Below are positions 1 to 64,000 of a DNA stretch of 64,000 bases, piece after piece. Under the pieces are notes generated by a model, which did not search any database, had not been told where the DNA came from, and worked only from the letters and a program-made list of their open reading frames with translations. The translations under genes were made by a program, and so were the position numbers. Location: positions 434,001-498,000 of the forward strand of contig CANJLL010000001.1 in the NCBI GenBank assembly GCA_947475545.1, written 5' to 3'. This DNA is from Chloroflexota bacterium. Its GTDB lineage: Bacteria > Chloroflexota > Limnocylindria > Limnocylindrales > CSP1-4. Numbering within the stretch: position 1 is the first letter of the stretch; the number at the start of each line of letters is the position of its first letter.

Positions 1-101
1 AACGCCGGCGAGATCTCCGCAACCGCGATGCGGATGAAGAGGTAGGGGATGCCCCACAGGAGCGACATCAGGCCGAACAGCACCAGCCCGCGACGGGTCA
101 A
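1..101 (-). CDS. EamA/DMT-family transporter, N-terminal fragment (runs off window)
   Basis: Reading the minus strand from a TTG at 101 gives about 33 residues beginning LTRRGLVLFGLMSLLWG and continuing with IPYLFIRIAVAEISPA. This is the first transmembrane helix of a drug/metabolite-type (EamA) permease, where a small-residue/WG turn followed by an aromatic and I-R/K is typical. The TTG overlaps the TGA of the upstream decarboxylase gene (TTGA), so the two are probably translationally coupled. The remainder lies outside the window. A TTG start is inferred because no ATG or GTG exists in this frame between here and the preceding gene. Substrate cannot be told. Confidence 0.7.
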   Translation of the reverse strand, partial: MTRRGLVLFGLMSLLWGIPYLFIRIAVAEISPA

Positions 102-1651
102 CCCGGCCCACCCGCACCAACACCGGTCAGCTCGTCCCCGAACCGGATCACGGCATCCACGAGCGCATCGACGTCCGCGAGGGTGGTCCGCGGGTTGATG
201 TAGCAGGGCCGGATGGCGAAGCGGCCGGCCACCACCGTGCTCGAGGGCACCTGGCCGGTCTCGCGCCGCAGCCTCTCCAGGATGCGGGAGTTGAGGCTGT
301 CGCCATCCGTGCCCGCCGGTGCCCGGTACCGGAGGCACACGACCGAGAGCTGGGGCTCCATGAGGAGCTCGAGGCGCGGGTTTGCCATGGCGCGGTCGGC
401 GACGCGCCGAGCGTAGGCCACGTGGCGGTCCACCCGGGCGATCACGCCCGCCCGCCCGATCTCGCGCAGGACCGCCCAGACCATGACCCCGCGGGGTGGC
501 GCGGACAGCTCCAGGCTCTGGTCGGCCCAGCGCCCGTTCATCCGGTCAAACTGGGAGACGGCCGGGGCGTCGTGGGGCGTGAACGTCCCTTCGAGGTACG
601 CGGCGTCACCCTCCGCGAACGCGCGGGTCAGCACGCCCTCGTCGCGGACGAAGGTCGCCGCCACGCCGACGCCGGTGGCCAGCCACTTGTGCGGATCCAC
701 GATCCAGGAGTCGGCCAGTTCCAGTCCGGCATACAGCGGCGCCAGGCGCGGCGACGCATTGCCGATCAGGCCGTAGGCGCCGTCGACGTGGAGCCAGCTC
801 CCGAACCGTGTGGCGATCGCCGCGACACCGGCGATGTCATCGACGGAGCCGGTATCGGTGGTCCCCGCGATGGCGACCGTCGCGATGGGCACGATGCCCT
901 CGCGCGCGTCGGCTGCCAGTGCGGCCTCCAGCTGGTCCAGCCGGATCCGGCCATCGCCATCCACGGGGATGGCGCGGACCGCCTGGCGACCCAGCCCGAG
1001 GACTGCGGCGGCACGGTGCACGGTGCGATGGGCCAGCTCCGATGCGTAGACGCGGCCACGCAGGCCCGCGGGCGCGCCGTCCTCCGCCACGTTGAAGCCG
1101 AGCCGTTCGAAGGCGGACTGGCGCGCACTCCCCAGGCCGACCAGGTTGGCGGTCGAACCGCCGCTCGAGTAGACCCCCGTCACGCCGTCCGGTAGCCCGC
1201 ACAGCTGGGCCAGCCAGCGGAGGCTGTCGTGCTCCAGGCGATTGAACGCGTGGATCGTGTAGCGCTGGCCGCCGGCGAACGCCATCGCGGTCTCGCCGAT
1301 CGCGCCGCCGGTTGAGGCGCCCGTGGTGATGAAGCCGACAAACCCAGGGGCACCGATCCGGGATCCCTCCGCCACCAGCGCGCCCAGCTCGTCCACCATC
1401 GCGTCCAGGCCAATGCCGGCCTCGGGCACGGGTCCAGCGGTGACCGCGTCGACCGGCCGCTCGTAGGCGACGAACGGGCCACTGGCGTGCGCCGCGTGGA
1501 ACGCGTCGATGGCGGGCCCGAGGCGGGCAAGCGCCTGGGATGCCCGGCCCGTCTCGGCAGCCTCCGACAGCAGGAGGTCATCGGGGAGCGGGGTGGGAGC
1601 CTCGGCGGGGGGCATCAGTGCAGTATCGCGCAGGTGGTCCGCGGCTTCCAT
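98..1651 (-). CDS. Group II pyridoxal-phosphate-dependent decarboxylase
   Basis: A 517-residue fold-type I PLP enzyme of the aromatic-L-amino-acid/glutamate decarboxylase group. The Schiff-base lysine is K322 in VDPHKWLATG, the pyridine-nitrogen aspartate is D290 in HVDGAYG, and the phosphate-binding SSGGSTANL lies near residue 162. Family members decarboxylate aromatic or acidic amino acids, or act on aldehydes (phenylacetaldehyde-synthase type), so the substrate is not fixed by motif alone. The start lies 3 bases after the stop of the SDR gene transcribed before it and the stop overlaps the DMT-type transporter start, giving an SDR-decarboxylase-exporter transcription unit that could handle one amine or aldehyde. 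The product call is firm; the pathway is inference. Confidence 0.88.
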   Translation of the reverse strand: MEAADHLRDTALMPPAEAPTPLPDDLLLSEAAETGRASQALARLGPAIDAFHAAHASGPFVAYERPVDAVTAGPVPEAGIGLDAMVDELGALVAEGSRIGAPGFVGFITTGASTGGAIGETAMAFAGGQRYTIHAFNRLEHDSLRWLAQLCGLPDGVTGVYSSGGSTANLVGLGSARQSAFERLGFNVAEDGAPAGLRGRVYASELAHRTVHRAAAVLGLGRQAVRAIPVDGDGRIRLDQLEAALAADAREGIVPIATVAIAGTTDTGSVDDIAGVAAIATRFGSWLHVDGAYGLIGNASPRLAPLYAGLELADSWIVDPHKWLATGVGVAATFVRDEGVLTRAFAEGDAAYLEGTFTPHDAPAVSQFDRMNGRWADQSLELSAPPRGVMVWAVLREIGRAGVIARVDRHVAYARRVADRAMANPRLELLMEPQLSVVCLRYRAPAGTDGDSLNSRILERLRRETGQVPSSTVVAGRFAIRPCYINPRTTLADVDALVDAVIRFGDELTGVGAGGPG

Positions 1652-1654
1652 TGG

Positions 1655-2395
1655 CTAGCGGGGGACGTACACGTCGCGGATGAGCGTCATGCCCGTGAGC
1701 TGGTAGCCCAGGTCCGACGCCAGGAGCACGACCAGCGGCGCGAAGTCCTCCGGCTTGCCGATGATCCCCGCCGCGATCCGGCGATCCGCCTCCTCGGCAG
1801 ACAGGCCGCGCCGCCACATCGCGGTGTCCGTGGCGCCGGGACCCAGCGCATTGACGCTGATCCGATGCTCCTTCAGCTCACGGGCCAGGGACCGGGAGAG
1901 GGCGAGGACGCCGCCCTTGGACGCTGCGTAGTGCGCGCCGTTGGGCTGGCCATCGATGCCGCGGTTGGATCCCATGTTGATGATCCGGCCGCCGCCGCGG
2001 GCGATCAGGTGCGGGATGGCCGCCTTGCAGGCGAGGAACATGCCCTTGAGGTTGGCGTCGATGACCGCGTCCCACTCGTCCTCGGGCAGGTCCCTGACCA
2101 GGACCTTCCCCGAGCGGCCGCCGACATTCAGGAGGATGTCGAGCCCACCGAATTCGGCCACCACGGCCTCGACGAGGGCGGCGACCTCGGACGACTGGCG
2201 AAGGTCCACCCGATAGGCACGGCTTCGACCACCGGACGCGGCGATCTCCCCGGCCACCGACTCTGCGGCCTCCAGGCTCAGGTCAGCCACCGCCACGGTC
2301 GCCCCCGACGCGGCCAGCGCCGAGGAGTACGCCCGGCCGAACCCGCCGCCACCGCCGGTGACCAGCGCGACCTTGCCATCGAGCCGAACGTCCAT
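1655..2395 (-). CDS. Short-chain dehydrogenase/reductase (classical SDR)
   Basis: A 246-residue NAD(P)-dependent oxidoreductase. The cofactor motif TGGGGGFG occupies residues 13-20, the usual NNAG is replaced by NVGG (90-93), and the catalytic triad is S143, Y156 and K160 (YAASK). I place the start at the ATG at 2395 (MDVRLDGKVALVTGG) because the open frame further upstream is compositionally unlike SDRs and precedes the first beta strand. The gene is first in the minus-strand unit with the PLP decarboxylase and transporter, and is divergent from murT. Substrate unknown; reduction of an aldehyde from the neighbouring decarboxylase reaction is possible but unproven. Confidence 0.87.
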   Translation of the reverse strand: MDVRLDGKVALVTGGGGGFGRAYSSALAASGATVAVADLSLEAAESVAGEIAASGGRSRAYRVDLRQSSEVAALVEAVVAEFGGLDILLNVGGRSGKVLVRDLPEDEWDAVIDANLKGMFLACKAAIPHLIARGGGRIINMGSNRGIDGQPNGAHYAASKGGVLALSRSLARELKEHRISVNALGPGATDTAMWRRGLSAEEADRRIAAGIIGKPEDFAPLVVLLASDLGYQLTGMTLIRDVYVPR

Positions 2396-2487
2396 GTGCA
2401 CCCACCCCCAGCGGCGACCAATCCCGCCGATCATAGGCGAGCGCCCCAGCATCCTCCGCCCGCTCCCGGGCGCGTCGCTCCCGCTGC

Positions 2488-2493
2488 TACAGT
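2488..2493 (+). promoter_or_regulatory. -10 box (TACAGT) 6 bases before murT
   Basis: TACAGT ends 6 bases upstream of the murT ATG at 2500, so transcription should begin at or next to the start codon. No Shine-Dalgarno sequence lies between. It is one of a recurring set of TANNNT boxes at this distance in the window. Confidence 0.55.
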
Positions 2494-2499
2494 TCGGCG

Positions 2500-3906
2500 A
2501 TGGTCAGGATCGGAGCCCGTGATCGCGCCGCCGTCATTGCGGCCCGAGCGGCGGGGCGCCTGACGCGGGCGACCGGGCGCGCGGGCACCTCGCTCCCCGG
2601 GCTCGTTGCCGGACGGCTCAGCCCCGGCATCGTGGGGCGGTTGGCCAGGACGCTCGGCCCCGTCACGCTGGTCTCCGGGACCAACGGGAAGACCACCACC
2701 GCGCTCACCATCTCGGGCATCCTCACGGCCACGGGCCGCGTCGTCGTCTCGAATCCATCGGGTGCCAATCTTGGCCAGGCCATCGCCACGACCATCGTCG
2801 CCCGGGCCGGCCTGCGGCTGGGTCGCGGAGTCGCCCGAGACCACGCGGTGCTTGAGGTCGATGAGGCGGCGCTGCCGTCGCTCATGGACCAACTGCCCGT
2901 GGCCGTCCTGCTCCTGACGAACCTCTTTCGCGACCAGCTGGACCGGTTTGGGGAGACAGACCGGATCGTGCGGCTGTGGCGCGCGATGCTGGATCGTCAC
3001 CCGGACGTGCCCATCGTCTTCTGCGCGGACGATCCGCGGGTCGCGGCCCTGGTCCGGGGTCGGCCAAACGCCCACGGCTACGGGTTTGCTGACCGGCCGG
3101 CATCGGGCACCAGCGGGAGCGCGGTCACCACCGACGTCACGACCTGCCCGGTATGCGCCGCCCCCCTCGTGACGGCATGGGTCAGCGTCGGCCACCTCGG
3201 GGCCTACCGGTGCTCCGTCTGCGACTTTGCCCGACCGACACCGGAGGTGAGCGTGGAGGTGGCACAGGACCGCGGCCTGGCCGGCCAGACCCTGGTCTTC
3301 GGGCTGCCGGGCGGGCGCACGCTGGAAACGCCCGTCAGCCTGATCGGCACGGCCAACGCGTACAACGCGGCCGGCGCGCTCGCGGTGACGCTGGCGCTGG
3401 GCGTGGACGCACAGGCTGCGGTGCACGCCCTCTCGGATGCCGTGCCCGCCTTCGCGCGCTGGGAGCGCCTGGACATGGCGGGCCGACGCGTCGTCCTGAG
3501 CCTGGTCAAGAACCCGGCGAGCCTGGACGAGGTCACTCGGTCCGGCTCTGTGGCGCACGTGGATGGCGTCCTCTTCTGCATGAACGATCAGCACGCCGAC
3601 GGCCGCGATGTCTCCTGGTACTGGGACGTGGATCCGACAGCGCTGGTCCCGGGCCGGCGGATCGCCATCTCCGGCACACGCGGTCCCGACCTCCTGCTCC
3701 GGCTCCGGTACCAGCTGGTCCAGCGACCGGAGGACGGGATCGAGGGACTCATCGGCCTGTTCGATCGCCCCATCGACGGCCTCGACGCCCTCGTACACGC
3801 CGTCCCCGAGGGCGGCTCCGTGCTGGTGGTCTCGACCTACACCGCACTCCTGGGCGTGCGCGCGGCGCTGGTCAAGCGGGGCCTCGTCCCGGCGATGCCC
3901 ACGTGA
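2500..3906 (+). CDS. murT: Lipid II isoglutaminyl synthase, Mur-ligase subunit MurT
   Basis: With GatD, MurT amidates the alpha-carboxylate of D-isoglutamate in lipid II, using glutamine nitrogen and ATP, at the cytoplasmic face of the membrane. The 468-residue protein has the Mur-ligase P-loop GTNGKTTT (60-67), the NLFRDQLDR signature (141-149) and the four-cysteine ribbon CPVC (216-219) / CSVC (238-241) that distinguishes MurT from MurC-F, followed by the DUF1727 C-terminal domain. Its stop overlaps the GatD start (GTGA). The ATG at 2500 is preceded by a -10-like box and no clear Shine-Dalgarno, suggesting a leaderless message. Length and motifs match the family fully. Confidence 0.95.
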   Translation: MVRIGARDRAAVIAARAAGRLTRATGRAGTSLPGLVAGRLSPGIVGRLARTLGPVTLVSGTNGKTTTALTISGILTATGRVVVSNPSGANLGQAIATTIVARAGLRLGRGVARDHAVLEVDEAALPSLMDQLPVAVLLLTNLFRDQLDRFGETDRIVRLWRAMLDRHPDVPIVFCADDPRVAALVRGRPNAHGYGFADRPASGTSGSAVTTDVTTCPVCAAPLVTAWVSVGHLGAYRCSVCDFARPTPEVSVEVAQDRGLAGQTLVFGLPGGRTLETPVSLIGTANAYNAAGALAVTLALGVDAQAAVHALSDAVPAFARWERLDMAGRRVVLSLVKNPASLDEVTRSGSVAHVDGVLFCMNDQHADGRDVSWYWDVDPTALVPGRRIAISGTRGPDLLLRLRYQLVQRPEDGIEGLIGLFDRPIDGLDALVHAVPEGGSVLVVSTYTALLGVRAALVKRGLVPAMPT

Positions 3907-4823
3907 GCGGGGCTACGGCGACGCCCGGTATCGGCCGGCGGCTCGTGATCGGCCACCTCTTTGCCGACCTCCTCAACCTCTACGGCGATCGCGGGAACAT
4001 CGCCACGCTCTCCCGGCGGGCGCAGTGGCGTGGGATCACCGTCGAGATCCGCCCCATCGGACAGGACGACGGCGACGCGCTGGCGGACGTTGACATCGCC
4101 TTCATCGGGGGTGGCCAGGACGCCGAGCAGGTTGCCGTCGCGCAGGGGCTCCAGGCGCTTGGCCCGGCCCTGGTGGATGCCGTGCGGGGCGGGACGGCGC
4201 TCCTCGCCGTGTGCGGTGGCTACCAGAACCTTGGCCACGCCTACCGGAGCGAGCTGGTCGGTGACCTGCCGGGCCCGGGCCTCCTGGATGCGGAGACGGA
4301 GGCCCCCCGAGGGGCGCCACGGCGGGTCGGCGGCATCGTGATCCAGCTGGAGGAGGGTTCCCCGATCGCCGCCAGCGGACGCGCCTCGGCCGAGCGGGCC
4401 GGCCACGCGGGCGCCGAGACACGGCTGGTCGGCTTCGAGAACCATAGTGGGCTCACCCGCCTCGGCGCAGGCGCGCGACCACTGGGCCAGGCGCTCGTCG
4501 GCTGGGGCAACAACGGCGACGACGGCGGCGAGGGTCTCCTCGCGTACCCCGGCGAGGGTGACGTTGCGGGTGTCCGGATCGGGACCTACCTCCACGGGCC
4601 GCTGCTGCCCCGGAACCCCCACCTGGGGGACTACCTGATCGCCTGTGCCCTGGGCCGAACCGGCCAGGATCCCGCCCTGGAGCCCATCCCCGACGACGCC
4701 GAGTGGGCCGCGCACACCGCCGTCGAGGCGCGCTGGCGCGCCGAGTGGGAGCGCGGGCGACGGTTGTCGCGGACGCGCGCGGGCCGCCTCGTTGAGCGCG
4801 TCCAGAACCTGGTCGGCTTCTAG
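3903..4823 (+). CDS. gatD: Lipid II isoglutaminyl synthase, glutamine amidotransferase subunit GatD
   Basis: The class I (CobB/CobQ-like) glutaminase partner of MurT, 306 residues from a GTG at 3903 that overlaps the murT stop. The nucleophile is C104 in LLAVCGGYQNLG and the histidine is H231 in YLHGPLLPRNP; the GatD signature FENHSGLTRLG is at 178-188. The protein is longer than typical GatD (about 240-260 residues): there is an alanine-rich insertion at roughly 152-173 and a basic C-terminal tail after about 270. Pairing with murT in one overlapping unit makes the assignment secure. The product supplies ammonia for amidation of D-Glu in the stem peptide. Confidence 0.94.
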   Translation: MSGATATPGIGRRLVIGHLFADLLNLYGDRGNIATLSRRAQWRGITVEIRPIGQDDGDALADVDIAFIGGGQDAEQVAVAQGLQALGPALVDAVRGGTALLAVCGGYQNLGHAYRSELVGDLPGPGLLDAETEAPRGAPRRVGGIVIQLEEGSPIAASGRASAERAGHAGAETRLVGFENHSGLTRLGAGARPLGQALVGWGNNGDDGGEGLLAYPGEGDVAGVRIGTYLHGPLLPRNPHLGDYLIACALGRTGQDPALEPIPDDAEWAAHTAVEARWRAEWERGRRLSRTRAGRLVERVQNLVGF

Positions 4824-4942
4824 GGCCGGAGGACCCCCGCAAGTCGGTCGTCTGGCGCTGGCCCAATGGCGGCAGATTCCTGACGATGGAGCCGGATGCC
4901 CGCCTCGACGATCAGTGCGGGGTGGCGGCACAGGGAGTTGTC

Positions 4943-5710
4943 ATGGACACCACTTGCCACGCTGACCGCATCGTGATCGTCACGGGTGCCGGCTACGGGA
5001 TCGGCCGCGGAACGGCCCTCCGCTTCGCCCGCGAGGGCGCCACGGTCATCGGGATCGATGTCAGCGACGAGGGCCTCGCGCTGGCCAGGGTCGAGTTTGA
5101 TTCCGCCGGCGTCAAGGTGGACCTCCGCAAGGCGGACATCACCAGCCAGCCGGACGTGGACCGCCCGTTCGCCGATGTCATCGCCACGCATGGCAGGGTC
5201 GACGTGCTGGCGAACGTCGCCGGAATCATGGACCACTTCGTCGTGGCGGCCGACGTGGACGATGCCACCTGGAACCGGGTCATGGATGTCAACGTGACCG
5301 GCCCGATGCGGATGATCCGGGCCGCCCTGCCGGGCATGCTGGAGCGCAAAGGTGGCGCGATCGTGAACGTGGCCTCCGTGGGCGGCTTCAAGGGCGGCAC
5401 CGCCGGCGTCGCGTACACCACCTCCAAGCACGCGGTGATCGGGCTGACCCGGAACACGGCGTGGGTGCATACCAAGCAGGGGATCCGCTGCAACGCGGTC
5501 TGCCCGGGCGGCGTCCAGACCAACATCGGGGCCTCCTCGGCGCCAAGGGACCCCGCGAACATGGCCGTCTTCGCGCCGATCCACGGCGCCATCAATGGCA
5601 TGGCGCAGCCCGATGACATCGCAACGCTGATCAGCTGGCTGGCCAGCGGCGAGGCGCGGAACGTCAACGGCGCGACCGTGGCCGACGACGGGGGCTGGTC
5701 GGCGGGCTGA
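4943..5710 (+). CDS. Short-chain dehydrogenase/reductase
   Basis: A 255-residue classical SDR with TGAGYGIG (14-21) for cofactor binding, NVAG at 91-94, and catalytic S145, Y158 and K162 (YTTSK). D39 after the second strand suggests NAD preference. I choose the ATG at 4943 because GGGAG lies a good distance upstream and the preceding 19 codons do not look like SDR sequence. It lies 119 bases downstream of gatD and may be a separate unit. It is not closely similar to the SDR at 1655. Substrate cannot be assigned. Confidence 0.87.
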   Translation: MDTTCHADRIVIVTGAGYGIGRGTALRFAREGATVIGIDVSDEGLALARVEFDSAGVKVDLRKADITSQPDVDRPFADVIATHGRVDVLANVAGIMDHFVVAADVDDATWNRVMDVNVTGPMRMIRAALPGMLERKGGAIVNVASVGGFKGGTAGVAYTTSKHAVIGLTRNTAWVHTKQGIRCNAVCPGGVQTNIGASSAPRDPANMAVFAPIHGAINGMAQPDDIATLISWLASGEARNVNGATVADDGGWSAG

Positions 5711-5805
5711 CCCGGTTCTCCGGCGCGGTCCGGCGGCGGGGTCCGGCGGCGGTTGGCCGGGCCCCGCCGCTGGCTATCATCGGGGCCTACAGAGGTGCAA
5801 CCGGC

Positions 5806-6357
5806 ATGGCCCTTCGCCACGACTGCTTCATCGTCTACCACCCGGCAGACCGCGATCTGGCCGACGCCTTCGTGGCCCGGTTCAAGGACGTCTTCGTCCC
5901 GCGCACCCGCGCCATCAACGACGAGGACGGCCTGGTCGCCGGAGCCGAATCGGACCGGGCTGGGCTGCTCCATGCCATCCGCGAGAAGTACATCTGGGAT
6001 GCGCGCCTGACCATCGTCCTGACGGGCACGTGCACCTGGGCCAGCCGCTACGTGGACTGGGAGATCGCGGCCGCGCTGGAGGACGACCAACTCCACCCGC
6101 CCGCTGCCCGGGGCGATCCCGGGGGCCTCCGGACGGGCCTGCTCGGGATCCGGCTACCGAGCGTGCCAGGCGCGGCGCCCGCCGTCGTCCCGGAGCGGTT
6201 CGCCGACAACGTCGATGCAGGCTATGCCCAGTTCCGGGGCTATCCGGCCTCGTCGGAGGAGCTGCGCTACTGGGTTGAGAGCGCCCAGGTCAAGGCGCAA
6301 TACGGCTCCCCTGACAACTCCCGGCCGTTGCGCCTGGAGGATGCCGCCTGCGGTTGA
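5806..6357 (+). CDS. MTH538/TIR-like domain protein (DUF1863, ThsB-like)
   Basis: A 183-residue protein. The N-terminal half fits the MTH538 TIR-like flavodoxin-like fold: a first strand HDCFIVYH (5-12), a loop with basic and acidic residues, a third strand LTIVLTG (68-74), and the RYVDWEIAAAL helix (81-91) with the acidic E86 placed like the TIR glutamate. Related TIR-like proteins (ThsB) produce cyclic nucleotide signals in Thoeris anti-phage defence; others have unknown roles. The last 80 residues are not recognisable. No SIR2/SLOG partner lies next to it. GAGGTG stands 10 bases before the ATG. The following 145 bases hold no gene. Fold assignment is by pattern, function is open. Confidence 0.65.
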   Translation: MALRHDCFIVYHPADRDLADAFVARFKDVFVPRTRAINDEDGLVAGAESDRAGLLHAIREKYIWDARLTIVLTGTCTWASRYVDWEIAAALEDDQLHPPAARGDPGGLRTGLLGIRLPSVPGAAPAVVPERFADNVDAGYAQFRGYPASSEELRYWVESAQVKAQYGSPDNSRPLRLEDAACG

Positions 6358-6502
6358 GTGTGTCGGCGGCTGGCCCGGAGCGGCGCACCCACGATCGTGC
6401 TGCGCGGCGCCGGTCGGGCCCCGCTCGCGCGACGCCCCCCGCGCTTGTTGCCCCGCGCGCGACGCCCGCGGCGATACGCCGGGGCCCGCAGGCCTGCCGG
6501 GC

Positions 6503-7144
6503 CTAGCGACCGGGGAGGCCGCCCAGGAGGTCGTCCAGCGGGACGGGGTGGTCGAAGGGGTCGATGGCCACTCGCGCCGGCCTGGCGGCGATCTCCGCGG
6601 CCAGCTCACGCGCCGCACGGCCAATCCGAACAGCCAGTGCCGGAGCGGCAGCTGTCGCTCCCCGTCCCCAGTCCTGGGAGGCGGCGTAGACCCCGGTGGG
6701 CGTGACCAGCGCGCCCAGGTAGGCAAACAACGGACGGAGTTCGTGGTCGAGTGCCAGGGAGTGGCGCGCCGTTCCGCCCGTCGCGGCAACGAGGACGGGC
6801 ATACCGGCCAGCGTGCCGCGGTCCAGCACGTCGAAGAAGAGCTTGAAGAGGCCCGAGTAGGAGCCGGTGAAGATTGGCGTGGCAACGATGAGCCCGTCCG
6901 CGCCCTGCACCGCGTCGATCGCTTCGCGCAGGGATTCGCTGGGGAACCCCGTCAGGATGTTGTTGACCAGGTCCTGCGCGTGATCACGCACGGAGATGAC
7001 ACGGACTCGTGGCTCCAGCCCGGCCTCGCGCAGGCCGGTTTCAGCGGCGGCAGCCAGGCGGTCCACCAGCAAGCGCGTGGATGACGGCTGGCTGAGCCCC
7101 GCGCTCACGGCCACGAGCCGTCTGACGGGCATGTCGTGGGTCAC
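6503..7144 (-). CDS. NAD(P)H-dependent FMN reductase, CE1759 family
   Basis: A 213-residue flavodoxin-fold reductase: VSAGLSQPSSTRLL near the N-terminus binds FMN phosphate, and TPIFTGSYSGLFKLFFD (about 105-121) is the flavin-binding loop of the SsuE/MsuE group. It follows an LLM-class monooxygenase and overlaps its stop by four bases (GTGA at 7141-7144). This is the CE1758/CE1759 two-component arrangement, where the reductase supplies reduced FMN to the oxygenase. The start is GTG at 7144; an ATG four codons later is an alternative. The substrate of the pair is not known. Confidence 0.88.
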   Translation of the reverse strand: MTHDMPVRRLVAVSAGLSQPSSTRLLVDRLAAAAETGLREAGLEPRVRVISVRDHAQDLVNNILTGFPSESLREAIDAVQGADGLIVATPIFTGSYSGLFKLFFDVLDRGTLAGMPVLVAATGGTARHSLALDHELRPLFAYLGALVTPTGVYAASQDWGRGATAAAPALAVRIGRAARELAAEIAARPARVAIDPFDHPVPLDDLLGGLPGR

Positions 7145-8385
7145 GGTCGGGCGCCCGTTGCGCCGCCGCCTTGCGCCGCGCCGCCGCCTTGCGCCGCGCC
7201 GCTGCCATGCGCCGCGCCGCTGCCATGCGCCGCGCCGCTGCCATGCGCCGCGCCGCTGCCATGCGCCGCCCCCTCGGCCGGCGCCTCCAGCGCACGGTCC
7301 CCGGCGGCCTGCGACGCATCGCGTGTGGACTTCAGGCTGGCGTGCGTCGGCCCGCCCGGGATCCCTGGCCCCCGCCGTGCCGCGAACTCGCGACGAAGCA
7401 CGGGCAGGATCTCGCCCAGGAAGTCCATCTGCTCCAGGACGGTCTTGAGTGGCAGTCCGGCATGGTCCACCAGGAAGAGCTGGCGCTGGTAGTCGCCCAC
7501 GAACTCGCGGAACCCCAGCGTCCGGTCGATCACCTGCTGGGGGCTCCCCACGGTGAGCGGGGTCTGCGCCATGTAGTCCTCGAGCGAGGGGCCGAAGCCG
7601 TAGACCGGAGCGTGGTCAAAGTAGGGCCGAAACTCCCGAACAGCCGCCTGGCTGTCGCGCCGCATGAAGACGTGGCCACCCAGGCCGACGATCGCCTGGT
7701 CTGCGGCCCCGTGACCGTAGTGCTCAAAGCGTCGGCGGTAGAGATCCACGATCCGCCGGACGTGGCTGCTGGGCCAGAAGATGTTGTTGTGAAAGAAGCC
7801 GTCGCCGTAGTACGCGGCCAGTTCCGCCACCTCGGGCGTCCGGATCGAGCCGTGCCAGACGAACGGCGGGACGCCGTCGAGCGGCCGCGGCGTCGCCGTG
7901 AAGCCGGCGAGCGGCGGCCGAAAGCGGCCCTGGTGATCCACGACCTCTTCCCGCCACAGGCGGTGGAGGAGCGAGTAGTGCTCCACCGTGAGCGGGACCG
8001 CCGTCCGAATGTCCTGCCCGAACCACGGGTAGACCGGACCCTGGTTGCCGCGGCCCAGCATGAGGTCCACGCGTCCGCCGGCCAGGTGCTGGAGCATGGC
8101 GTAGTCCTCCGTCAGCTTCACTGGGTCGTTGGTGGTGATCAGCGTCGTGGCGGTGGACAGGATGATCCGCTGGGTGCGTGCCGCGATGTATCCGAGCATG
8201 GTGGTGGGCGAGGAGGGCACAAAGGGTGGGTTGTGATGTTCGCCGGTGGCGAAGACGTCCAGGCCTACCTCTTCCGCCTTGAGCGCGATTGCCACCATCG
8301 ACTGGATGCGCTCGTGCTCGCTGACGGTGCGACCCGTCGTGGGGTCCGCGGTCACGTCACCAACCGTGAAGACGCCGAACTGCAT
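7141..8385 (-). CDS. LLM-class flavin-dependent monooxygenase, CE1758 family, with repetitive C-terminal tail
   Basis: A bacterial-luciferase-like TIM-barrel oxygenase of 414 residues. MQFGVFTVGD, ATGEHH (46-51) and LMLGRGNQGP are the LLM/CE1758 landmarks; about residues 1-350 cover the barrel. The last 60 residues are unlike the family: six-residue units AAHGSG (four copies) and AAQGGG (two copies) produced by an 18-base tandem repeat. The gene overlaps the FMN reductase that follows it, so the two should be made together. The enzyme would use reduced FMN and oxygen on an unknown small molecule. The oxygenase call is firm; the tail is probably disordered. Confidence 0.9.
   Translation of the reverse strand: MQFGVFTVGDVTADPTTGRTVSEHERIQSMVAIALKAEEVGLDVFATGEHHNPPFVPSSPTTMLGYIAARTQRIILSTATTLITTNDPVKLTEDYAMLQHLAGGRVDLMLGRGNQGPVYPWFGQDIRTAVPLTVEHYSLLHRLWREEVVDHQGRFRPPLAGFTATPRPLDGVPPFVWHGSIRTPEVAELAAYYGDGFFHNNIFWPSSHVRRIVDLYRRRFEHYGHGAADQAIVGLGGHVFMRRDSQAAVREFRPYFDHAPVYGFGPSLEDYMAQTPLTVGSPQQVIDRTLGFREFVGDYQRQLFLVDHAGLPLKTVLEQMDFLGEILPVLRREFAARRGPGIPGGPTHASLKSTRDASQAAGDRALEAPAEGAAHGSGAAHGSGAAHGSGAAHGSGAAQGGGAAQGGGATGARP
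7160..7269 (-). repeat. 18-base tandem repeat in the LLM oxygenase C-terminus
   Basis: On the plus strand the unit reads GCGCCGCGCCGCTGCCAT, repeated four times, preceded by two diverged copies ending CCGCCTT. It keeps the reading frame (six residues per unit) and lies entirely inside the coding sequence. Copy number is likely to vary between strains through slippage. Confidence 0.9.
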
Positions 8386-8595
8386 CCCTGCTCCTGGTCG
8401 CTGCGCTGCACCACGGCTGCTGGCCGAGTGTCCGGCAGACGGTACCCGAAATCGGTTGCTCCCTCAACGAACGCGGCATGGTGCGGCCGAATGATCGCGT
8501 ACCTGCCAGACTGAGGGGCATCCGCAACCGATCTCCCGCCACGGAGCCCAACCATCACAACGTCAGCACCGTCGTCGACCGCCGATCATCTGCTC

Positions 8596-10596
8596 GTGGG
8601 CCTGGACCCCGAGCAGCTGGAGGCCGTCAAGGCCACGCGCGGCCCCGTCGTCATCCATGCGGGCGCCGGCTCGGGCAAGACCCGCGTCATCAGCCATCGC
8701 GTGGCGTACGCCGTGGCGACCGAAGCGACGGACAAACGCCATGTCCTCGTGGTCACCTTCACGGACAAGGCCGCCGCCGACATGGTGCAGCGGCTGACCA
8801 AGCTCCGCCTGACCGGCGTAGCCGTCCGAACCTTCCACTCCGCGGCACTGGCCCAGCTCCGATTCCTCTGGCCCGACCGCCATGATGGTGCCCCCGCGCC
8901 GGACGTGCTCGCCTCCAAGCCGCAGCTCCTGGTCCGCATCATCCGGGAGCTCCCCGGGGGATATCGGTTCACGCCCAGCAAGGATCTCGCGGACGAGATC
9001 GAGTGGGCCAAGAGCCGGCGGCTGACGCCGCAGACGTACGCGGACGCCGCCCAGAATCGGGTGCCCCCGCTCCCCCTGGAGCTGTTCGTCCGCGCCTGGA
9101 AGGACTACGAGCGGGCCAAGGACGCGGCCGGCCGGATCGATGTCGACGACATGCTCCTGCAGACGGTCGAGCTGCTCGAGACTGACGAGGCGGCCGCCCA
9201 GGTGGTGCGCGAACGGTATGGCTGGTTCAGCGTGGACGAGTACCAGGACACGAACCCGCTCCAGCAGCGCCTCCTCGACCTCTGGCTGGGGGACCGCAAG
9301 GAGATCTGTGTCGTCGGGGACCAAGACCAGACCATCCACAGCTTCACCGGGACGTCGTCGGACTACCTCACGGGCTTCGCGGACCGCTACCCAGGCGCCG
9401 CGGAGTTCACCCTCAGCAGGAACTATCGAAGCACCCCCGAGGTGCTCGCCCTGGCCAATCGTCTGCTGGCGGCCGATGGGCGCGCCAAGCGGCTCGTCGC
9501 CATCCGCAAGTCGGGGCCCGCGCCGCTCATCAAGCACTGCTATGACGGTGCCGACGAGCTGGAGCTGATCACGACCAGGACCAGGGCCCTCCTGAGCGAG
9601 GGCGTGGCCGGGAGCGAGATCGCCGTGCTCGTCCGGATGAACGCCCAGATCCCGCCCATCGAGGCGGCCCTGACCCGGGCGCGCATCCCGTTCCAGCTCC
9701 GGGGCGAGGCGTTCTTCGCGCGCACCGAGGTGAAGGAATCCGTCCGCCTCCTGCGCAAGCTTCCGCGTTCGCTCCGCGGTGACCAGCTTCGCGACGCGCT
9801 CCGGGCCCGACTGCGCGCCACGCTTGGCTTCGGCTCCGCGGAGGCCGGCCAGGGCGCCGAGGCCCGTGAGCGTGATGCGTCGCTGACACTCCTGCTCGAT
9901 CTTGTGTCCGGGGTCATCGCCGAGAGCGCGGACATCGATCCCGCCGGGATCGCCGATCACCTCGACGTGCGTGCCGCCGAAGAGGGGAGCGGCGCCGCAG
10001 ACGGCGTCAATCTCCTGACCCTCCACCGGGCCAAGGGGCTCGAATGGGACGCGGTCTTCCTGCCGGCACTGGAGGAGGGGAGCCTCCCCATCCGCCAGGC
10101 GGACTCGGATGCCGAGCTGGCGGAAGAGCGGCGCCTCCTGTATGTCGGGTTGACGCGCGCCCGCCGCCACGTGGTCCTCTCGTGGGCCGAGCGGAGGATC
10201 GGTCCGGGCGACCGTGAGAGTCGCAAGAAGCCCAGCCGCTTCCTCAAGGACCTTGAGCCACCGCGTCCCGGGGCGCCCGTGCGCACGGGTCGCTCGCTGC
10301 GGACCGGCACCGGACCGGATGGTCTCACCACGGAGTTGCCCGGCGCCCCGGTCGCCAAGCGGGCGGGCCGCGAGGCCGCGGTCTTTGAGGCGCTGCAGGC
10401 GTGGCGCCTGGAGCGTTCCATTGAAGAGGCGGTGGCACCGTCCATCATCGCCCACGACAGCCTGCTGGAGGCCCTCTCCCAGCGACGGCCATCCACGCCG
10501 GCGGACCTGCGCAGGATCCCGGGCCTGGGGCCCACCAAGATCGAGCGCTACGGGGACGAGATCCTGGCCATCGTGAAGTCAACCGCCCCGGCCTGA
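8596..10596 (+). CDS. UvrD/Rep-family DNA helicase with C-terminal HRDC-like domain (UvrD2-like)
   Basis: A 666-residue superfamily 1 3'-5' helicase. Walker A is AGAGSGKT (22-29), motif II is VDEYQDTN, motif III is GDQDQTIHSF, motif V contains LHRAKGLEWD and motif VI is LLYVGLTRARRH. The C-terminus (about 600-666) resembles an HRDC domain ending IPGLGPTKIERYGDEIL. Helicase plus HRDC matches the UvrD2 type known from actinobacteria. The GTG at 8596 is the only normal start after the in-frame stop at 8512, yet family-like residues (ADHLL) precede it, so the true start might be a non-canonical codon slightly upstream. A longer paralogue lies at 47264-49705. Confidence 0.9.
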   Translation: MGLDPEQLEAVKATRGPVVIHAGAGSGKTRVISHRVAYAVATEATDKRHVLVVTFTDKAAADMVQRLTKLRLTGVAVRTFHSAALAQLRFLWPDRHDGAPAPDVLASKPQLLVRIIRELPGGYRFTPSKDLADEIEWAKSRRLTPQTYADAAQNRVPPLPLELFVRAWKDYERAKDAAGRIDVDDMLLQTVELLETDEAAAQVVRERYGWFSVDEYQDTNPLQQRLLDLWLGDRKEICVVGDQDQTIHSFTGTSSDYLTGFADRYPGAAEFTLSRNYRSTPEVLALANRLLAADGRAKRLVAIRKSGPAPLIKHCYDGADELELITTRTRALLSEGVAGSEIAVLVRMNAQIPPIEAALTRARIPFQLRGEAFFARTEVKESVRLLRKLPRSLRGDQLRDALRARLRATLGFGSAEAGQGAEARERDASLTLLLDLVSGVIAESADIDPAGIADHLDVRAAEEGSGAADGVNLLTLHRAKGLEWDAVFLPALEEGSLPIRQADSDAELAEERRLLYVGLTRARRHVVLSWAERRIGPGDRESRKKPSRFLKDLEPPRPGAPVRTGRSLRTGTGPDGLTTELPGAPVAKRAGREAAVFEALQAWRLERSIEEAVAPSIIAHDSLLEALSQRRPSTPADLRRIPGLGPTKIERYGDEILAIVKSTAPA

Positions 10597-10727
10597 CAGA
10601 CAAGAGCCAGACAGGCCGTGCTGGCACGCGTTTGACGTTTCGGAGCGCAGGCCCCACCGTAAGTGGTCTGTCTCGCGCCGGGCTTCCCTTCGTCGGTCCG
10701 CTGTGCTCGACGAAGAAAGACGACCCC

Positions 10728-11015
10728 ATGGCCCGCACCGCCTTTACCGCGCGCGACGCGCACATCGTTGTCTGCAGCGACGGCTACTTCGACGTCTACC
10801 CGTCCGCGGACCGCCCTGCGGGCGACAAGCCCGTGTACCGCGGCCTGGTCGGCGAACTGGGCGTGGGCATGCGCGCCCCCGACGGCAAGCTCGGCGTCCG
10901 TCCTTCCTCCAAGGCGCTGGCGGCGGCCGTGTTCGCCTGGTCCGAGGCGCACGGCGCCGCGTCCGTCCGCGGCGAGCTGGGCGGCGGGCGCAACGGCCAG
11001 CAGGTGGTCGGCTAG
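10728..11015 (+). CDS. Small hypothetical protein
   Basis: A 95-residue protein starting MARTAFTARDAHIVV. Codon usage matches its neighbours, but I recognise no family. It has no signal peptide or membrane segment; the C-terminus is glycine-rich (GELGGGRNGQQVVG). The ATG at 10728 is preferred over an upstream start in the same frame because the upstream stretch is not protein-like; a weak GAAAGA lies before it. It stands alone on the plus strand after the helicase gene. Confidence 0.55.
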   Translation: MARTAFTARDAHIVVCSDGYFDVYPSADRPAGDKPVYRGLVGELGVGMRAPDGKLGVRPSSKALAAAVFAWSEAHGAASVRGELGGGRNGQQVVG

Positions 11016-11072
11016 TCCTCTCCTCCTGACCGGCGCCCGGGCACGTCCCGGGCACGCCGGCAGCCGGACGGG

Positions 11073-11078
11073 TACCCT
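11073..11078 (+). promoter_or_regulatory. -10 box (TACCCT) 6 bases before the SRPBCC gene
   Basis: TACCCT followed by exactly six bases and the ATG at 11085, as for murT. A leaderless transcript is predicted. Confidence 0.5.
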
Positions 11079-11084
11079 GCGCGC

Positions 11085-11477
11085 ATGCCCGACTTCGAGA
11101 AGCGCGTCACCGTCGCGGTTGACGCCGAAACCGCCTTCAACTTCATCGCCGATCCGGGCCGGCTCCCGGTCTGGGTGATCGGCATGCGCCTGGAGGATGC
11201 CGTCGCCGTCGAGGGCGACCCCGCGCTCCAGGACGAGGGTGAGGCCCACACCGACGCACCCGAGGCCCGCTTCTTCCCCAATCGCGACGCGCGGACGGTG
11301 GAGTGGGGGCTCCCCGGTGGCGAGTACGCCGGGTCGGCGACCGTGGGGACCCTGATGGCCTCCATGTCCACCGTGACGATCCGGCTGCACCTGCCACAAG
11401 GCGCCGACGCGAAGGCCGTCGAGGCCGCGCTGGAGCAGTCGGCGAAGAATCTCCAGCGCCAGATCACCGGGAGCTGA
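11085..11477 (+). CDS. SRPBCC-fold protein (polyketide cyclase/START-like)
   Basis: A 130-residue protein. The opening FEKRVTVAVDAETAFNFIAD is the first strand and helix of the SRPBCC ligand-binding fold, and a final amphipathic helix (about 108-128) matches the long C-terminal helix of that fold. Such proteins bind hydrophobic ligands or act as small cyclases and stress proteins; nothing here fixes the ligand. It begins six bases after a -10-like TACCCT box without a ribosome-binding site. Family by pattern, moderately sure. Confidence 0.65.
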   Translation: MPDFEKRVTVAVDAETAFNFIADPGRLPVWVIGMRLEDAVAVEGDPALQDEGEAHTDAPEARFFPNRDARTVEWGLPGGEYAGSATVGTLMASMSTVTIRLHLPQGADAKAVEAALEQSAKNLQRQITGS

Positions 11478-11545
11478 CCGGCTGGCCCCGGCTGGATGAG
11501 GCAAGCCCGCCCGACGGAGCCCGCGCGCCCGGAACCCGCGGTGCG

Positions 11546-11551
11546 TATGCT
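11546..11551 (+). promoter_or_regulatory. -10 box (TATGCT) 7 bases before the gene at 11559
   Basis: TATGCT followed by seven bases and ATG at 11559. It fits the leaderless pattern of this window and supports that ATG over an earlier in-frame start at 11496. Confidence 0.5.
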
Positions 11552-11558
11552 GCCCGGC

Positions 11559-12158
11559 ATGGCTGACGTCCCCGCTTTCGCCACCCCCTACATGGATCCC
11601 GCCCACGTCGCACGTGCGGTGTCCATCGCCGATGGCCTGGAGCGGAACGCGGCGATCACGCACGGCTACCACGATCTCTCGGAGGCGGTGGCCGCCATCC
11701 TCGGCCGTGATCATGCGAACTGGCTGACGTTCGGGAAATGGGCCAGCGCGGAGGCCCGCGCGTCGATTGCCGGCCAGACCGTGCCGCTGCCCCTGCGCCA
11801 CATGATGGCGCACCAGGTGTCCCAGGCGGTCGCCCAGGGCAACGCGGCCATCTTTGGCGACATTGCACCGCCCCTCATCGTCTTCGTCAACGCCTACCGC
11901 GACGGACGGGACCGGCCCCTCGGCAGCCAGGAACGGGCGGACCGTCGCGCGGCGCTGCTGGCCCACCCTTCAATCTCGCGAACTGACGACTTGCGGCTCG
12001 CCTTCAGCGCCTACGCGGATGCCGTGGACCTCCTGGCTGCCGGCAACCCCGACCCGCGGCGCCTGGCGGAGCGAGTCTTCTTCGGCAACGTCGCCGTGGC
12101 GGCGCACGAGCAGGCGCTGGCGGACCCATTCATCCGCGCGGCAATCCCCGGCAGGTAG
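11559..12158 (+). CDS. Uncharacterised protein, N-terminal part of a gene split by an in-frame TAG
   Basis: A 199-residue, probably cytoplasmic, alpha-helical protein that I do not assign to a named family. It contains HANWLTFGKWASAEARASI (about 56-74) and ends HEQALADPFIRAAIPGR before a TAG at 12156. The reading frame continues directly past that TAG into protein-like sequence (LAAIVATSQMRLLLPDGELP) for another 127 codons. The two parts therefore look like one gene of about 326 codons broken by a single nonsense codon; a CAG-to-TAG transition would be enough. Whether the truncated product works is unknown. Confidence 0.65.
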   Translation: MADVPAFATPYMDPAHVARAVSIADGLERNAAITHGYHDLSEAVAAILGRDHANWLTFGKWASAEARASIAGQTVPLPLRHMMAHQVSQAVAQGNAAIFGDIAPPLIVFVNAYRDGRDRPLGSQERADRRAALLAHPSISRTDDLRLAFSAYADAVDLLAAGNPDPRRLAERVFFGNVAVAAHEQALADPFIRAAIPGR

Positions 12159-12170
12159 CTGGCCGCGATC

Positions 12171-12539
12171 GTGGCGACCAGCCAGATGCGGCTCCTCCTG
12201 CCCGACGGAGAGCTGCCGCTCGACCGGGACGTACCGGCCCCCGCCTACTTGGCCGGCGAGATGTTCCCGGCGCCGCTTCGCCGCTTTGACGATCCCGATG
12301 CGACGGCCCTCGCGCTCCGGTTCGGGCAGCATCTCGACGATGCCTCCCGCAGCGATGCCCCGGATTGGGAGGACTTCACGGAGCGGATGGGCTTCATCTT
12401 CACGCTCTTCCGGGCCTACCAGTGCGACGCCAGCCTGCACGCCATGCCGCCCGGCATCCCGGACGTACCCTGGCTGACAGGTTGCCCGCGGGCTGGTGTG
12501 GGGCGCTCCGCGGCGGGTCGAGGCCCCAGCGAGACCTAG
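12171..12539 (+). pseudogene. C-terminal part of the interrupted gene at 11559
   Basis: This frame is continuous with 11559-12158 apart from the TAG at 12156-12158. It begins at a GTG at 12171 with no convincing ribosome-binding site. It encodes 122 residues with MRLLLPDGELPLDRDVPAP and DWEDFTERMGFIFTLFRAYQ, clearly protein-like and in the same codon-usage style. The last 25 codons are less so. Either the whole is a recent pseudogene, or translation resumes here, or the stop is read through. I favour recent nonsense mutation because no start signal has evolved in between. Confidence 0.55.
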
Positions 12540-12846
12540 GCCTGGCTGTTGGAATGGGCCGGGCGAGCGTGTCCCTGTCTCGTGCGTCTGACGTCGCCCG
12601 TCCCCGCGGTGCCGCCCCACCGGGCTTCTCGCTCGATCCTCACGGAGTGAGGGCAGCAGGCGCATGGCACGGCCCCGCAATCGGGGAAGGAGTCGGCCCC
12701 GGATTCGGCGGATGCCCGGCGCGCGGGGAGCTTCGGCCCTTGTGCCGCTTGGGGCCGGGCCCTACCGTACCGCGCAATCAGAGGCCGCGCGGAGAGCCCG
12801 TCGAGGGACGTGCTCCCGGGCGCGCCTCCATGCGGAGGCGGTACCG
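12540..12846 (+). other. 307-base leader region before the NCS2 permease
   Basis: No protein-coding or RNA gene is evident. The plus-strand frame from 12664 that runs into the permease is rich in Arg, Gly and Pro and looks non-coding. The last 24 bases hold a hairpin that includes the ribosome-binding site (listed separately). I see no known riboswitch consensus. Confidence 0.5.
12823..12840 (+). promoter_or_regulatory. Hairpin sequestering the Shine-Dalgarno of the NCS2 permease gene
   Basis: CGCCTCC (12823-12829), loop ATGC, GGAGGCG (12834-12840) form a perfect 7-bp stem. GGAGG in the 3' arm is the ribosome-binding site, 8 bases before the ATG at 12847. Folding would block initiation, so this could be a translational switch (ligand, protein or temperature), or simply a strong constraint on expression. 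Confidence 0.55.
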
Positions 12847-14169
12847 ATGGCGGTGGGTGGGCTGATGCCCTCGTTCAAGTGGACCGAGAAGCGCGAGGGG
12901 ATCATCGCGCCCGACGAGCGACTCCCCTGGGGGCAGACCATCGCCGTCGGGGTCCAGCACATCTTCGCCATGTTCGGCGCCACCGTGCTCGCGCCCATCC
13001 TGATGGGGTTTGACCCCAACACCGCCATCTTCTTCTCCGGCATCGGGACCCTGATCTTCTTCGTGGTCGTGGGCGGGCGTGTGCCCAGCTACCTGGGCTC
13101 CAGCTTCGCGTTCATCGCCGTGGTGATCGCCGCTACGGGCTACTCGGGCGCCGGCCCAAACGCGAACATCCCGGTGGCCCTCGGCGGGATCATCGCCGCA
13201 GGCGTCCTGTATGCCCTCGTTGGCGTGGTCGTCATGGTGGTGGGCACGCGCTGGATCGAGACCCTGATGCCGCCGGTCGTCACCGGCGCGGTGGTGGCCG
13301 TGATCGGGCTCAACCTCGCGCCGGTCGCGATCAGCGACCTCACCGGCAAGACCGAGGCGATCACCTCGTTCAACCAGGGTGTGGGCCTGATGACGCTGGT
13401 GTCGGTAGGCCTCGTGGCGATCTACGCGCCCGGCATCCTCCGCCGGCTGCCGATCCTGGTCGGCGGGGTCATCGGCTATGTCATCTACCTCGTGCTCGCG
13501 AACGGGCTCAACATGGGTCCGGCGATCGACTTCACCGCCCTCGACAAGGCCGCCTGGCTGGGCTTGCCCACGCTGGTGGCGCCCACGTTCCAGGCCAGTG
13601 CCATGTGGCTCATCGCCCCCGTTGCCATCGTCCTGGTGGCCGAGAACCTGGGGCACGTCAAAGCGGTCGGCGCCATGACCGGCCGGAACCTCGATGCCTA
13701 CGTGGGCCGTGCCTTCGTGGGTGACGCCATCGCCACGGTCGTCTCGGGCTTCGGCGGCGGCACCGGCGTCACGACCTATGCCGAGAACATCGGCGTGATG
13801 GCGGTGACCAAGATCTACTCGACGCTGATCTTCGTCGTGGCGGCCTTGGTCGCGATCCTGCTTGGTTTCTCGCCCAAGTTCGGCGCCCTGATCGGGACCA
13901 TCCCGTGGGCCGTCCTGGGCGGCCTCGCGATCGTCCTCTTCGGCCTGATCGCCACCACCGGGGCGCGCATCTGGGGCCAGAACAAGGTGGACTTCACGCA
14001 GAACCGCAACCTGATCACCGTGGCCACCGCGCTCACCATGGGGGCCGGCAACTTCACGGTGAAGATCGGCGACTTTGCGCTGGGTGGGATCGGCACGGCA
14101 ACACTGGCCGCCATCGTCCTGTACCAGGTCCTGCGCGAGCGAGTGACGCCCGACGCGTCGACGGCGTAA
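12847..14169 (+). CDS. NCS2-family nucleobase permease (uracil/xanthine type)
   Basis: A 440-residue polytopic inner-membrane symporter for a nucleobase. The N-terminus WGQTIAVGVQHIFAMFGAT is the UraA/PbuX helix-1 signature, YLGSSFAFI (about 79-87) precedes helix 3, and AENLGHVKAVG with GTGVTTYAENIG mark the helix 8-10 substrate region, closest to uracil permeases (UraA/PyrP). I start at the ATG at 12847, 8 bases after GGAGG; an ATG five codons later is an alternative. No pyrimidine gene is adjacent, so uracil is likely but not proven. Confidence 0.9.
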   Translation: MAVGGLMPSFKWTEKREGIIAPDERLPWGQTIAVGVQHIFAMFGATVLAPILMGFDPNTAIFFSGIGTLIFFVVVGGRVPSYLGSSFAFIAVVIAATGYSGAGPNANIPVALGGIIAAGVLYALVGVVVMVVGTRWIETLMPPVVTGAVVAVIGLNLAPVAISDLTGKTEAITSFNQGVGLMTLVSVGLVAIYAPGILRRLPILVGGVIGYVIYLVLANGLNMGPAIDFTALDKAAWLGLPTLVAPTFQASAMWLIAPVAIVLVAENLGHVKAVGAMTGRNLDAYVGRAFVGDAIATVVSGFGGGTGVTTYAENIGVMAVTKIYSTLIFVVAALVAILLGFSPKFGALIGTIPWAVLGGLAIVLFGLIATTGARIWGQNKVDFTQNRNLITVATALTMGAGNFTVKIGDFALGGIGTATLAAIVLYQVLRERVTPDASTA

Positions 14170-14267
14170 GCGTGCGGAAAGCGATCCGCGGAGCCGGCCG
14201 ACTGACTTGGCTGCAATCGCGGTGGCGGCCCCGCCGCCCCCACCGGCGCCGACACCCGGCAGTCCGC

Positions 14268-14273
14268 TACCAT
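14268..14273 (+). promoter_or_regulatory. -10 box (TACCAT) 6 bases before the EEP membrane protein
   Basis: TACCAT is followed by six bases and the ATG at 14280; no Shine-Dalgarno intervenes. It fixes the start of that gene and predicts a leaderless message. Confidence 0.5.
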
Positions 14274-14279
14274 CCGCCG

Positions 14280-16196
14280 ATGCGAACCCTGAAGATCCTG
14301 CTTGCCGGCGCCATCGGGTGGTGGTTGGGTGTCGAGGCGGTCCGCGCCTTCTTCGCCATCATCGTGTGGAACGTGGCCGAGGATCAGCCCTCGACCCAGC
14401 TCGGGATGGTGGGGGCCGCCATCTGGCTGGTCGGCCTGGCGGGCTGGATTCCGGCTCGACTGGTGGGGCGCTCCAATGCCGCGTTCGTCTTTGCGGCGGC
14501 TGCGGCCATCCTCTCGATCGCACGCGCGGCGGTCGTCGATGAGACCTGGACCGCCGTCCTGACCATCGGGGCGGTCATCGCCTGGCTCTGGTGGCTCCCC
14601 GCCTTCCTGGACCTCACGGGTCGCCTGGGCGCGGCACGGCTGATCGTTCCGGCCCTGCTCCTTGGCACCGCGGCCCAGGTCGCCGGGCAGGTGGCACTGG
14701 ATGGGCTTGACCTCCACGCGCTGCCCGGCATCCCCACGGCCCTGGCCCTCCTGGGCCTGGGCGCCGCCTTCGCCTGGGTGGTGCGCGCTACCGGGGGCGT
14801 CCTGGCAGGCCCGTCCGGCGGTGGCGTCAGCCGTTGGGGTCCGCTGGCGCTTCTCCCATGGCTCTTCCTGCAACTGAGCCTCCTCGCCAACATCGGTCGG
14901 CTGGAATCGCTGGGCGGGTGGGACGTGCCCGTCGCCGGCCTGGTCGCCGGCGCGGGCCTCCTCCTCGCCGCGCTGGTCGCCGGGTGGGGGAGGGCCCTGG
15001 CGCGTCCGGTCCGCCTGTTGATCCTGGTGGCGACCGGTGGGCTGGTGATCCTCGCCGCGGGTGGCGGCATGGTCACGCTGCTGCTGATCCCCGCCCAGGC
15101 CGGCCTGGCGCTCCTCCTCGCGGGCGCGATCGAAGGCGACGCCGCGACACCGGGGGAGGGCTCCACGCCCGCGCGCTCCCACGCCCACCTGGCCGGCGGC
15201 CTGGGCGGCCTGCTCTTCTTCGTCTTCCTCTTCGCGCTCTACTCGGACGCGCTGGACGGGCTGGGTGCGCGCATCTGGCCCGCGGCGGTCGTGCTTGTTG
15301 CCCTGCCCCGCCTGTTCGGTCGCCCCAGGCCGGCCGCATCGCCGGCCCGCCTCGACCTTCGCGCGCCCATCGCGCTCGTCCTGGCCCTCGTCGTGGGCAC
15401 CGCCCTGGGCGCGCCGCCCGGCGGCACGGGCTCGCCGGTGGCCGCCGCGGCCCCGGTGCAGCTGGCGATCTTCGACTACAACATCCACCAGGGCTTTGGC
15501 CGCAATGGCGTGCCGGGACTACGCGCCACCGTGGCCACCATCCGGGCCGCCAACGCCGAGCTGGTCACGCTCCAGGAGGTCAACCGTGTCTGGGACCTCT
15601 CCGGCGGGGTGGATTCGTTCTCCTGGCTGGCAGGGCAGCTGCCCGAGTACCACGCCATCTACGGGCCGACCAGCAAGGTCCGGTTTGGCAATGCCATCTT
15701 CAGCCGGCATCCCGTGCTGAGCTCCGGGTTTGAATGGTTCCCGTTTGGGCCAAGCAAGGACCAGCGTGGGTTCGTGTGGGCCGTCGTGGACACCCAGGCA
15801 GGCCCGCTGCTGGTGATCACGATGCACATGACCCCCTACAACCGGGGCGAAGAAGCACAGGAGCGTGACCAGCAGGCCCAGATTCTGCTGGACTTCTGGT
15901 CCGCGCGCGGCAAGCCGATGGCCGTCTTCGCCGGCGACTACAACGCCGAGCCGGACGACGCCGCCATCCAGCGGACCGCCGCGGGCGGGCTCATCGACGC
16001 CCTGGCCAAGGCCGGGAACGGTACCCAGGCAACCTTCCGCTCCACCGGGACCATGTTCGGCCCGGGCGGTTCCGAGAAGATCGACTATGTCTTCGTCAGC
16101 CCCGGGATCGCGGTCAAGTCAGCCGTGGTGATCGACTCCGCCGCCTCGGATCACTACCCGGTCCAGGCATCGCTCCTGCTCGGCCCGGCCCGCTGA
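14280..16196 (+). CDS. Multi-pass membrane protein with C-terminal endonuclease/exonuclease/phosphatase (EEP) domain
   Basis: A 638-residue protein in two halves. Residues 1-390 hold about ten hydrophobic helices. Residues 398-636 are an EEP (DNase I-like) domain: FDYNIHQG, TLQEVN (metal-binding glutamate), the H of MHMTPYN, AGDYNAEPDD (catalytic D and N) and SDHYPV (final D-H pair). All catalytic landmarks are present, so it is likely an active Mg-dependent phosphodiesterase. The domain follows the last helix; with an even helix count it would face the cytoplasm, with an odd one the outside. Substrates in the superfamily range from phospholipids and inositol phosphates to nucleic acids. The next membrane gene follows at once. 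Confidence 0.83.
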   Translation: MRTLKILLAGAIGWWLGVEAVRAFFAIIVWNVAEDQPSTQLGMVGAAIWLVGLAGWIPARLVGRSNAAFVFAAAAAILSIARAAVVDETWTAVLTIGAVIAWLWWLPAFLDLTGRLGAARLIVPALLLGTAAQVAGQVALDGLDLHALPGIPTALALLGLGAAFAWVVRATGGVLAGPSGGGVSRWGPLALLPWLFLQLSLLANIGRLESLGGWDVPVAGLVAGAGLLLAALVAGWGRALARPVRLLILVATGGLVILAAGGGMVTLLLIPAQAGLALLLAGAIEGDAATPGEGSTPARSHAHLAGGLGGLLFFVFLFALYSDALDGLGARIWPAAVVLVALPRLFGRPRPAASPARLDLRAPIALVLALVVGTALGAPPGGTGSPVAAAAPVQLAIFDYNIHQGFGRNGVPGLRATVATIRAANAELVTLQEVNRVWDLSGGVDSFSWLAGQLPEYHAIYGPTSKVRFGNAIFSRHPVLSSGFEWFPFGPSKDQRGFVWAVVDTQAGPLLVITMHMTPYNRGEEAQERDQQAQILLDFWSARGKPMAVFAGDYNAEPDDAAIQRTAAGGLIDALAKAGNGTQATFRSTGTMFGPGGSEKIDYVFVSPGIAVKSAVVIDSAASDHYPVQASLLLGPAR

Positions 16197-16348
16197 CGGT
16201 CGGTCTGGATCCTCGCGAGGCCGGTGCCCGCGCTCAGCTCCGCGCCTGGCGGACCGCCGCCGGCGCCAGCGCCCGGGGCAACCTCCGCACCACGCTCCTG
16301 TTCGCCGGCGTCTGGTTCGCCGTCTCATACGCGGTCAACGTCTGGCTC

Positions 16349-17323
16349 ATGGCCGCCGTGTACAACGGCTCGGATACGCCCGGCGGAACGCCCGCCAGTG
16401 GCGGCGGCAACGAGGTGTCCGGCACCCTCTTCTACCTCCTGGGCGCCCTGCTGATCTCCAGCCTCATCTCGTTCCGTGTCAAGGCCGGCCCGGCAGCCTT
16501 CGCCCTTGAGGGCGCCTCGGTCCTCGGCGCCGCTCGAGCCGCCATCGCCCACAACCGGGCCCGGGCCCGTGTTCACGTGCTGGCCGGCGCCAGTGCCGCC
16601 TTGGCGGTCACGTTCCTGCTCGGCCCCGCTGTGGCGGCCGTCCTGTTCGGGATCGTTCTCGCCGCGATGACGCCTGCGATATGGCCGATCAGCGTGGGCC
16701 TCGTGGTGCTTGGCTGGCGGAAGATCGTTGGCCGCTTCATGCCAACCCGGGCGGCTCCGCCTGTCACGCCGGCCATCCTGGTTGGGCTGCTTGGCGCAGC
16801 CGTCGGCTTCGGCGTGGGCTGGGGGGTCCCCGACGACGGCGGGGGCGCGGCCCTCATGCTGGCGCTGCTCGCCGGGGTATTGGCGTTCGTGCTGGATCGG
16901 GGCAAGGCCGGACCCGCCGCCACGCTGGGCGTGCTCGCCCTTGCGGCCACCGTTGCGGCGCTCTTCGGGCACATCCTGCCGGTCCTCGCGGACGACGGCG
17001 GCTTCCGCGAATGCGACAACCCAGACCTCGTGATCTGGCTGACGGCCTGTGACGGCAGCAGCAGTGTCCTGGGCCGCAGCCTGCTGGGCGCCCTCGCCGC
17101 CGCGTTGGGTGCGGCGGCGGGCAGCGCGGCCGGCTCCAGTGTTCCGCCACCGCCGCCCGCGTACCCGCCGGACTACAACGCGGACGTTCCGCCACCGCCG
17201 CCGGCGTACCCCCCCGGACTGCGTGAAGTAGCCGGTCGCGATCCCCGACAGGACGATGAGCACCCGCCCGGGCGACGCCCGGGCGCTATTCCGCTGGATC
17301 GACCAGCAGCCACCCGCCGCTGA
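16349..17323 (+). CDS. Multi-pass membrane protein of unknown function
   Basis: At least 324 residues, with about seven hydrophobic segments, a short exported-looking loop with two cysteines (ECDNPDLVIWLTACDG, about 223-238) and a proline tail with two PPPPPAYPP repeats. The frame stays clearly coding upstream of the ATG at 16349, back to about 16205: it encodes a first membrane helix around LLFAGVWFAVSYAVNVWLM. No ATG, GTG or TTG exists there, so either the real start is non-canonical (a CTG lies at 16205) or a frameshift separates it from the EEP gene. The 3' end overlaps the convergent gene on the minus strand. Function unknown. Confidence 0.6.
   Translation: MAAVYNGSDTPGGTPASGGGNEVSGTLFYLLGALLISSLISFRVKAGPAAFALEGASVLGAARAAIAHNRARARVHVLAGASAALAVTFLLGPAVAAVLFGIVLAAMTPAIWPISVGLVVLGWRKIVGRFMPTRAAPPVTPAILVGLLGAAVGFGVGWGVPDDGGGAALMLALLAGVLAFVLDRGKAGPAATLGVLALAATVAALFGHILPVLADDGGFRECDNPDLVIWLTACDGSSSVLGRSLLGALAAALGAAAGSAAGSSVPPPPPAYPPDYNADVPPPPPAYPPGLREVAGRDPRQDDEHPPGRRPGAIPLDRPAATRR
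17265..17285. terminator. Hairpin between convergent membrane genes
   Basis: Two copies of the palindrome CGCCCGGGCG separated by one A can fold into an 8-bp GC stem with a 5-base loop on either strand. It lies at the meeting point of the convergent genes ending at 17323 (+) and 17286 (-). There is no T-tract, so it would be an imperfect intrinsic terminator. Confidence 0.4.
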
Positions 17324-18341
17324 AGGGCCCGTCGTCCACGCGAACCCGCTGCGTGCCAGGCTTCGAGCTGCAGACCTCGACCGAAGCCCCGGGTTCCACG
17401 GTCGCCCCCGCCGAGAGCCGGATCGTCTTCTGATCCCCGTTCACCACCAGCGCGCAACCACCCACCGGCACCCGCAGCCAGAGCGGCACAAACCGTCCAT
17501 CCATGACGACCGCCGCCGGAGCCTCAGAGGCCACGTGGGGCGACTGGCCCTCCGTCGCCGAGCGCCACGGCTGGTGCCACCCCACCAGGCCTGCTACAAG
17601 CAGCCACACCAGCACCAGCACCGGTGACCGGAGCAGCGACCTGGCATCGGCGGCACGCCCCAGGGTATGCTGGCCAAAGAGCCCAACGATGGTCCCGTAC
17701 GGCCCGTGCGCCAGGTACGCCAGGCGAATCGAGAGCCAGGCCACCTGCCCGTCCGAGACCAGCCCGGACCGGCCGGCGAAGGGACTGAGGACCACCACGG
17801 TCTCCAGCAGGAGGCCCCAGGCCAGGCCCCAACGCCAGCTTCGGCCGGTCGCGACCACCGCGTACGCAATGCCGAACCCGATGCCATTCGTGAAGTGGTA
17901 CGCCCAGCCGGAGAAGGCGGTCAGCGGCGACGACGTGTCGGCGCGGAGCAGCAGCACGCCGTACGAGTCGATGGGCGCCAGCAGCTGCAGCCCCAGCCCA
18001 TAGACGAACGGGACACGGAAGAGGTCGTAGGCCAGCGTGCCCAGCAGACCGCCGATGGCCCCCGCCAGGATCGCCGACCGCGCGACCGGCCATCGGCCCG
18101 TCCGATCCATCCAGATCGCGGCCACCACCAGCGCCGCAACGCACGGGAGGCCGATGACCAGGGCGAAGGTCTGGAAGCTGCCCAGCCCATAGCCCCAGGC
18201 CAGCAGTGGGCAGACGGACCCGCAGGCGCCGACGAAGAGCAGCAGCCGAACCGGGAGCGGGGCCGCGCCAGCCTCGTGAACGACGGCGGAGGCAGGGGAT
18301 GGGAGGGGGTCGTGCGTGGCGTGCGCCTTACCGGCTGCCAC
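17286..18341 (-). CDS. Multi-pass membrane protein with C-terminal extracytoplasmic domain
   Basis: A 351-residue protein with about six or seven membrane helices (roughly residues 30-255), then a soluble 90-residue tail, PLWLRVPVGGCALVVNG onwards, that looks like a small beta domain with two cysteines. GWAYHFTNGIGFGIAYAVV (about 145-163) is a notable conserved-looking helix pair. I do not recognise the family. It lies just downstream of the split lipoprotein gene on the same strand, so both may belong to one envelope unit. The ATG at 18341 is the first start in frame; later ones cannot be excluded. Confidence 0.65.
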   Translation of the reverse strand: MAAGKAHATHDPLPSPASAVVHEAGAAPLPVRLLLFVGACGSVCPLLAWGYGLGSFQTFALVIGLPCVAALVVAAIWMDRTGRWPVARSAILAGAIGGLLGTLAYDLFRVPFVYGLGLQLLAPIDSYGVLLLRADTSSPLTAFSGWAYHFTNGIGFGIAYAVVATGRSWRWGLAWGLLLETVVVLSPFAGRSGLVSDGQVAWLSIRLAYLAHGPYGTIVGLFGQHTLGRAADARSLLRSPVLVLVWLLVAGLVGWHQPWRSATEGQSPHVASEAPAAVVMDGRFVPLWLRVPVGGCALVVNGDQKTIRLSAGATVEPGASVEVCSSKPGTQRVRVDDGPFSGGWLLVDPAE

Positions 18342-18352
18342 GGCGACGCGTG

Positions 18353-18589
18353 CTACCGCGGTCGCGTGGCCAGGCGAAACCAGCTGCCGTCGTTGAGGGT
18401 GTTGGGGTTGAAGCCAGGCTGGTCCGAGGCCAGGTATTCGCCGCGCTGATTGACCCAGTACTCATTCCAACCCACCGGGAGCTGGACGAGTGTCCGGTTG
18501 ACGGGATCAACGTAGGTCTGGACGCCGCCGAGCACCTCGCGCTGCAGGCTCGCAATCCGATCCTGGGACGCCTGGCGCTCCTGAGTCAC
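18353..18589 (-). pseudogene. C-terminal part of the interrupted lipoprotein gene
   Basis: Same frame as the gene ending at 18620, separated only by TAA and ten further sense codons (RAESAALQAQ). It encodes 78 residues, starting in the middle of a coiled-coil helix (QERQASQDRIASLQREVLGG) and ending in a compact domain (VDPVNRTLVQLPVGWNEYW; FNPNTLNDGSWFRL). Starting here would cut the helix. The whole reads as the natural C-terminus of the upstream lipoprotein. Confidence 0.6.
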
Positions 18590-18619
18590 CTGCGCCTGGA
18601 GCGCCGCGGATTCCGCCCG

Positions 18620-19681
18620 TTACTGGGTCAGCATCCGACCGAAGGCCGCGGTGTCCGCCATCTGCTGCTGGAGGCCTTGCCGGAACAGCTGGTGGACCAG
18701 CCGGAAGGGCGCCTCCCACTCGGGCGTGGAGGTGCGGCTGGCCACCACGGTTGAGATCACGCCTCCGTTGCGATCGAGCTGGCCCGCCGGAGCCCGAACG
18801 GCATACGCGAAGTTGACGTACCACGAGGTGATCGAGAGCGATTCGGAGTACAGAAGGGCAAACGAGACGTCTTCCTCCCGCGCCTGCCCGCCGGAGACAT
18901 AGGCGTACCTGATCCGGTACGCGAAGGCCTGCGCAGGCCCGCCAAACCCGCGCTTGAACTCGTCCGCGATCGCGGGCACCTGGGCCACGCTCATCACCTG
19001 GGCCGCCTGGAGGTGTACCAGGACCACGGGCATCCAGTGCTGTGCCACAAACTGGAGCGGATCCGTGATGGGAGGGAAGTAGGCCTTGCCCTGGTAGTTG
19101 CCGCCGATCGGGGCCTGGAAGCCCGCCGGCGCCTGGAACCAGATGAAGTCCTGGATCGGCAGCCACTCGACCGCGAGCCCTGTGGCGGGGTCGGCGATGC
19201 GCGTCTGGAGAAAGGCCAGCCGGCTCCAGTCGGGCAACCACTGCACGGCGCCGCCGGCCTGCCAGTCATCGGGCACCAGGACGACGATCGCCTCGACGTT
19301 CCCGGCCGCTGGGTCGCGGAAGGCCACCCGGGCGAACCGAGCCGGCGAGCGCTGGCCGACAGCGGTCCCGGTGGATCCAGCCGCGCCACCGGGCTCCACG
19401 ACACCGCCGGTTGGCTGGGTGCTTGCCGCGCCACCGGACACCACGATGCCCCCGGTTGCCGCGCCGTCGGTAGTCACGCCGCTCCCGGTTGCCGCGCCGC
19501 CGGGCGCCGCACCGCCGGGAGCCGCAACGTCACGGGTTGGCGAGGGGCTTGCCGCGCCAGTGCACGCGGCCAGGATCGCGGCGACAGCGATCAGGCCAGA
19601 CGCGCGGGGAGACCGTCGGAACGCCGGCCGCGGGGGGTGAACATGGGCGAAGGATGCCACACGGCGCAAGGCACCCCACAT
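18620..19681 (-). CDS. Lipoprotein, truncated by an in-frame TAA
   Basis: A 353-residue exported protein. A hydrophobic stretch ending LAAC gives a lipobox, cysteine at residue 40 from the ATG at 19681 or residue 33 from a GTG at 19660; the latter gives a more normal signal peptide. After it comes an 80-residue linker rich in Gly, Ala, Thr and Val with repeated GGAA units, then a folded domain from about residue 105. The protein stops at a TAA (18620-18622) in mid-helix (FGRMLTQ), while the same frame continues as a convincing C-terminal domain. A CAA-to-TAA change would explain this. Function unknown; probably a surface-anchored protein. Confidence 0.65.
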   Translation of the reverse strand: MWGALRRVASFAHVHPPRPAFRRSPRASGLIAVAAILAACTGAASPSPTRDVAAPGGAAPGGAATGSGVTTDGAATGGIVVSGGAASTQPTGGVVEPGGAAGSTGTAVGQRSPARFARVAFRDPAAGNVEAIVVLVPDDWQAGGAVQWLPDWSRLAFLQTRIADPATGLAVEWLPIQDFIWFQAPAGFQAPIGGNYQGKAYFPPITDPLQFVAQHWMPVVLVHLQAAQVMSVAQVPAIADEFKRGFGGPAQAFAYRIRYAYVSGGQAREEDVSFALLYSESLSITSWYVNFAYAVRAPAGQLDRNGGVISTVVASRTSTPEWEAPFRLVHQLFRQGLQQQMADTAAFGRMLTQ

Positions 19682-19841
19682 CCGGCGATGAGCGCCCGGC
19701 CCGGCGCGCCGGCCAATCCGCAGCGGAACCGCTCGCGCATGCTGACGGTGCCTGTCCTGGCGTGGCTCCTGCGCCCGACGCCAGCGGATAGGATGCGGAG
19801 AACCATCGCCGAGTCGGCCAGCGAACCAGGGGGAGGGACCC

Positions 19842-22109
19842 ATGGACATCGGGACGCCCAGGACACTGCTTGCGCCCGAGCTGCGCGTGGACGGCGTTGC
19901 CAAGGTCACCGGCGCCGCGGCCTACGTGCCCGACATGACGCAGCCCGGGATGCTCCACGCAGCGTTTCTCGGCAGCCCGCGGCCCCACGCGCGGATCGTG
20001 GCGATCGACACCAGTGCCGCGGCCGCCATCCCGGGGGTCCGGGCAATCATCACGGGCGCCGACGTCCGGGGGACCATGACCGGCCATCGGCTCCTGGACC
20101 GGCCGCTGCTGGCCTGGGACAGGGTCCTGTTCGTTGGCGACCGTGTGGCGGCCGTGGCCGCCGAGACCGCGGAGACCGCCGCAGCCGCCGTCGCGGCGAT
20201 CCGCGTCGAATACGAGGACCTGCCGACCATCCTGGACCCGGCGGCCGCGCTGGCTTCGGGGGCACCCATCCTCCACCCGGACGCGGCCGGCTACGAATTC
20301 CTGGGTGGGACCCGCAAGCCCGTGCCCCATCCCAACGTTCAGGGCCGCCTGGTGGTGCGCATGGGCGAGCCGGACATCGAGGCCGTGTTCGCCCGTGCCC
20401 ATCTCGTCGTCGAGGGCACCTGGACCACGCCCCGACAGCACGCCGCCCCAATGGAGCCGCACGCCTGCCTGGTCTGGCTGGACGACGACGGCCGGCTCCG
20501 GGTCCAGACCACCAACAAGGCACCGTTCCCGCTCCGCACCCAGATGTCTCGCGCGCTGGGCGTCGCCGAGGACACGATCGTCGTCCAGGGCGGGATCATC
20601 GGCGGTGACTTCGGCGGCAAGGCCTACTCCATCGACGAGGTCCCGTGCGCCATCCTCGCACGCCTGACGGGCCGACCCGTCCGCGCGGTGACGGAGCCTG
20701 CCCAGGAGCTCGCCGACATCAACGTGCGCCACGCGGCCGTCCTGCGCCTCCGGACCGCCGTGGACGCCGACGGGATCCTGCTGGCCCACCAGGCGCGGAT
20801 CGTCCTGGACGGCGGCGCGTACGCGGCCGCCAAGCCCCTGCCGCACCTCAACATGCCGGGATCGGTGCGGACGCTGGCCGGCTATCGCTGCCCCAACGTG
20901 GACATCGAATCGCTCGCCGTCTACACCAACACGGTCCCCGGCGGAGCGATGCGCGCGCCGGGCGACGTGCAGGCGGGGTTCGCGGGCGAATCCCAGCTTG
21001 ACGAGCTGGCTGCGGTGCTCGGGGAGGACCGGCTGCGGTTCCGGCTCCGGAACGCCGTCCGCGCGGGCGAGCTGGCCGCCACAGGCCAGCGGTACGTCGA
21101 GACCCGGGCCGGCGAGGTCCTCGAGGCGGCGGCCGAGGCCATCGGCTGGGACCGGCCGCGGCCAGCCGGCACTGGCGTGGGGATCGCTGTGAACTCGCGC
21201 CGTCCCGCGGCCGGGAAGATGGCGCTCCGGCTCCGGCTCCACGGCGATGGCACCGTCGAGGTGATCACGGGCGTCTCCGAGCCGGGTGTGGGCACCTGGC
21301 AGGTCATCCGACGCGCCGTGGCGGCCGGCGCCCACATCGCGGAGGATCGGGTCCGGATCTCGCACCGGGCCACCGACCAGGCCGGGTTCGATCCCGGGGT
21401 CGGGGGCAGCCGGATGACCCATGTGGCATCCAACGTGGGCGTCAAGCTGGGCGCGCTGCTGCACGAGTGGTTGCTGGAGCGCCTGCCGCGTGCCATCCCC
21501 GGGGCCGGCCCTGGCGCCGACCTCATGGACGACCGGTTCGTCGACGGCGGGGCAGGGGAGGGGGTGGGCTTCGAGACGGTCGTGGCCGCCCTGGTGGATC
21601 CTGCCCAACCCGTCGAGCTCGCCACCAGCTGGGCGGCGGAGCCCGGTCCGGACGATCCCGAGCCGGCCAGCTTCGTCGCCTGCGCCGTAGAGGCCAGCGT
21701 GGACGCCGAGACCGGCCTCGTCACCATCCGCGACGCGGTGCTGGCCGTAGACGTGGGCACTGTGTTCAATCCCGTGGCTCACCTGGGACAGCTGGAGGGC
21801 GGCTTCGTCTACGGGCTGGGCGGGGCGTTGATGGAGGAGGTGCGGGTGGAGGGCGGCGCCGTCACCACGCGCAACCTCGACGACCTGAAGCTGCCGTCCA
21901 TGCGCGACGCCCCCCCGCTGCGGGTGCTCCAGCTGCCGACGGCCATCGGGCCGGGCGCCTTCGGGGCGAAGATGGCCGGCGAGCTGACGAACACCGCGGT
22001 GGCCGGCGCCGTGTCCAACGCGATCGCCGACGCCTGCGGGGCCCGGGTCCGGGACCTGCCGCTCTCGGCGGAACGGGTGCTCCGCGCAATCCGTGCCGGC
22101 GCTGGCTGA
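19842..22109 (+). CDS. Molybdopterin-binding subunit of a xanthine dehydrogenase-family hydroxylase
   Basis: A 755-residue large subunit of the xanthine/aldehyde oxidase family. The aldehyde-oxidase hammerhead domain occupies about 1-115 (VDGVAKVTGAAAYVPDM); the Moco-binding domains follow, with EPHACLVW, GGDFGGKAYSIDE, GAMRAPGDVQ and GVGTWQVIRRA. The catalytic-glutamate segment near the C-terminus reads LGGALMEE, with GAFGAKMAGELTNTA after it. GGGAGGG precedes the ATG at 19842. It is shorter than XdhB/CoxL-type subunits with a full C-terminus but otherwise complete. No FAD or 2Fe-2S subunit gene is adjacent, which is unusual. Substrate cannot be predicted. Confidence 0.87.
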   Translation: MDIGTPRTLLAPELRVDGVAKVTGAAAYVPDMTQPGMLHAAFLGSPRPHARIVAIDTSAAAAIPGVRAIITGADVRGTMTGHRLLDRPLLAWDRVLFVGDRVAAVAAETAETAAAAVAAIRVEYEDLPTILDPAAALASGAPILHPDAAGYEFLGGTRKPVPHPNVQGRLVVRMGEPDIEAVFARAHLVVEGTWTTPRQHAAPMEPHACLVWLDDDGRLRVQTTNKAPFPLRTQMSRALGVAEDTIVVQGGIIGGDFGGKAYSIDEVPCAILARLTGRPVRAVTEPAQELADINVRHAAVLRLRTAVDADGILLAHQARIVLDGGAYAAAKPLPHLNMPGSVRTLAGYRCPNVDIESLAVYTNTVPGGAMRAPGDVQAGFAGESQLDELAAVLGEDRLRFRLRNAVRAGELAATGQRYVETRAGEVLEAAAEAIGWDRPRPAGTGVGIAVNSRRPAAGKMALRLRLHGDGTVEVITGVSEPGVGTWQVIRRAVAAGAHIAEDRVRISHRATDQAGFDPGVGGSRMTHVASNVGVKLGALLHEWLLERLPRAIPGAGPGADLMDDRFVDGGAGEGVGFETVVAALVDPAQPVELATSWAAEPGPDDPEPASFVACAVEASVDAETGLVTIRDAVLAVDVGTVFNPVAHLGQLEGGFVYGLGGALMEEVRVEGGAVTTRNLDDLKLPSMRDAPPLRVLQLPTAIGPGAFGAKMAGELTNTAVAGAVSNAIADACGARVRDLPLSAERVLRAIRAGAG

Positions 22110-22119
22110 GGGACGATCC

Positions 22120-22998
22120 TTACCGTTCCACGGCCCGGACCAGGTCGCCGAGTCCCAGCGTTCCCAGCCAGCCGGCCAGGCGATCGCGGTCGTGGACGCC
22201 CACTCGCCCTGCATCAGGGTCGAAGGCCGGCGTGAGTGGCGCGTCGCGGCGCAACGTCGCCAGGTCCAGGCAGCGGAACGCATCCTCGCGGCCTGCGAGC
22301 AGCCGGTTCCGGACCCCGGCGGCCTCTACCTCGTCCAATCGATCGTACAGGGCGGCAAGGGAACCGAACCGGCGAATCAGCTCCGGGCCCGCCGCCGGGC
22401 CAATGCCGCGGACACCGGCGTATCCGTCCGTGGCGTCGCCGATCAGCGCCTTGACATCCGCCACCAGCGCGGGCGGCACGCGGTAGGGAGAGCTGGTCTC
22501 CACCTCGGCCGGGCCGTAGCGTTCCACGCCGCCACCGACCTTGGGCCGCAGGACCGCCACCCGCTCATCGGCCATGCCCAGCAGGTCATGGTCGGCGGTG
22601 AAGAGCAGCACATGGTCGAACCCGGCCGCCACGGCCGCCACCGCGATCCCGGCCATCGCGTCATCGGCTTCCCATCCTTCGGCGCGATAGCGAGCCCAGC
22701 CCAGCCTGCCCGCGGCGATGTTGGCGTCGCGCAACTGCGGCAGGAGGTCATCCGGCTCCTGCGCGCCTCGCGGCTTGTAGCCGGGGTAGAGGTCGCGGCG
22801 CCGGGAGCCCGTCGTGCTCTCGAATGCCAACGCTACGTGGGTGGCCTCCTCCGTCCGGATCCGAGCCAGGAGCAGCCGAAGGAAGGTCCGAACCAGGAAG
22901 ACCGGCCGCCCATCGGGCGCGAACACGGGGCTGCCACGCCCCGCGAAGTACGCGCGGTGGGCGATGTTGGCGAAGTCGACGACGAGGAGGCGGCGCAC
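22120..22998 (-). CDS. 5'-3' exonuclease (Pol I N-terminal-domain type)
   Basis: A stand-alone 292-residue flap-endonuclease-like 5' nuclease. LLVVDFANIAHRAYFA (4-19) carries the first metal aspartate, YPGYKPRG the arch lysine/arginine region, EGWEADDAMAGIA the central acidic pair, TADHDLLGM the next aspartate, and IGDATDGYAGVRGIGPAAG the helix-hairpin-helix. All metal-binding positions appear to be present. Such proteins remove RNA primers or flaps. I use the GTG at 22998, six bases after a TACGAT box, instead of an ATG eight codons upstream. Confidence 0.88.
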   Translation of the reverse strand: MRRLLVVDFANIAHRAYFAGRGSPVFAPDGRPVFLVRTFLRLLLARIRTEEATHVALAFESTTGSRRRDLYPGYKPRGAQEPDDLLPQLRDANIAAGRLGWARYRAEGWEADDAMAGIAVAAVAAGFDHVLLFTADHDLLGMADERVAVLRPKVGGGVERYGPAEVETSSPYRVPPALVADVKALIGDATDGYAGVRGIGPAAGPELIRRFGSLAALYDRLDEVEAAGVRNRLLAGREDAFRCLDLATLRRDAPLTPAFDPDAGRVGVHDRDRLAGWLGTLGLGDLVRAVER

Positions 22999-23004
22999 GA
23001 GCCC

Positions 23005-23010
23005 ATCGTA
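23005..23010 (-). promoter_or_regulatory. -10 box (TACGAT) 6 bases before the 5'-3' exonuclease
   Basis: On the minus strand TACGAT is followed by six bases and the GTG at 22998. It fits the leaderless pattern and overlaps the alternative upstream ATG reading. Confidence 0.5.
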
Positions 23011-23063
23011 TGCCGGCCGCATCGGTCAGGCAGCGAGACTTGGACAGCGTCCCGGAGGCGATC

Positions 23064-23390
23064 ATGGGCAATCTGGTCATGCATTTCGAGCTCCACGGGT
23101 CCAACCCGCAGCAGCTTATCGACTTCTACCCGGAGCTCCTGGGCTGGACGTTCACGCGGTTCGGAGAGGTGGAGTACTGGACCATTGACACCGGCCCAAC
23201 GGCCATCGGGAACGTGGCCGGGGTGGCGGGCCACGGGATCAACGGCGGCCTGATCCGGCGCCACGGCCCCGACCCGAGATCGGTGCACCCGTCAACGGAT
23301 GCAGGGCCTCAGGCTACGTCCATCGGCCAGAGATCCCCCGGGGGGATGCCACGGGTTCGAGGCCTGACCGGCGAACCGGGATCCTCTTGA
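23064..23390 (+). pseudogene. VOC (glyoxalase-like) family protein, 3'-truncated and frameshifted
   Basis: The first 70 codons are a normal vicinal-oxygen-chelate half: MGNLVMHFELHG, then FYPELLGWTF and GINGGLIRRHGP. GGAGG lies 6 bases before the ATG. After about 23275 the frame loses family resemblance, but the +1 frame there reads EIGAPVNG, which is the expected next segment, so a one-base shift has occurred; soon after both frames decay. VOC proteins are normally about 120 residues with a second beta-alpha-beta-beta unit that is missing here. The phd/vapC module begins right after, so insertion of the island probably destroyed the gene. Confidence 0.65.
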
Positions 23391-23423
23391 CGATTCCGCG
23401 GCCAGCTTGTACGTTCCGTACAG
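23387..23423 (+). promoter_or_regulatory. Promoter and operator of the phd/vapC module
   Basis: A TTGACG -35 (23387-23392), an 18-base spacer and a TACGTT -10 (23411-23416). An inverted repeat TGTAC-N5-GTACA (23409-23423) covers the -10 and ends two bases before the ATG at 23425. It is a likely autoregulatory site for the antitoxin or antitoxin-toxin complex, as in other Phd/YefM systems. Confidence 0.6.
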
Positions 23424-23424
23424 A

Positions 23425-23769
23425 ATGTACCACGACGCCGATGACCACGGACCCGGGCACGTCAGCATCAGCGAGGCCCGCGCGGACTTCGCCCAGCTGG
23501 TGAACCGGGCCGCCTTCGGGGGCGAACGTGTTCGCGTGGTCCGCCACGGACGGGTGGTCGCGGCCATCGTCCCGATCGAGGACCTCGAGCGCCTGGACCG
23601 CCTGGACCGCGGGCCCGACTCCGCGATGGACGATGTGGGCTCGAAGGGCGATGAGACAAGGCCCGCCGTCGACGACCCAGGCACCCGCGCCGTTCGGCTC
23701 CTCCGCGAGCACGGCGGCGCGATCACGATGACCACCGATCAGATCCTGGCCCTCACCCGGGGGGACTGA
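23425..23769 (+). CDS. Type II antitoxin, Phd/YefM family
   Basis: A 114-residue antitoxin. HVSISEARADFAQLVNRAAFGGERVRVVRHGRVVAAIVPIED (about 12-53) spans the Phd/YefM DNA-binding fold; the acidic, flexible C-terminus would clamp the toxin. It is longer than most members because of a linker around residues 60-90. Its TGA shares one base with the ATG of the PIN toxin gene. I start at the ATG at 23425; a TTG six codons earlier lies inside the operator and is unlikely. Confidence 0.85.
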   Translation: MYHDADDHGPGHVSISEARADFAQLVNRAAFGGERVRVVRHGRVVAAIVPIEDLERLDRLDRGPDSAMDDVGSKGDETRPAVDDPGTRAVRLLREHGGAITMTTDQILALTRGD

Positions 23770-24173
23770 TGGCCGCGGTCCTGGTCGACAGCAATGTGCT
23801 CCTGGACATCCTCACGGCCGATCCACAGTGGGAGTCGTGGTCCGCGGCGGCGCTCCAGGAGGCGGGTGCTGACGCCGCGCTGGTCATCAATCCGCTGATC
23901 TTCGCCGAGGTCTCGGTCGGCTTCTCCAGCATCGAGGCGCTCGACGCCGCGCTGCCCGGCGACCTGTACCGGCGCGAGGACCTTCCGTACGAGGCCGCCT
24001 TCCTCGCCGGCAAGTGCTTCGCCCGCTACCGGCGCGACGGGGGAGCCAGGCGCTCGCCGCTCCCGGACTTCTACGTTGGCGCCCACGCGGCGGTCGCCGG
24101 CTACCGCCTCCTCACCCGCGATGCCACCCGCTACCGGACCTACTTCCCGCGCCTGACGCTCATCGCCCCCTGA
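23769..24173 (+). CDS. PIN-domain toxin (VapC-type ribonuclease)
   Basis: A 134-residue PIN nuclease that would cleave RNA when freed from the antitoxin. The acidic metal-binding set is visible: D8 in LVDSNVLLD, E52 in FAEVSVGF, and the later D in PLPDFYVGAHA and TRDATRY. The protein is full length and looks active. It is paired with a Phd/YefM antitoxin by a TGATG overlap. Codon usage is like the genome. Confidence 0.88.
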   Translation: MAAVLVDSNVLLDILTADPQWESWSAAALQEAGADAALVINPLIFAEVSVGFSSIEALDAALPGDLYRREDLPYEAAFLAGKCFARYRRDGGARRSPLPDFYVGAHAAVAGYRLLTRDATRYRTYFPRLTLIAP

Positions 24174-24337
24174 CCTGTCTGCCGGGGCTCCAGTCGACCG
24201 GCTGGCGGGCCGGCCCGCACATGCGGGTGCCCAACGGGCTCAACGCGCCCAACGCCCAAACTACCAGGACGTCGATGCAGCCGACACACCGGCCGACAAG
24301 GTCCGCCAAACGAGTTGCCTGTCGCTGCGGGCGACGC

Positions 24338-24358
24338 CGTGTCGGTGCAGGCGACACG
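24338..24358 (+). promoter_or_regulatory. Inverted repeat upstream of the tandem hydrolases
   Basis: CGTGTCG-N7-CGACACG, with a second inverted repeat GTCGC-N5-GCGAC just upstream (24321-24335). It is 47 bases before the GTG at 24405. It may be a regulator site for the hydrolase pair or a hairpin ending the vapC message; no T-tract follows. Confidence 0.35.
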
Positions 24359-24404
24359 AAGCGGATACGCTTCCGGAGGCCCCAACCCCGCTAGGAGACC
24401 GCAA

Positions 24405-25277
24405 GTGGACGACGCCAGGTTCGTCGACGTCGATGGCATCCGGACCCGCTACTTCGAGCGCGGAGCAGGGGAGCCCCTCGTCCTGGTCCACGGGGGCAAC
24501 CCCGGCAGCTACTGGAGCGCGGAGGACTGGGCGCCCAACCTGGACGGCCTGGCCAAGGCCGGATTCCGTGCCATCGCCGTGGACAAGATCGGCTGCGGAT
24601 ACACGGACAACCCGACGCGCGACGAGGACTACCTCATCGGCAGTGCCGTGACACACCTCCACGGCTTCGTCCGCGCCCTGGGCCTGGGCCCCGTTCACAT
24701 CGCCGGCCATTCCCGCGGCGGCTACGCGGTCACCCGGCTCGCCCTGGAACACCCCGAGGACGTCCGGACCCTCGTCATCGTCGACAGCTCGAGCCTCATG
24801 ACCCCGCCCAATCCCGGCAACCGCCAGTGGGAGAAGGAGTCGCGGGAGCTCCCGGACCCGCGCGAGCAGTACCGCTACCTCATGACGGTCAACTCGTACG
24901 CCCCGGACCACATCACCGAGGAGCACCTGGACGGGATCCTCCGCTACCAGGCGCTGCCCAAGACGGCCGAAGCCAAGGCCGCCTGGGCGCGCGTCTACGA
25001 GCGCTTCGGGGCCGACCTGATCGAGCGCCAGCACGAGACCCAGGACTGGATCCGCAACGGCGGGATCAAGGCGCCCACGCTGGTCGTCTGGGCCTTCAGC
25101 GATCCCTCCGCGACCATGGAGCGCTGCGGGATCCCGTGCATGAACCTGATCCTGCCCTCGGTCCCGCAGTCGGAGATGCACATCGTCAACCGGGCCGGCC
25201 ACTGCTCCTTCCGCGAGCAGCCAGTGGCGTTCAACGCGGCGGTCACGGACTTCATCCGGCGCCACGGCGCCAGCTGA
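24405..25277 (+). CDS. Alpha/beta hydrolase, meta-cleavage-product-hydrolase-like (tandem copy 1)
   Basis: A 290-residue alpha/beta hydrolase. The oxyanion loop is VHGGNPGSYW (28-37), the nucleophile S103 sits in GHSRGGY, the acid is probably the D in WAFSDPSATMERC, and the histidine is in VNRAGHCSFREQP. The pattern resembles BphD/MhpC-type C-C hydrolases and related esterases. GTG start with AGGAG 7-8 bases upstream. The following gene is a close paralogue, with a blank of 16 bases. No aromatic-degradation genes lie nearby, so the substrate is open. Confidence 0.88.
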   Translation: MDDARFVDVDGIRTRYFERGAGEPLVLVHGGNPGSYWSAEDWAPNLDGLAKAGFRAIAVDKIGCGYTDNPTRDEDYLIGSAVTHLHGFVRALGLGPVHIAGHSRGGYAVTRLALEHPEDVRTLVIVDSSSLMTPPNPGNRQWEKESRELPDPREQYRYLMTVNSYAPDHITEEHLDGILRYQALPKTAEAKAAWARVYERFGADLIERQHETQDWIRNGGIKAPTLVVWAFSDPSATMERCGIPCMNLILPSVPQSEMHIVNRAGHCSFREQPVAFNAAVTDFIRRHGAS

Positions 25278-25293
25278 CCGGGAGGGCAGGGGA

Positions 25294-26169
25294 GTGGACG
25301 GCACCAAGTTCACCGACGTTGACGGCATCCGGACCCGCTACTTCGAGCGGGGATCGGGTGAGCCCCTGGTCCTCGTCCACGGCGACAACCCCGGCAGTCG
25401 CGGCGGCGCGGAGGACTGGGAGCCGAACATGGCCGGCCTCGCCGCCGCCGGCTTCCGCGTGTTTGCACTCGACAAGATCGGCTGCGGGTACACCGACAAC
25501 CCACCGCGCGACGAGGACTACGTCATCGGCTCGTCCGTCGATCACGTCGTCGGCTTCATCCGCGCCCTGGGCCTGGGGCCCGTCCACCTGGCCGGCCACT
25601 CCCGCGGCGGCTACACCGTAACCCGGCTGACCCTGGAGCACCCCGAGGCGGTTCGGACCCTGGTCATCATCGACAGCTCCAGCCTGATGACCCCGCCCAA
25701 CCCGGACAACCGGGCACGGGAACAGGAGGCGCTGGCGCTGCCGGACCCGCGCGAGCAGCACCGCTACGCGCTCCGGGTCAACTCGTTCGCCGGCGACCAC
25801 ATCACCGACGGCTTCCTGGACCAGATCCTGGCAGTCCAGGCGCTACCCAAGACGGCCGAAGCCCGGGCCGCCTGGGCCCGCCTCTACCCGAGCTTCGCGG
25901 CCGACATCGTCGCGCGCCAGGCCGAGACCCACGCCTGGATCCGCGCCGGCAAGATCACCTGCCCCACGCTCGTAGTCTGGTCGTACCACGACCCCTCGGC
26001 CACGATGGAGCGCTGCGGGATCCCGTGCATGAACCTGATCCTGCCCTCGGTCCCGCAGTCGGAGATGCACATCCTCACGCGCGCCGGCCACTTCTGCTTC
26101 CGGGAGCAGCCGGAGGCGTTCAACGCGGCGGTCACCGGGTTCATTCGGCGGATGAGCCGGGGGTCGTGA
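25294..26169 (+). CDS. Alpha/beta hydrolase, meta-cleavage-product-hydrolase-like (tandem copy 2)
   Basis: A 291-residue paralogue of the preceding gene, alignable end to end without large gaps. The nucleophile motif GHSRGGY and the His in LTRAGHFCFREQP are kept; the oxyanion loop differs (VHGDNPGSRG), which may change the substrate. A run of more than 60 bases coding ERCGIPCMNLILPSVP and the following EMHI is identical in DNA between copies, while elsewhere they differ at many third positions, as expected from duplication plus local gene conversion. GTG start after a purine-rich GGAGGGCAGGGGA. Confidence 0.88.
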   Translation: MDGTKFTDVDGIRTRYFERGSGEPLVLVHGDNPGSRGGAEDWEPNMAGLAAAGFRVFALDKIGCGYTDNPPRDEDYVIGSSVDHVVGFIRALGLGPVHLAGHSRGGYTVTRLTLEHPEAVRTLVIIDSSSLMTPPNPDNRAREQEALALPDPREQHRYALRVNSFAGDHITDGFLDQILAVQALPKTAEARAAWARLYPSFAADIVARQAETHAWIRAGKITCPTLVVWSYHDPSATMERCGIPCMNLILPSVPQSEMHILTRAGHFCFREQPEAFNAAVTGFIRRMSRGS

Positions 26170-26240
26170 TGGCGGCAGGGGAGCCCAAGCCCATCCAGCT
26201 GCGCGAGTCCATGACGGCGGACCAGGGGCGTCCCGTCTGG

Positions 26241-26268
26241 CCCGTGCTACACTCAACCCGTGCTACAC
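26241..26268 (+). promoter_or_regulatory. Direct repeat with -10 box upstream of the RHH/vapC module
   Basis: CCCGTGCTACAC occurs twice (26241-26252 and 26257-26268), period 16 bases. The first copy contains a TACACT -10 (26248-26253). GAGGTGG and the ATG at 26280 follow. Direct repeats one and a half turns apart suit a pair of RHH dimers, so this is a candidate autoregulatory site. Confidence 0.5.
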
Positions 26269-26279
26269 GAGGTGGTGGA

Positions 26280-26534
26280 ATGGCAAACCTGACCGTGACG
26301 GTGGACGAGCGACTGCTCAAGCGTGCGCGGATCAAGGCCATCGAGCAGGGCACGTCGGTGAATCGCGTGGTCAGCGAATACCTCGAGGCGTGGGCCGGCG
26401 GGACGGCGGCACAGGAGGCGCTCGGCGGCTTCGTGGAGCTCGCCGCAGCCTCCGAGGCCAGCAGTGGTCCCGAGGGCCGGACGTGGCGGCGTCACGACCT
26501 CTACGACCGCCCGGGCTACCTTCGCGATCGATGA
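26280..26534 (+). CDS. Ribbon-helix-helix antitoxin (VapB-type)
   Basis: An 84-residue antitoxin. NLTVTVDERLLKRARIKA (3-20) gives the DNA-binding beta strand and helix A, and GTSVNRVVSEYLEAW (25-39) the turn and helix B of the RHH fold; the basic and aromatic C-terminus (RTWRRHDLYDRPGYL) is the usual PIN-toxin-binding tail. Its TGA overlaps the toxin ATG (ATGA). GAGGTGG is 8 bases or so upstream of the ATG. Confidence 0.87.
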   Translation: MANLTVTVDERLLKRARIKAIEQGTSVNRVVSEYLEAWAGGTAAQEALGGFVELAAASEASSGPEGRTWRRHDLYDRPGYLRDR

Positions 26535-26980
26535 CCGGCCGCGTCTTCGTCGACACCAACGTTTGGGTGTACGCGGTGGACGCGGGGGAGCAGGTGAAGC
26601 GGGCCCGGGCCCTGGACGTGCTCAAGCCCGCGCCCCAGAAGGACTACGTCGTGTCGACCCAGGTCCTCGGCGAGTTCTACACGACCGTCACCGGCAAGCT
26701 GCGGCAGGCGGTCAGTCTTGCCCAGGCCCAGGCGCTGATCAACCTGATGAAGGGCCTGTCCGTGGTGGCCATCGATCTGCCGCTCGTGGAGGCGGCGATC
26801 GAAGGAGTCAGCCGATGGGGCATCTCCTACTGGGACGCCCTCATCGTTGCGGCCGCCTCGTCGGCGGGCTGTGGCGTACTCCTGACGGAGGATCTGTCGG
26901 ACGGGGCGACGTACGGAGCCATCCGGGTGGAGAACCCGTTTCGTGACCTGACTAGCGTTGGCACGCTGTCCAGGGGATAG
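26531..26980 (+). CDS. PIN-domain toxin (VapC-type ribonuclease)
   Basis: A 149-residue PIN nuclease, complete: D8 in VFVDTNVWVYA, E48 or nearby in VLGEFYTTV, D105 region in SYWDALIVAAASSAGC and D in LLTEDLSDG. It forms the second toxin-antitoxin pair of the island, with a four-base overlap to its antitoxin. Unlike the first module this one belongs to the RHH/PIN class, so the two are independent acquisitions and not duplicates. Confidence 0.88.
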   Translation: MTGRVFVDTNVWVYAVDAGEQVKRARALDVLKPAPQKDYVVSTQVLGEFYTTVTGKLRQAVSLAQAQALINLMKGLSVVAIDLPLVEAAIEGVSRWGISYWDALIVAAASSAGCGVLLTEDLSDGATYGAIRVENPFRDLTSVGTLSRG

Positions 26981-27362
26981 CGGCTTCATTCCGAACTGGA
27001 GAGAGACTTCCAGCCGGGGCCGCCACCCCACTCGCCCGGGCCGAGTCAGCCCTCAGCGGCCCTCCGACCCAGGGAGCTGCGCGACCCTCTGGTGGGAAAG
27101 CTAGTCGCCCGCTTGGACCGGGACCATCACGATCGAACCGCCCGTGAGCCGCCACTTCTGGTTCGAGCCCACCTGGTGGACCATTCGCGCGCCCCGATCC
27201 AATCCGGGTCATCTACCCGTGGCGATCAGGTACTCCACAGTATGCCGGAATCGACTCGGGCTGAGCCAGCACAACGTACATAACTTCTGTTATCGGCAGT
27301 GGCGATTCGGAGTGATGGGCCGCATAAGTCCGGGTTGAGCGGCCGTCCGTAACCTGTGTCGC
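26981..27362. other. 382-base gene-free stretch in the toxin-antitoxin island
   Basis: No convincing gene on either strand. Composition is less GC-rich toward the right. An inverted repeat ATAAC-N4-GTTAT (27280-27293) is present. Short protein-like pieces around 27140-27260 could be decayed coding sequence, but I cannot name a parent family. The right end holds the -10 box of the next gene. Confidence 0.4.
27350..27355 (+). promoter_or_regulatory. -10 box (TAACCT) 7 bases before the gene at 27363
   Basis: TAACCT followed by seven bases and the ATG at 27363; same arrangement as the other leaderless candidates. Confidence 0.45.
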
Positions 27363-27815
27363 ATGAAGACACAGCAAGAAACCGAGCCCATCATCGAGCG
27401 GCGCGTGTCCGACTCATGGTCGATCGTCATCCCGGAGACGCTCTCGGAGACGCGAAACGACGTACAGGCGTTCTGGCACGGCGAGGACGATCATCGGTGG
27501 ATCTCGACGAATACCCTCCTGGTCATCGGGCCCGATGGCCCGGTGCCGGCACCGCTGATCCACGGCCAACTCAGGGCGATGACCGCCGGGATCGCCGGCG
27601 CCCAGCCGTTCCCCGAGTTCCCACCGGGCCTCCTGGGCTGGGCTGTCACCGCGCCGGCTCCCGGGTCGACCGTGGCCGGCATCGCGCTGTCAGGCGTCCT
27701 CGTGGCCGACGGGCACGCCCTGCTGGTGACGATCGCCGCAGATGACCTCGACTGGGTGCGCCAGACCTGGCTGTCGTTCCGGTTCTACCGCGCGGGCCCC
27801 CTTCGGGCTCACTGA
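27363..27815 (+). CDS. Hypothetical protein in the accessory island
   Basis: A 150-residue soluble protein starting MKTQQETEPIIERRVSDSW. I recognise no domain. Alternating hydrophobic stretches (SIVIPETL, TLLVIGPDG, GVLVADGHALLVTIA) suggest a beta-rich fold; it ends with WVRQTWLSFRFYR. It is preceded by a TAACCT box seven bases from the start. Neighbours are toxin-antitoxin genes, but there is no direct sign that it belongs to one. Confidence 0.6.
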   Translation: MKTQQETEPIIERRVSDSWSIVIPETLSETRNDVQAFWHGEDDHRWISTNTLLVIGPDGPVPAPLIHGQLRAMTAGIAGAQPFPEFPPGLLGWAVTAPAPGSTVAGIALSGVLVADGHALLVTIAADDLDWVRQTWLSFRFYRAGPLRAH

Positions 27816-27853
27816 GGCGCGGGGCGCATCAGGCCGTCAAACCAAGCTGAGGC

Positions 27854-27859
27854 TATGTT
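27854..27859 (+). promoter_or_regulatory. -10 box (TATGTT) 7 bases before the RHH gene at 27867
   Basis: TATGTT followed by seven bases and the ATG at 27867. It argues that the start is at 27867 and not at the ATG inside the box (27855). Confidence 0.5.
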
Positions 27860-27866
27860 GCCCGCC

Positions 27867-28133
27867 ATGGGCCGCACGACAATCACCCTCGATCCTGATA
27901 TGGCCGCCACACTCCGCCGGCCGGCGAGCGAGCGCGGCGCGACCCACACGGAAACATTCAATGCGGTGATTCGGGCTGGGATCGCGACATACCGCCCGGG
28001 GCAAGACGGCACGTATCGGGAGCAGGTGGTGTCGCTGATGGTCCGAACGGGGATCGCCCTCACCCACGCCCACTGCCTCGCCGGAGAGTTCGAAGACCCC
28101 GCGATCGTCCGCAAGCTGGAGCTCAACGGGTAA
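27867..28133 (+). CDS. Ribbon-helix-helix protein, likely orphan antitoxin
   Basis: An 88-residue protein with an RHH-type start (GRTTITLDPDMAATLRR, then THTETFNAVIRAGI). The C-terminal half (FEDPAIVRKLELNG) fits a VapB-like toxin-binding tail. No toxin gene follows on the same strand; the next recognisable element is a decayed PIN fragment on the opposite strand. The protein may be an orphan, or its partner was lost. Confidence 0.65.
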   Translation: MGRTTITLDPDMAATLRRPASERGATHTETFNAVIRAGIATYRPGQDGTYREQVVSLMVRTGIALTHAHCLAGEFEDPAIVRKLELNG

Positions 28134-28253
28134 AGGTCCCGGACGTCACCGTCCTCAGCGACGGCCGATTCCCCGGCCTCCGCTGGGTCAACCCCCCGGC
28201 CTGAGCCGACCGCCGGCGCACCCGTCGGCGTTCCTCAGCGGAATTGGCGAGGC

Positions 28254-28514
28254 TCAGGCCGCCAGGAGCGGGATCCGGTACGCGCCGACGGCCGGGTCCC
28301 GCGTCACGAGCACGGCGTCCAGGCGCAGGGCCTGGGCGACGAGCATCCGGTCGAACGGGTCGCCGTGGTGCCGGGGCAGACAGCCGGCGCGGACGGCGTC
28401 GGCAGCCAGGATCGGAAGGACGCTGAAGCCGCTCGGGGCCACCGCCTCGAGGTAGTCGTCCGGGATCCCCATTTCGCCCAGTGCGCGTTTGCTCTCGATC
28501 GCCCATCCGGTGAA
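28254..28514 (-). pseudogene. PIN-domain (VapC) C-terminal fragment
   Basis: About 87 codons of a VapC: FTGWAIESKRALGEMGIP corresponds to the EIAIKRALG helix of the family, and HHGDPFDRMLVAQALRLDA with LVTRDPAVGAY is the highly conserved C-terminal half. The N-terminal third, with the first catalytic aspartate (LLLDTH-type start), is missing, and no start codon exists before the internal ATG at 28472. It is a dead toxin remnant. Confidence 0.7.
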
Positions 28515-28677
28515 CCGCGGAAAGCGGTCCAGCCGGGCATCCGCGGCACGCGACCGTAGGGTCGCCTGTGGCGAACCCTCAGGGATACCTGTTCACGGAT
28601 GGCCTTCGGCAGCCCTGTTGCATGCCTAGACTCGGGCTCAGGCGTCCACCATCCACGTGCATCCCGGAGTCCCTCAC

Positions 28678-29406
28678 ATGGCCCATAGCACCACGACGAC
28701 ACACCCGGACGGCGAGACCATTGGATTCGGCGGCCTCGGGGCCAAGCTGAACTGGCTCCGGGCAGCGGTCCTGGGCGCCAACGATGGCGTCGTCTCCGGT
28801 TCGGGCATTCTGCTGGGCGTCGCGGCCGCGGACCATTCGAACATCTCGGCGATCATGGTCGCCGGCGTGGCAGGCCTCCTGGCCGGTGCGTGCGCGATGG
28901 CAATGGGCGAGTACGTCTCGGTGTTCAGCCAGCGCGACACCGAGGAAGCGCTGATCGTCGTGGAGCGCAAGGTCCTGCAGGAGAACCCGCAGGCCGCCCG
29001 CGATGAGCTGCTGCAGTCCTACCGGAACCAGGGCCTCTCGGACGCGACCACCCAGATCGTCGTCGACGAGCTGATGAGCCACAACCCGCTGGCGGCCCTC
29101 CTCCGGGCCAAGCACGGCGTCCACGAGGAAGAGCTCACCGAGCCCTGGCATGCGGCGGTCGCGTCGGCGGTGTCCTTCACGACGGGCTTCATCTTCCCGC
29201 TGGCGGCGATGTACCTCGGCGGCGAGATGCGCGTCCCGCTGACCGTCTGCGTGGGGGCCGTCGGGCTCCTCCTGACGGGCTGGATCAGCGCCGTGATCTC
29301 CGGTTCGGGCAAGACCAAGCCCATCCTTCGCAACGTCGTCGGTGGCCTGGCCGCCATGGTGATCACCTACGGTGTCAGCCAGTTCTTTGGTGTCCACGGC
29401 ATCTGA
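28678..29406 (+). CDS. VIT1/CCC1-family iron/manganese transporter-like membrane protein
   Basis: A 242-residue inner-membrane protein of the VIT1/CCC1 group. WLRAAVLGANDGVVSGSGILLGVAAA is helix 1 with the family GANDG motif, AMAMGEYVSVFSQRDTEEA carries the MGEY(V/I)S signature, and a charged cytosolic helix pair (about 85-150) precedes three C-terminal helices. Members move Fe2+ or Mn2+ out of the cytosol. Start at the ATG at 28678, after CGGAG; a TAGACT box lies about 45 bases upstream. It stands alone. Confidence 0.87.
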   Translation: MAHSTTTTHPDGETIGFGGLGAKLNWLRAAVLGANDGVVSGSGILLGVAAADHSNISAIMVAGVAGLLAGACAMAMGEYVSVFSQRDTEEALIVVERKVLQENPQAARDELLQSYRNQGLSDATTQIVVDELMSHNPLAALLRAKHGVHEEELTEPWHAAVASAVSFTTGFIFPLAAMYLGGEMRVPLTVCVGAVGLLLTGWISAVISGSGKTKPILRNVVGGLAAMVITYGVSQFFGVHGI

Positions 29407-29453
29407 CCCGGGCGCGGGACTGACCGCGTCGCATCTCGACCTGTTGCCCTCGG

Positions 29454-29482
29454 CCCCTCCCCTGCCCACGGCAGTGGAGGGG
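29454..29482 (+). terminator. Hairpin downstream of the VIT1-type gene
   Basis: A 13-pair stem with one mismatch, from CCCCTCC (29454-29460) to GGAGGGG (29476-29482), loop of three bases. No T-tract follows, so termination may be weak or factor-assisted. Confidence 0.45.
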
Positions 29483-29630
29483 TCAGTTCGTGCCCCTGAT
29501 GCCCCATGGCGTCAGCATCGGTGCGCGGTCTGCCTTCGTCACGACGCGCACGGTCGCAGGCACGCTCTGACCGCGCTGAAGCCTGCCGTGCGCACGCCCA
29601 TCTCCGAGCCCAAGTTGCGACAATGGGCCG

Positions 29631-30125
29631 GTGAGCGCGCCCGACCCCTCCCCTCCCCTGCCCGGCCACATCGTCCGTATCCACGTCGCGCTGGCTGCTG
29701 GCGCACCGATGGAGTCGCTGGAGCACGTTGCGGCGCGGGCGGGTGGCGGTCTCGCCGGGGACCGGTACGACATGGAGATTGGGCACTGGTCCCCCATCAA
29801 GCGCCGGGGGGACTGGCTGACACTGATCGAGCAGGAAGAGATCGACCGCCTGGCTGCCGAGTGGGGCCTCCCGCTGGGGCCGGGCGAGAGCCGCCGAAAC
29901 CTGACGACGCGCGGCGTCCGGCTGGACACGCTGCTGGGACGTCGCTTCCGGATTGGCCCGGTGGTCTGCCTTGCCGCGCGTCGCGCGGAGCCGTGCACGT
30001 ACCTGGAGCAGTTGCTTGGCCGCGAGATCATCTACCCGCTGGTGCACCGCGCGGGGATCCGGGTCGAGATCCTGGAGGGCGGCACCATCAAGCTGGGCGA
30101 TCCGGTGTGGCTCCTGGACGACTGA
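29631..30125 (+). CDS. MOSC-domain protein
   Basis: A 164-residue single-domain MOSC protein (molybdenum cofactor sulfurase C-terminal-like). Landmarks are GGGLAGDRYD (39-48), RRNLTTRGVRLDTLLG and the conserved cysteine in RRAEPCTYLEQLLG. Bacterial stand-alone MOSC proteins handle sulfur or reduce N-hydroxylated compounds with Moco. The start is the GTG at 29631, six bases after GACAAT, a weaker version of the leaderless arrangement. It is not next to the molybdopterin hydroxylase at 19.8 kb, though they could share Moco chemistry. Confidence 0.87.
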   Translation: MSAPDPSPPLPGHIVRIHVALAAGAPMESLEHVAARAGGGLAGDRYDMEIGHWSPIKRRGDWLTLIEQEEIDRLAAEWGLPLGPGESRRNLTTRGVRLDTLLGRRFRIGPVVCLAARRAEPCTYLEQLLGREIIYPLVHRAGIRVEILEGGTIKLGDPVWLLDD

Positions 30126-30398
30126 CGGCCAGTCGGGCCACCGACCGCGCGTCGGGTTGCCACAGCCTGTCCGGTCCGGCCGAGCCCGCGACCCCTCGCC
30201 CCGACCGCCTCAGACCCCGCAGAATCAAGGCGCCCGAAGGAACCGTCGGTCCGTAGTCGACCCCGCCGATGTAAACACCAACGGGACCGCTGTCGCTCCC
30301 AGGCCCCTTCGAGCAGGGCAACCATAGCCCGGCGCCCGCCGCCCGCTGTCGCCGGCGGACCGGTCGGGTCGGCCGGCAGTCGTGCGCTTCCTGCCGCG

Positions 30399-31706
30399 CT
30401 AGAGGTCCCGCGCTGCCGCCGCCCATCGCGCGGCCGCGGCCTCAAGCTCTCCCGCGAGCGCCGGCGTCACGCGCCCGACGATCCGGACATCCCGCTCGCC
30501 GTACTCCAGCTCCACGGTCCCACGCTCGCGGACACGGGCCAACAACTCCCCCGCGGCGTACGGCACGGCCGCGTCAACGTCGACCCAGAGCTCCGCGAGC
30601 AGCGCGGCGACCGCGGCCCGGAGTGTGTCCAGCCCATAGCCCGTGAGCGCCGAGACGAACACCGTCTGCGCGATCACCGGGCCGGGCATCTCGGGATCGC
30701 GAGCCGCCGAATCGATCAGGTCCGCCTTGTTGAAGACGACCAGCCGCGGCTTGTCGCCGGCGCCCAGCTCGTCGAGGACGGCCTGGACCGTCGTGCGGTG
30801 CTCGTTGAAGTGGCCGTCGGAGGCATCCACCACCTCGATCAGCACGTCGGCGCGGTTGACCTCCTCGAGGGTGGCCCGGAACGCATCGATCAGCTGGTGG
30901 GGCAGCTTGTGGATGAACCCCACGGTGTCCGTGACGATGGCCGTCTGGCCGTCGCCCAGTCGCACCTGGCGCGACGTGGGATCCAGCGTCGCGAAGAGCT
31001 TGTCCTCGGCCAGCGCCACCTCCGAGCCGACAAGCGAGTTGAGCAAGGTGGACTTGCCGGAGTTGGTGTAGCCCACGATGGCGACGGTCGGCATCAGCCG
31101 ACGATCCCGACCACGCGCCGCCGTGGATCGCTGCTGGCGGACCTGCTCCACGCGCTCCTTCATCTTCTTGATCCGGTCGCGAATGAGCCGCCGGTCCGTC
31201 TCCAGCTGGCTCTCGCCCGGGCCCCGTGTGCCGATCCCGCCGCCCGTGCGCGACAGGTGCGTCCAGAGCTTGGTCAGCCGCGGCAGCTGGTACTCCAGCT
31301 GGGCCAGCTCTACCTGGAGACGCCCCTCGTGGGTCTGGGCATGCTGGGCGAAGATGTCAAGGATCAGCCGGCTCCGGTCGATGACCTTGACCTTGAGGAG
31401 CTCCTCCAGTGCGCGCTGCTGGGCAGGCGACAGCTCGTCGTCGGCGACCAGTACGTCGAAGCCGGTCTCGTTCTTGGCGGCGATCAGCTCCTCGGCCTTG
31501 CCCTTGCCCACGTACCAGTTGGGGTCGATGTGGCGGCGGTTCTGCCACTCCGCGCCGACGACGACGGCGCCGGCGGTGGTGGCCAGGTTGCTCAGTTCGA
31601 CGAGCGACTCCTCGGCGCTCCAGCCCGGGTCCTCGCCGGTGTCCACGGCAACCAGGAAGACCTTCTCGGCGGGGTGGTCCAGCTCGATCACGTCGCTGCG
31701 GCTCAT
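30399..31706 (-). CDS. hflX: Ribosome-associated GTPase HflX
   Basis: A 435-residue GTPase that splits stalled or stressed ribosomes. The HflX N-terminal domain (about 20-110) and the glycine-rich SRTGGGIGTRGPGESQLE linker precede the G domain: P-loop GYTNSGKST, switch region DPTSRQV, DTVGFIHKLP, and NKAD. The ATG at 31706 (MSRSDVIELDH) is the first codon that gives family-like sequence. It is the last gene of the long minus-strand block and begins 13 bases after miaA, with which it is commonly clustered. Confidence 0.95.
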   Translation of the reverse strand: MSRSDVIELDHPAEKVFLVAVDTGEDPGWSAEESLVELSNLATTAGAVVVGAEWQNRRHIDPNWYVGKGKAEELIAAKNETGFDVLVADDELSPAQQRALEELLKVKVIDRSRLILDIFAQHAQTHEGRLQVELAQLEYQLPRLTKLWTHLSRTGGGIGTRGPGESQLETDRRLIRDRIKKMKERVEQVRQQRSTAARGRDRRLMPTVAIVGYTNSGKSTLLNSLVGSEVALAEDKLFATLDPTSRQVRLGDGQTAIVTDTVGFIHKLPHQLIDAFRATLEEVNRADVLIEVVDASDGHFNEHRTTVQAVLDELGAGDKPRLVVFNKADLIDSAARDPEMPGPVIAQTVFVSALTGYGLDTLRAAVAALLAELWVDVDAAVPYAAGELLARVRERGTVELEYGERDVRIVGRVTPALAGELEAAAARWAAAARDL

Positions 31707-31719
31707 CGGTCGGTTCGGC

Positions 31720-32733
31720 TCATGGGGCAAGCGTACCCGGCTCTTCCCCGCGGCGCGCGTGCCGGGGTGCGCCGGCCAGCGCCCGCGCGCGATCCAGCAC
31801 GGCCGCGAGGAAGCCCTCCTCGGCGGGGTTGAGCCACTCGACGACACGCTCGGAGCGAAACCACGTGGCCTGCCGCTTGGCGAACTGGATGCTGCGCGTG
31901 GCATCCAGCGCGATCGCGGCGTCACGACTGAGCTGACCGTCCAGGTACGCCCACGACTCCCGGTAGCCGATGGCCGAGAAGGCCGGCAGGCCAGGGTCGA
32001 AGCGCGCGCGCAGCGCGGCCGCCTCGTCCACCAGCCCGGAATCGAACTGGGCCCGGGCGCGGTCGGCGATGAGCTGGTGGTGGCGCAACGGGTCCGGACG
32101 GAGGCCCAGCCACGTCACGGGGCCTGGGTAGCCGAGCGGCTCGGGCAGCGGCGCATCGCCCTGGATCTCGGCGATCTCCAGGGCCCGGGCCACCCTTCGC
32201 CGGTTGGCGAGGTCCGTCCGCGCGGCGAGATTTGGGGCCAGGCCCAGCAGTCGATCCGCCGCGCGGTAGACGCCGCCCTCGTCGATCTCGGCCTCGATCC
32301 GTGCCCGGCTGGCCGCGTCCACGGGAAGCGCCGCCGTGTCGAGGCCGCGCGCGACCGCCCGCAGGTAGAACCCCGTGCCGCCGACCAGGATGGCCACGCC
32401 ACCCAGGGCGGCGATTCGGGCCAATGCCTCGGCGACACAGGCGAGGTAGTCGGCCACCGAGAAGGCCTGATCCGGGTCGGCGAGGTCCAGGCCGTGGTGC
32501 CGGATGCGCGCCCGATCGTCCGCACCGACCTTGGCGGTGCCGATGTCGAGGCCCCGGAAGACCTGGCGCGAATCGGCGGAGATGATCTCGGCCGGGATCC
32601 CTTCGGCCAGCAGCGCGTCGGCGACGGCGAGCGACAGGCCGGTCTTGCCGGTCGCGGTGGCGCCCGCGATGACCAGGAGCGGCGGGGCCGCGGCGACCCG
32701 GGCTTCGGTCACGGATGGGCCAGCGTCGCTCAC
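31720..32733 (-). CDS. miaA: tRNA dimethylallyltransferase
   Basis: MiaA adds a dimethylallyl group to N6 of A37 in tRNAs that read UNN codons. Of 337 residues, the P-loop is GATATGKT near residue 23, ADSRQVFRGLDIGTAK carries the catalytic D-S-x-Q motif with the usual Met replaced by Arg, and GGTGFYLRA and GYPGPVTW follow. The start GTG at 32733 overlaps the miaB stop (GTGA), so A37 isopentenylation and methylthiolation enzymes are made from the same message. Confidence 0.95.
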   Translation of the reverse strand: MSDAGPSVTEARVAAAPPLLVIAGATATGKTGLSLAVADALLAEGIPAEIISADSRQVFRGLDIGTAKVGADDRARIRHHGLDLADPDQAFSVADYLACVAEALARIAALGGVAILVGGTGFYLRAVARGLDTAALPVDAASRARIEAEIDEGGVYRAADRLLGLAPNLAARTDLANRRRVARALEIAEIQGDAPLPEPLGYPGPVTWLGLRPDPLRHHQLIADRARAQFDSGLVDEAAALRARFDPGLPAFSAIGYRESWAYLDGQLSRDAAIALDATRSIQFAKRQATWFRSERVVEWLNPAEEGFLAAVLDRARALAGAPRHARRGEEPGTLAP

Positions 32734-34457
32734 GGCTGGGCCAGCGTTCCCCGTAGCGCGTAGGCGCCCGCGTGCTGCACGCGAACGGTCACGAACTGGC
32801 CGACCAGCTCCGGCGCGCCGGCGAGATGCACCAGCTTGTGCTGGCGGGTCCGGCCGGTGAGGCGTACCTGGCCGGGCCCCGGATTGACGCCCCTCCCCTC
32901 CCCTGCCGCCACCGGGTCCGCGGCCCCATCGCCGCCCGCCGCCGCGCCGGTCACCGGGATCTCGGCGTCGTCGTCGGCCGTGCCATGCTCGTGGCTCCGG
33001 GCCGGGACGATGCGCTCCACCAGGACCGAGACCTCTCGCCCCAGCCACTCGCGGTTGCGCTCCAGGCCGATGGCCTCCTGGAGGGCCAGCAACTCGTTGA
33101 GACGGGCCCGCTTCTCGCCGGGGGGAACGTCGTCCGCCAGGTGCGTTGCAGGGGTGCCGGGTCGAGGCGAGTACGCCGCCGCGAAGACCTGGTCGTAGCG
33201 GACGGCCGCAAGCAGGCGCAGGGTGGAGTCGAACTGCTCGCGCGTCTCCCCGCAGAAGCCGACGATGATGTCCGTGGAGATGGCGATTCCCGGCACTCGC
33301 CGGCGGATGCGCTCCAGTCGCTCCATGTAGTGCTGGATCCCGTACTGGCGGCCCATGCGGCGGAGCACCTCGTCGTCGCCGGACTGGACGGGCAGGTGGA
33401 GGTGCTCGCACACCGACGGGCTGTCGGCCATCGCGTCGATGAGTCGGTCCGACAGGTCCCAGGGGTGCGAGGTCACGAAGCGCAGGCGCGGGATGGCCGG
33501 GACGCCGTCGGAGGTCCGCAGGCCGTCGATGGCCCTGATCAGCTCAGCCAGGTCAGGACGTGAGCCCTGGTCGATCCGACGGCCCGCCCAACGCTCCGTG
33601 GTGATGTGGCCAAAGCGCGCCTCGGGCGCCAGGTCGTGCCCGTACGAGTTGACGTTCTGGCCCAGGAGGGTGACTTCGCGGTAGCCGGCCGCGGCCAACC
33701 CGCGGGCCTCCTCCACGATCTCGTCGAACGGACGGCTCCGCTCCGGGCCCCGGCTGAACGGCACGATGCAGTAGGTGCACGTCTTGTCGCAGCCGTAGAT
33801 GATGGGCAGCCACGCACTGATTGCCGACGTGCGTGCGAGCAGCCCGCCGTCCACCGCGGCGGCGCGCGTGCCGGCCAGGTTGTCCGCGGCGCCTACCACG
33901 CGCCGGCCCAGCATCGTCGTGGCGCCCACCGGGCCGGTCGCCAGCCCACTCCGCGCCCCGATGGGGCCCTGGGCCGACGCGAGACCCAGGCGCTCGACCA
34001 GCTCCGGCTCCTCGTCCGGTCGCAGGAACAGGTCCACCGCCGGGTACCGGCGGGCAAGGCCGTCGCGCTCCGCCTCGCGCACCGAGCAGCCGGTCAGGAC
34101 CACGCGCAACCCGGGGTTGGCCGCCTTCAGCCGCGCCAGGTGCCCCTGCCGGCCGATCACCTTCTGCTCCGCGCCCTCGCGAATGGCGCACGTGTTGATC
34201 ACCACGAGGTCGGCGACCTCCAGCGACGCAGCCTCGGAGCAGCCCGCGGCCAGCAGGCGGCCCGCCATCTCCTCGGAGTCGCTCTGGTTCATCTGGCAGC
34301 CCAGGGTCCACAGGTGAAAGGCCGGGAGTGCCTGGGAGTCCGGGCGGTACTCATCGAGGCGAGGGTCATCCGCGCTGACCGCGTCGCGGGGCGGCCCGGA
34401 TGGCGCCACGAGGTCCAGGACGGGCAGTGCCCGACGCGGGGTGCCCGAACCCGTCAT
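32730..34457 (-). CDS. miaB: tRNA-2-methylthio-N6-dimethylallyladenosine synthase
   Basis: A 575-residue radical-SAM methylthiotransferase acting after MiaA. The N-terminal UPF0004 domain holds three cluster cysteines (TLGCQMNQSD, VINTCAIRE, LTGCSVRE); the radical-SAM cluster is GCDKTCTYCIVPFSRG. The C-terminal TRAM domain is interrupted by a low-complexity insertion of about 40 residues (roughly 495-540; acidic, Gly/Ala-rich), and there is a second insertion around 150-200 before the radical-SAM domain, making the protein longer than usual (about 440-480). It overlaps the PHP gene (ATGA) and miaA. Confidence 0.95.
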   Translation of the reverse strand: MTGSGTPRRALPVLDLVAPSGPPRDAVSADDPRLDEYRPDSQALPAFHLWTLGCQMNQSDSEEMAGRLLAAGCSEAASLEVADLVVINTCAIREGAEQKVIGRQGHLARLKAANPGLRVVLTGCSVREAERDGLARRYPAVDLFLRPDEEPELVERLGLASAQGPIGARSGLATGPVGATTMLGRRVVGAADNLAGTRAAAVDGGLLARTSAISAWLPIIYGCDKTCTYCIVPFSRGPERSRPFDEIVEEARGLAAAGYREVTLLGQNVNSYGHDLAPEARFGHITTERWAGRRIDQGSRPDLAELIRAIDGLRTSDGVPAIPRLRFVTSHPWDLSDRLIDAMADSPSVCEHLHLPVQSGDDEVLRRMGRQYGIQHYMERLERIRRRVPGIAISTDIIVGFCGETREQFDSTLRLLAAVRYDQVFAAAYSPRPGTPATHLADDVPPGEKRARLNELLALQEAIGLERNREWLGREVSVLVERIVPARSHEHGTADDDAEIPVTGAAAGGDGAADPVAAGEGRGVNPGPGQVRLTGRTRQHKLVHLAGAPELVGQFVTVRVQHAGAYALRGTLAQP

Positions 34458-35425
34458 GGCTGCACCGCCGTGCCAGTGAGGCCGAGAGCCGCTCGCAGGG
34501 GCGCCTCGGCGGCGGCCGGGAAGAAGAGACCGGCATGGGCGTCGGCGTAGGTGCCGAGGTCGCCGTGGTAGTCCGTCCCACCCGTCGCCACGAGACCCAG
34601 CTGTGCTGCGACGTCGGCGACACCTGCCACCGTGGGCCGGTCGAACGTCCGGTAGTAGACCTCCAGCCCGCCAAGGCCGGCCGCGATCAGCTCGCGGACC
34701 GTGTCGAGGCGCTCTGGAGCCTCTGCGAAGTGGGCAAGCGATGCGAGCCCCCCGGCGCGCCGGATGACCGTGATCGCTTCGACCGGATCAAGGCCGTCGC
34801 GCGCGATATGGGCGGGTTTGCCGCGCGACAGGAGGCGGGAGAAGGCGTCCTCCACGCTGCTGGCGTGGCCCTTGGCCATCAGCGCGCGGGCGATGGTGGG
34901 CCGGCCGAGGCTGTCGATATCGTCGGGGTGGATCAGGCCATCGGTCTCGATCACGTCGTCCACCGAGAGGTCCAGCTCGCGGAGGCGCGCCAGCATCCCC
35001 TCGAAGCGGACCCGGCGGGAGGTCCGCTGCGTGGCCAGCACGCTCTCGAGCTCATCGCTGTCAGGGTCGATCCCGAGGCCAAGCACGTGCAGCTCGTTCT
35101 CCCACATCCGGCCGCGACCCCCGACGATCGCGTTGATCTCGACGCCGGCCAACAGGTCCATCCCAGGTGGGACGGCGCCCGACCTGACCACCTCGCGGTA
35201 CCCGGCCAGCGTGTCGTGGTCGGTGATGGCGAACAGCCGGACGCCGGCAGCGTGCGCCGCCGCGACCAGTGCGGCAGGCTCCAGCAGGCCATCGGACCGG
35301 CGGGTGTGGGCGTGCAGGTCCATGGCCGAAGGCACCTCCCCGGCACCGAGCCCGGGGATGTGGACGTGGCGGGGACGAGGTCCCGGGCCAGCCCCACGGG
35401 GACTGCCGCTGCCGGGAGCGCCCAC
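34454..35425 (-). CDS. PHP-domain phosphoesterase
   Basis: A metal-dependent phosphoesterase of the TrpH/YciV type. MDLHAHTRRSDG and AITDHDTLAGY carry the first metal-binding histidines and aspartates; GVEINA, HVLGLGID and GGTDYHGDLG supply the rest. Homologues hydrolyse 3',5'-nucleotide bisphosphates or act as 5'-3' exonucleases on RNA and DNA. The GTG at 35425 directly follows the TAG of the upstream gene and has GAGG five bases before it; an ATG at 35323, right before the PHP motif, is an alternative and gives 289 residues. It overlaps miaB at its end. Confidence 0.87.
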   Translation of the reverse strand: MGAPGSGSPRGAGPGPRPRHVHIPGLGAGEVPSAMDLHAHTRRSDGLLEPAALVAAAHAAGVRLFAITDHDTLAGYREVVRSGAVPPGMDLLAGVEINAIVGGRGRMWENELHVLGLGIDPDSDELESVLATQRTSRRVRFEGMLARLRELDLSVDDVIETDGLIHPDDIDSLGRPTIARALMAKGHASSVEDAFSRLLSRGKPAHIARDGLDPVEAITVIRRAGGLASLAHFAEAPERLDTVRELIAAGLGGLEVYYRTFDRPTVAGVADVAAQLGLVATGGTDYHGDLGTYADAHAGLFFPAAAEAPLRAALGLTGTAVQP

Positions 35426-36205
35426 CTAGACCTCGATGAGCTGCTGGATGCGCTCGATCGCCAGCGCGCGACCGGTGGCGGGATCCAGGTCAACCTGGGT
35501 GGCCTGGAAGATCACCGGACCCGAGCCCACCTCGAAGCGCGTGGGCAGCGCGTTGATGAAGCGCGGCAGGACCGACGCAGGATCAAACCCGATGACGCTC
35601 CAGAACGGCCCGGTCATGCCCAGGTCCGTCTGGTACGCGGTGCCCTTGGGCAGGATCCGCTCGTCACCCGTGACCACATGGGTGTGCGTGCCGACGACCA
35701 CCGAGACCCGACCGTCGAGGTAGAGCCCCAGGGCGTTCTTCTCGGACGTGATCTCACAGTGGAAGTCGACGAGGCGCATGGGCGGCAATGGCTCGGACGA
35801 CTCGTCGAGGAGCCGGTCGGCATCCGTGAACGGGTTGTCGATGGGCTGCATGAAGGTGCGGCCCTGGAGGTTGATCACTGCGATGTCGGACCCGTCGAGG
35901 GCCTGGTAGACGGACCAACCCCGGCCGGGCACGCCGTCTGTGCCGTAGTTGAGCGGGCGCAGGATCCGGTCCGTCTCGTCAAGGAACGGGTAGATCTCGC
36001 GCTTGTCCCAGATATGGTTGCCGGACGTGATCACGTCCACGCCATGGGCGAACAGCGCCTCGGCCGTCGACTTGGTCAGGCCCATCCCGCCGGCGAGGTT
36101 TTCGCCGTTGGCCGTGACGAAGTCGATATCACGCTCCAGCCGGAGGTCCGGCAGGATCTGCTCGACGGCCTGTCGGCCGGGTTTGCCGATCACATCCCCG
36201 ATCAT
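35426..36205 (-). CDS. TIGR00282-family metallophosphoesterase (YmdB-like)
   Basis: A 259-residue phosphodiesterase of the YmdB group, known in Bacillus to hydrolyse 2',3'-cyclic nucleotides and to work with RNase Y. GDVIGKPGR, NGENLAGG, GNHIWDKREIY and GTHTHVVTGDERILPKGT hold the metal ligands. The frame reads RIL in front of the ATG at 36205, which is the expected start of the first strand; no normal start codon lies there, so the real start could be non-canonical. It sits 92 bases after rny, as in many bacteria, which supports a joint role in RNA turnover. Confidence 0.9.
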   Translation of the reverse strand: MIGDVIGKPGRQAVEQILPDLRLERDIDFVTANGENLAGGMGLTKSTAEALFAHGVDVITSGNHIWDKREIYPFLDETDRILRPLNYGTDGVPGRGWSVYQALDGSDIAVINLQGRTFMQPIDNPFTDADRLLDESSEPLPPMRLVDFHCEITSEKNALGLYLDGRVSVVVGTHTHVVTGDERILPKGTAYQTDLGMTGPFWSVIGFDPASVLPRFINALPTRFEVGSGPVIFQATQVDLDPATGRALAIERIQQLIEV

Positions 36206-36297
36206 GAGGATGCGGCAGGCGCCCCTGGGCCGGGGCAGGTTGCCATTGGTGGGGTTTCCGAGACGGGTCCGCCCGACGTTGGGGCTGCCGGAGGTAT

Positions 36298-37818
36298 CTA
36301 CTTTGCGTACTCCACGGCGCGCGTCTCGCGGATGACCGTGACCTTGATCTGGCCCGGGTACGTGAGCTGCTCCTCGATCTTGCGAACGATATCCCGAGCG
36401 AGGCGCATGGAGGCGAGGTCGTCGATCTCCTCCGGCCGAACCAGGATGCGGACCTCGCGGCCCGCCTGGACGGCGAACGAGCGCTCGACGCCTTCGAAGC
36501 TCTCCGCGATGGCCTGGAGGTCCTCGAGGCGCTTCACGTAGGTGTCCATGGACTCGCCGCGGGCGCCCGGCCGGGACGCGCTGATCGCGTCGGCAATCTG
36601 GACGATGGGCGCCTCGACGCAGGCGTACTCGACTTCCTGGTGGTGGGCCGCAATCGCGTTGATGACCTTGAACGGCAGGTTGTGCTTCTGGGCGACGGAT
36701 GCGCCGATCGCGGCGTGTGGGCCCTCGACCTCGTGGTCCACGGCCTTGCCGATGTCGTGCAGCAGGCCACCCATCTTGGCCAGCGCGACGTCCGCGCCGA
36801 CCTCGGCGGCAATGACGGCAGCCAGCCGGCCCGTCTCGATGCTGTGGTTGAGGACGTTCTGCCCGTAGCTGGTCCGGAACTTGAGGCGGCCCAGGAGCTT
36901 GATGATCTCGGGCGGAAGCCCGGGAACGCCAACGTCGTAGGCCGCGGCCTCGCCAGCCTGGCGCATGACCAGGTCCACCTCGGCACGGGCCTTGGCGACG
37001 ACCTCCTCGATGCGCCCGGGATGGATGCGCCCGTCGCCCATCAGCTTGGTCAGGGCGATCCGCGCGATCTCGCGGCGGACCGGATCGAAGCCCGAGATAA
37101 TGACGGTCTCCGGCGTGTCGTCGATGATCAGGTCAACGCCCGTGGCCTGCTCAAGAGCACGGATGTTCCGGCCCTCGCGGCCAATGATCCGGCCCTTCAT
37201 CTCGTCCGACGGGAGGTGAATGGCCGTCACGGTGTGCTCCGCGGTGTGATCCGCAGCGACGCGCTGGATGGCCGTCACCACGACCTCGCGCGCCTTGTCG
37301 GCGGCCTCCTCGCGGGCGGCTCGCTCGATGGCCCGGGCCAGCTTGACGGCATCATGCGTAGCCTCGTCGCGCACCGCGTCGAGGAGCAGGGTCTTGGCGT
37401 CGTCCGCCGACAGGTGTGCGACCTGCTCAAGCGCCGCGACACGCTCCTGGCTGAGGCGCGAGAGATCCTCGCGCTGGCGATCGAGCTCCCGCTCACGGTC
37501 GATCAGCTTGCGGTCACGCTGCTCGAGCATGTCGCCACGCTGGTCAAGCTGCTCGTCGCGCTGCAGGAGCCGGCGCTCGAGCGTGCCGAGCTCGGCGCGC
37601 TTGATCCGGGCTTCCTCCTCCGCTTCGCGCAGGAGACGGATGTTGTGTTCCTTGGCCTCGAGGATGAGGTCCTTCTGCTGCGTCCGCGCCTCGGCGATGA
37701 TCCGGGCCGACTTCTCCTGGGCGCCCTTGAGACTCTGGCTGGCGAGCACCGCGCGGGCAACGAACCCAACGGCGATGCCCGCGGCCAGCGCCACGATGGC
37801 GACGGCGACAGATTCCAT
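36298..37818 (-). CDS. rny: Ribonuclease Y
   Basis: A membrane-anchored endoribonuclease that initiates mRNA decay. The 506-residue protein has an N-terminal membrane helix (about 3-27), a long charged coiled coil (about 30-180), a KH domain with [15 protein letters not shown], and an HD domain with [14 protein letters not shown]. Length and order match the family exactly. GGGAGG stands six bases before the ATG at 37818. The YmdB-like gene follows on the same strand. Confidence 0.96.
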
Positions 37819-37976
37819 CCTATTCCTCCCATCCGGCCGGGGCAGGCCGGACGATCACAAGTCGTCGGTCGGGACCGGACGGTGATGGGGAGGACGCATC
37901 CTCTGGCCACCTGGGCGCGCCGGCACCGGAAGGGCTGCGGCCGCCCATGCCTGGGCCGCCGCAAGGTGTGCGTAGC

Positions 37977-38681
37977 CTACGGCGCCCCGTCGGGCCGGTC
38001 AAACGCACCGCGGCGGGCCGTGGGTTCCGTGTCACCTTCCGCGTCCGATCCGTCGTCGACGGCCACGCCGCGATCGAGGTCCCTGACCAGCTCTCCGATC
38101 AGCCCCGGGTCAAACCCGTTCCTTGCGAGGAGCGCATAGGCGCGCTGCCGACGCTTCCGCGGATCCGCGACCCGCGCCAATGCGGCCGCGTTTCGCGCGA
38201 GGACAGCGCGCGCGGCCGCCTCGTCGGCCGATTGGCCCTCCTCGCGAAGCAGCCGCCGGGCGCCGAAGGCGACCGGCTCCGCCTGTGGCTGATCTCGCTC
38301 CGCCATGATCTCGTCGACCGTGGCCGAATCGACGCCCTTCCGGCCCAGCTCGGCACGGAGCGCGCGTGAACCACGGGGGCGCGCGCGATCCCGGGACTCG
38401 ACCCATGACCTGGCGAAGGACTCGTCGTCGAGCAGCCCGAGCTCGCCCAGACGCACAATCGCACCTTCAACCAGCTCCGGCCGGTAGCCCGCCTGCGTCA
38501 GGCGGCGACGTACCTCGTTGACGCTCCGTCCGCGAGCTTCCAGAAACCGGGCGCCGGCCGCGAGGACGACGGCGGGGTCTTCGACGGCGGCGCGCTGCTG
38601 GAGGACTTCGGCCATCGGCGGCCGACGCCGTCGCTGCTGGGGTCCCGACTGACCGCCCAGCGACCGGTGTGATCCGCTCAT
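37977..38681 (-). CDS. recX: RecA regulatory protein RecX
   Basis: A 234-residue modulator that binds RecA filaments. The triple three-helix repeats are visible: RFLEARGRSVNEVRRRL, then LDDESFARSWVESR with the characteristic D-x-x-FA, RPRGSRALRAELGRKGV and the final RNGFDPGLIGELV. Extra basic residues precede, and an acidic tail follows, the core. It starts 14 bases after the recA stop on the same strand, the standard arrangement. Confidence 0.92.
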   Translation of the reverse strand: MSGSHRSLGGQSGPQQRRRRPPMAEVLQQRAAVEDPAVVLAAGARFLEARGRSVNEVRRRLTQAGYRPELVEGAIVRLGELGLLDDESFARSWVESRDRARPRGSRALRAELGRKGVDSATVDEIMAERDQPQAEPVAFGARRLLREEGQSADEAAARAVLARNAAALARVADPRKRRQRAYALLARNGFDPGLIGELVRDLDRGVAVDDGSDAEGDTEPTARRGAFDRPDGAP

Positions 38682-38694
38682 GCGCCCACGTCCG

Positions 38695-39750
38695 TCACTC
38701 GGCCTCGGCGATCCCTTCGACCGGGATCACCGCTTCCGTCATCCGGGCACGGATCAGCCGATCGATCTCCGCCGCGATGGGCGGGTTGTTCCTGAGGAAG
38801 TCCTTGGAGGCCTCCCGGCCCTGGCCGAGGCGCGTGTCAACGAATGTGAACCACGCCCCGGTCTTGGTGACCACGTCCGTCGCGACGCCCACGTCAAGGA
38901 GGCCGCCTTCCTTGGAGATGCCCTCCCCGTACATGATGTCGAACTCCGCGACCCGGAACGGCGGGGCGACCTTGTTCTTGACGACCTTCACCCTGGCCCG
39001 GTTGCCGACGGCTTCCGTCCCGGACTTGATCGTCTCGATCCGTCGAATATCCAGCCGGATGCTGGCGTAGAACTTGAGGGCGCGGCCGCCCGGCGTGGTC
39101 TCCGGGTTGCCGAACATCACGCCGATCTTCTCGCGCAGCTGGTTCGTGAACACCAGCGCGGTGTTGGAGCGTGAAACGGCGCCCGTCAGCTTCCGCAGGG
39201 CCTGGCTCATCAGCCGGGCCTGGATGCCGACGAACGAGTCGCCCATCTCGCCCTCGATCTCCGCCCGCGGCACGAGCGCCGCCACGGAGTCGACCACCAC
39301 GACATCGATCCCGCCGGAGCGGATCAGCGTCTCGGTGATCTCCAGGGCCTGCTCACCCGTGTCCGGCTGACTGACCAGCAGCTCGTCGACGTTGACGCCA
39401 CACGAGCGGGCGTAGCCCGGGTCGAGCGCATGCTCCACATCGATGAACGCGGCGACGCCGCCCTTGCGCTGGGCCTCCGCGATCACGTGCTGGCAGACCG
39501 TGGTCTTGCCCGAGGACTCCGGACCGAAGATCTCGGTGATCCGGCCGCGCGGAATGCCGCCGACTCCAAGTGCCAGGTCCAGTGCGATTGACCCAGTGGA
39601 GATGAAGTCCACGGCCTGACGCTCAGCCGAGCCGAGCTTCATGATCGACCCACGACCGAACTGCTTCTCAATCGCCAGGATGGCCGCATCCACGGCCTTT
39701 GCTCGCTCCGCCTGGCTCCGTGCCGCGCTGCGCTCGTCAGCTACTGCCAC
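38695..39750 (-). CDS. recA: Recombinase RecA
   Basis: The strand-exchange ATPase of homologous recombination and the co-protease for LexA. In 351 residues: Walker [10 protein letters not shown] (76-84), Walker [12 protein letters not shown]2 loop and the FNQLREKIG-like segment here reading [13 protein letters not shown]. The C-terminal tail is short and acidic. It starts with GTG at 39750 with GAGGAGG upstream. I see no LexA-type box directly before recA; its promoter may be farther up, before the 52-residue gene. Confidence 0.97.
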
Positions 39751-39817
39751 CTGTCCGCCCTCCTCATCGATCGGCTTGCGCCGACGCGGACGGTCCTGCT
39801 GACCTCCGAGCCGAGCC

Positions 39818-39976
39818 TCAGCCCTTGTCCTGGTCGTCTGCGCTCCGGGGCTTGCGTGCCTTCCGGATCAACTCCACGCTCTGCGGTCCCTCCGACAGGG
39901 GCTGCAGGCTGGGCCCGGTGCCCTTTTCCTTTGGCTTCTTCTTGATCTCCCGCTGCGGGCGATCTCGTGTGCCCAT
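39818..39976 (-). CDS. Small basic protein between tgt and recA
   Basis: A 52-residue, lysine/arginine-rich protein starting [18 protein letters not shown] and ending [12 protein letters not shown]. The start has a strong GGAGG seven bases upstream and the codon usage is like that of its neighbours, so I believe it is expressed. The style resembles small conserved basic proteins of unknown function found in several bacterial phyla, possibly nucleic-acid binding. It lies 67 bases before recA on the same strand. Confidence 0.65.
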
Positions 39977-40018
39977 CCCTGATCCTCCGCGTCAACCCAG
40001 ACGATACGTTGATGCTCT

Positions 40019-41194
40019 TCACGCTGGCATACCGGCGGCTTCATCGCCGCTTACCCGGCCGGCGCGCAGGCGCAACTGCGGCATCGCTTCCGGGAATGAT
40101 CCGGCCTCGACTGCCCGCCGAATCCTGTCCATGAAGTCTAGGGTGAAGGTCAGGTTGTGACAAGTTGCGAGGCGGTACACGAGAAGCTCACGCGCCCGGA
40201 ACAGGTGGGCGAGATAGGCGCGCGAGAAGTGCTGGCAGGCGATGCACGGACAGTCCTCCTGGATCGGCCGCGGATCGTCCTGCATCGCGCTGTTCTTGAG
40301 GTTGATCCGGCCGCCCGGGATCCATAGCTGCCCATTGCGAGCCACCCGCGCCGGGAGCACGGAGTCGAACAGGTCAACGCCCAGGTTGACGGCATCCAGC
40401 AGGTCGGCAGGTGACCCGAGACCCATCAGGTAGCGAGGTCGGGGGTCGCCCTCCAGGAGCGGGACCACGACGCGCAGAGCATCCGCGCGCTGCTCCGGCG
40501 TCTCATCGCCGGCGAGTCCGCCGATGTTGATGCCGTCGAACGGCAGTCCGGCGATGAACCGGGTTGACTCGGCGCGCAGATCCGGCTCCAGGCCTCCCTG
40601 GATGACGCCGAAGAGCGCCTGGTCCGGCCGCGTGTGTGCGCGCAGCGAGCGCTCCGCCCAGCGGTGCGTCCGCTCGGTCGCCTCGGCCACCACCGCGCGC
40701 GCGGAGCTTGGGGTCACGGGCTGGTCGAATGCCACGGCGATATCCGGACCCAGCGCCTCCTGGACCCGCATCGCGTGCTCCGGCGTGAACCGATGGAGCG
40801 ACCCGTCGAGATGGCTGCGGAACGTCACGCCCTCGTCGTTGACGACGCCGAGGTGCGAGAGCGAGACCACCTGGAACCCACCGGAATCCGTCAGGATTGG
40901 GCGGTCCCAGTCCATGAACCGGTGGAGGCCGCCCAGGCGTTCGATCCGCTCGTGGCCGGGCCGCAGGTACAGGTGGTAGGTGTTGGCCAGGATGATTGAG
41001 GCGCCGGCGTCCCGGACGTCCTGGGGCGAGAGGGCCTTCACGGAGGCATTGGTGCCGACGGGCATGAACTGGGGCGTCTCGACGACCCCGTGCGGCAACT
41101 CCAGTCGGCCGCGCCGGGCCCACGTGGAGCCGTCCGCGGGCGGCGGGGTGAGGACGCTGAAGCGGGCGGGCCCGTCCGTTGGTGCGGCGGTCAC
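40019..41194 (-). CDS. tgt: Queuine tRNA-ribosyltransferase
   Basis: Exchanges guanine 34 for a queuosine precursor (preQ1) in tRNAs with GUN anticodons. In 391 residues: [12 protein letters not shown] with the catalytic aspartate region, VAFDQPV, GGLAGDE, and the zinc site CPCIACQ with H after [11 protein letters not shown] start at 41194 overlaps the ruvB stop (GTGA). Length fits the bacterial enzyme. No other queuosine genes are in the window. Confidence 0.95.
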
Positions 41195-42273
41195 GCTGGC
41201 GTGCCGCCACTGGTGGAGTCTTCCCACAGGCCGGGCATGTCCGGCTCGGCCCGCCGCGGGGCCGGGATCTCGTACCCCCGGCGCGCCAGGTGGGCGCGCG
41301 CGAGATCCGTGGCAATCCGTCCCTGTGGGGTCCGGTCGATGAAGCCCAGCCTGAGCAGGAAGGGCTCGTACACGTCCTCGATGGTCTCGACCTCCTCCGC
41401 GAGCACGGCGGCCAGGGCCGCGACACCGACCGGGCCGGATGCGAACTTCTGGATGATCGCCGCGAGCAGCTTGCGGTCCGTGGAGTCCAGGCCCTCGTCA
41501 TCGATCTCCAGCATCCGCATGGCGTCCATGACGGCCGGCAGATGCACCCGCCCGTCCCCGTGGACCTGGGCGTGGTCCCGGACCCGCTTGAGGAGCCGAT
41601 TCACGATCCGTGGCGTGCCCCGGCCCCGCCGTGCGATGGCCTCCGCCGCCGCCATGTCGATCTCCACCCCGATGATCCCCGCCGACCGGACGACGATCTC
41701 CGTCAGCTCGAGATCCGTGTAGAAGTCCAGGCGGTAGGTGGCACCGAACCGATCCCGCAGCGGCGAGCTGATCCGGCCCGCGCGCGTCGTCGCGCCCACG
41801 ACCGTAAAGGGCTTGAGGCTCAGCCGCAGCGACCGCGCCGATGGACCCTTGCCGATCATCACGTCGAGCGCAAAGTCCTCCATCGCGGGATAGAGGATCT
41901 CCTCCACTGCCCGGTTGAGGCGATGGATCTCGTCGATGAACAGCACATCGCCCTCGTCCAGGGCGGTCAGGATGGCAGCAAGGTCCCCTGGCCGCTCCAC
42001 CGCGGGCCCGGAGGTGTACCGGACGCTCACGCCCAACTCCCGGGCAATGATGGTGGCCAGTGTGGTCTTGCCCAGGCCGGGCGGTCCGTAGAGCAGCACG
42101 TGATCCGCCGGCTCATGGCGCCCGCGGGCCGCCTCCAGCAGGACGGAGAGGTTGGCCTTGACCTCGCGCTGGCCGATGTACTCGGCGAGTGTCCGCGGCC
42201 GGAGGCTGCCCTCAACCGCGTCCGCAGGCTCAACCGGATCGGGTGCCAAGACTCGCGAAAGGTCGTCCGTCAT
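41191..42273 (-). CDS. ruvB: Holliday junction branch-migration ATPase RuvB
   Basis: A 360-residue AAA+ motor. Walker [12 protein letters not shown], Walker [12 protein letters not shown], sensor 1 GATTRAG and the arginine finger region [10 protein letters not shown] are present, and the C-terminal winged helix ends with [12 protein letters not shown]. It starts at the ATG at 42273. Its own promoter carries a TATAGT -10 and a LexA-type box, because a gene on the opposite strand separates it from ruvA. It overlaps tgt. Confidence 0.97.
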
Positions 42274-42281
42274 CGTCGCGG

Positions 42282-42287
42282 ACTATA
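42282..42287 (-). promoter_or_regulatory. -10 box (TATAGT) 8 bases before ruvB
   Basis: On the minus strand TATAGT is followed by eight bases and the ruvB ATG at 42273. It is a near-consensus -10 and predicts a nearly leaderless transcript. Confidence 0.6.
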
Positions 42288-42308
42288 GCACGCCGCCGTG
42301 TGTCGATA

Positions 42309-42322
42309 CGAACGGATGTTCG
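42309..42322. promoter_or_regulatory. LexA/DinR-type SOS box at the ruvB promoter
   Basis: CGAACGGATGTTCG is a perfect CGAAC-N4-GTTCG palindrome, the form bound by LexA of Bacillus and actinobacteria. It overlaps the expected -35 position of the ruvB promoter (about 22 bases before the -10 box). Repression by LexA is inferred from position and motif. Confidence 0.65.
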
Positions 42323-42424
42323 AGACGTGCGACTCCGGCCAACGGGTCGCCGGGCGCGCCGGCGGGCCCACCTCGAGGGACAATTCGCGCATCGCGCCCG
42401 CAGGTCCCAACGCAGGAGACCCCC

Positions 42425-42847
42425 ATGTCCGCTGCCACCACGGCCCTGGTCCATACCTACTTCGATCGCTACAGCGTCGGCGACATGAATCAGCTGTCGA
42501 GCCTGGTGGCGCCAGAGTACCGACAACATAACAACACGGCGACCCTGAACCTGGACCAGTTCAAACGCGGCGCGGCGTGGATCAGCGAGGTCCTGCCCGA
42601 CCGGATCCTCGAGGTCGTCGACGTCGACGTCGACGTCGTCGCCGAGCGCGATCGCGTGGCGGTCCGTTGGGTCCTGCGTGGGACGCACCTGGGCTCCGGG
42701 TACGGCGAGCCTCCCTCTGGCAAGACCATCGTCCTGCACGGCCAGACGCTGCTGCGCATCGAGGATGGCCGCATCGCGCAGGACTGGGAGGCCATGGACG
42801 AAGCTGACCTGCGAACCCAGCTGGGCGCCATGCCCGGCGAAGGCTGA
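42425..42847 (+). CDS. SnoaL-like/ester-cyclase-family protein
   Basis: A 140-residue NTF2-like protein. LVHTYFDRYSVGDMNQL, LVAPEYRQHN, the central VDVDVVAERDRVAVRWVLRGTH strands and LHGQTLLRIEDGRIAQDWEAMD follow the SnoaL-like pattern. Members are small cyclases, hydratases or of unknown role. AGGAG is seven bases before the ATG at 42425. It lies on the strand opposite to ruvC-A-B and splits that cluster. Confidence 0.83.
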   Translation: MSAATTALVHTYFDRYSVGDMNQLSSLVAPEYRQHNNTATLNLDQFKRGAAWISEVLPDRILEVVDVDVDVVAERDRVAVRWVLRGTHLGSGYGEPPSGKTIVLHGQTLLRIEDGRIAQDWEAMDEADLRTQLGAMPGEG

Positions 42848-42893
42848 GCGACCGGCCGGCAGCGATACCGACCCACCGTCCGACGAGCCGCCG

Positions 42894-43484
42894 TCAGGCG
42901 CGGAGGAGGCTCCGCAGTGCCACCTTGACGCGGTCCTCCAGCGTGGCCCCGACCGCCGTCTCGGCCAGCGCCACCCGCGACGCGGCGCGTGCCTCGCCCA
43001 GCGAGTAGCCCAGGGCCTGCAGCGCGGCGACCACTTCACCTTCGCCCGGGATCCCGATGGAGCCGGCGGACGCCGCCACGCCGGCGGCGGCAACCTTCTC
43101 CTTGAGCTCGAAGATCACCCGCTCAGCCAGCTTGCGGCCGATGCCCGGGATGGAGACGAGGACCGCCTGGTCCTGCTGCATGATCGCGAGCTGCAGGTCC
43201 GGCGTCGGACGGCTGCCCACGATCGCCATGGCCACCCGGGGGCCCACGCCGGTCACCGTCAACAGCAGGTTGAAGAACCCCAGCTCCTCCACCGACCGGA
43301 AGCCGTAGAGCGCCTGCAGGTCCTCGCGGACCACGTGGAAGGTGAACAGCTTGAGGCGCGTGCCGGTGCCGGCCGCCGCGATCACGGACGGCGACACGAA
43401 GACGCGGTAGCCGATCCCGCTGACCTCGACGACGATGGCGTCGGGGGCGATGGCCCCGACGATGCCGTCCACCGATGCGATCAC
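42894..43484 (-). CDS. ruvA: Holliday junction DNA-binding protein RuvA
   Basis: A 196-residue subunit that forms the tetrameric platform for RuvB. It begins VIASVDGIVGAIAPDAIVVE; the two helix-hairpin-helix motifs are LLTVTGVGPRVAMAIV and LVSIPGIGRKLAERVI, and the C-terminal domain III that contacts RuvB is present. The GTG at 43484 has GGAG about eight bases upstream. It starts 19 bases after ruvC. Confidence 0.95.
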   Translation of the reverse strand: MIASVDGIVGAIAPDAIVVEVSGIGYRVFVSPSVIAAAGTGTRLKLFTFHVVREDLQALYGFRSVEELGFFNLLLTVTGVGPRVAMAIVGSRPTPDLQLAIMQQDQAVLVSIPGIGRKLAERVIFELKEKVAAAGVAASAGSIGIPGEGEVVAALQALGYSLGEARAASRVALAETAVGATLEDRVKVALRSLLRA

Positions 43485-43503
43485 GTGCCGGTCTCCGCTC
43501 TGC

Positions 43504-44121
43504 CTAGTCGCGCCGGACCGGCGAGCGCCGAGCCGCGCCCCCGGCGGCACGCAGGGCCTCCGCGACGGCGCGCTCGTAGGGCGTCTGTCCGCGGGCGATG
43601 GGTGCGATGGCGGCGCGATCCAGAACGCCGGCCCGGGCGCCGGCATCCGACGGCCGAGCGGTGTTGGCGCTCCAGATGGCGACGGCAAGGGCATCGGACG
43701 CGTCGTCGGGCCGCGGGATGGCATCGAGCCCCAGGATAGTGGCGACCATGCGGCCCACCTGCTCCTTGTCGGCCGCACCGTACCCCGCGACCGCGAGCTT
43801 CACCGCGCTGGGCGTGGCCTCGACCACGTCGATCCCCGCCTGCGCCGCGGCCAGCAGCACGACGCCACGCGCCTGGCCCACCGCGAAGGCCGTCTGCGCA
43901 TTGCGCGAGAAGAAGAGTCGCTCCACGCCCATGATCACGGGCTGGTGCAGCGCGACCAGCTCCGCGACGAGCTGATGGATCAGGTTGAGGCGAACGGGGA
44001 GGCCGTCGTCGGGGCTGGTCTGGAGGCACCCGTAGTCCACGGCGCGGAGCCGTCCCCCGGTTCGCTCGATCACACCGTAGCCGAGGGCTGCGGTTCCCGG
44101 GTCGATCCCCAGGATGATCAT
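43504..44121 (-). CDS. ruvC: Holliday junction resolvase RuvC
   Basis: A 205-residue RNase H-fold endonuclease. The catalytic acids are in ILGIDPGTAALGYG (D7), GVERLFF (E), TPSAVKLAVAGYGAADKEQV, and DDASDALAVA (D pair). The 30 C-terminal residues are an extension beyond the usual 165-180. The ATG at 44121 overlaps the yebC stop (ATGA), the common yebC-ruvC order. Confidence 0.95.
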   Translation of the reverse strand: MIILGIDPGTAALGYGVIERTGGRLRAVDYGCLQTSPDDGLPVRLNLIHQLVAELVALHQPVIMGVERLFFSRNAQTAFAVGQARGVVLLAAAQAGIDVVEATPSAVKLAVAGYGAADKEQVGRMVATILGLDAIPRPDDASDALAVAIWSANTARPSDAGARAGVLDRAAIAPIARGQTPYERAVAEALRAAGGAARRSPVRRD

Positions 44122-44867
44122 CCGGCGAGTTCGGCGAGCACGTCCTCGGGAATATCGAAGTTGGCGGTCACCCGCTGGACGTCGTCGTGGTCCTCGAGCA
44201 TCTCGACGAGCCGGAGGGCCTGGCGAGCCTTGTGCGAGTCCAGCTCGACGGTGTTCTTGGCGATCATGGCGCTCTCGGCCGATTCCACCGGGTAGCCGGC
44301 GGCCTCCAGCGCCTCCCGCACCGCGCGCAGGTCGCCGGGGCTGGTGTAGACCTCGATCCGGTCCGGATCCGACGCGTCGACGTCATCCGCGCCGGCGTCG
44401 ATCGCGGCGAGGGTCAGCTCGTCCGCATCCTTGGCGCCGGCGACGGTGATGAGGCCGCGCGCCTCGAACTGCCAGGCCACGGCGCCCGCACCGGCCAGCT
44501 GTCCGCCCAGCTTGGTGAAGTAGGAGCGCACGTCGGCCGCGGTGCGGTTCTTGTTGTCGGTCTGCGTCTCGACGAGGACGGCGATGCCGCCAGGGCCGTA
44601 GCCCTCGTACGTGAGCTCCTCGAAGACCGCCCCATCACCCGCGCCCGTGGCCTTGTCGATGGCGCGCTTGATGTTGTCCTGGGGCATGTTAACGGCGCGG
44701 GCCTTCTCCATCGCGAGCCGGAGCCGGTAGTTGGCGTCCGGGTCTCCGCCGCCCTGGCGTGCCGCGATCATGATCTCCCGGGCGACCTTGGTGAAGACGG
44801 CGCCGCGCTTGGCGTCGTTCACGCCCTTCTGGCGTTTGATCGTGGACCACTTCGAATGTCCTGACAT
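44118..44867 (-). CDS. YebC/PmpR-family transcriptional or translational regulator
   Basis: A 249-residue TACO1/YebC protein. MSGHSKWSTIKRQKGVNDAKRGAVFTKVAREI and the ending VTANFDIPEDVLAELAG are textbook; the GPGGIAVLVETQTDNKNRTA segment is conserved too. Members act as DNA-binding regulators and help ribosomes through proline-rich stretches; this proteome has such stretches (for example the PBP and membrane protein tails). It is first in the minus-strand block, with a TATACT box eight bases upstream. Confidence 0.95.
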   Translation of the reverse strand: MSGHSKWSTIKRQKGVNDAKRGAVFTKVAREIMIAARQGGGDPDANYRLRLAMEKARAVNMPQDNIKRAIDKATGAGDGAVFEELTYEGYGPGGIAVLVETQTDNKNRTAADVRSYFTKLGGQLAGAGAVAWQFEARGLITVAGAKDADELTLAAIDAGADDVDASDPDRIEVYTSPGDLRAVREALEAAGYPVESAESAMIAKNTVELDSHKARQALRLVEMLEDHDDVQRVTANFDIPEDVLAELAG

Positions 44868-44875
44868 CGGGCCGG

Positions 44876-44881
44876 AGTATA
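44876..44881 (-). promoter_or_regulatory. -10 box (TATACT) 8 bases before yebC
   Basis: On the minus strand TATACT is followed by eight bases and the ATG at 44867. It is near consensus and would drive yebC-ruvC-ruvA as a leaderless message. Confidence 0.6.
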
Positions 44882-44999
44882 GCGGACTATCATGGCCGTA
44901 CGGCGGGTCCGGGCAGCCGGGCGGCCCGCCAGTAATCGCTCCAAGGCTGGCACCAGGCCCCCGGGTGGTCGTCCCCCGCAGGTGAAAGGACCGCAGTCG

Positions 45000-47087
45000 A
45001 TGACGATGAAGAGCATTGACCTTGCCCACCTTCGCAGCGTCGTCCTTGCCGGACACGCGGGTTCGGGCAAGACGACCCTCGCGGAACAGCTGCTCTTTCG
45101 AGCAGGTGCCGTGGCCCGGCTGGGCAGGGTGGACGACGGGACCGCCCACCTGGACTTCGAGCCCGAGGAGCAAAAGCGGCGCGAGTCCCTGAGCCTCGCC
45201 GTCGGGACATTCGAGTCGGACGGCTACCGCATCACGCTGGTCGATACCCCCGGCTACCTCGACTTCGTGGCCGAGATGGTGTCGGGCTTCGAGGCCGCCG
45301 ATGGTGCGCTCTTCGTGGTCGATGCCGCCGGCTCCGTGGAGGCCGGCCTCGAGAAGGCCGTGAGCCTGGGCCGCGGGACGGGCACGGCGGCCTGCTTTGT
45401 CATCAACCGGTGCGATCGCGAGAACGCCAATCCCACGGCGACGCTGGACGCCCTTCGGTCCGTCTTCGGCAACAAGATCGCGCCGCTCCAGATCGCCATC
45501 GGCGCGGGCGAGTCGTTCTCCGGCTACGTCGACCTGGTCCATCGCAAGGCCTGGAAGATCGACGGCGCCAAGGAGATCGAGATCCCCATCCCGGCCGAGA
45601 TGGCTGACGAGGTGGCGACTCGCCGCGATCAGCTCCTGGAGGCGGCCTCCGAGGCGGACGACGACGTGCTGGCCAAATACCTCGACGGCGCCGACATCTC
45701 GGACGCCGAGCTTGACGCCTGCCTCCACAAGGGCGTCCGGGAATCCGTGCTCGCACCGGTCCTGGTCACCAGCGCCGTCAAGGGCATCGGGATGCGCGGC
45801 CTCCTGGACGCCATCACGCGCTACCTCCCCTCCCCCAACGAGGAGAAGCCCGTCACCGCGCAGGATGCCAAGGGTGCCTCCGTGGTGGTCGCGCCGGATC
45901 CCAACGGGCCACTCCTGGTCCGCGTCTTCAAGACCTCTGCCGATCCGTTCGTTGGTCGGCTCACCTACCTGCGCGTGCTGGGCGGCACGCTCCGGTCGCA
46001 GAGCCACGTCTGGAATGCCGCCCGCTGTGAGGACGAGCGGATCGGCCAGCTCCTCCTCCTCCACGGCAAGGAGCAGGAGCCCATCGGCCAGCTGGAGGCC
46101 GGCGAGATCGGCGCCATCGCCAAGCTGACCTCCACCGAGACCGGCGATGCACTCTCCAGCAAGGAGAAGCCGCTCCAGCTGCCGCCGCTGGCCTTCCCGG
46201 AGCCCATGCTGGTCCAGGGCATCGAGCCACAGACCAAGCAGGACCTGGACAAGATGGGTCCCGCCCTCCAGCGGATGCTGGAGGAGGAGCCCACCGTCCG
46301 CCTGGAGCGCAGCGCCACCGGCGAGCAGATCATCCGGACCATGGGCGAGGCCCACACCGCGGTGATCCTCGAGCGGCTCAAGCGCAAGTTTGGCTCAGCG
46401 GTGGTGACCCACACCCCCAGGGTGCCGTACAAGGAGACCATCCGCGGCAAGGCGCAGGTCCACGGCCGCTACAAGAAGCAGACCGGCGGCCACGGGATGT
46501 TTGGCGACGTCTGGCTGGAGCTGGAGGCCAACCCCGAGGGCGGCGTCGTCTTTGCCGAGCGCGTCGTGGGCGGCTCCGTGCCCAAGAACTTCTTCCCGGG
46601 CGTCGAGAAGGGCATCCGCGAGGCCGCGGTCGAAGGCGTGATTGCCGGCTATCCGCTGAGCGATTTCAAGGCGACGCTGTACGACGGCTCGTTCCACCCG
46701 GTGGATTCGAACGAGCTCTCGTTCAAGATCGCGGCCAGCATGGCGCTCAAGGACGGCGTGCCCCAGGCCAGGCCCGCGCTCCTCGAGCCGATCATGACCG
46801 TGTCCATCCGGGTCCCGGAGTCCTCCCTCGGCGAGGTCAACCGCGACCTCAACGGCCGGCGCGGACGGGTGCTTGGCATGGACAGCCAGGACGGCTACCA
46901 GGTCATCACGGCGCTGGTCCCGCAGGCCGAGCTGTTCACGTACGCCACGGAGTTGCGGTCGCTCACGGCCGGGCGGGGCACGTTCTCATCCGTGCTGGAT
47001 CACTACGACGACGTCCCCGGGCCCATCGCCGAGAAGGTGATCGAGGCGCACAAGAAGGCTCTCGAACACCCCCAGTCGGGTCACTGA
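45000..47087 (+). CDS. Elongation factor G-like GTPase (EF-G2 type)
   Basis: A 695-residue translational GTPase paralogue. P-loop GHAGSGKT (18-25), DTPGYLDF (G3) and NRCDRE in place of NKxD (G4); EF-G domains II-V follow, with PRVPYKETIRGKAQVHGRYKKQTGGHG in domain IV and the domain V ending TYATELRSLTAGRGTFS. Switch I is shortened and lacks the canonical RGITI, typical of the EF-G2 group in actinobacteria and Chloroflexota and not of the main FusA. The role is unclear (ribosome-dependent GTPase, slow translocation). GTGAAAGGA precedes the ATG at 45000. Confidence 0.9.
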   Translation: MTMKSIDLAHLRSVVLAGHAGSGKTTLAEQLLFRAGAVARLGRVDDGTAHLDFEPEEQKRRESLSLAVGTFESDGYRITLVDTPGYLDFVAEMVSGFEAADGALFVVDAAGSVEAGLEKAVSLGRGTGTAACFVINRCDRENANPTATLDALRSVFGNKIAPLQIAIGAGESFSGYVDLVHRKAWKIDGAKEIEIPIPAEMADEVATRRDQLLEAASEADDDVLAKYLDGADISDAELDACLHKGVRESVLAPVLVTSAVKGIGMRGLLDAITRYLPSPNEEKPVTAQDAKGASVVVAPDPNGPLLVRVFKTSADPFVGRLTYLRVLGGTLRSQSHVWNAARCEDERIGQLLLLHGKEQEPIGQLEAGEIGAIAKLTSTETGDALSSKEKPLQLPPLAFPEPMLVQGIEPQTKQDLDKMGPALQRMLEEEPTVRLERSATGEQIIRTMGEAHTAVILERLKRKFGSAVVTHTPRVPYKETIRGKAQVHGRYKKQTGGHGMFGDVWLELEANPEGGVVFAERVVGGSVPKNFFPGVEKGIREAAVEGVIAGYPLSDFKATLYDGSFHPVDSNELSFKIAASMALKDGVPQARPALLEPIMTVSIRVPESSLGEVNRDLNGRRGRVLGMDSQDGYQVITALVPQAELFTYATELRSLTAGRGTFSSVLDHYDDVPGPIAEKVIEAHKKALEHPQSGH

Positions 47088-47098
47088 CCCGCGCATGC

Positions 47099-47134
47099 TG
47101 AAGTCGGCGCCGGGCTTGCCTGGCGCCGACTTCA
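47099..47134 (+). terminator. Perfect 13-bp hairpin after the EF-G2-like gene
   Basis: TGAAGTCGGCGCC (47099-47111), a ten-base loop and GGCGCCGACTTCA (47122-47134), starting 12 bases after the stop codon. No T-run follows. Most likely a transcription terminator or 3'-end stabiliser. Confidence 0.6.
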
Positions 47135-47263
47135 GCAACGAACCGATGCACGGGCTGAAGGCTCGCCGATACCCCACCCTCCGCTGGGCGCACCTGCGCG
47201 CAGCGCAACTCCCATCGGGGCGACCCCGACGAGGTGGCCAGGCGACGCGGCGCAACCGCACGG

Positions 47264-49705
47264 TCAAGCTGTTCCGGCGTCGCCAGGTAGCCCGGGGGTC
47301 TCGGCGTCGCTGCCGGCGAGCACGGCGAGGATCTCGTCACCGTAGCGGGCAAGCTTGGCCGGACCAATCCCCGCGGTGGCCGCAAGCTCGTCGCGGTCTG
47401 CCGGCTGATCCCGGGCCAGTGCCTCGATGGTCGCGTTCGTGAGGACGACGTAGGACGGGACGCCGTCATGCCGGGCGCGGGCGGTTCGCCATGATCGCAA
47501 CCGGCCGAGAATCGCCGGATCACCGGCCAGCGCATCGGCGGCGCCGGGGCCGGCCTGCCGCGGCGCGGCCATGTGACCCGACGTCGGCGGCCGAGCGCGC
47601 GGAGGGGCCATCAGCGCCAGGAAGCGCGACGGGCGTCGAGCCCCCAGGCGTCCCGTGGTGGACTCGCGCTGTGTGGCGTAGGAGATCCACAGGTGCCGGC
47701 GCGCCCGGGTGATCGCGACGTAGCCGAGCCGACGCTCATCCTCGATCTCGGCCGGGCTCGTCGCGTACCGGAGGGGCAGGATGCCTTCCTCCATCGAGGG
47801 CAGCAGGACCGCCTGCCATTCCAGTCCCTTGGCCCGGTGCATGGTGAGCAGCTCGACCGTCGCCCCGCCGGCGTCGCGCTCGGTGGCCGCCTGGTCGTCG
47901 GCCGACGCGAGGAACGCCGACATGGGCGCCGCCGGGTCGGCGATGACCAGCTCGCGGGCGATGTCGCGCAGCGCGATCAGTGCGGCCTGGCGCTCGGCCG
48001 ACGTGTCACCGGTGGTCTTGGCGTCGAGCGCGAAGCCGAAGGCGGCCGACCACGCCGCATCGATCGTGGAGACGAGGTCGCCATCACCCTCGCCATCCTG
48101 CAGTCGGCGAAGGGCGGTGAGCGCCCGCCGAATCTCGAACCGTTCGAAGAAGCGCTCGCCGCGAACCGCGAACCGGATCCCGGCCGCGTGGAGGGCGGCC
48201 TCGATCGGGGGGACCTGGGCGTTCGTGCGCACGAGGATCGCGATCTCGCCGTCGGGCACGCCGGCCGCCACCAGGCGACGGATCTCGGCGACGAGCCAGC
48301 GCCGCTCGGTCGCCGGGTCGGGCGCCGTGACGAATGACGGCTGCGGCCCATCGGGCTCGGTGGCCTGCAGGTCGCGCGGCCGCGGGCCCGCCGCCAACAC
48401 GCGGTTGGCCACCGCGAGGATCTGCGGCGACGATCGGTAGTTGCGGTCGATGGTGATCACCCGGGCGGCCGGGTACCGAGCGGCAAACGAGACGAGGTAG
48501 TTGGCGTCGGCCCCGGCGAACGCGTAGATCGTCTGGTCCTCGTCGCCCACCACACACAGGTCGTCCCGGCGGCCGACGAGCGCCGCGAGCAGCGCCTCGG
48601 TGATCGGGTTGGTGTCCTGGTACTCGTCGACGCAGAACCAGGACGACGCGGCGAGCACGCTCGCTGCTGCCGCGGGCTCCGTCTCGAGGAGGTCGATCGT
48701 GGCCGTGATCATATCCTCGAAATCGATGGCGCCACCCTTGCGCCGCTCGTAGTTCGACCAGAGCCGGCGGAGCAGGTCGGGCGGCAGCGGCCCACGATGG
48801 TCGGCCGCCTGGCAGCCGGCGGCATACGTCGCCGGGGTGAGGCGGCGGACCTTCGCCCACTCGATCTCGGCCGCGAGGTCACGCACCGGAAGGAACCGGT
48901 AGCCACCCGGCAGCCCGCGCGCCAGATCGCCGATGATGTCGGCCTTGGACCCCACGATCTCGGGGAACGGCTCCGCTCGGAAGCGCGGCCAGAGCTCGCG
49001 GAGGATCCGCAGCGCCGTCGAGTGGAAGGTCGCGGCCCGGACCCGCGGCAGGCCAAGCGCCACGATCCGCTCCCGCATCTCGGCGGCCGCCTTGTCCGTG
49101 AACGTCAGCACCAGCACCGAGTCCACCGCGACCGCCCCCGTCGCGATCGCGTAGGCCACTCGCCGCGTGATCACCCGGGTCTTGCCGGTGCCCGCGCCCG
49201 CGATCACGCACACGGGACCGCGGACCGCCATCACGGCCGCCCGCTGCTCGTCGTTGAGCCCGTCGAGGATCCGCTCGATCCGGGCCGGGTCGAGCGCGAC
49301 GCGGTCCATGCCGGCGTGATGCTCGGGCACGCCCTCGTCGTCCCAGGGGTCCTCATCCGTCGGCCAGGCATCGTCCTCGCCATGAGCGGGCGCCGCTGAG
49401 CTCGTCGTCATGACCGGGGCGGTCAAATGCGCGGTGCCGTCGGCAAATCTGAGCGTCTCGAAGACGATCCGGCCGCCGATCAGCTGGAGCTCGAAGTCGG
49501 GGGAGGCCGTCAGCCGGGCGACGGCAGCGCTCTCCGGGAGACTCGAGTCCCCGACAGCGTCGCCCAGAGCAGCCACGATCTCGGCGCGCGTCTCGCTCGT
49601 CGCACGGACGGCGGTCCAGAACGCGGCGATGGCCGCGCCACGCCCGGCGAACAGGGACGACGGGCCGACACCGGCACGGACGAGGTAGCAGAGGTCATCG
49701 GGCAT
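47264..49705 (-). CDS. UvrD/Rep-family helicase with N-terminal extension and C-terminal HRDC domain
   Basis: An 813-residue superfamily 1 helicase. Walker A AGAGTGKTRV, motif II VDEYQDTNPI, motif III GDEDQTIYAFAG, LTMHRAKGLEWQ-like motif V and GYVAITRARRH motif VI are complete; the HRDC-like end contains AATAGIGPAKLARYGDEIL. The first 150 residues are an extension with no recognisable domain, rich in acidic residues before the helicase core. It is a paralogue of the enzyme at 8596, which lacks the extension. Probably acts in repair or replication restart. Confidence 0.9.
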   Translation of the reverse strand: MPDDLCYLVRAGVGPSSLFAGRGAAIAAFWTAVRATSETRAEIVAALGDAVGDSSLPESAAVARLTASPDFELQLIGGRIVFETLRFADGTAHLTAPVMTTSSAAPAHGEDDAWPTDEDPWDDEGVPEHHAGMDRVALDPARIERILDGLNDEQRAAVMAVRGPVCVIAGAGTGKTRVITRRVAYAIATGAVAVDSVLVLTFTDKAAAEMRERIVALGLPRVRAATFHSTALRILRELWPRFRAEPFPEIVGSKADIIGDLARGLPGGYRFLPVRDLAAEIEWAKVRRLTPATYAAGCQAADHRGPLPPDLLRRLWSNYERRKGGAIDFEDMITATIDLLETEPAAAASVLAASSWFCVDEYQDTNPITEALLAALVGRRDDLCVVGDEDQTIYAFAGADANYLVSFAARYPAARVITIDRNYRSSPQILAVANRVLAAGPRPRDLQATEPDGPQPSFVTAPDPATERRWLVAEIRRLVAAGVPDGEIAILVRTNAQVPPIEAALHAAGIRFAVRGERFFERFEIRRALTALRRLQDGEGDGDLVSTIDAAWSAAFGFALDAKTTGDTSAERQAALIALRDIARELVIADPAAPMSAFLASADDQAATERDAGGATVELLTMHRAKGLEWQAVLLPSMEEGILPLRYATSPAEIEDERRLGYVAITRARRHLWISYATQRESTTGRLGARRPSRFLALMAPPRARPPTSGHMAAPRQAGPGAADALAGDPAILGRLRSWRTARARHDGVPSYVVLTNATIEALARDQPADRDELAATAGIGPAKLARYGDEILAVLAGSDAETPGLPGDAGTA

Positions 49706-49793
49706 GGCCCAATCTTCTACGGATTGGCCGGCGGGTCAAACGGGATCTCCTTCCGGACACGGTCTGTCCGGCGACCGGCTGTCGGGCGGGCGG

Positions 49794-50537
49794 TCAGCCT
49801 GCGCTGTCGACCGCCGCCAGCGCGGCCGCCACGTCGAGGTGGCCCTCGTATAGCGCACGGCCGACGATCGCGCCGGCGCATCCGATCGCCTTCGCCTGGC
49901 GCAGGTCGTCCAGTGTCGTCACACCGCCCGACGCGATGACCGCGCCGGCATCAAGGCGCAGCAGGCGGCCCAGCAGGTCGAAGTCCGGGCCGGCCAGAAG
50001 ACCGTCACGGTCGATGGCAGTCGCCGCGAACCAGCGTGCGCCCGCGACCGACAGGCCCAGGAGCGCGTCCTCGGCGCGGACGCCTGCCGCACCGGGCCGC
50101 CATCCCTCCCCCAGCGCGAGGCCGTCCCGCACGTCCAGGGCGACCACGATGGCATCCACGCCGTGCGTCTCGATGAGGGCGGCCACGAACGCCGGATCGC
50201 GCAGCGCGGCCGTCCCGACCACGACGCGGCCCGCGCCCGCCAGCAGTGCCCGTTGCACCGCACGCTCCGTCCGCAGGCCGCCGGCGACCTCACAGCGCAC
50301 CCGACCACCCAGCGCGCCGACGATCCGGGCGACCACGTCGGTCTGGACCGGCTCCCCCTCCCGGGCACCGTCCAAATCCACGATGTGGATCCAGCGGGCA
50401 CCCGCGGCGGCGAACTCCTCCGCCACCTCGACCGGGTCACGGTCATACACGGTCTCGCGACCGAAGTCACCCTGGCGGAGCCGCACCACGCGGCCGCCAC
50501 GCAGATCGATGGCCGGCAGCAGATCGAAGCTTGTCAT
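49794..50537 (-). CDS. hisA: Phosphoribosylformimino-5-aminoimidazole carboxamide ribotide isomerase
   Basis: The fourth step of histidine synthesis, a 247-residue (beta-alpha)8 barrel. LLPAIDLRGGRVVRLRQGD carries the catalytic aspartate of strand 1, and ATAIDRDGLLAGPD the second aspartate; phosphate loops are AGGLR and SGGV. I use the ATG at 50537; a TTG three codons upstream is possible. It is transcribed away from the other his genes, sharing the intergenic region with yerC. Confidence 0.94.
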   Translation of the reverse strand: MTSFDLLPAIDLRGGRVVRLRQGDFGRETVYDRDPVEVAEEFAAAGARWIHIVDLDGAREGEPVQTDVVARIVGALGGRVRCEVAGGLRTERAVQRALLAGAGRVVVGTAALRDPAFVAALIETHGVDAIVVALDVRDGLALGEGWRPGAAGVRAEDALLGLSVAGARWFAATAIDRDGLLAGPDFDLLGRLLRLDAGAVIASGGVTTLDDLRQAKAIGCAGAIVGRALYEGHLDVAAALAAVDSAG

Positions 50538-50552
50538 GCGTCCCAACTGTGG

Positions 50553-50578
50553 TATCGTTTTAACACGCTACTACGATA
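50553..50578. promoter_or_regulatory. Divergent hisA/yerC promoter region with inverted repeat
   Basis: An AT-rich patch holds TATCGT-N14-ACGATA (50553-50558, 50573-50578). TACGAT (50572-50577) could be a plus-strand -10 for the his operon, leaving a leader of about 70 bases. The symmetry and location make it a candidate operator for the TrpR-like YerC protein encoded next to it. Confidence 0.45.
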
Positions 50579-50653
50579 GCATGGTGACACGGCGGGTGCC
50601 GCACCCCCGGCGACGGGCCGGTGGCAACCGCCCGGCCCAGCGAGGACATGATG

Positions 50654-50980
50654 ATGGCCACGGACGAGACTTGGCGGACCGACGAGATCATGGAGCTGTT
50701 CGGGGCAATCCTGCGCCTTCAGGACCCGGTCGAGGCCGAAGCCTTCCTGCGCGACCTGTGCACCCTGGGCGAGCTGCGCGACATGGCCCAGCGCTGGGCC
50801 GTGGTCCGGATGCTGGACCAGGGGCTCCACTACGCCGAGATCTCGCATCGCACGGGCGCCAGCACGGCCACCATCACCAGGATCGCGTCCTGGCTCCACC
50901 ACGGCCAGGGCGGCTACCGCCTGATGCTGGAACGGTCCCCCCGACCCACGACCACCGACTTCGCCGGAGACCCCTCATGA
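50654..50980 (+). CDS. YerC/YecD-family TrpR-related DNA-binding protein
   Basis: A 108-residue helix-turn-helix protein of the Trp-repressor superfamily. WRTDEIMELFGAILRLQD, then FLRDLCTLGELRDMAQRW and MLDQGLHYAEISHRTGASTATITRIASWL follow the YerC pattern, with the last segment the HTH. Three consecutive ATG codons (50648, 50651, 50654) are possible starts; GAGG is eight bases from the last. It overlaps hisG (ATGA), so it is first in the his operon and probably regulates it. The ligand is unknown; histidine or a pathway intermediate is a guess. Confidence 0.87.
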   Translation: MATDETWRTDEIMELFGAILRLQDPVEAEAFLRDLCTLGELRDMAQRWAVVRMLDQGLHYAEISHRTGASTATITRIASWLHHGQGGYRLMLERSPRPTTTDFAGDPS

Positions 50981-51837
50981 CCGAACGCATGCGCCTGGCT
51001 GTTCCCAACAAGGGGCGCCTCGTCGAACCCACCCTCGCGCTGCTGCGCGACGCCGGGTTGGTGTTCGACGCGCACGACCGGAGCCTGGTCTCCCGGGTCC
51101 AGAACGTGGACCTGGACATCCTCTTCGTGCGGACCAACGACATCGCGGAGTTCGTCGGCGACGGCGTGGCGGATGTTGGCATCACGGGCGGCGATCTCCT
51201 GGCCGAGGCGGGTGCGCAGCTGCCCATCGTCCGCGAGCTGGGCTATGGCCGCTGCCGCCTCGCTGCCGCCGTGCCCAACGACGCCACGTACACCTCCATC
51301 GACGACCTCGGCGGCACGCGCATCGCGACCTCGCACCCCAACACCACGCGACGCTTCTTCGCCGAGCGCGGGATCGCGGTCTCCGTGGTGGCGCTCTCGG
51401 GCGCCGTCGAGGTGGCGCCCCGCCTTGGCCTGGCCGAGGCGATCGTCGACCTGGTCTCGACCGGCTCCACCCTGGTGATGAACGGGCTGCGTCCCATCGG
51501 CGACGTCCTGGCATCCCAGGCCGTCATGGTCGCGAACCCGGCGGCGCTCATGAACCGGGCCGCCGAGATTGCCACGATCGATACGATGATCGGCGCCGCC
51601 CAGGCCGCCCGTGGCAAGAAGTACCTGATGCTCAATGCTCCGATCGCCAAGGCACAGGCCATCGAGGATCTGCTGCCCTCCCTCGAATCACCCACGGTGA
51701 TCCCGCTCGCCCACGACGGGATGATCGCGATCCACTCCGTGGTGGGCGCCGACGAGGTGTGGGGGCTGCTGCCGCGGCTGAAGGCGGCCGGCGCCAGCGG
51801 CATTCTCGTGCTGCCCATCGAGAAGATCGTGCCGTGA
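50977..51837 (+). CDS. hisG: ATP phosphoribosyltransferase, long form
   Basis: First and committed step of histidine synthesis. At 286 residues it is the long HisG with the C-terminal ACT-like regulatory domain, so no HisZ is needed and direct feedback by histidine is expected. LAVPNKGRLVEPT, DVGITGGDLL, IATSHPNTTRRFF and the PRPP loop VDLVSTGSTLVMNGL are present. Overlaps yerC and hisD by four bases each. Confidence 0.95.
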   Translation: MTERMRLAVPNKGRLVEPTLALLRDAGLVFDAHDRSLVSRVQNVDLDILFVRTNDIAEFVGDGVADVGITGGDLLAEAGAQLPIVRELGYGRCRLAAAVPNDATYTSIDDLGGTRIATSHPNTTRRFFAERGIAVSVVALSGAVEVAPRLGLAEAIVDLVSTGSTLVMNGLRPIGDVLASQAVMVANPAALMNRAAEIATIDTMIGAAQAARGKKYLMLNAPIAKAQAIEDLLPSLESPTVIPLAHDGMIAIHSVVGADEVWGLLPRLKAAGASGILVLPIEKIVP

Positions 51838-53255
51838 ACGTGGCCGGCAGCAACGCCCCCCGATCCGATCCGGTCACGGCGATGCCCATGCGCCTGCGGC
51901 GTCTCGACCTGGCCGCGGCCGAGCACGATCCAGCGGTCGCCGCCGAGCGTGACGCGCTCCTCCGCCGGGGCGCTGTCCCGGACGCCCGCGTCCGCGATGC
52001 CGTGCGCGCCATCCTGGCTGACATTCGCTCCAACCCGGACAGCGCGGTCGCCGCGGCGAGCGCCCGCTTCGGCGGCGGCCTCGCCGACGGACGACTGGTG
52101 CTCGGTCCCGCCGAGATGGCCGCCGCCCGGGACGCCCTCTCCCCGGAGATCCGCGCCGCCCTGGAGCAGTCCATCGCCAACGTCCGCCGGTTCGCCGAGA
52201 CGCAGCGGCCCGCCACCACCGTGACGGAGGTCATGCCCGGCATCCAGATCGAGCGCCGCTGGCTGCCGCTGGATCGCGTGGGGGTCTACGTCCCGGGTGG
52301 GACGGCGCCGTACCCGTCGTCGCTCGTCATGGGCGTCGTGCCCGCGCGGGTCGCCGGCGTCGCACACGTGACTGTCGCCTCCCCGGCCGGCAAGGACGGG
52401 TCCGTCAACCCCGTGCTGCTCGGCGCGGCCGGGCTGCTGGGCGTCGACGCGTTCGTGGTTGCCGGCGGGGCCCAGGGCATCGGCGCGCTGGCCTACGGCC
52501 TCCCGGGTGCCGGGCTCCTGCCTGTCGATCGCATCGTGGGCCCCGGCAATGCCTGGGTGACCGCGGCCAAGATCGAGCTGGTGGGCGAGGTGGGCATCGA
52601 CCTTCCGGCCGGCCCGTCGGAGGGCATGGTCCTGGCAGACGCGGGCGCCGACCCCGTCCAGGTGGCGGCCGACCTGATCACCCAGGCGGAACACGGCCCA
52701 GACTCCCCTGCCCTCCTGGTCACCAACGACGCCGCCCTGGCCGATGCCGTGGAGGCCGAGATCAACCGCCAGCTGGCAGGCGCACTTCGCCGCGCCATCC
52801 TGGACCAGGCGCTGGCGACCCATGGCCGGATCGTGCTGGTTCCCACCCTCCAGGCCGGGATCGATTTCGTCAACGCGTACGGCCCGGAGCACCTGTCGGT
52901 GGAGGTCGGCCGGCTCGAGGAGACCGTCGCGCTCCTGCGCAACGCCGGCTCCATCTTCGTCGGCCCATGGGCGCCGGAATCGGCGGGTGACTACGCGACT
53001 GGCGCCAACCACGTCCTGCCCACCGGCGGCCTCGCCCGGTCGTGCGGGCCGCTCGCCGTTGAGGCCTTCGGCAAGTACAGCCAGGTCCAGCGCATCACCC
53101 GGGACGGTCTGGCCTCCATCCGTCGGACGGTTGGGGTGCTGGCGACCGCCGAGGGCCTGGAGGCACACCGGGCTGCCATCGAGGTCCGCTTCCGGGCGGA
53201 CCCGGTCCACTCTGCCGCCGGCGCGGCCACGCCCAGTCAGGAGGCCGACCGATGA
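51834..53255 (+). CDS. hisD: Histidinol dehydrogenase
   Basis: Oxidises histidinol to histidine with two NAD. YVPGGTAPYPSSLVMGVVPA, VGPGNAWVTAAK, DLPAGPSEGMVLAD and QAEHGPDSPALLVT are conserved landmarks including zinc ligands and the GPSE catalytic loop; GPEHLS and TGANHVLPTGG follow. The 473 residues slightly exceed the norm because of a 25-residue N-terminal extension. GTG start at 51834 within the hisG stop (GTGA); its own stop overlaps hisC (ATGA). Confidence 0.96.
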   Translation: MNVAGSNAPRSDPVTAMPMRLRRLDLAAAEHDPAVAAERDALLRRGAVPDARVRDAVRAILADIRSNPDSAVAAASARFGGGLADGRLVLGPAEMAAARDALSPEIRAALEQSIANVRRFAETQRPATTVTEVMPGIQIERRWLPLDRVGVYVPGGTAPYPSSLVMGVVPARVAGVAHVTVASPAGKDGSVNPVLLGAAGLLGVDAFVVAGGAQGIGALAYGLPGAGLLPVDRIVGPGNAWVTAAKIELVGEVGIDLPAGPSEGMVLADAGADPVQVAADLITQAEHGPDSPALLVTNDAALADAVEAEINRQLAGALRRAILDQALATHGRIVLVPTLQAGIDFVNAYGPEHLSVEVGRLEETVALLRNAGSIFVGPWAPESAGDYATGANHVLPTGGLARSCGPLAVEAFGKYSQVQRITRDGLASIRRTVGVLATAEGLEAHRAAIEVRFRADPVHSAAGAATPSQEADR

Positions 53256-54427
53256 GCCCAACTCCGGTGACGTTCGCCTCGCCGACGGCACCATCCACCT
53301 ACGCCTGGGAGGCCACCAACGAGGAGGTCGCCCGGCGCTACGGCCTGCGCGTGGACGAGATCGTCCGGTTTGACCTCAACACCTCGCCGCTCCCGCCCGA
53401 GATGGTCGGGCGGATCCTGGCCGCAGGGACGTTCGAGACGCCGCTCTCGGAGTACCCGCCGTCCGACTACGCGCGCCTGGTCGCCGCGGCGGCCGCCCGC
53501 TACGGCGTGGCCACCGACGAGCTGCTGGTTGGCGCGGGCGCCGACGAGATCCTTGACCTGGTGGGCAAGACGTTCCTGGCACCGGGCCAGGCCGCGGTCG
53601 TCCTGCCGCCCACCTACTCGATGTATCGGGTGATCACGGAGCAGCGCGGGGCGACCGTGATCGACGTCGCCCGCCGACCTGCCAGCGATGGATGGATCCT
53701 CGACACCGACGCCGTGCGCCAGGCCGCCCGCTCGGCGGCCGTCGTCTGGCTGTGCAGCCCCAACAACCCCACCGGGCTCGCGGAGCCCGCCGGCGTCCTG
53801 GCGTCGCTCCTGGCCGACATCGCGGCCGACGCCGATGGCGACGGCCGGTGGCGGCCCATCGTCGTGATCGACGAGGCGTATGCCGAGTTCGTGGACTGGT
53901 CCGCGCTGGGCCTGCGGTCCGCCTACCCCGACCTGATCGTCGTGCGCACCATGAGCAAGGCCTACGGGCTGGCCGGGATCCGCGTCGGGTTTGCCGTGGC
54001 CCACCCCGCGATCATCGCCCGGATGGCGCCGTACCGGCCGCCGGGCTCGGTCTCCACCGTCTCCGTCACGGTCGCAACCGAGGTGCTCGGCAGCGACGGG
54101 GTGGCCCGCGACAACATCGCCAGGGTGGTCGCGGAGCGACCGCGGCTGGTCACCGCACTCAGGGCGGCCGGCCTGGCGGCCCACGAGTCGGTGACCAACT
54201 TCGTCCTGGTCGGACTGGGCTCGGCGGAATGGGCAGGCCAGGTCGCTGATGGCCTCATGCGCCGGGGCCTGGTCCCGCGCACCTTCGGCCAGGGCCACCC
54301 GCTGGCCGCCTACCTCCGGCTCACCGTTCGCGGTCGCGCGGAGAACAACCGCCTGATCACCGCCATCACCGAGATCATCAGCGCGGCGGCCCCGGCCGCC
54401 GACCCCGAAGGAGAGGCAGCCCCATGA
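53252..54427 (+). CDS. hisC: Histidinol-phosphate aminotransferase
   Basis: A fold-type I PLP transaminase of 391 residues, acting on imidazole-acetol phosphate. SPNNPTG (phosphate/aldehyde region), VIDEAYAEF (pyridine aspartate), TMSKAYGLAGIRVG (Schiff-base lysine) and the arginine in LRLTVR are in place. Located in the his operon, overlapping hisD and hisB, which settles the function among the aminotransferases. Residues 178-190 hold a short acidic insertion. Confidence 0.94.
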   Translation: MSPTPVTFASPTAPSTYAWEATNEEVARRYGLRVDEIVRFDLNTSPLPPEMVGRILAAGTFETPLSEYPPSDYARLVAAAAARYGVATDELLVGAGADEILDLVGKTFLAPGQAAVVLPPTYSMYRVITEQRGATVIDVARRPASDGWILDTDAVRQAARSAAVVWLCSPNNPTGLAEPAGVLASLLADIAADADGDGRWRPIVVIDEAYAEFVDWSALGLRSAYPDLIVVRTMSKAYGLAGIRVGFAVAHPAIIARMAPYRPPGSVSTVSVTVATEVLGSDGVARDNIARVVAERPRLVTALRAAGLAAHESVTNFVLVGLGSAEWAGQVADGLMRRGLVPRTFGQGHPLAAYLRLTVRGRAENNRLITAITEIISAAAPAADPEGEAAP

Positions 54428-55050
54428 CCACCCCGCTCGGCCAGCTGGTGATCAGCGAGCGCGGCACGCGCAGCCTGACGGTCACCCGCGAGACGAAGGA
54501 GACCCGGATCACCGTCTCCCTGGACCTCGACGGCAGCGGCCGCACGGACATCCAGACGGGCATCGGCTTCTACGACCACATGCTCACCGCCTTCGGCCAC
54601 CACGGGCTGTTCGACCTCACCATCCGGGCGAAGGGCGACCTGGAGGTGGACGAGCACCACACCGTCGAGGACGTGGCGCTGGTCATGGGTGCTGCCTTCA
54701 ACGAGGCACTGGGCGACCGCGCGGGGATCCGCCGCTACGGCGACGCCGCCGTGGCGATGGACGAGTCCGTGGCGGCGGCGGTCGTCGATGTCGGCGGCCG
54801 CCCGTACTGCGTCGTGGACCTGCCATTCCGTGGAGCACGCGCGGGCGGACTCCCGCTGCAGCTGGTGGACCACGCCCTGGAGGCCTTCGCCCGAACGTCG
54901 GGCACCACGCTCCACCTGCGCGGCACAGGCCGCAACGACCACCACCTGTGCGAAGCCGCCTACAAGGCGCTGGGCCGCGCGCTCCGGGTCGCCTGCGAGC
55001 CCGATCCGCGCCGGACCGGGATCCCGTCGACCAAGGGCTCGCTGGGGTGA
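54424..55050 (+). CDS. hisB: Imidazoleglycerol-phosphate dehydratase
   Basis: A 208-residue monofunctional HisB, Mn-dependent, without the phosphatase domain seen in enterobacteria. GIGFYDHMLTAFGHHG, DEHHTVEDVALVMG and GTGRNDHHLCEAAYKALGR contain the histidine-rich metal sites. It overlaps hisC (ATGA) and hisH (GTGA). A separate histidinol-phosphate phosphatase must be encoded outside the window. Confidence 0.96.
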   Translation: MTTPLGQLVISERGTRSLTVTRETKETRITVSLDLDGSGRTDIQTGIGFYDHMLTAFGHHGLFDLTIRAKGDLEVDEHHTVEDVALVMGAAFNEALGDRAGIRRYGDAAVAMDESVAAAVVDVGGRPYCVVDLPFRGARAGGLPLQLVDHALEAFARTSGTTLHLRGTGRNDHHLCEAAYKALGRALRVACEPDPRRTGIPSTKGSLG

Positions 55051-55742
55051 GCGCCGCCAGCCCGACGATGCCGAGGACCCGCCGGCGGGCAAAGACCGCG
55101 TGGGGCTCGGATCCCGATCGTCTGCGCATCGCCGTCGTGGACTACGGCGCCGGCAACCTCGTCAGCATCGAGCAGGCGCTGACCGCCGTTGGGGCCGACG
55201 TCCGCGTGGCCCGACACCCGGCCGTCCTCGAAGAGGCGCAGGCGCTGGTCGTGCCCGGCGTCGGCGCCGCCGCGCCCGCGATGCGCCGACTGGCGCGCCA
55301 GCAGTTGCTGGCGCCCATTGCGCGCTGGGTCCGCGAGGATCGTCCCTTCCTGGGCATCTGCCTTGGGCTGCAGCTCCTGTTCGAGGTCAGCGACGAGGAC
55401 GGCGCCGCGATGTTCGGCGTCCTGCCGGGCCGCGTGGAGCGCCTGCAGGACGCGCCGACGCTGCCGCACATTGGCTGGAACCAGGTCTCCCGCCGGCGTG
55501 AGCACCCGCTCTTCGACGGCATCCCGGACGGCGCCGACCTGTACTTCGTCCACTCCTTCGCGGGCGTCCCCGGCGGCCCCGGCGCGGCTGACGCCATCCT
55601 CGCCGAGACCACCCATGGGGCGACGTTCGTGTCCGCCGTCGCGAACGGCAACACCCTGGGCGTCCAGTTTCATCCCGAGCGGAGCGGTGCCGACGGGCTC
55701 CGGCTGCTCACCAACTTCGTCCGCTGGGCGGGAGGCCGCTGA
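55047..55742 (+). CDS. hisH: Imidazole glycerol phosphate synthase, glutaminase subunit
   Basis: A class I glutamine amidotransferase of 231 residues that feeds ammonia to His[15 protein letters not shown] begins the core after a 28-residue basic N-terminal extension; the oxyanion strand is [10 protein letters not shown], the nucleophile is the Cys of [10 protein letters not shown], and the His-Glu pair is in [12 protein letters not shown] start inside the hisB stop codon; the stop shares one base with hisF. Confidence 0.95.
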
Positions 55743-56536
55743 TGCTGCGCCGCCGGATCATCCCGTGTCTCGACGTGGCCAACGGCCGCGTGGTCAAGGG
55801 CACCAGGTTCGTTGACCTGGTTGACGAGGGAGACCCGCCCGAGCTGGCGGAGCGGTACGCACTGGAAGGTGCCGACGAGCTGGTCTTCCTGGACATCACG
55901 GCGGCCCCCGAGCGGCGCGGCACCCTCCTCGACATCGTGGAGCGGACCGCCCGACGGGCCTTCATCCCGCTCACCGTGGGCGGCGGCGTCCGGTCCGTGA
56001 CCGACATGCGCCGCGTGCTGCGCGCCGGGGCCGACAAGGTCTCGCTCAACACCGCGGCCGTCGCCGATCCGACGCTCATCACCCGCTGTGCCCGGCGGTT
56101 CGGGCGGCAGGCCGTGGTGGTGGCCATCGACGCGCGGCGGATGACCGAGCCGGCGCCCGACGGGTCCCCGCGCTGGGAGGTCCTCGTCCGCGGCGGACGG
56201 GACCCGGTTGGCCTCGACGCCGTCGCCTGGGCCGCGCGAGTGACGTCCCTCGGCGCGGGCGAGCTGCTCGTCACCTCGATCGATCGCGACGGCACGCAAT
56301 CCGGCTACGACACGGCGCTCCTGCGGGCCATCGCCGACCGCGTGGAAGTGCCCGTCATCGCCTCCGGCGGCGCCGCGGGGCCGGACGACTTCATCGCGGC
56401 CGTCCTGGACGGCGGGGCGGACGCGGTCCTGGCGGCGTCCATCTTCCATCGCCGCATCCATGCCATCGCCGACATCAAGGCCGCGATGGCGGCCGCGGGC
56501 ATCCCCGTCCGCCTCAGCACGGAGGGCGCCGCATGA
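55742..56536 (+). CDS. hisF: Imidazole glycerol phosphate synthase, cyclase subunit
   Basis: A 264-residue (beta-alpha)8 barrel forming the HisHF complex. [15 protein letters not shown] with the first catalytic aspartate, [42 protein letters not shown] with the second aspartate, and [11 protein letters not shown] are characteristic. The TGATG junction to hisH keeps the two subunits together. It overlaps hisIE by four bases. Confidence 0.96.
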
Positions 56537-57276
56537 GCAAGCCGATCGGGAAGCCCGAGGACGACGCCGCCATGATCGGCGACGCCGCTGCCGTCCCGGC
56601 TTCGCCCGGATCCGGGCCGCTGGACCCGGGGGCCGTCCGCTTCGGTGCCGACGGCCTCGTTCCGGTGGTCGTCCAGGACAGCTTCGACGGCCGCGTCCTG
56701 ATGGTGGCGTATGCCGACGCCGAGGCACTGGCCGCGACGCTGGCCACCGGCGAAGTCCACTTCCACTCGCGATCACGGGGCCGGCTCTGGCGCAAGGGCG
56801 AGGAGAGCGGCCACGTCCTCCGACTGGTTGCGCTGGCGGCCGACTGCGACGGCGATGCCCTGCTGGCGACCGTGGTCCCGGTTGGACCCACCTGTCACCG
56901 CAACACCCGGAGCTGCTTCGACGCCGATGGGGCGCCGGCGCAGGCGACCACCCAGGGCTTCGCGTGGCTCGAGGGGCTGTGGGCCACGATCGCCGACCGC
57001 GTCGCAACGCGGCCGGCCGGCTCCTACACCGCCAATCTGTTGGCCGGCGGCGTGGATGCCGTCGCGCGCAAGGTCACCGAGGAGGCCACGGAGGTCCTGC
57101 TGGCCGCCAAGGACGACGCCGTGGCCCAGGCGACCGGCGCCGACCGCGGGCCCGGCCGCGACGCCCTGGCGGGCGAAGCCGGCGACCTGATCTACCACGC
57201 GCTGGTCCTGCTGGCAGAGCGCGGGCTCTCCCCCGCGGACGTGCTGGAGGCGCTGCGCAGGCGCCACAAGGTCTAG
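56533..57276 (+). CDS. hisIE: Bifunctional phosphoribosyl-AMP cyclohydrolase / phosphoribosyl-ATP pyrophosphatase
   Basis: A fused HisI-HisE of 247 residues, steps 2 and 3. After a 35-residue linker, the HisI part has [29 protein letters not shown] and the zinc/metal region DCDGDALL...GPTCH with CF of SCFD; the HisE part (about 150-247) has [14 protein letters not shown] and [13 protein letters not shown]. Last gene of the operon, convergent with tyrS. Confidence 0.95.
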
Positions 57277-57282
57277 CGCGGC

Positions 57283-57321
57283 GCCGGTACCGACGGGCAT
57301 GGGCCGCCCGCACCGACCGGC
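57283..57321. terminator. Candidate terminator between hisIE and tyrS
   Basis: Nested inverted repeats GCCGGT...ACCGGC (57283-57288, 57316-57321) enclosing CGGGC...GCCCG (57294-57298, 57306-57310) can fold on either strand between two convergent genes. No T-tract. Confidence 0.4.
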
Positions 57322-57329
57322 ACGGATCG

Positions 57330-58613
57330 TCAGCCGGCGGAGCGCCGCCCAATAATCAGCCGCTTCTTCCCCACCCGGACAACCAGCCACTCGCCGTCGA
57401 TGGGCGTCGGGACCGGTTCATCGAAGCGCGCCATGCGCAGGTCGTTGATCGTGACACCGCCCTGGGTGATGGTGCGTCGAGCCTCGCCATTGGACGGGAA
57501 GATGCCGGACCGGACGGTCATCGCCAGGACGTCGCCGGCCAGGTCGACCCCATCAAACGTGAACCCGCCCACGGCCTCGTGCAGCGTGGCCAGGACCGCG
57601 CCGTCGCGGATGGGCTCCCGCGAGAAGGCCGCCTCGGAGACGCGGACCAGGTGCCGTGCGGTCTCTTCGCCATGGACGCGGCCGGTGATGTCGAAGGCCA
57701 GCGCCCGCTGCGGGACGCGCGCCTCCGGCCGTTCCGCGCCCTGGGCCTCGAGCGTCAGGATCTCGGCTTCGGGCAGGAGGGTGAACCAGCGCAGGTAGAC
57801 CCCCACGTCGCGGTCATCGACGTTGAGCCAGTGCTGGTAGAACGCGTACGGGGTGGTCCGGGCCGGATCCAGCCAGACCGAATCGCCGCCTTCGGTCTTC
57901 CCGAACTTGGCGCCCGACGGCGAGAGCAGCAGCGGGTAGCTGAGCCCGAAGGCGCGTCCGTGGCCTTCGCCCTCGCCGGCACCGGTCCGTCGGATCAGCT
58001 CCAGGCCGGCGGTGATGTTCCCCCACTGGTCCGCGCCACCCATCTGCATCTCGCAGCCCCAGGTCCGGTGCAGGTGCGCAAAGTCCGCGGCCTGCAGGAG
58101 CATGTAGCTGAACTCGGTGAACGACAGGCCGCGCTCCAGCCGGTTCTGGACCGAGTCCTTGGCCAGCATGTACGGGATGCTGAAGTGCTTCCCCACGTCA
58201 CGCAGGAAGTCGATCAGGCCCAGGCCCTCCAGCCAGTCCGCGTTGTTGGCCATGCGCGCCTGGCAGATCCCGGGCGAGAAGTCCAGGAACCGCGACAACT
58301 GGGCGTGGATGGAGGCGACGTTGAACGCGAGCGTCTCCCGGTCGAGCAGGTTCCGTTCCGAGGAGCGCCCGGACGGATCGCCGATCATCCCGGTCCCACC
58401 ACCCACCAGCGCGATGGGCCGGCCACCGCTCCGCTGGAGTCGGATCAGGCCGAAGATGGGAACCAGGTGGCCGATGTGGAGCGATGGGCCCGTGGGATCG
58501 AACCCGTTGTAGCCCATGATGGGCGGCCCGGAGCGCAGTCGCTCGTCCAGGCCCGGCGTCGCATCGTGGAACATGCCCCGCCAGCGGAGCTCGGCGAGGA
58601 GCCCCGCCGTCAC
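57330..58613 (-). CDS. tyrS: Tyrosyl-tRNA synthetase
   Basis: A class I aminoacyl-tRNA synthetase, 427 residues. The HIGH motif is [10 protein letters not shown], tyrosine-binding residues lie around GYNGFDPTG and [10 protein letters not shown], the KMSKS loop reads KFGKTEGG as in TyrRS-type bacterial enzymes, and an S4 RNA-binding domain closes the C-terminus. I start at the GTG at 58613; the preceding frame is Arg/Pro-rich and reaches past the divergent promoter, so it is not coding. Confidence 0.95.
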
Positions 58614-58675
58614 AGGTCCAGGCCGCGGGACGTCTGGAAGGGCCGGGACTGGGCGAACCGATGCATCACGCCCCC

Positions 58676-58685
58676 ATGGTATCGT
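58676..58685. promoter_or_regulatory. Back-to-back -10 boxes for tyrS and the PBP gene
   Basis: ATGGTATCGT contains TATCGT on the plus strand (58680-58685), ten bases before the PBP ATG at 58696, and TACCAT on the minus strand (58676-58681), 63 bases before the tyrS GTG. The two hexamers overlap, so polymerases for the two genes would compete. Confidence 0.45.
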
Positions 58686-58695
58686 GCCCAACCGT

Positions 58696-61569
58696 ATGCA
58701 GAAGAGCCTCGCCAGACGCCAGCGCCGGCGCCGCCTCGGCGCCGCCCAGCGACCCCGCGGTGCCGGAGCCGGTCGGGGCGTGCTCGTCGCCATCCCCGTC
58801 CTCCTGTTCGCAGGGATGTTGTTCACGGGGCTGATTGGATTCGTCGGCACGGTCAGCGCCTACTCGTACTACAGCCGGAACCTGCCGGATCCCCGTGCCC
58901 TCCTCGACAACATCGCCTTCGACCAGCAGACGGTCATCCTCGATCGCTCGGGCACCGTCGAGTTGGCGCGACTGGGTGAGCGCAAGCGCGAGCTGGTCAC
59001 GTTCGACCAGATCCCGTCCGAGCTGATCGACGCGACCACGGCCATCGAGGACAAGACCTACTGGACCAACGCCGGGTTCGACCCGCTGGCCATCATCTCC
59101 GCGGGCCTGGACACCATCTCCGGATCCGGCCGTGGTGCCTCCACGATCACCCAGCAGCTGGTGCGCAACCGCCTGCTTCCGCCCGAGGCCTTCACGGGCA
59201 CCGTCTACGACCGCAAGGCACGCGAGATCATCCAGTCCATCCGACTCACGCAGGAGTACCCGGGCGCAGTCGGAAAGAAGGAGATCATCACCGCCTACCT
59301 CAACCAGAACTTCTATGGGAACCAGAGTTACGGCGTGCGGGCTGCCGCCCTCGGCTACTTTGGCAAGGAGCTCAAGGACCTCAGCCTGGCCCAGATGGCC
59401 GTGCTGGCCGGCATCCCACAGTCCCCAACCGCCTTCGATCTGGTCCGCAACGCCGTCAAGGTGTGCGCGGTCGAGGTCCCGGAGGGCGGATCCTGCCCCG
59501 CGGGTAGCAGCCAGCTGATCGTGCCGGCCACCACGGAGATCGCACAGCGTCGGGACCGGATCCTTGATCTCATGAAGATTCCCGGCCGGAGCGTCCTCTC
59601 CGGCACGGCCCACACCATCGATGAATACGAGGCGGCCAAGGCCGCGCCGATCATCCTGGTCCCCCAGGCCGTGAAGCCGTGGAACGCGGCGCACTTCGTC
59701 TGGCAAGTCCGCAACGAGCTGGCGCGCATCCTGTGCGGCGACGAGACGACCACCTGCGAGAAGGTCGACACCGGCGGCTACCGGGTCGTGACCACCCTCG
59801 ACTGGGGCATGCAGCAGGTCGCCGAGAAATGGACCTACGCGGCGGCGCGAGGACCACAGCAGGCGGATCCCGTGACCTTCCTTGCCAACCTCGGGATCCC
59901 CAAGTCGGCCAACTCGTGGATTCTCAACCTGCGCAAGCGCAACATCCAGAACGCGGCCAGCGCGATCATCGACTACCGGACCGGCCAGATCCTCGCCTAC
60001 GTCGGAAGTGCCAGCTACAACGCCGAGGGCACTGACCAGTTCCAGCCCCAGTACGACGTCCTCACCGACGGCTGGCGCCAGCCGGGGTCGTCAATCAAGC
60101 CCATCGACTACGCCATCGGGATCGACGACCACACGCTCACCGCCGCAACCATGTTCATGGACGTGGCCACCGACTTTGGCAAGGGCTACTACCCCACCCA
60201 GGCGGACTTCCTGGAGCGGGGTCCGGTCCGGCTCCGCTCCGCGCTCCAGTTCTCGCTCAACGTCCCGGCGATCAAGGCCGGACTGCTCAACGGCCTCCCC
60301 CACCAGCTGCAACGGACCAAGGACCTTGGGCTGCAATACGAGCCCACGACGGTCGCGGTGGTCTCCCAGAGCCTTGGCACCCTAGAGACGCACCCGATCG
60401 AGATCCTGGGCGCCTACGGTGCCATCGCCAATGGCGGGGTCCTGATGCCGCGCGAGACCATCCTTTCGGTGACGGATGCCGACGGCAAGCCCGTCTGGCC
60501 GCTGGGCGATGGCAAGGCCACGGGCCGCCAGGTCCTCAGTGCCCAGGCCGCCTTCATCACCGCCGACATCCTTAGCGGCAACACCCAGAAGGACGTCAAC
60601 CCGTACTGGTCGGACTGGTGGATCACCGACCCCAACGGAAAGCGTCGCCCGGCGGGCTACAAGACGGGCACCACGTCGGACAACCGGGATGTCCACGCCT
60701 ACGGCTTCCTGGCGCCGCCGGCCGACCCCAAGGCCCCGGCCTTGGCGGCCGGCGTGTGGATGGGCAACAGCAACAACGAGCCCAACAAGGGCAGCCTGTC
60801 GCTGGATTCGTCTGCGCCGCTCTGGTCGGCGATCCTCAACGAGGTCAGCAAGTCCCTGCCGGTGAGTGACTTCACCCAGCCACCCGGCCTGGTCACGGCC
60901 GAGATCGATGCCTTCTCGGGCCTGCTGCCCGGACCGTTCACCACCACGACGGTCAAGGAGTTGTTCATCCCGGGCACGGTGCCCACCCGCGTCGATGACC
61001 TGCACGCCCAGGTCGACGTCGATACGGCGACCGGCCTGCTCTGGCAGCCGGGCTGCGCGGGCCCCATGGAGACCCGTGGCTACCTCGATTTCACCAAGGC
61101 GGAGCCCGGGCTCCCGCAGTTCCAGCCGTTCACCATGGACTGGGCGGCTCGCGCGGCCCAAGGGCCCGGTACGGCGCTCAAGATCCCGCCCGACCCAACG
61201 GCGACCCTCATCGGCAACGCGAAGCCGCAGGAACGCACCACCCTCACCAGCTACTTCTACGGCGGCAAGTTCTTCCCGTTCGGCGCCTCGTGGGGCGGCG
61301 TGTTCGCTCCCACGGAGACGTGCACCCCCATCCCGGTGCCCTGCCCCACGGCCGGGCCAACGCCGCGACCGGGCGGGACACCCACGCCGACCCCGGTCCC
61401 GTCACCCATCGCGACGCCGTTCCCGGTCCCGGTGCCGACCCCGACCCAGGCGTGCTTCACGCCGGCCCCCACCCGGGCACCATCACCCACTCCCACGCCG
61501 ACCCCACGCCCCGGCGGTACGCCGACGCCGACACCGACGCCGACGCCCTCGCCCGCCCCAACCCCGTAG
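58696..61569 (+). CDS. Class A penicillin-binding protein (PBP1-type transglycosylase/transpeptidase)
   Basis: A 957-residue bifunctional murein synthase. A basic cytoplasmic start and one membrane helix (about 28-52) precede the GT51 domain: catalytic E118 in TAIEDKTYW, then [12 protein letters not shown]. The transpeptidase has S465 and K468 in GSSIKP, SLN at 520-522, and KTGT at 656-659. After about residue 860 comes a 95-residue tail made of PT, PTPTP and PRPGGTPTP repeats, a probable wall-spanning linker. The ATG at 58696 gives the normal N-terminus. It would polymerise and cross-link the MurT-GatD-amidated lipid II. Confidence 0.94.
61350..61566 (+). repeat. Pro/Thr-rich repeat tail in the PBP gene
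   Basis: Degenerate short repeats encoding PTP and PTPTP, including two copies of a unit reading [11 protein letters not shown]. The proline codons vary (CCG, CCC, CCA), so the repeat is under selection for protein composition and not simply DNA slippage. Confidence 0.75.
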
Positions 61570-61585
61570 TCCGGGCGCCGCGGCC

Positions 61586-63994
61586 TCAGGCCAGGCTGAC
61601 GATCGTGGCCCCGTCGCCGCCTTCGCCGCGCTCGCCCGCACGCACCCCCGTGACCAGCGGGTGCGCGGCGGACGTTGATCGGACGGCGTCGCGGAGCGCC
61701 CCGGTGCCCATCCCGTGGATGATCGTGACCCGCGGCAAGCCACCCAGCGAGGCGTCCTCCAGATAGCGGTCCAGCGCCTCCAGCGCCTCTTCGACGCGCG
61801 CGCCGCGGAGATCCAGCGAGGAGGCGACGGATCGAGCGCGGCTGAGCCGGATCACCTCGACGTTCGTGGTGGTTACTCGCGGCGACGGCGCGGGGCGGCG
61901 GCCGGAGCCGTCCGGACCCGGGCCCGTGCCGGTGGCGCCGGCGCCGGAGCCCAGCGACAGCTCCAGGTCATCGACATCGACGCTGATCCGCATCCCGCCT
62001 GACTCCAGGGTGGCGCGGCGCCCGCCCTTGTCGATCGCCGCCACCCGGCCCTCCCACCCGCCGCTCCGGCTGCGGGCGCGCTCGCCGGGTCGCCAGGATC
62101 GACGCTCGTGTGGCACGACCTGGCGGGCTGCCTCCTCGGCCGCGTCGGGGCCCGGGATCGCCACGCGACCCAGGTGCTCCTCCGCGCGCGCCAGCGCGGC
62201 GTCGAGGGCGGGCTCCGTGACGACCTCGCGGGCCAGGCGTTGGCGCGATTCGCTGACCTCGTCGCGGAGGGACGCGACCAGCCGTTCGGCCTCCCCGCGC
62301 GCCGCACTGACGATCTCGTCCCGCTCGCGCCGTGCGCGCCTCCGCTCCTCCTCGGCCTCGGCCCGGGCCGTCGTCGCGCGCGCCTCCGCGATCCTCGCGC
62401 GCTCCAGCGCCTCGCCGGTCTCCCCCTGCGTCGTGCGGATCGCAGCGAGCGTCGCCTCGAACGCCCGCTGGGCATCGGAGAGACGCGACCGCGCGTCGGC
62501 AACGATCGCGGAGGCCAAGCCCAGGCGATCCGCGATGGCGAAGGCCTGCGAGCTGCCGGGCAGCCCGATGGTGAGCCGGTAGGTAGGTGAGAGTGTCTCC
62601 AGGTCGAACTCGACGGACGCGTTCCGGGCGCCGGAGGCAGTCTGAGCGTAGGCCTTCAGCTCGGCGTAGTGGGTGGTCGCCGCGACCAGGGCCCCGGCCC
62701 GGATGAAGTAATCGAGGAGCGCCTGGGCCAGCGCCGAGCCCTCGGTGGGATCCGTCCCGGCTCCCAGCTCGTCGAGCAGGACCAGCGTCCCGGGCCCCGC
62801 CGCCGAGATGATCCGGATGATCGACCTGAGATGGCCCGAGAACGTCGACAGCGATTGCGCGATCGACTGCTCGTCGCCGATGTCGGCGAAGATGTCGCGG
62901 AAGACTGGCAGGCGGCTCCCATCCGCGGCCGGCACGTGGAGCCCCGCCTGGTGCATGGCGGAGAGGAGCCCAAGCGTCCGCAGGGTGACGGTCTTGCCGC
63001 CGGTGTTGGGCCCCGTGACCACGAGTGCGCTGTAGCCATCACCCAGCCGAATGTCGATCGGGATGACCCGCCCGGACAGGCCCGGGTGGCGTGCCGACAG
63101 CAGGATCACCTCCGGCCGCACCGTTGTGGCGGCGCGCACCCCGTCCAGCTCTCCCGCCAGGATCGCCTTGGACGCCCAGAAGTCAAAACGCGCCAGCGAC
63201 TCCAGGGTCTCACGCAACTGCGGCGCGTGGGCCGCGACGTAGGCCGACAGTTCGTCGAGGATCCGGTCCACCTCGGCCTGCTGGGCCGCCTGCGCCTCGC
63301 GCCACGCGTTGCCCAGCTCCACGACCACCAGCGGCTCGACAAAGAGCGTCTGCCCGCTCCCGGAGGCATCGTGGACGATGCCCTTGACACGCCCGCGCGC
63401 ATCCGCCCGGACCGGCACCACGTAGCGCCCGTTGCGGAGCGTGACGATGGGCTCCTGGAGCGCGCTGCCCAGCTCGGAGCCCACGAGGCTGTCCAGCCGA
63501 CGTCGGAGCCGGTCGTAGGCGAAGCGGACCGCCATCCGGATCCCGCCCAGGCGGGGCGATGCTGTATCCAGCAGTTCGCCGATCGGGTCGAACGAGCGTG
63601 CCAGCGTCGAGCGCAATGCCGGCAGTGGGTGGATGCCACGGCCCAGGGCACGCAGCAGCGGCCGACGCTCGTCGGCGAGCACCGTGCCGAGCCGCGCCGC
63701 GGCGTCGAGCGTCTCTGCCAGTTCGAGGAACTGCGCCGGCTCCAGGCGCCCGCCGCGCGCCGCGCGCTCGACGGCCGGGCCGATGTCGTGGGCCGCCCCG
63801 ATCCCCGCCCCGGGGCGATCGGCGAGGAACGAGCGCGCCTGGTCGGTCTCATCGAGCCAGCGGGCCACCAGCACGGGATCGGCGCTTGGCTCCAGTGCCG
63901 CGGCGAGCCGCCGGCTGGGATCGAACTGGGCGTGGGCGGCGAGCCGTGCCCGGATCGCCGGGAACTCGAGGAGAGCGAGGGAGCGGGCGTCCAT
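61586..63994 (-). CDS. mutS2: Endonuclease MutS2
   Basis: An 802-residue MutS-family ATPase lacking the mismatch-binding domain. The ATPase has VTGPNTGGKTVTLRT (Walker A), LVLLDELGAGTDPTEGSAL (Walker B and signature) and ATTHYAELKAYA; a long basic coiled region follows, and a C-terminal Smr nuclease domain has SLDLRGARVEEALEALD and the IIHGMGTGALRDAV core. MutS2 acts against recombination or in rescue of collided ribosomes. Complete: the start ATG lies six bases inside the right edge. An acidic/Gly linker precedes the Smr domain. Confidence 0.95.
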   Translation of the reverse strand: MDARSLALLEFPAIRARLAAHAQFDPSRRLAAALEPSADPVLVARWLDETDQARSFLADRPGAGIGAAHDIGPAVERAARGGRLEPAQFLELAETLDAAARLGTVLADERRPLLRALGRGIHPLPALRSTLARSFDPIGELLDTASPRLGGIRMAVRFAYDRLRRRLDSLVGSELGSALQEPIVTLRNGRYVVPVRADARGRVKGIVHDASGSGQTLFVEPLVVVELGNAWREAQAAQQAEVDRILDELSAYVAAHAPQLRETLESLARFDFWASKAILAGELDGVRAATTVRPEVILLSARHPGLSGRVIPIDIRLGDGYSALVVTGPNTGGKTVTLRTLGLLSAMHQAGLHVPAADGSRLPVFRDIFADIGDEQSIAQSLSTFSGHLRSIIRIISAAGPGTLVLLDELGAGTDPTEGSALAQALLDYFIRAGALVAATTHYAELKAYAQTASGARNASVEFDLETLSPTYRLTIGLPGSSQAFAIADRLGLASAIVADARSRLSDAQRAFEATLAAIRTTQGETGEALERARIAEARATTARAEAEEERRRARRERDEIVSAARGEAERLVASLRDEVSESRQRLAREVVTEPALDAALARAEEHLGRVAIPGPDAAEEAARQVVPHERRSWRPGERARSRSGGWEGRVAAIDKGGRRATLESGGMRISVDVDDLELSLGSGAGATGTGPGPDGSGRRPAPSPRVTTTNVEVIRLSRARSVASSLDLRGARVEEALEALDRYLEDASLGGLPRVTIIHGMGTGALRDAVRSTSAAHPLVTGVRAGERGEGGDGATIVSLA

Positions 63995-64000
63995 CAGTGA

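Follow-up and report, generated by a model that had tools for sequence, protein, structure and literature searches.

A predicted operator array with an 8-bp period between hisA and the yerC-led histidine operon of Chloroflexota

Introduction

Can a histidine operon be governed by a regulator that it encodes itself, and through which stretch of DNA would that control act? The question is raised by a 64,000-nucleotide stretch of a Chloroflexota genome (the window), in which a gene for a TrpR-like protein, yerC, stands directly in front of hisG and divergent from hisA. An initial annotation proposed a self-contained circuit, in which this protein controls histidine synthesis from within the operon through a symmetric site, TATCGT-N14-ACGATA, in the promoter region shared with hisA.

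HisR control of its own his operon is known in principle from other phyla. According to the main text of a survey of this family (PMC9413887), which named YerC HisR, orthologs occur in 395 Firmicutes and 97 other genomes, and the predicted HisR sites are 20-bp palindromes upstream of his genes; the one species for which binding is described there is R. gnavus, whose clostridial HisR binds in vitro in an L-histidine-dependent manner. The same text reports that hisR is the first gene of, and controls, its own his operon in most HisR-bearing Proteobacteria and some Firmicutes lineages. Chloroflexota lie outside its main-text analysis, Chloroflexi being named in the main text only in a reference title.

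Results

The his locus of the window is made up of the following genes, with yerC as the first gene of the unit yerC-hisGDCBHF-IE.

49794..50537, minus strand: hisA, divergent from the array described below (best match TIGR00007, 218.4 bits, slightly below the cut-off of 228.95)
50654..50980, plus strand: yerC/hisR, TrpR-family regulator (TIGR02531, PF01371); start alternatively at 50648 or 50651
50977..51837, plus strand: hisG, long form with C-terminal domain (TIGR00070, TIGR03455, PF08029)
51834..53255, plus strand: hisD (TIGR00069, 446 bits)
53252..54427, plus strand: hisC (best match TIGR01141, 253.5 bits, below the cut-off of 276.55)
54424..55050, plus strand: hisB (13 HisB models match; NF002111 and NF002114 exceed their own cut-offs)
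55128..55742, plus strand: hisH (TIGR01855, 205.3 bits; the reading frame is open from 54948, the family match runs from about 55128)
55742..56536, plus strand: hisF (TIGR00735, 338.3 bits)
56533..57276, plus strand: hisIE (NF002747, 221 bits)

The ATG of hisA lies at 50537 on the minus strand, and the gene reads away from the same intergenic region. yerC has in-frame start codons at 50648, 50651 and 50654, the last of which, judged by eye, appears to fit GAGGA at 50642 best, and a stop codon at 50978-50980. The overlap of yerC with hisG that the initial annotation described is present, four bases being common to the end of yerC and the hisG ATG (50977-50979). Its wider claim, that yerC is cotranscribed with all the his genes, would fit hisG, D, C, B, H, F and IE, which follow closely spaced on the same strand up to 57276, but not for the divergent hisA. 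Long-form HisG is known for its own histidine feedback and, because hisG has the C-terminal domain here, the enzyme may carry a separate feedback of this kind.

The YerC protein (109 residues) belongs to the YerC/YecD family TIGR02531 (84.6 bits against a cut-off of 42.2) and, by PF01371 (82.9 bits against 27), has the TrpR superfamily fold with its helix-turn-helix. TrpR proper was considered and set aside, the score against the equivalog model TIGR01321 being 21.1 where 67.25 is required. For a structure model of six helices (mean pLDDT 92), the nearest folds are 3g1c, 3frw and 3kor (Z 13.6-13.8; 38-40% identity in the structure alignment), followed by E. coli TrpR chains that include 1TRO and the tandem complex 1TRR. 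YerC is HisR, a TrpR-family histidine repressor, and stands here at the head of the his genes; the initial interpretation is largely right. The proposal that a Trp-repressor-fold protein would control histidine synthesis from within the operon gains support from the TIGR02531 membership and from the published HisR work (PMC9413887, main text).

The intergenic region contains these elements.

50531..50536, plus strand: possible -35 (TTGTCA) of a yerC promoter, from a consensus scan; overlaps the hisA start
50553..50592, plus strand: predicted operator array of five 8-bp units of the form TANNAYGN, TATCGTTT TAACACGC TACTACGA TAGCATGG TGACACGG
50553..50558, plus strand: left arm of the inverted repeat, also a possible extended -10 of the yerC-his promoter
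50556..50575, plus strand: 20 bp in register with the published HisR sites, with a centre identical to that of the inverted repeat
50573..50578, plus strand: right arm of the inverted repeat, spanning unit 3 into unit 4 of the array

TATCGT-N14-ACGATA lies at 50553-50578, between hisA and yerC as first described, 15 bases from the hisA start and 73 bases upstream of the yerC ATG at 50651. It is the sole match at one mismatch or fewer in the 64 kb, where 0.01 would be expected per window, and its extended arms (TGGTATCGT/ACGATAGCA) are complementary at eight of nine positions. The five units of the array match TANNAYGN at 22 of 25 unit positions, a count that none of 2,000 dinucleotide shuffles reached (maximum 18), and 50553-50592 is the top-scoring chain of units anywhere in the window. 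Within 50537-50653 the best match to the proteobacterial HisR consensus is 50556-50575 (10 of 14 positions, reached by 24 of 2,000 shuffles), so that a palindromic 20-bp site of HisR type does stand upstream of the his genes. Against the Firmicutes HisR consensus the same 20 bp score just 8 of 14 positions; the best match to that consensus in the region has 9 of 14 in a different register and is reached by 112 of 2,000 shuffles. Matches of the TrpR consensus in the site region are at chance level.

Scanning genome contigs with YerC yielded 39 loci, mostly from Chloroflexota metagenome-assembled genomes (MAGs), with 46-96% identity to YerC of the window. hisA is divergent and hisG downstream in 38 of them, the exception (L039) coming from a Patescibacteria MAG. 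A search for the repeat upstream of yerC-hisG in related genomes, the check suggested by the initial annotation, recovers the element in 38 of the 39 loci. With a leave-one-out weight matrix, none of 200 single-base shuffles reaches the score in each of the 38 loci, against 10 of 200 in L039; the loci are related and the counts hence not independent, the best register is off by one unit in L004 and L009, and L028 contains an N. Because the computed hisA-yerC gap varies from 35 to 212 bases across the 38 loci, we regard the conserved element as a footprint and not as general similarity.

The weight matrix of the related loci also indicates which part of the 26-bp site matters most: the N14 stretch holds 16.0 bits (57%) and both arms together 11.8 bits. 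Conservation is among the lowest in the outer left arm, with 0.31-0.45 bits at positions 1-3, and TANCGT at this arm has been lost in many relatives that keep the rest of the element. The symmetric site noticed at the outset is real and conserved; it is the outer part of the longer 8-bp array at 50553-50592, described by its less conserved edges.

When the loci are set in blocks of eight, units starting with TA recur. Self-similarity over 38 loci (L001 and L039 left out) peaks at lag 8 (z 22 against shuffles), followed by lags 16 (z 13) and 24 (z 9.7); lags 3, 5, 11 and 19 are raised as well (z 5.5 to 10), as TACTA inside a unit would give, and the remaining lags are at or below chance. Runs of at least three TA steps spaced 8 bp apart are found in 34 of 37 loci from the genome contigs, 27 of 28 further whole-genome loci, that of the window among them, and 10 of 13 from a second Chloroflexota class, and runs of just two in 3, 1 and 3 loci, respectively, the mean run in shuffled sequences being about 1.2. 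Steps of 6, 7, 9, 10 and 12 are at chance level in all three sets, and step 11 is weakly raised (mean run 2.00, 1.82 and 1.38). This count left out L120 and L127 (near-copies of L119 and L124), L039, L095 and identical upstream stretches, and treated L038 apart; its set named f5 (a sister family, described below) includes L064, whose f5-like protein is encoded in a same-family genome (G079).

Three loci of these scans are worth describing on their own. A contig labelled Acidimicrobiaceae (L038:2922-2960) has divergent hisA and yerC-hisG with an 8-bp array, for which transfer and mis-binning are both possible. L042 has an array-like site before yerC-hisC with no hisA beside it. In the Patescibacteria MAG (L039:2920-3267), a YerC-like protein is encoded without his neighbours in the locus, and a perfect 18-bp palindrome, CACTGTAGTACTACAGTG, directly precedes its gene.

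We then compared the distribution of yerC with that of the operator, using a model (R1) built without L028 (because of its N), L038, L039 and L001/L002; its training loci belong in part to the 177 class genomes compared, and its E-values are rough. yerC is present in 95 of the 177 and the operator, at E<=0.1, in 88: both occur in 86, yerC alone in 9, the operator alone in 2 and neither in 80. The best R1 match lies beside yerC in 84 of the 86 (exceptions G031 and G096). The nine genomes with yerC alone comprise one with an array recognized by eye (G020, L089), one with a partial gene match (G069), one with an incomplete f5-like site (G079) and six of f5 with another type of site; in the two with the operator alone, the match lies inside an amidohydrolase gene (G086) or is weak (G025, 0.075).

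Within the window's own family, 16 of the 18 genomes without yerC also lack a match to the window's HisG; in the other two yerC may have been cut off, because the contig of G105 begins at hisG and the G070 locus (L093) stops 47 bases short of it. Since the HisG match is missing too or the contig begins at or within 50 bases of hisG, joint absence in this family says little. A cleaner control is provided by seven genomes of other families that have a hisG match but no yerC, none of which has an operator match; they come from 28 genomes examined, eight with hisG (the eighth is G070), and their hisG matches span about 200 residues at about 40% identity.

In many relatives (G091, G095, G100, G102, G104 and others; G107, G116, G118, G120, G125) yerC and a match to the window's HisG are both missing, five of five 1.1-1.2 Mb genomes tested from a neighbouring family among them; these relatives may be histidine auxotrophs, may have gaps as MAGs or may use another HisG. 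Class relatives without yerC at L128-L134 have a short HisG match (about 40% identity, about 200 residues; three read through a stop codon), possibly a short form of HisG.

In the assembly from which the window comes (90.7% complete), a search of both strands with the operator model gives a single place at E<=5, the core pattern likewise occurs once with one mismatch or fewer (reversed control, 0), and yerC has one match. The possibility that YerC binds elsewhere only was thus checked with the operator model, which offers no second place. Because model and core pattern each find one place, the circuit looks local, confined to the his genes, as far as sequence can tell.

A wider regulon was considered and rejected on the basis of 17 further R1 places in the other genomes examined (L072-L088), among the matches listed, ten of which are inside coding sequence: carB, the large chain of carbamoyl-phosphate synthase (L072, L081, L083, L086, L087; by Pfam), an FAD-dependent oxidoreductase (L082 and L085 by Pfam, L084 by likeness only) and an amidohydrolase (L073, L088; by Pfam). 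The five carB matches, from different genomes, fall in the same domain (in G063, L087, in its equivalent) and were taken as chance arising from coding constraint. L075 and L076 represent the same stretch, which lies at the ends of two contigs close to a protease-like reading frame. By eye, L077, L078 and L079 near position 2001 (genome G062) are hairpin-like repeats resembling units, one of them before a polA-like reading frame, and L080 near 1181 is a perfect palindrome, GTTGTAGCATGCTACAAC, before a reading frame resembling a helix-turn-helix protein with a nucleotidyltransferase.

How does the array relate to HisR sites of other lineages? In sister family f5, all six loci (L044-L046, L048, L052, L055) carry TTTAGC(G/T)TG(C/A)T(A/G)AAG immediately before the yerC start or at it, and this is the single, published type of HisR site beside yerC-hisG; no hisA was found in these loci. 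In the second Chloroflexota class, yerC is present in 14 of 110 genomes, and all 15 loci (two pairs of near-copies included) have a divergent hisA and units resembling TAnCATGn, that is, the array with other bases; over three units they match at 12-15 of 15 positions, reached by none of 500 shuffles each. The recognition helix reads ATITRIASWL in the window's group and mostly ATISRVNQWL in f5; that helix and site differ in parallel is only a hint, because T and S both occur at that place among class-two proteins. With 3 of its 25 inner branches well supported, the YerC tree leaves undecided whether the array is ancestral.

The canonical HisR pattern has no match at two mismatches or fewer in genome G332, the reversed control giving seven in each direction. 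In a relative within the phylum whose sequence is a single 2.9 Mb contig (L095), YerC scores a high 124.8 bits, its locus shows no his gene, and the canonical HisR site was not found in that genome at two mismatches or fewer.

Discussion

The array is very probably the operator of the HisR encoded by yerC, judging from its conservation, placement and register. It shares with the HisR regulon described in the main text of PMC9413887 the regulator family, a site just upstream of his genes, the 20-bp register and the TA-N6-TA core; the regulator leads the his operon, as it does there in most HisR-bearing Proteobacteria, in Peptococcaceae and in most Selenomonadales/Acidaminococcales. It departs from the published site in repeating every 8 bp (its TA runs are mostly 3 to 5 long), in lying where hisA and yerC-hisG diverge, and in having units TAGCAYGC/TACTAYGC where published HisR has TTTA-N6-TAAA. 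E. coli TrpR has the same fold (Z 8.0-9.7, 19-23% identity for nearly all listed chains) and, according to 1TRR and PMC8745587, tandem dimers on DNA, an operator overlapping the promoter and a binding mode that trades affinity against cooperativity, whereas its genes, presumably its ligand, and the bases of its units are different. The published consensuses are themselves self-similar at lag 8 (TrpR 6 of 6 defined pairs, Firmicutes HisR 2 of 2, proteobacterial HisR 1 of 2). Because of this self-similarity, we would take the published HisR site to be a single 8-bp step, of which the Chloroflexota operator has several.

We consider it probable that histidine-loaded HisR dimers sit side by side every 8 bp and repress both the yerC-his and the hisA promoter. 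When histidine is plentiful, histidine-bound dimers would dock along the units, each spanning two TA steps in the manner of TrpR tandem complexes; the bound row would cover the start region of yerC-hisGDCBHF-IE and of hisA, and both units, the HisR gene included, would be repressed. A drop in histidine would release HisR from the array. We infer from the comparisons above that HisR would bind here with histidine as co-repressor, occupy the units in tandem and cooperatively, and act on both sides.

The array could be less than it seems: one conventional 20-bp palindromic HisR site for one dimer, with an apparent 8-bp period made of two half-sites and sequence drift. Published HisR sites have exactly this form (PMC9413887, main text), the f5 family uses it, and the proteobacterial consensus matches one register here. 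But 16 of the 37 loci from the genome contigs have 4 to 6 successive TA steps at 8 bp, conservation extends past the 20-mer, with 1.6 bits at position 26 of the site, and in the second class the bases are others but the period is the same; we think a single site unlikely. Alternatively, the inverted repeat might be promoter sequence only, TATCGT being an extended -10 mirrored for hisA. TTGTCA-16-TATCGT, with TG before the -10, makes a candidate yerC promoter that overlaps the array, and in the six f5 loci TTGAC(A/G)-N17 or N18-TAGC(G/T)T was seen by eye upstream of yerC. A promoter reading sits badly with the low information of the left arm and the loss of TANCGT from elements otherwise kept; a scan of relatives (L002, L028, L039 and L040 left out) found no -35 on the hisA side, and on the yerC side a -35 matching at least 4 of 6 positions at spacers 16-18 in 11 of 36 loci, no single spacer exceeding the shuffle maximum of 6. 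That the repeat is nothing but promoter strikes us as very improbable; it can be promoter and operator at once.

That another regulator uses the array while YerC acts elsewhere we hold to be highly unlikely. It profits from the fact that binding of a Chloroflexota HisR to the array is a step that we infer; against it, operator and yerC co-occur (with R1 partly trained on the same genomes), the register agrees with that of HisR sites, and the one such place in the assembly is beside yerC. Control at the RNA level, by an attenuator or T-box in the 5' leader, would draw on the GC-rich inverted repeats of the yerC leader at 50594-50606 and 50615-50638, yet Rfam, which covers described families including T-box and His leader covariance models, gives no match at E<=1 in 50400-51100, 50400-50800 contains no terminator-like site, and the conserved DNA is AT-rich and lies upstream of the expected start or at it. 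We give this explanation hardly any chance.

The tandem HisR array, then, is the reading we carry forward. The open-access literature that we searched, including the main text of PMC9413887, yielded nothing on Chloroflexota HisR operators or 8-bp HisR arrays. Within that literature we met no account of such an operator array, of its place between divergent genes or of how widely Chloroflexota carry it; the regulator and its logic are known from other phyla. A broader proposal, to which we lend about even credence, is that Chloroflexota HisR works as a cooperative dimer row in which the unit count determines how steeply the two halves of the split histidine pathway respond to histidine, that the single 20-bp site of other phyla is the one-step form of this code, and that the array is an old trait of the phylum, being present in at least two classes.

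These results would extend HisR control to a phylum outside the main-text analysis of the published survey. They describe an operator with countable units, in which lineages differ in the bases but share the 8-bp step, and so may offer a natural series for how TrpR-fold proteins read DNA and cooperate, as well as a case in which one protein would serve two divergent promoters of one pathway.
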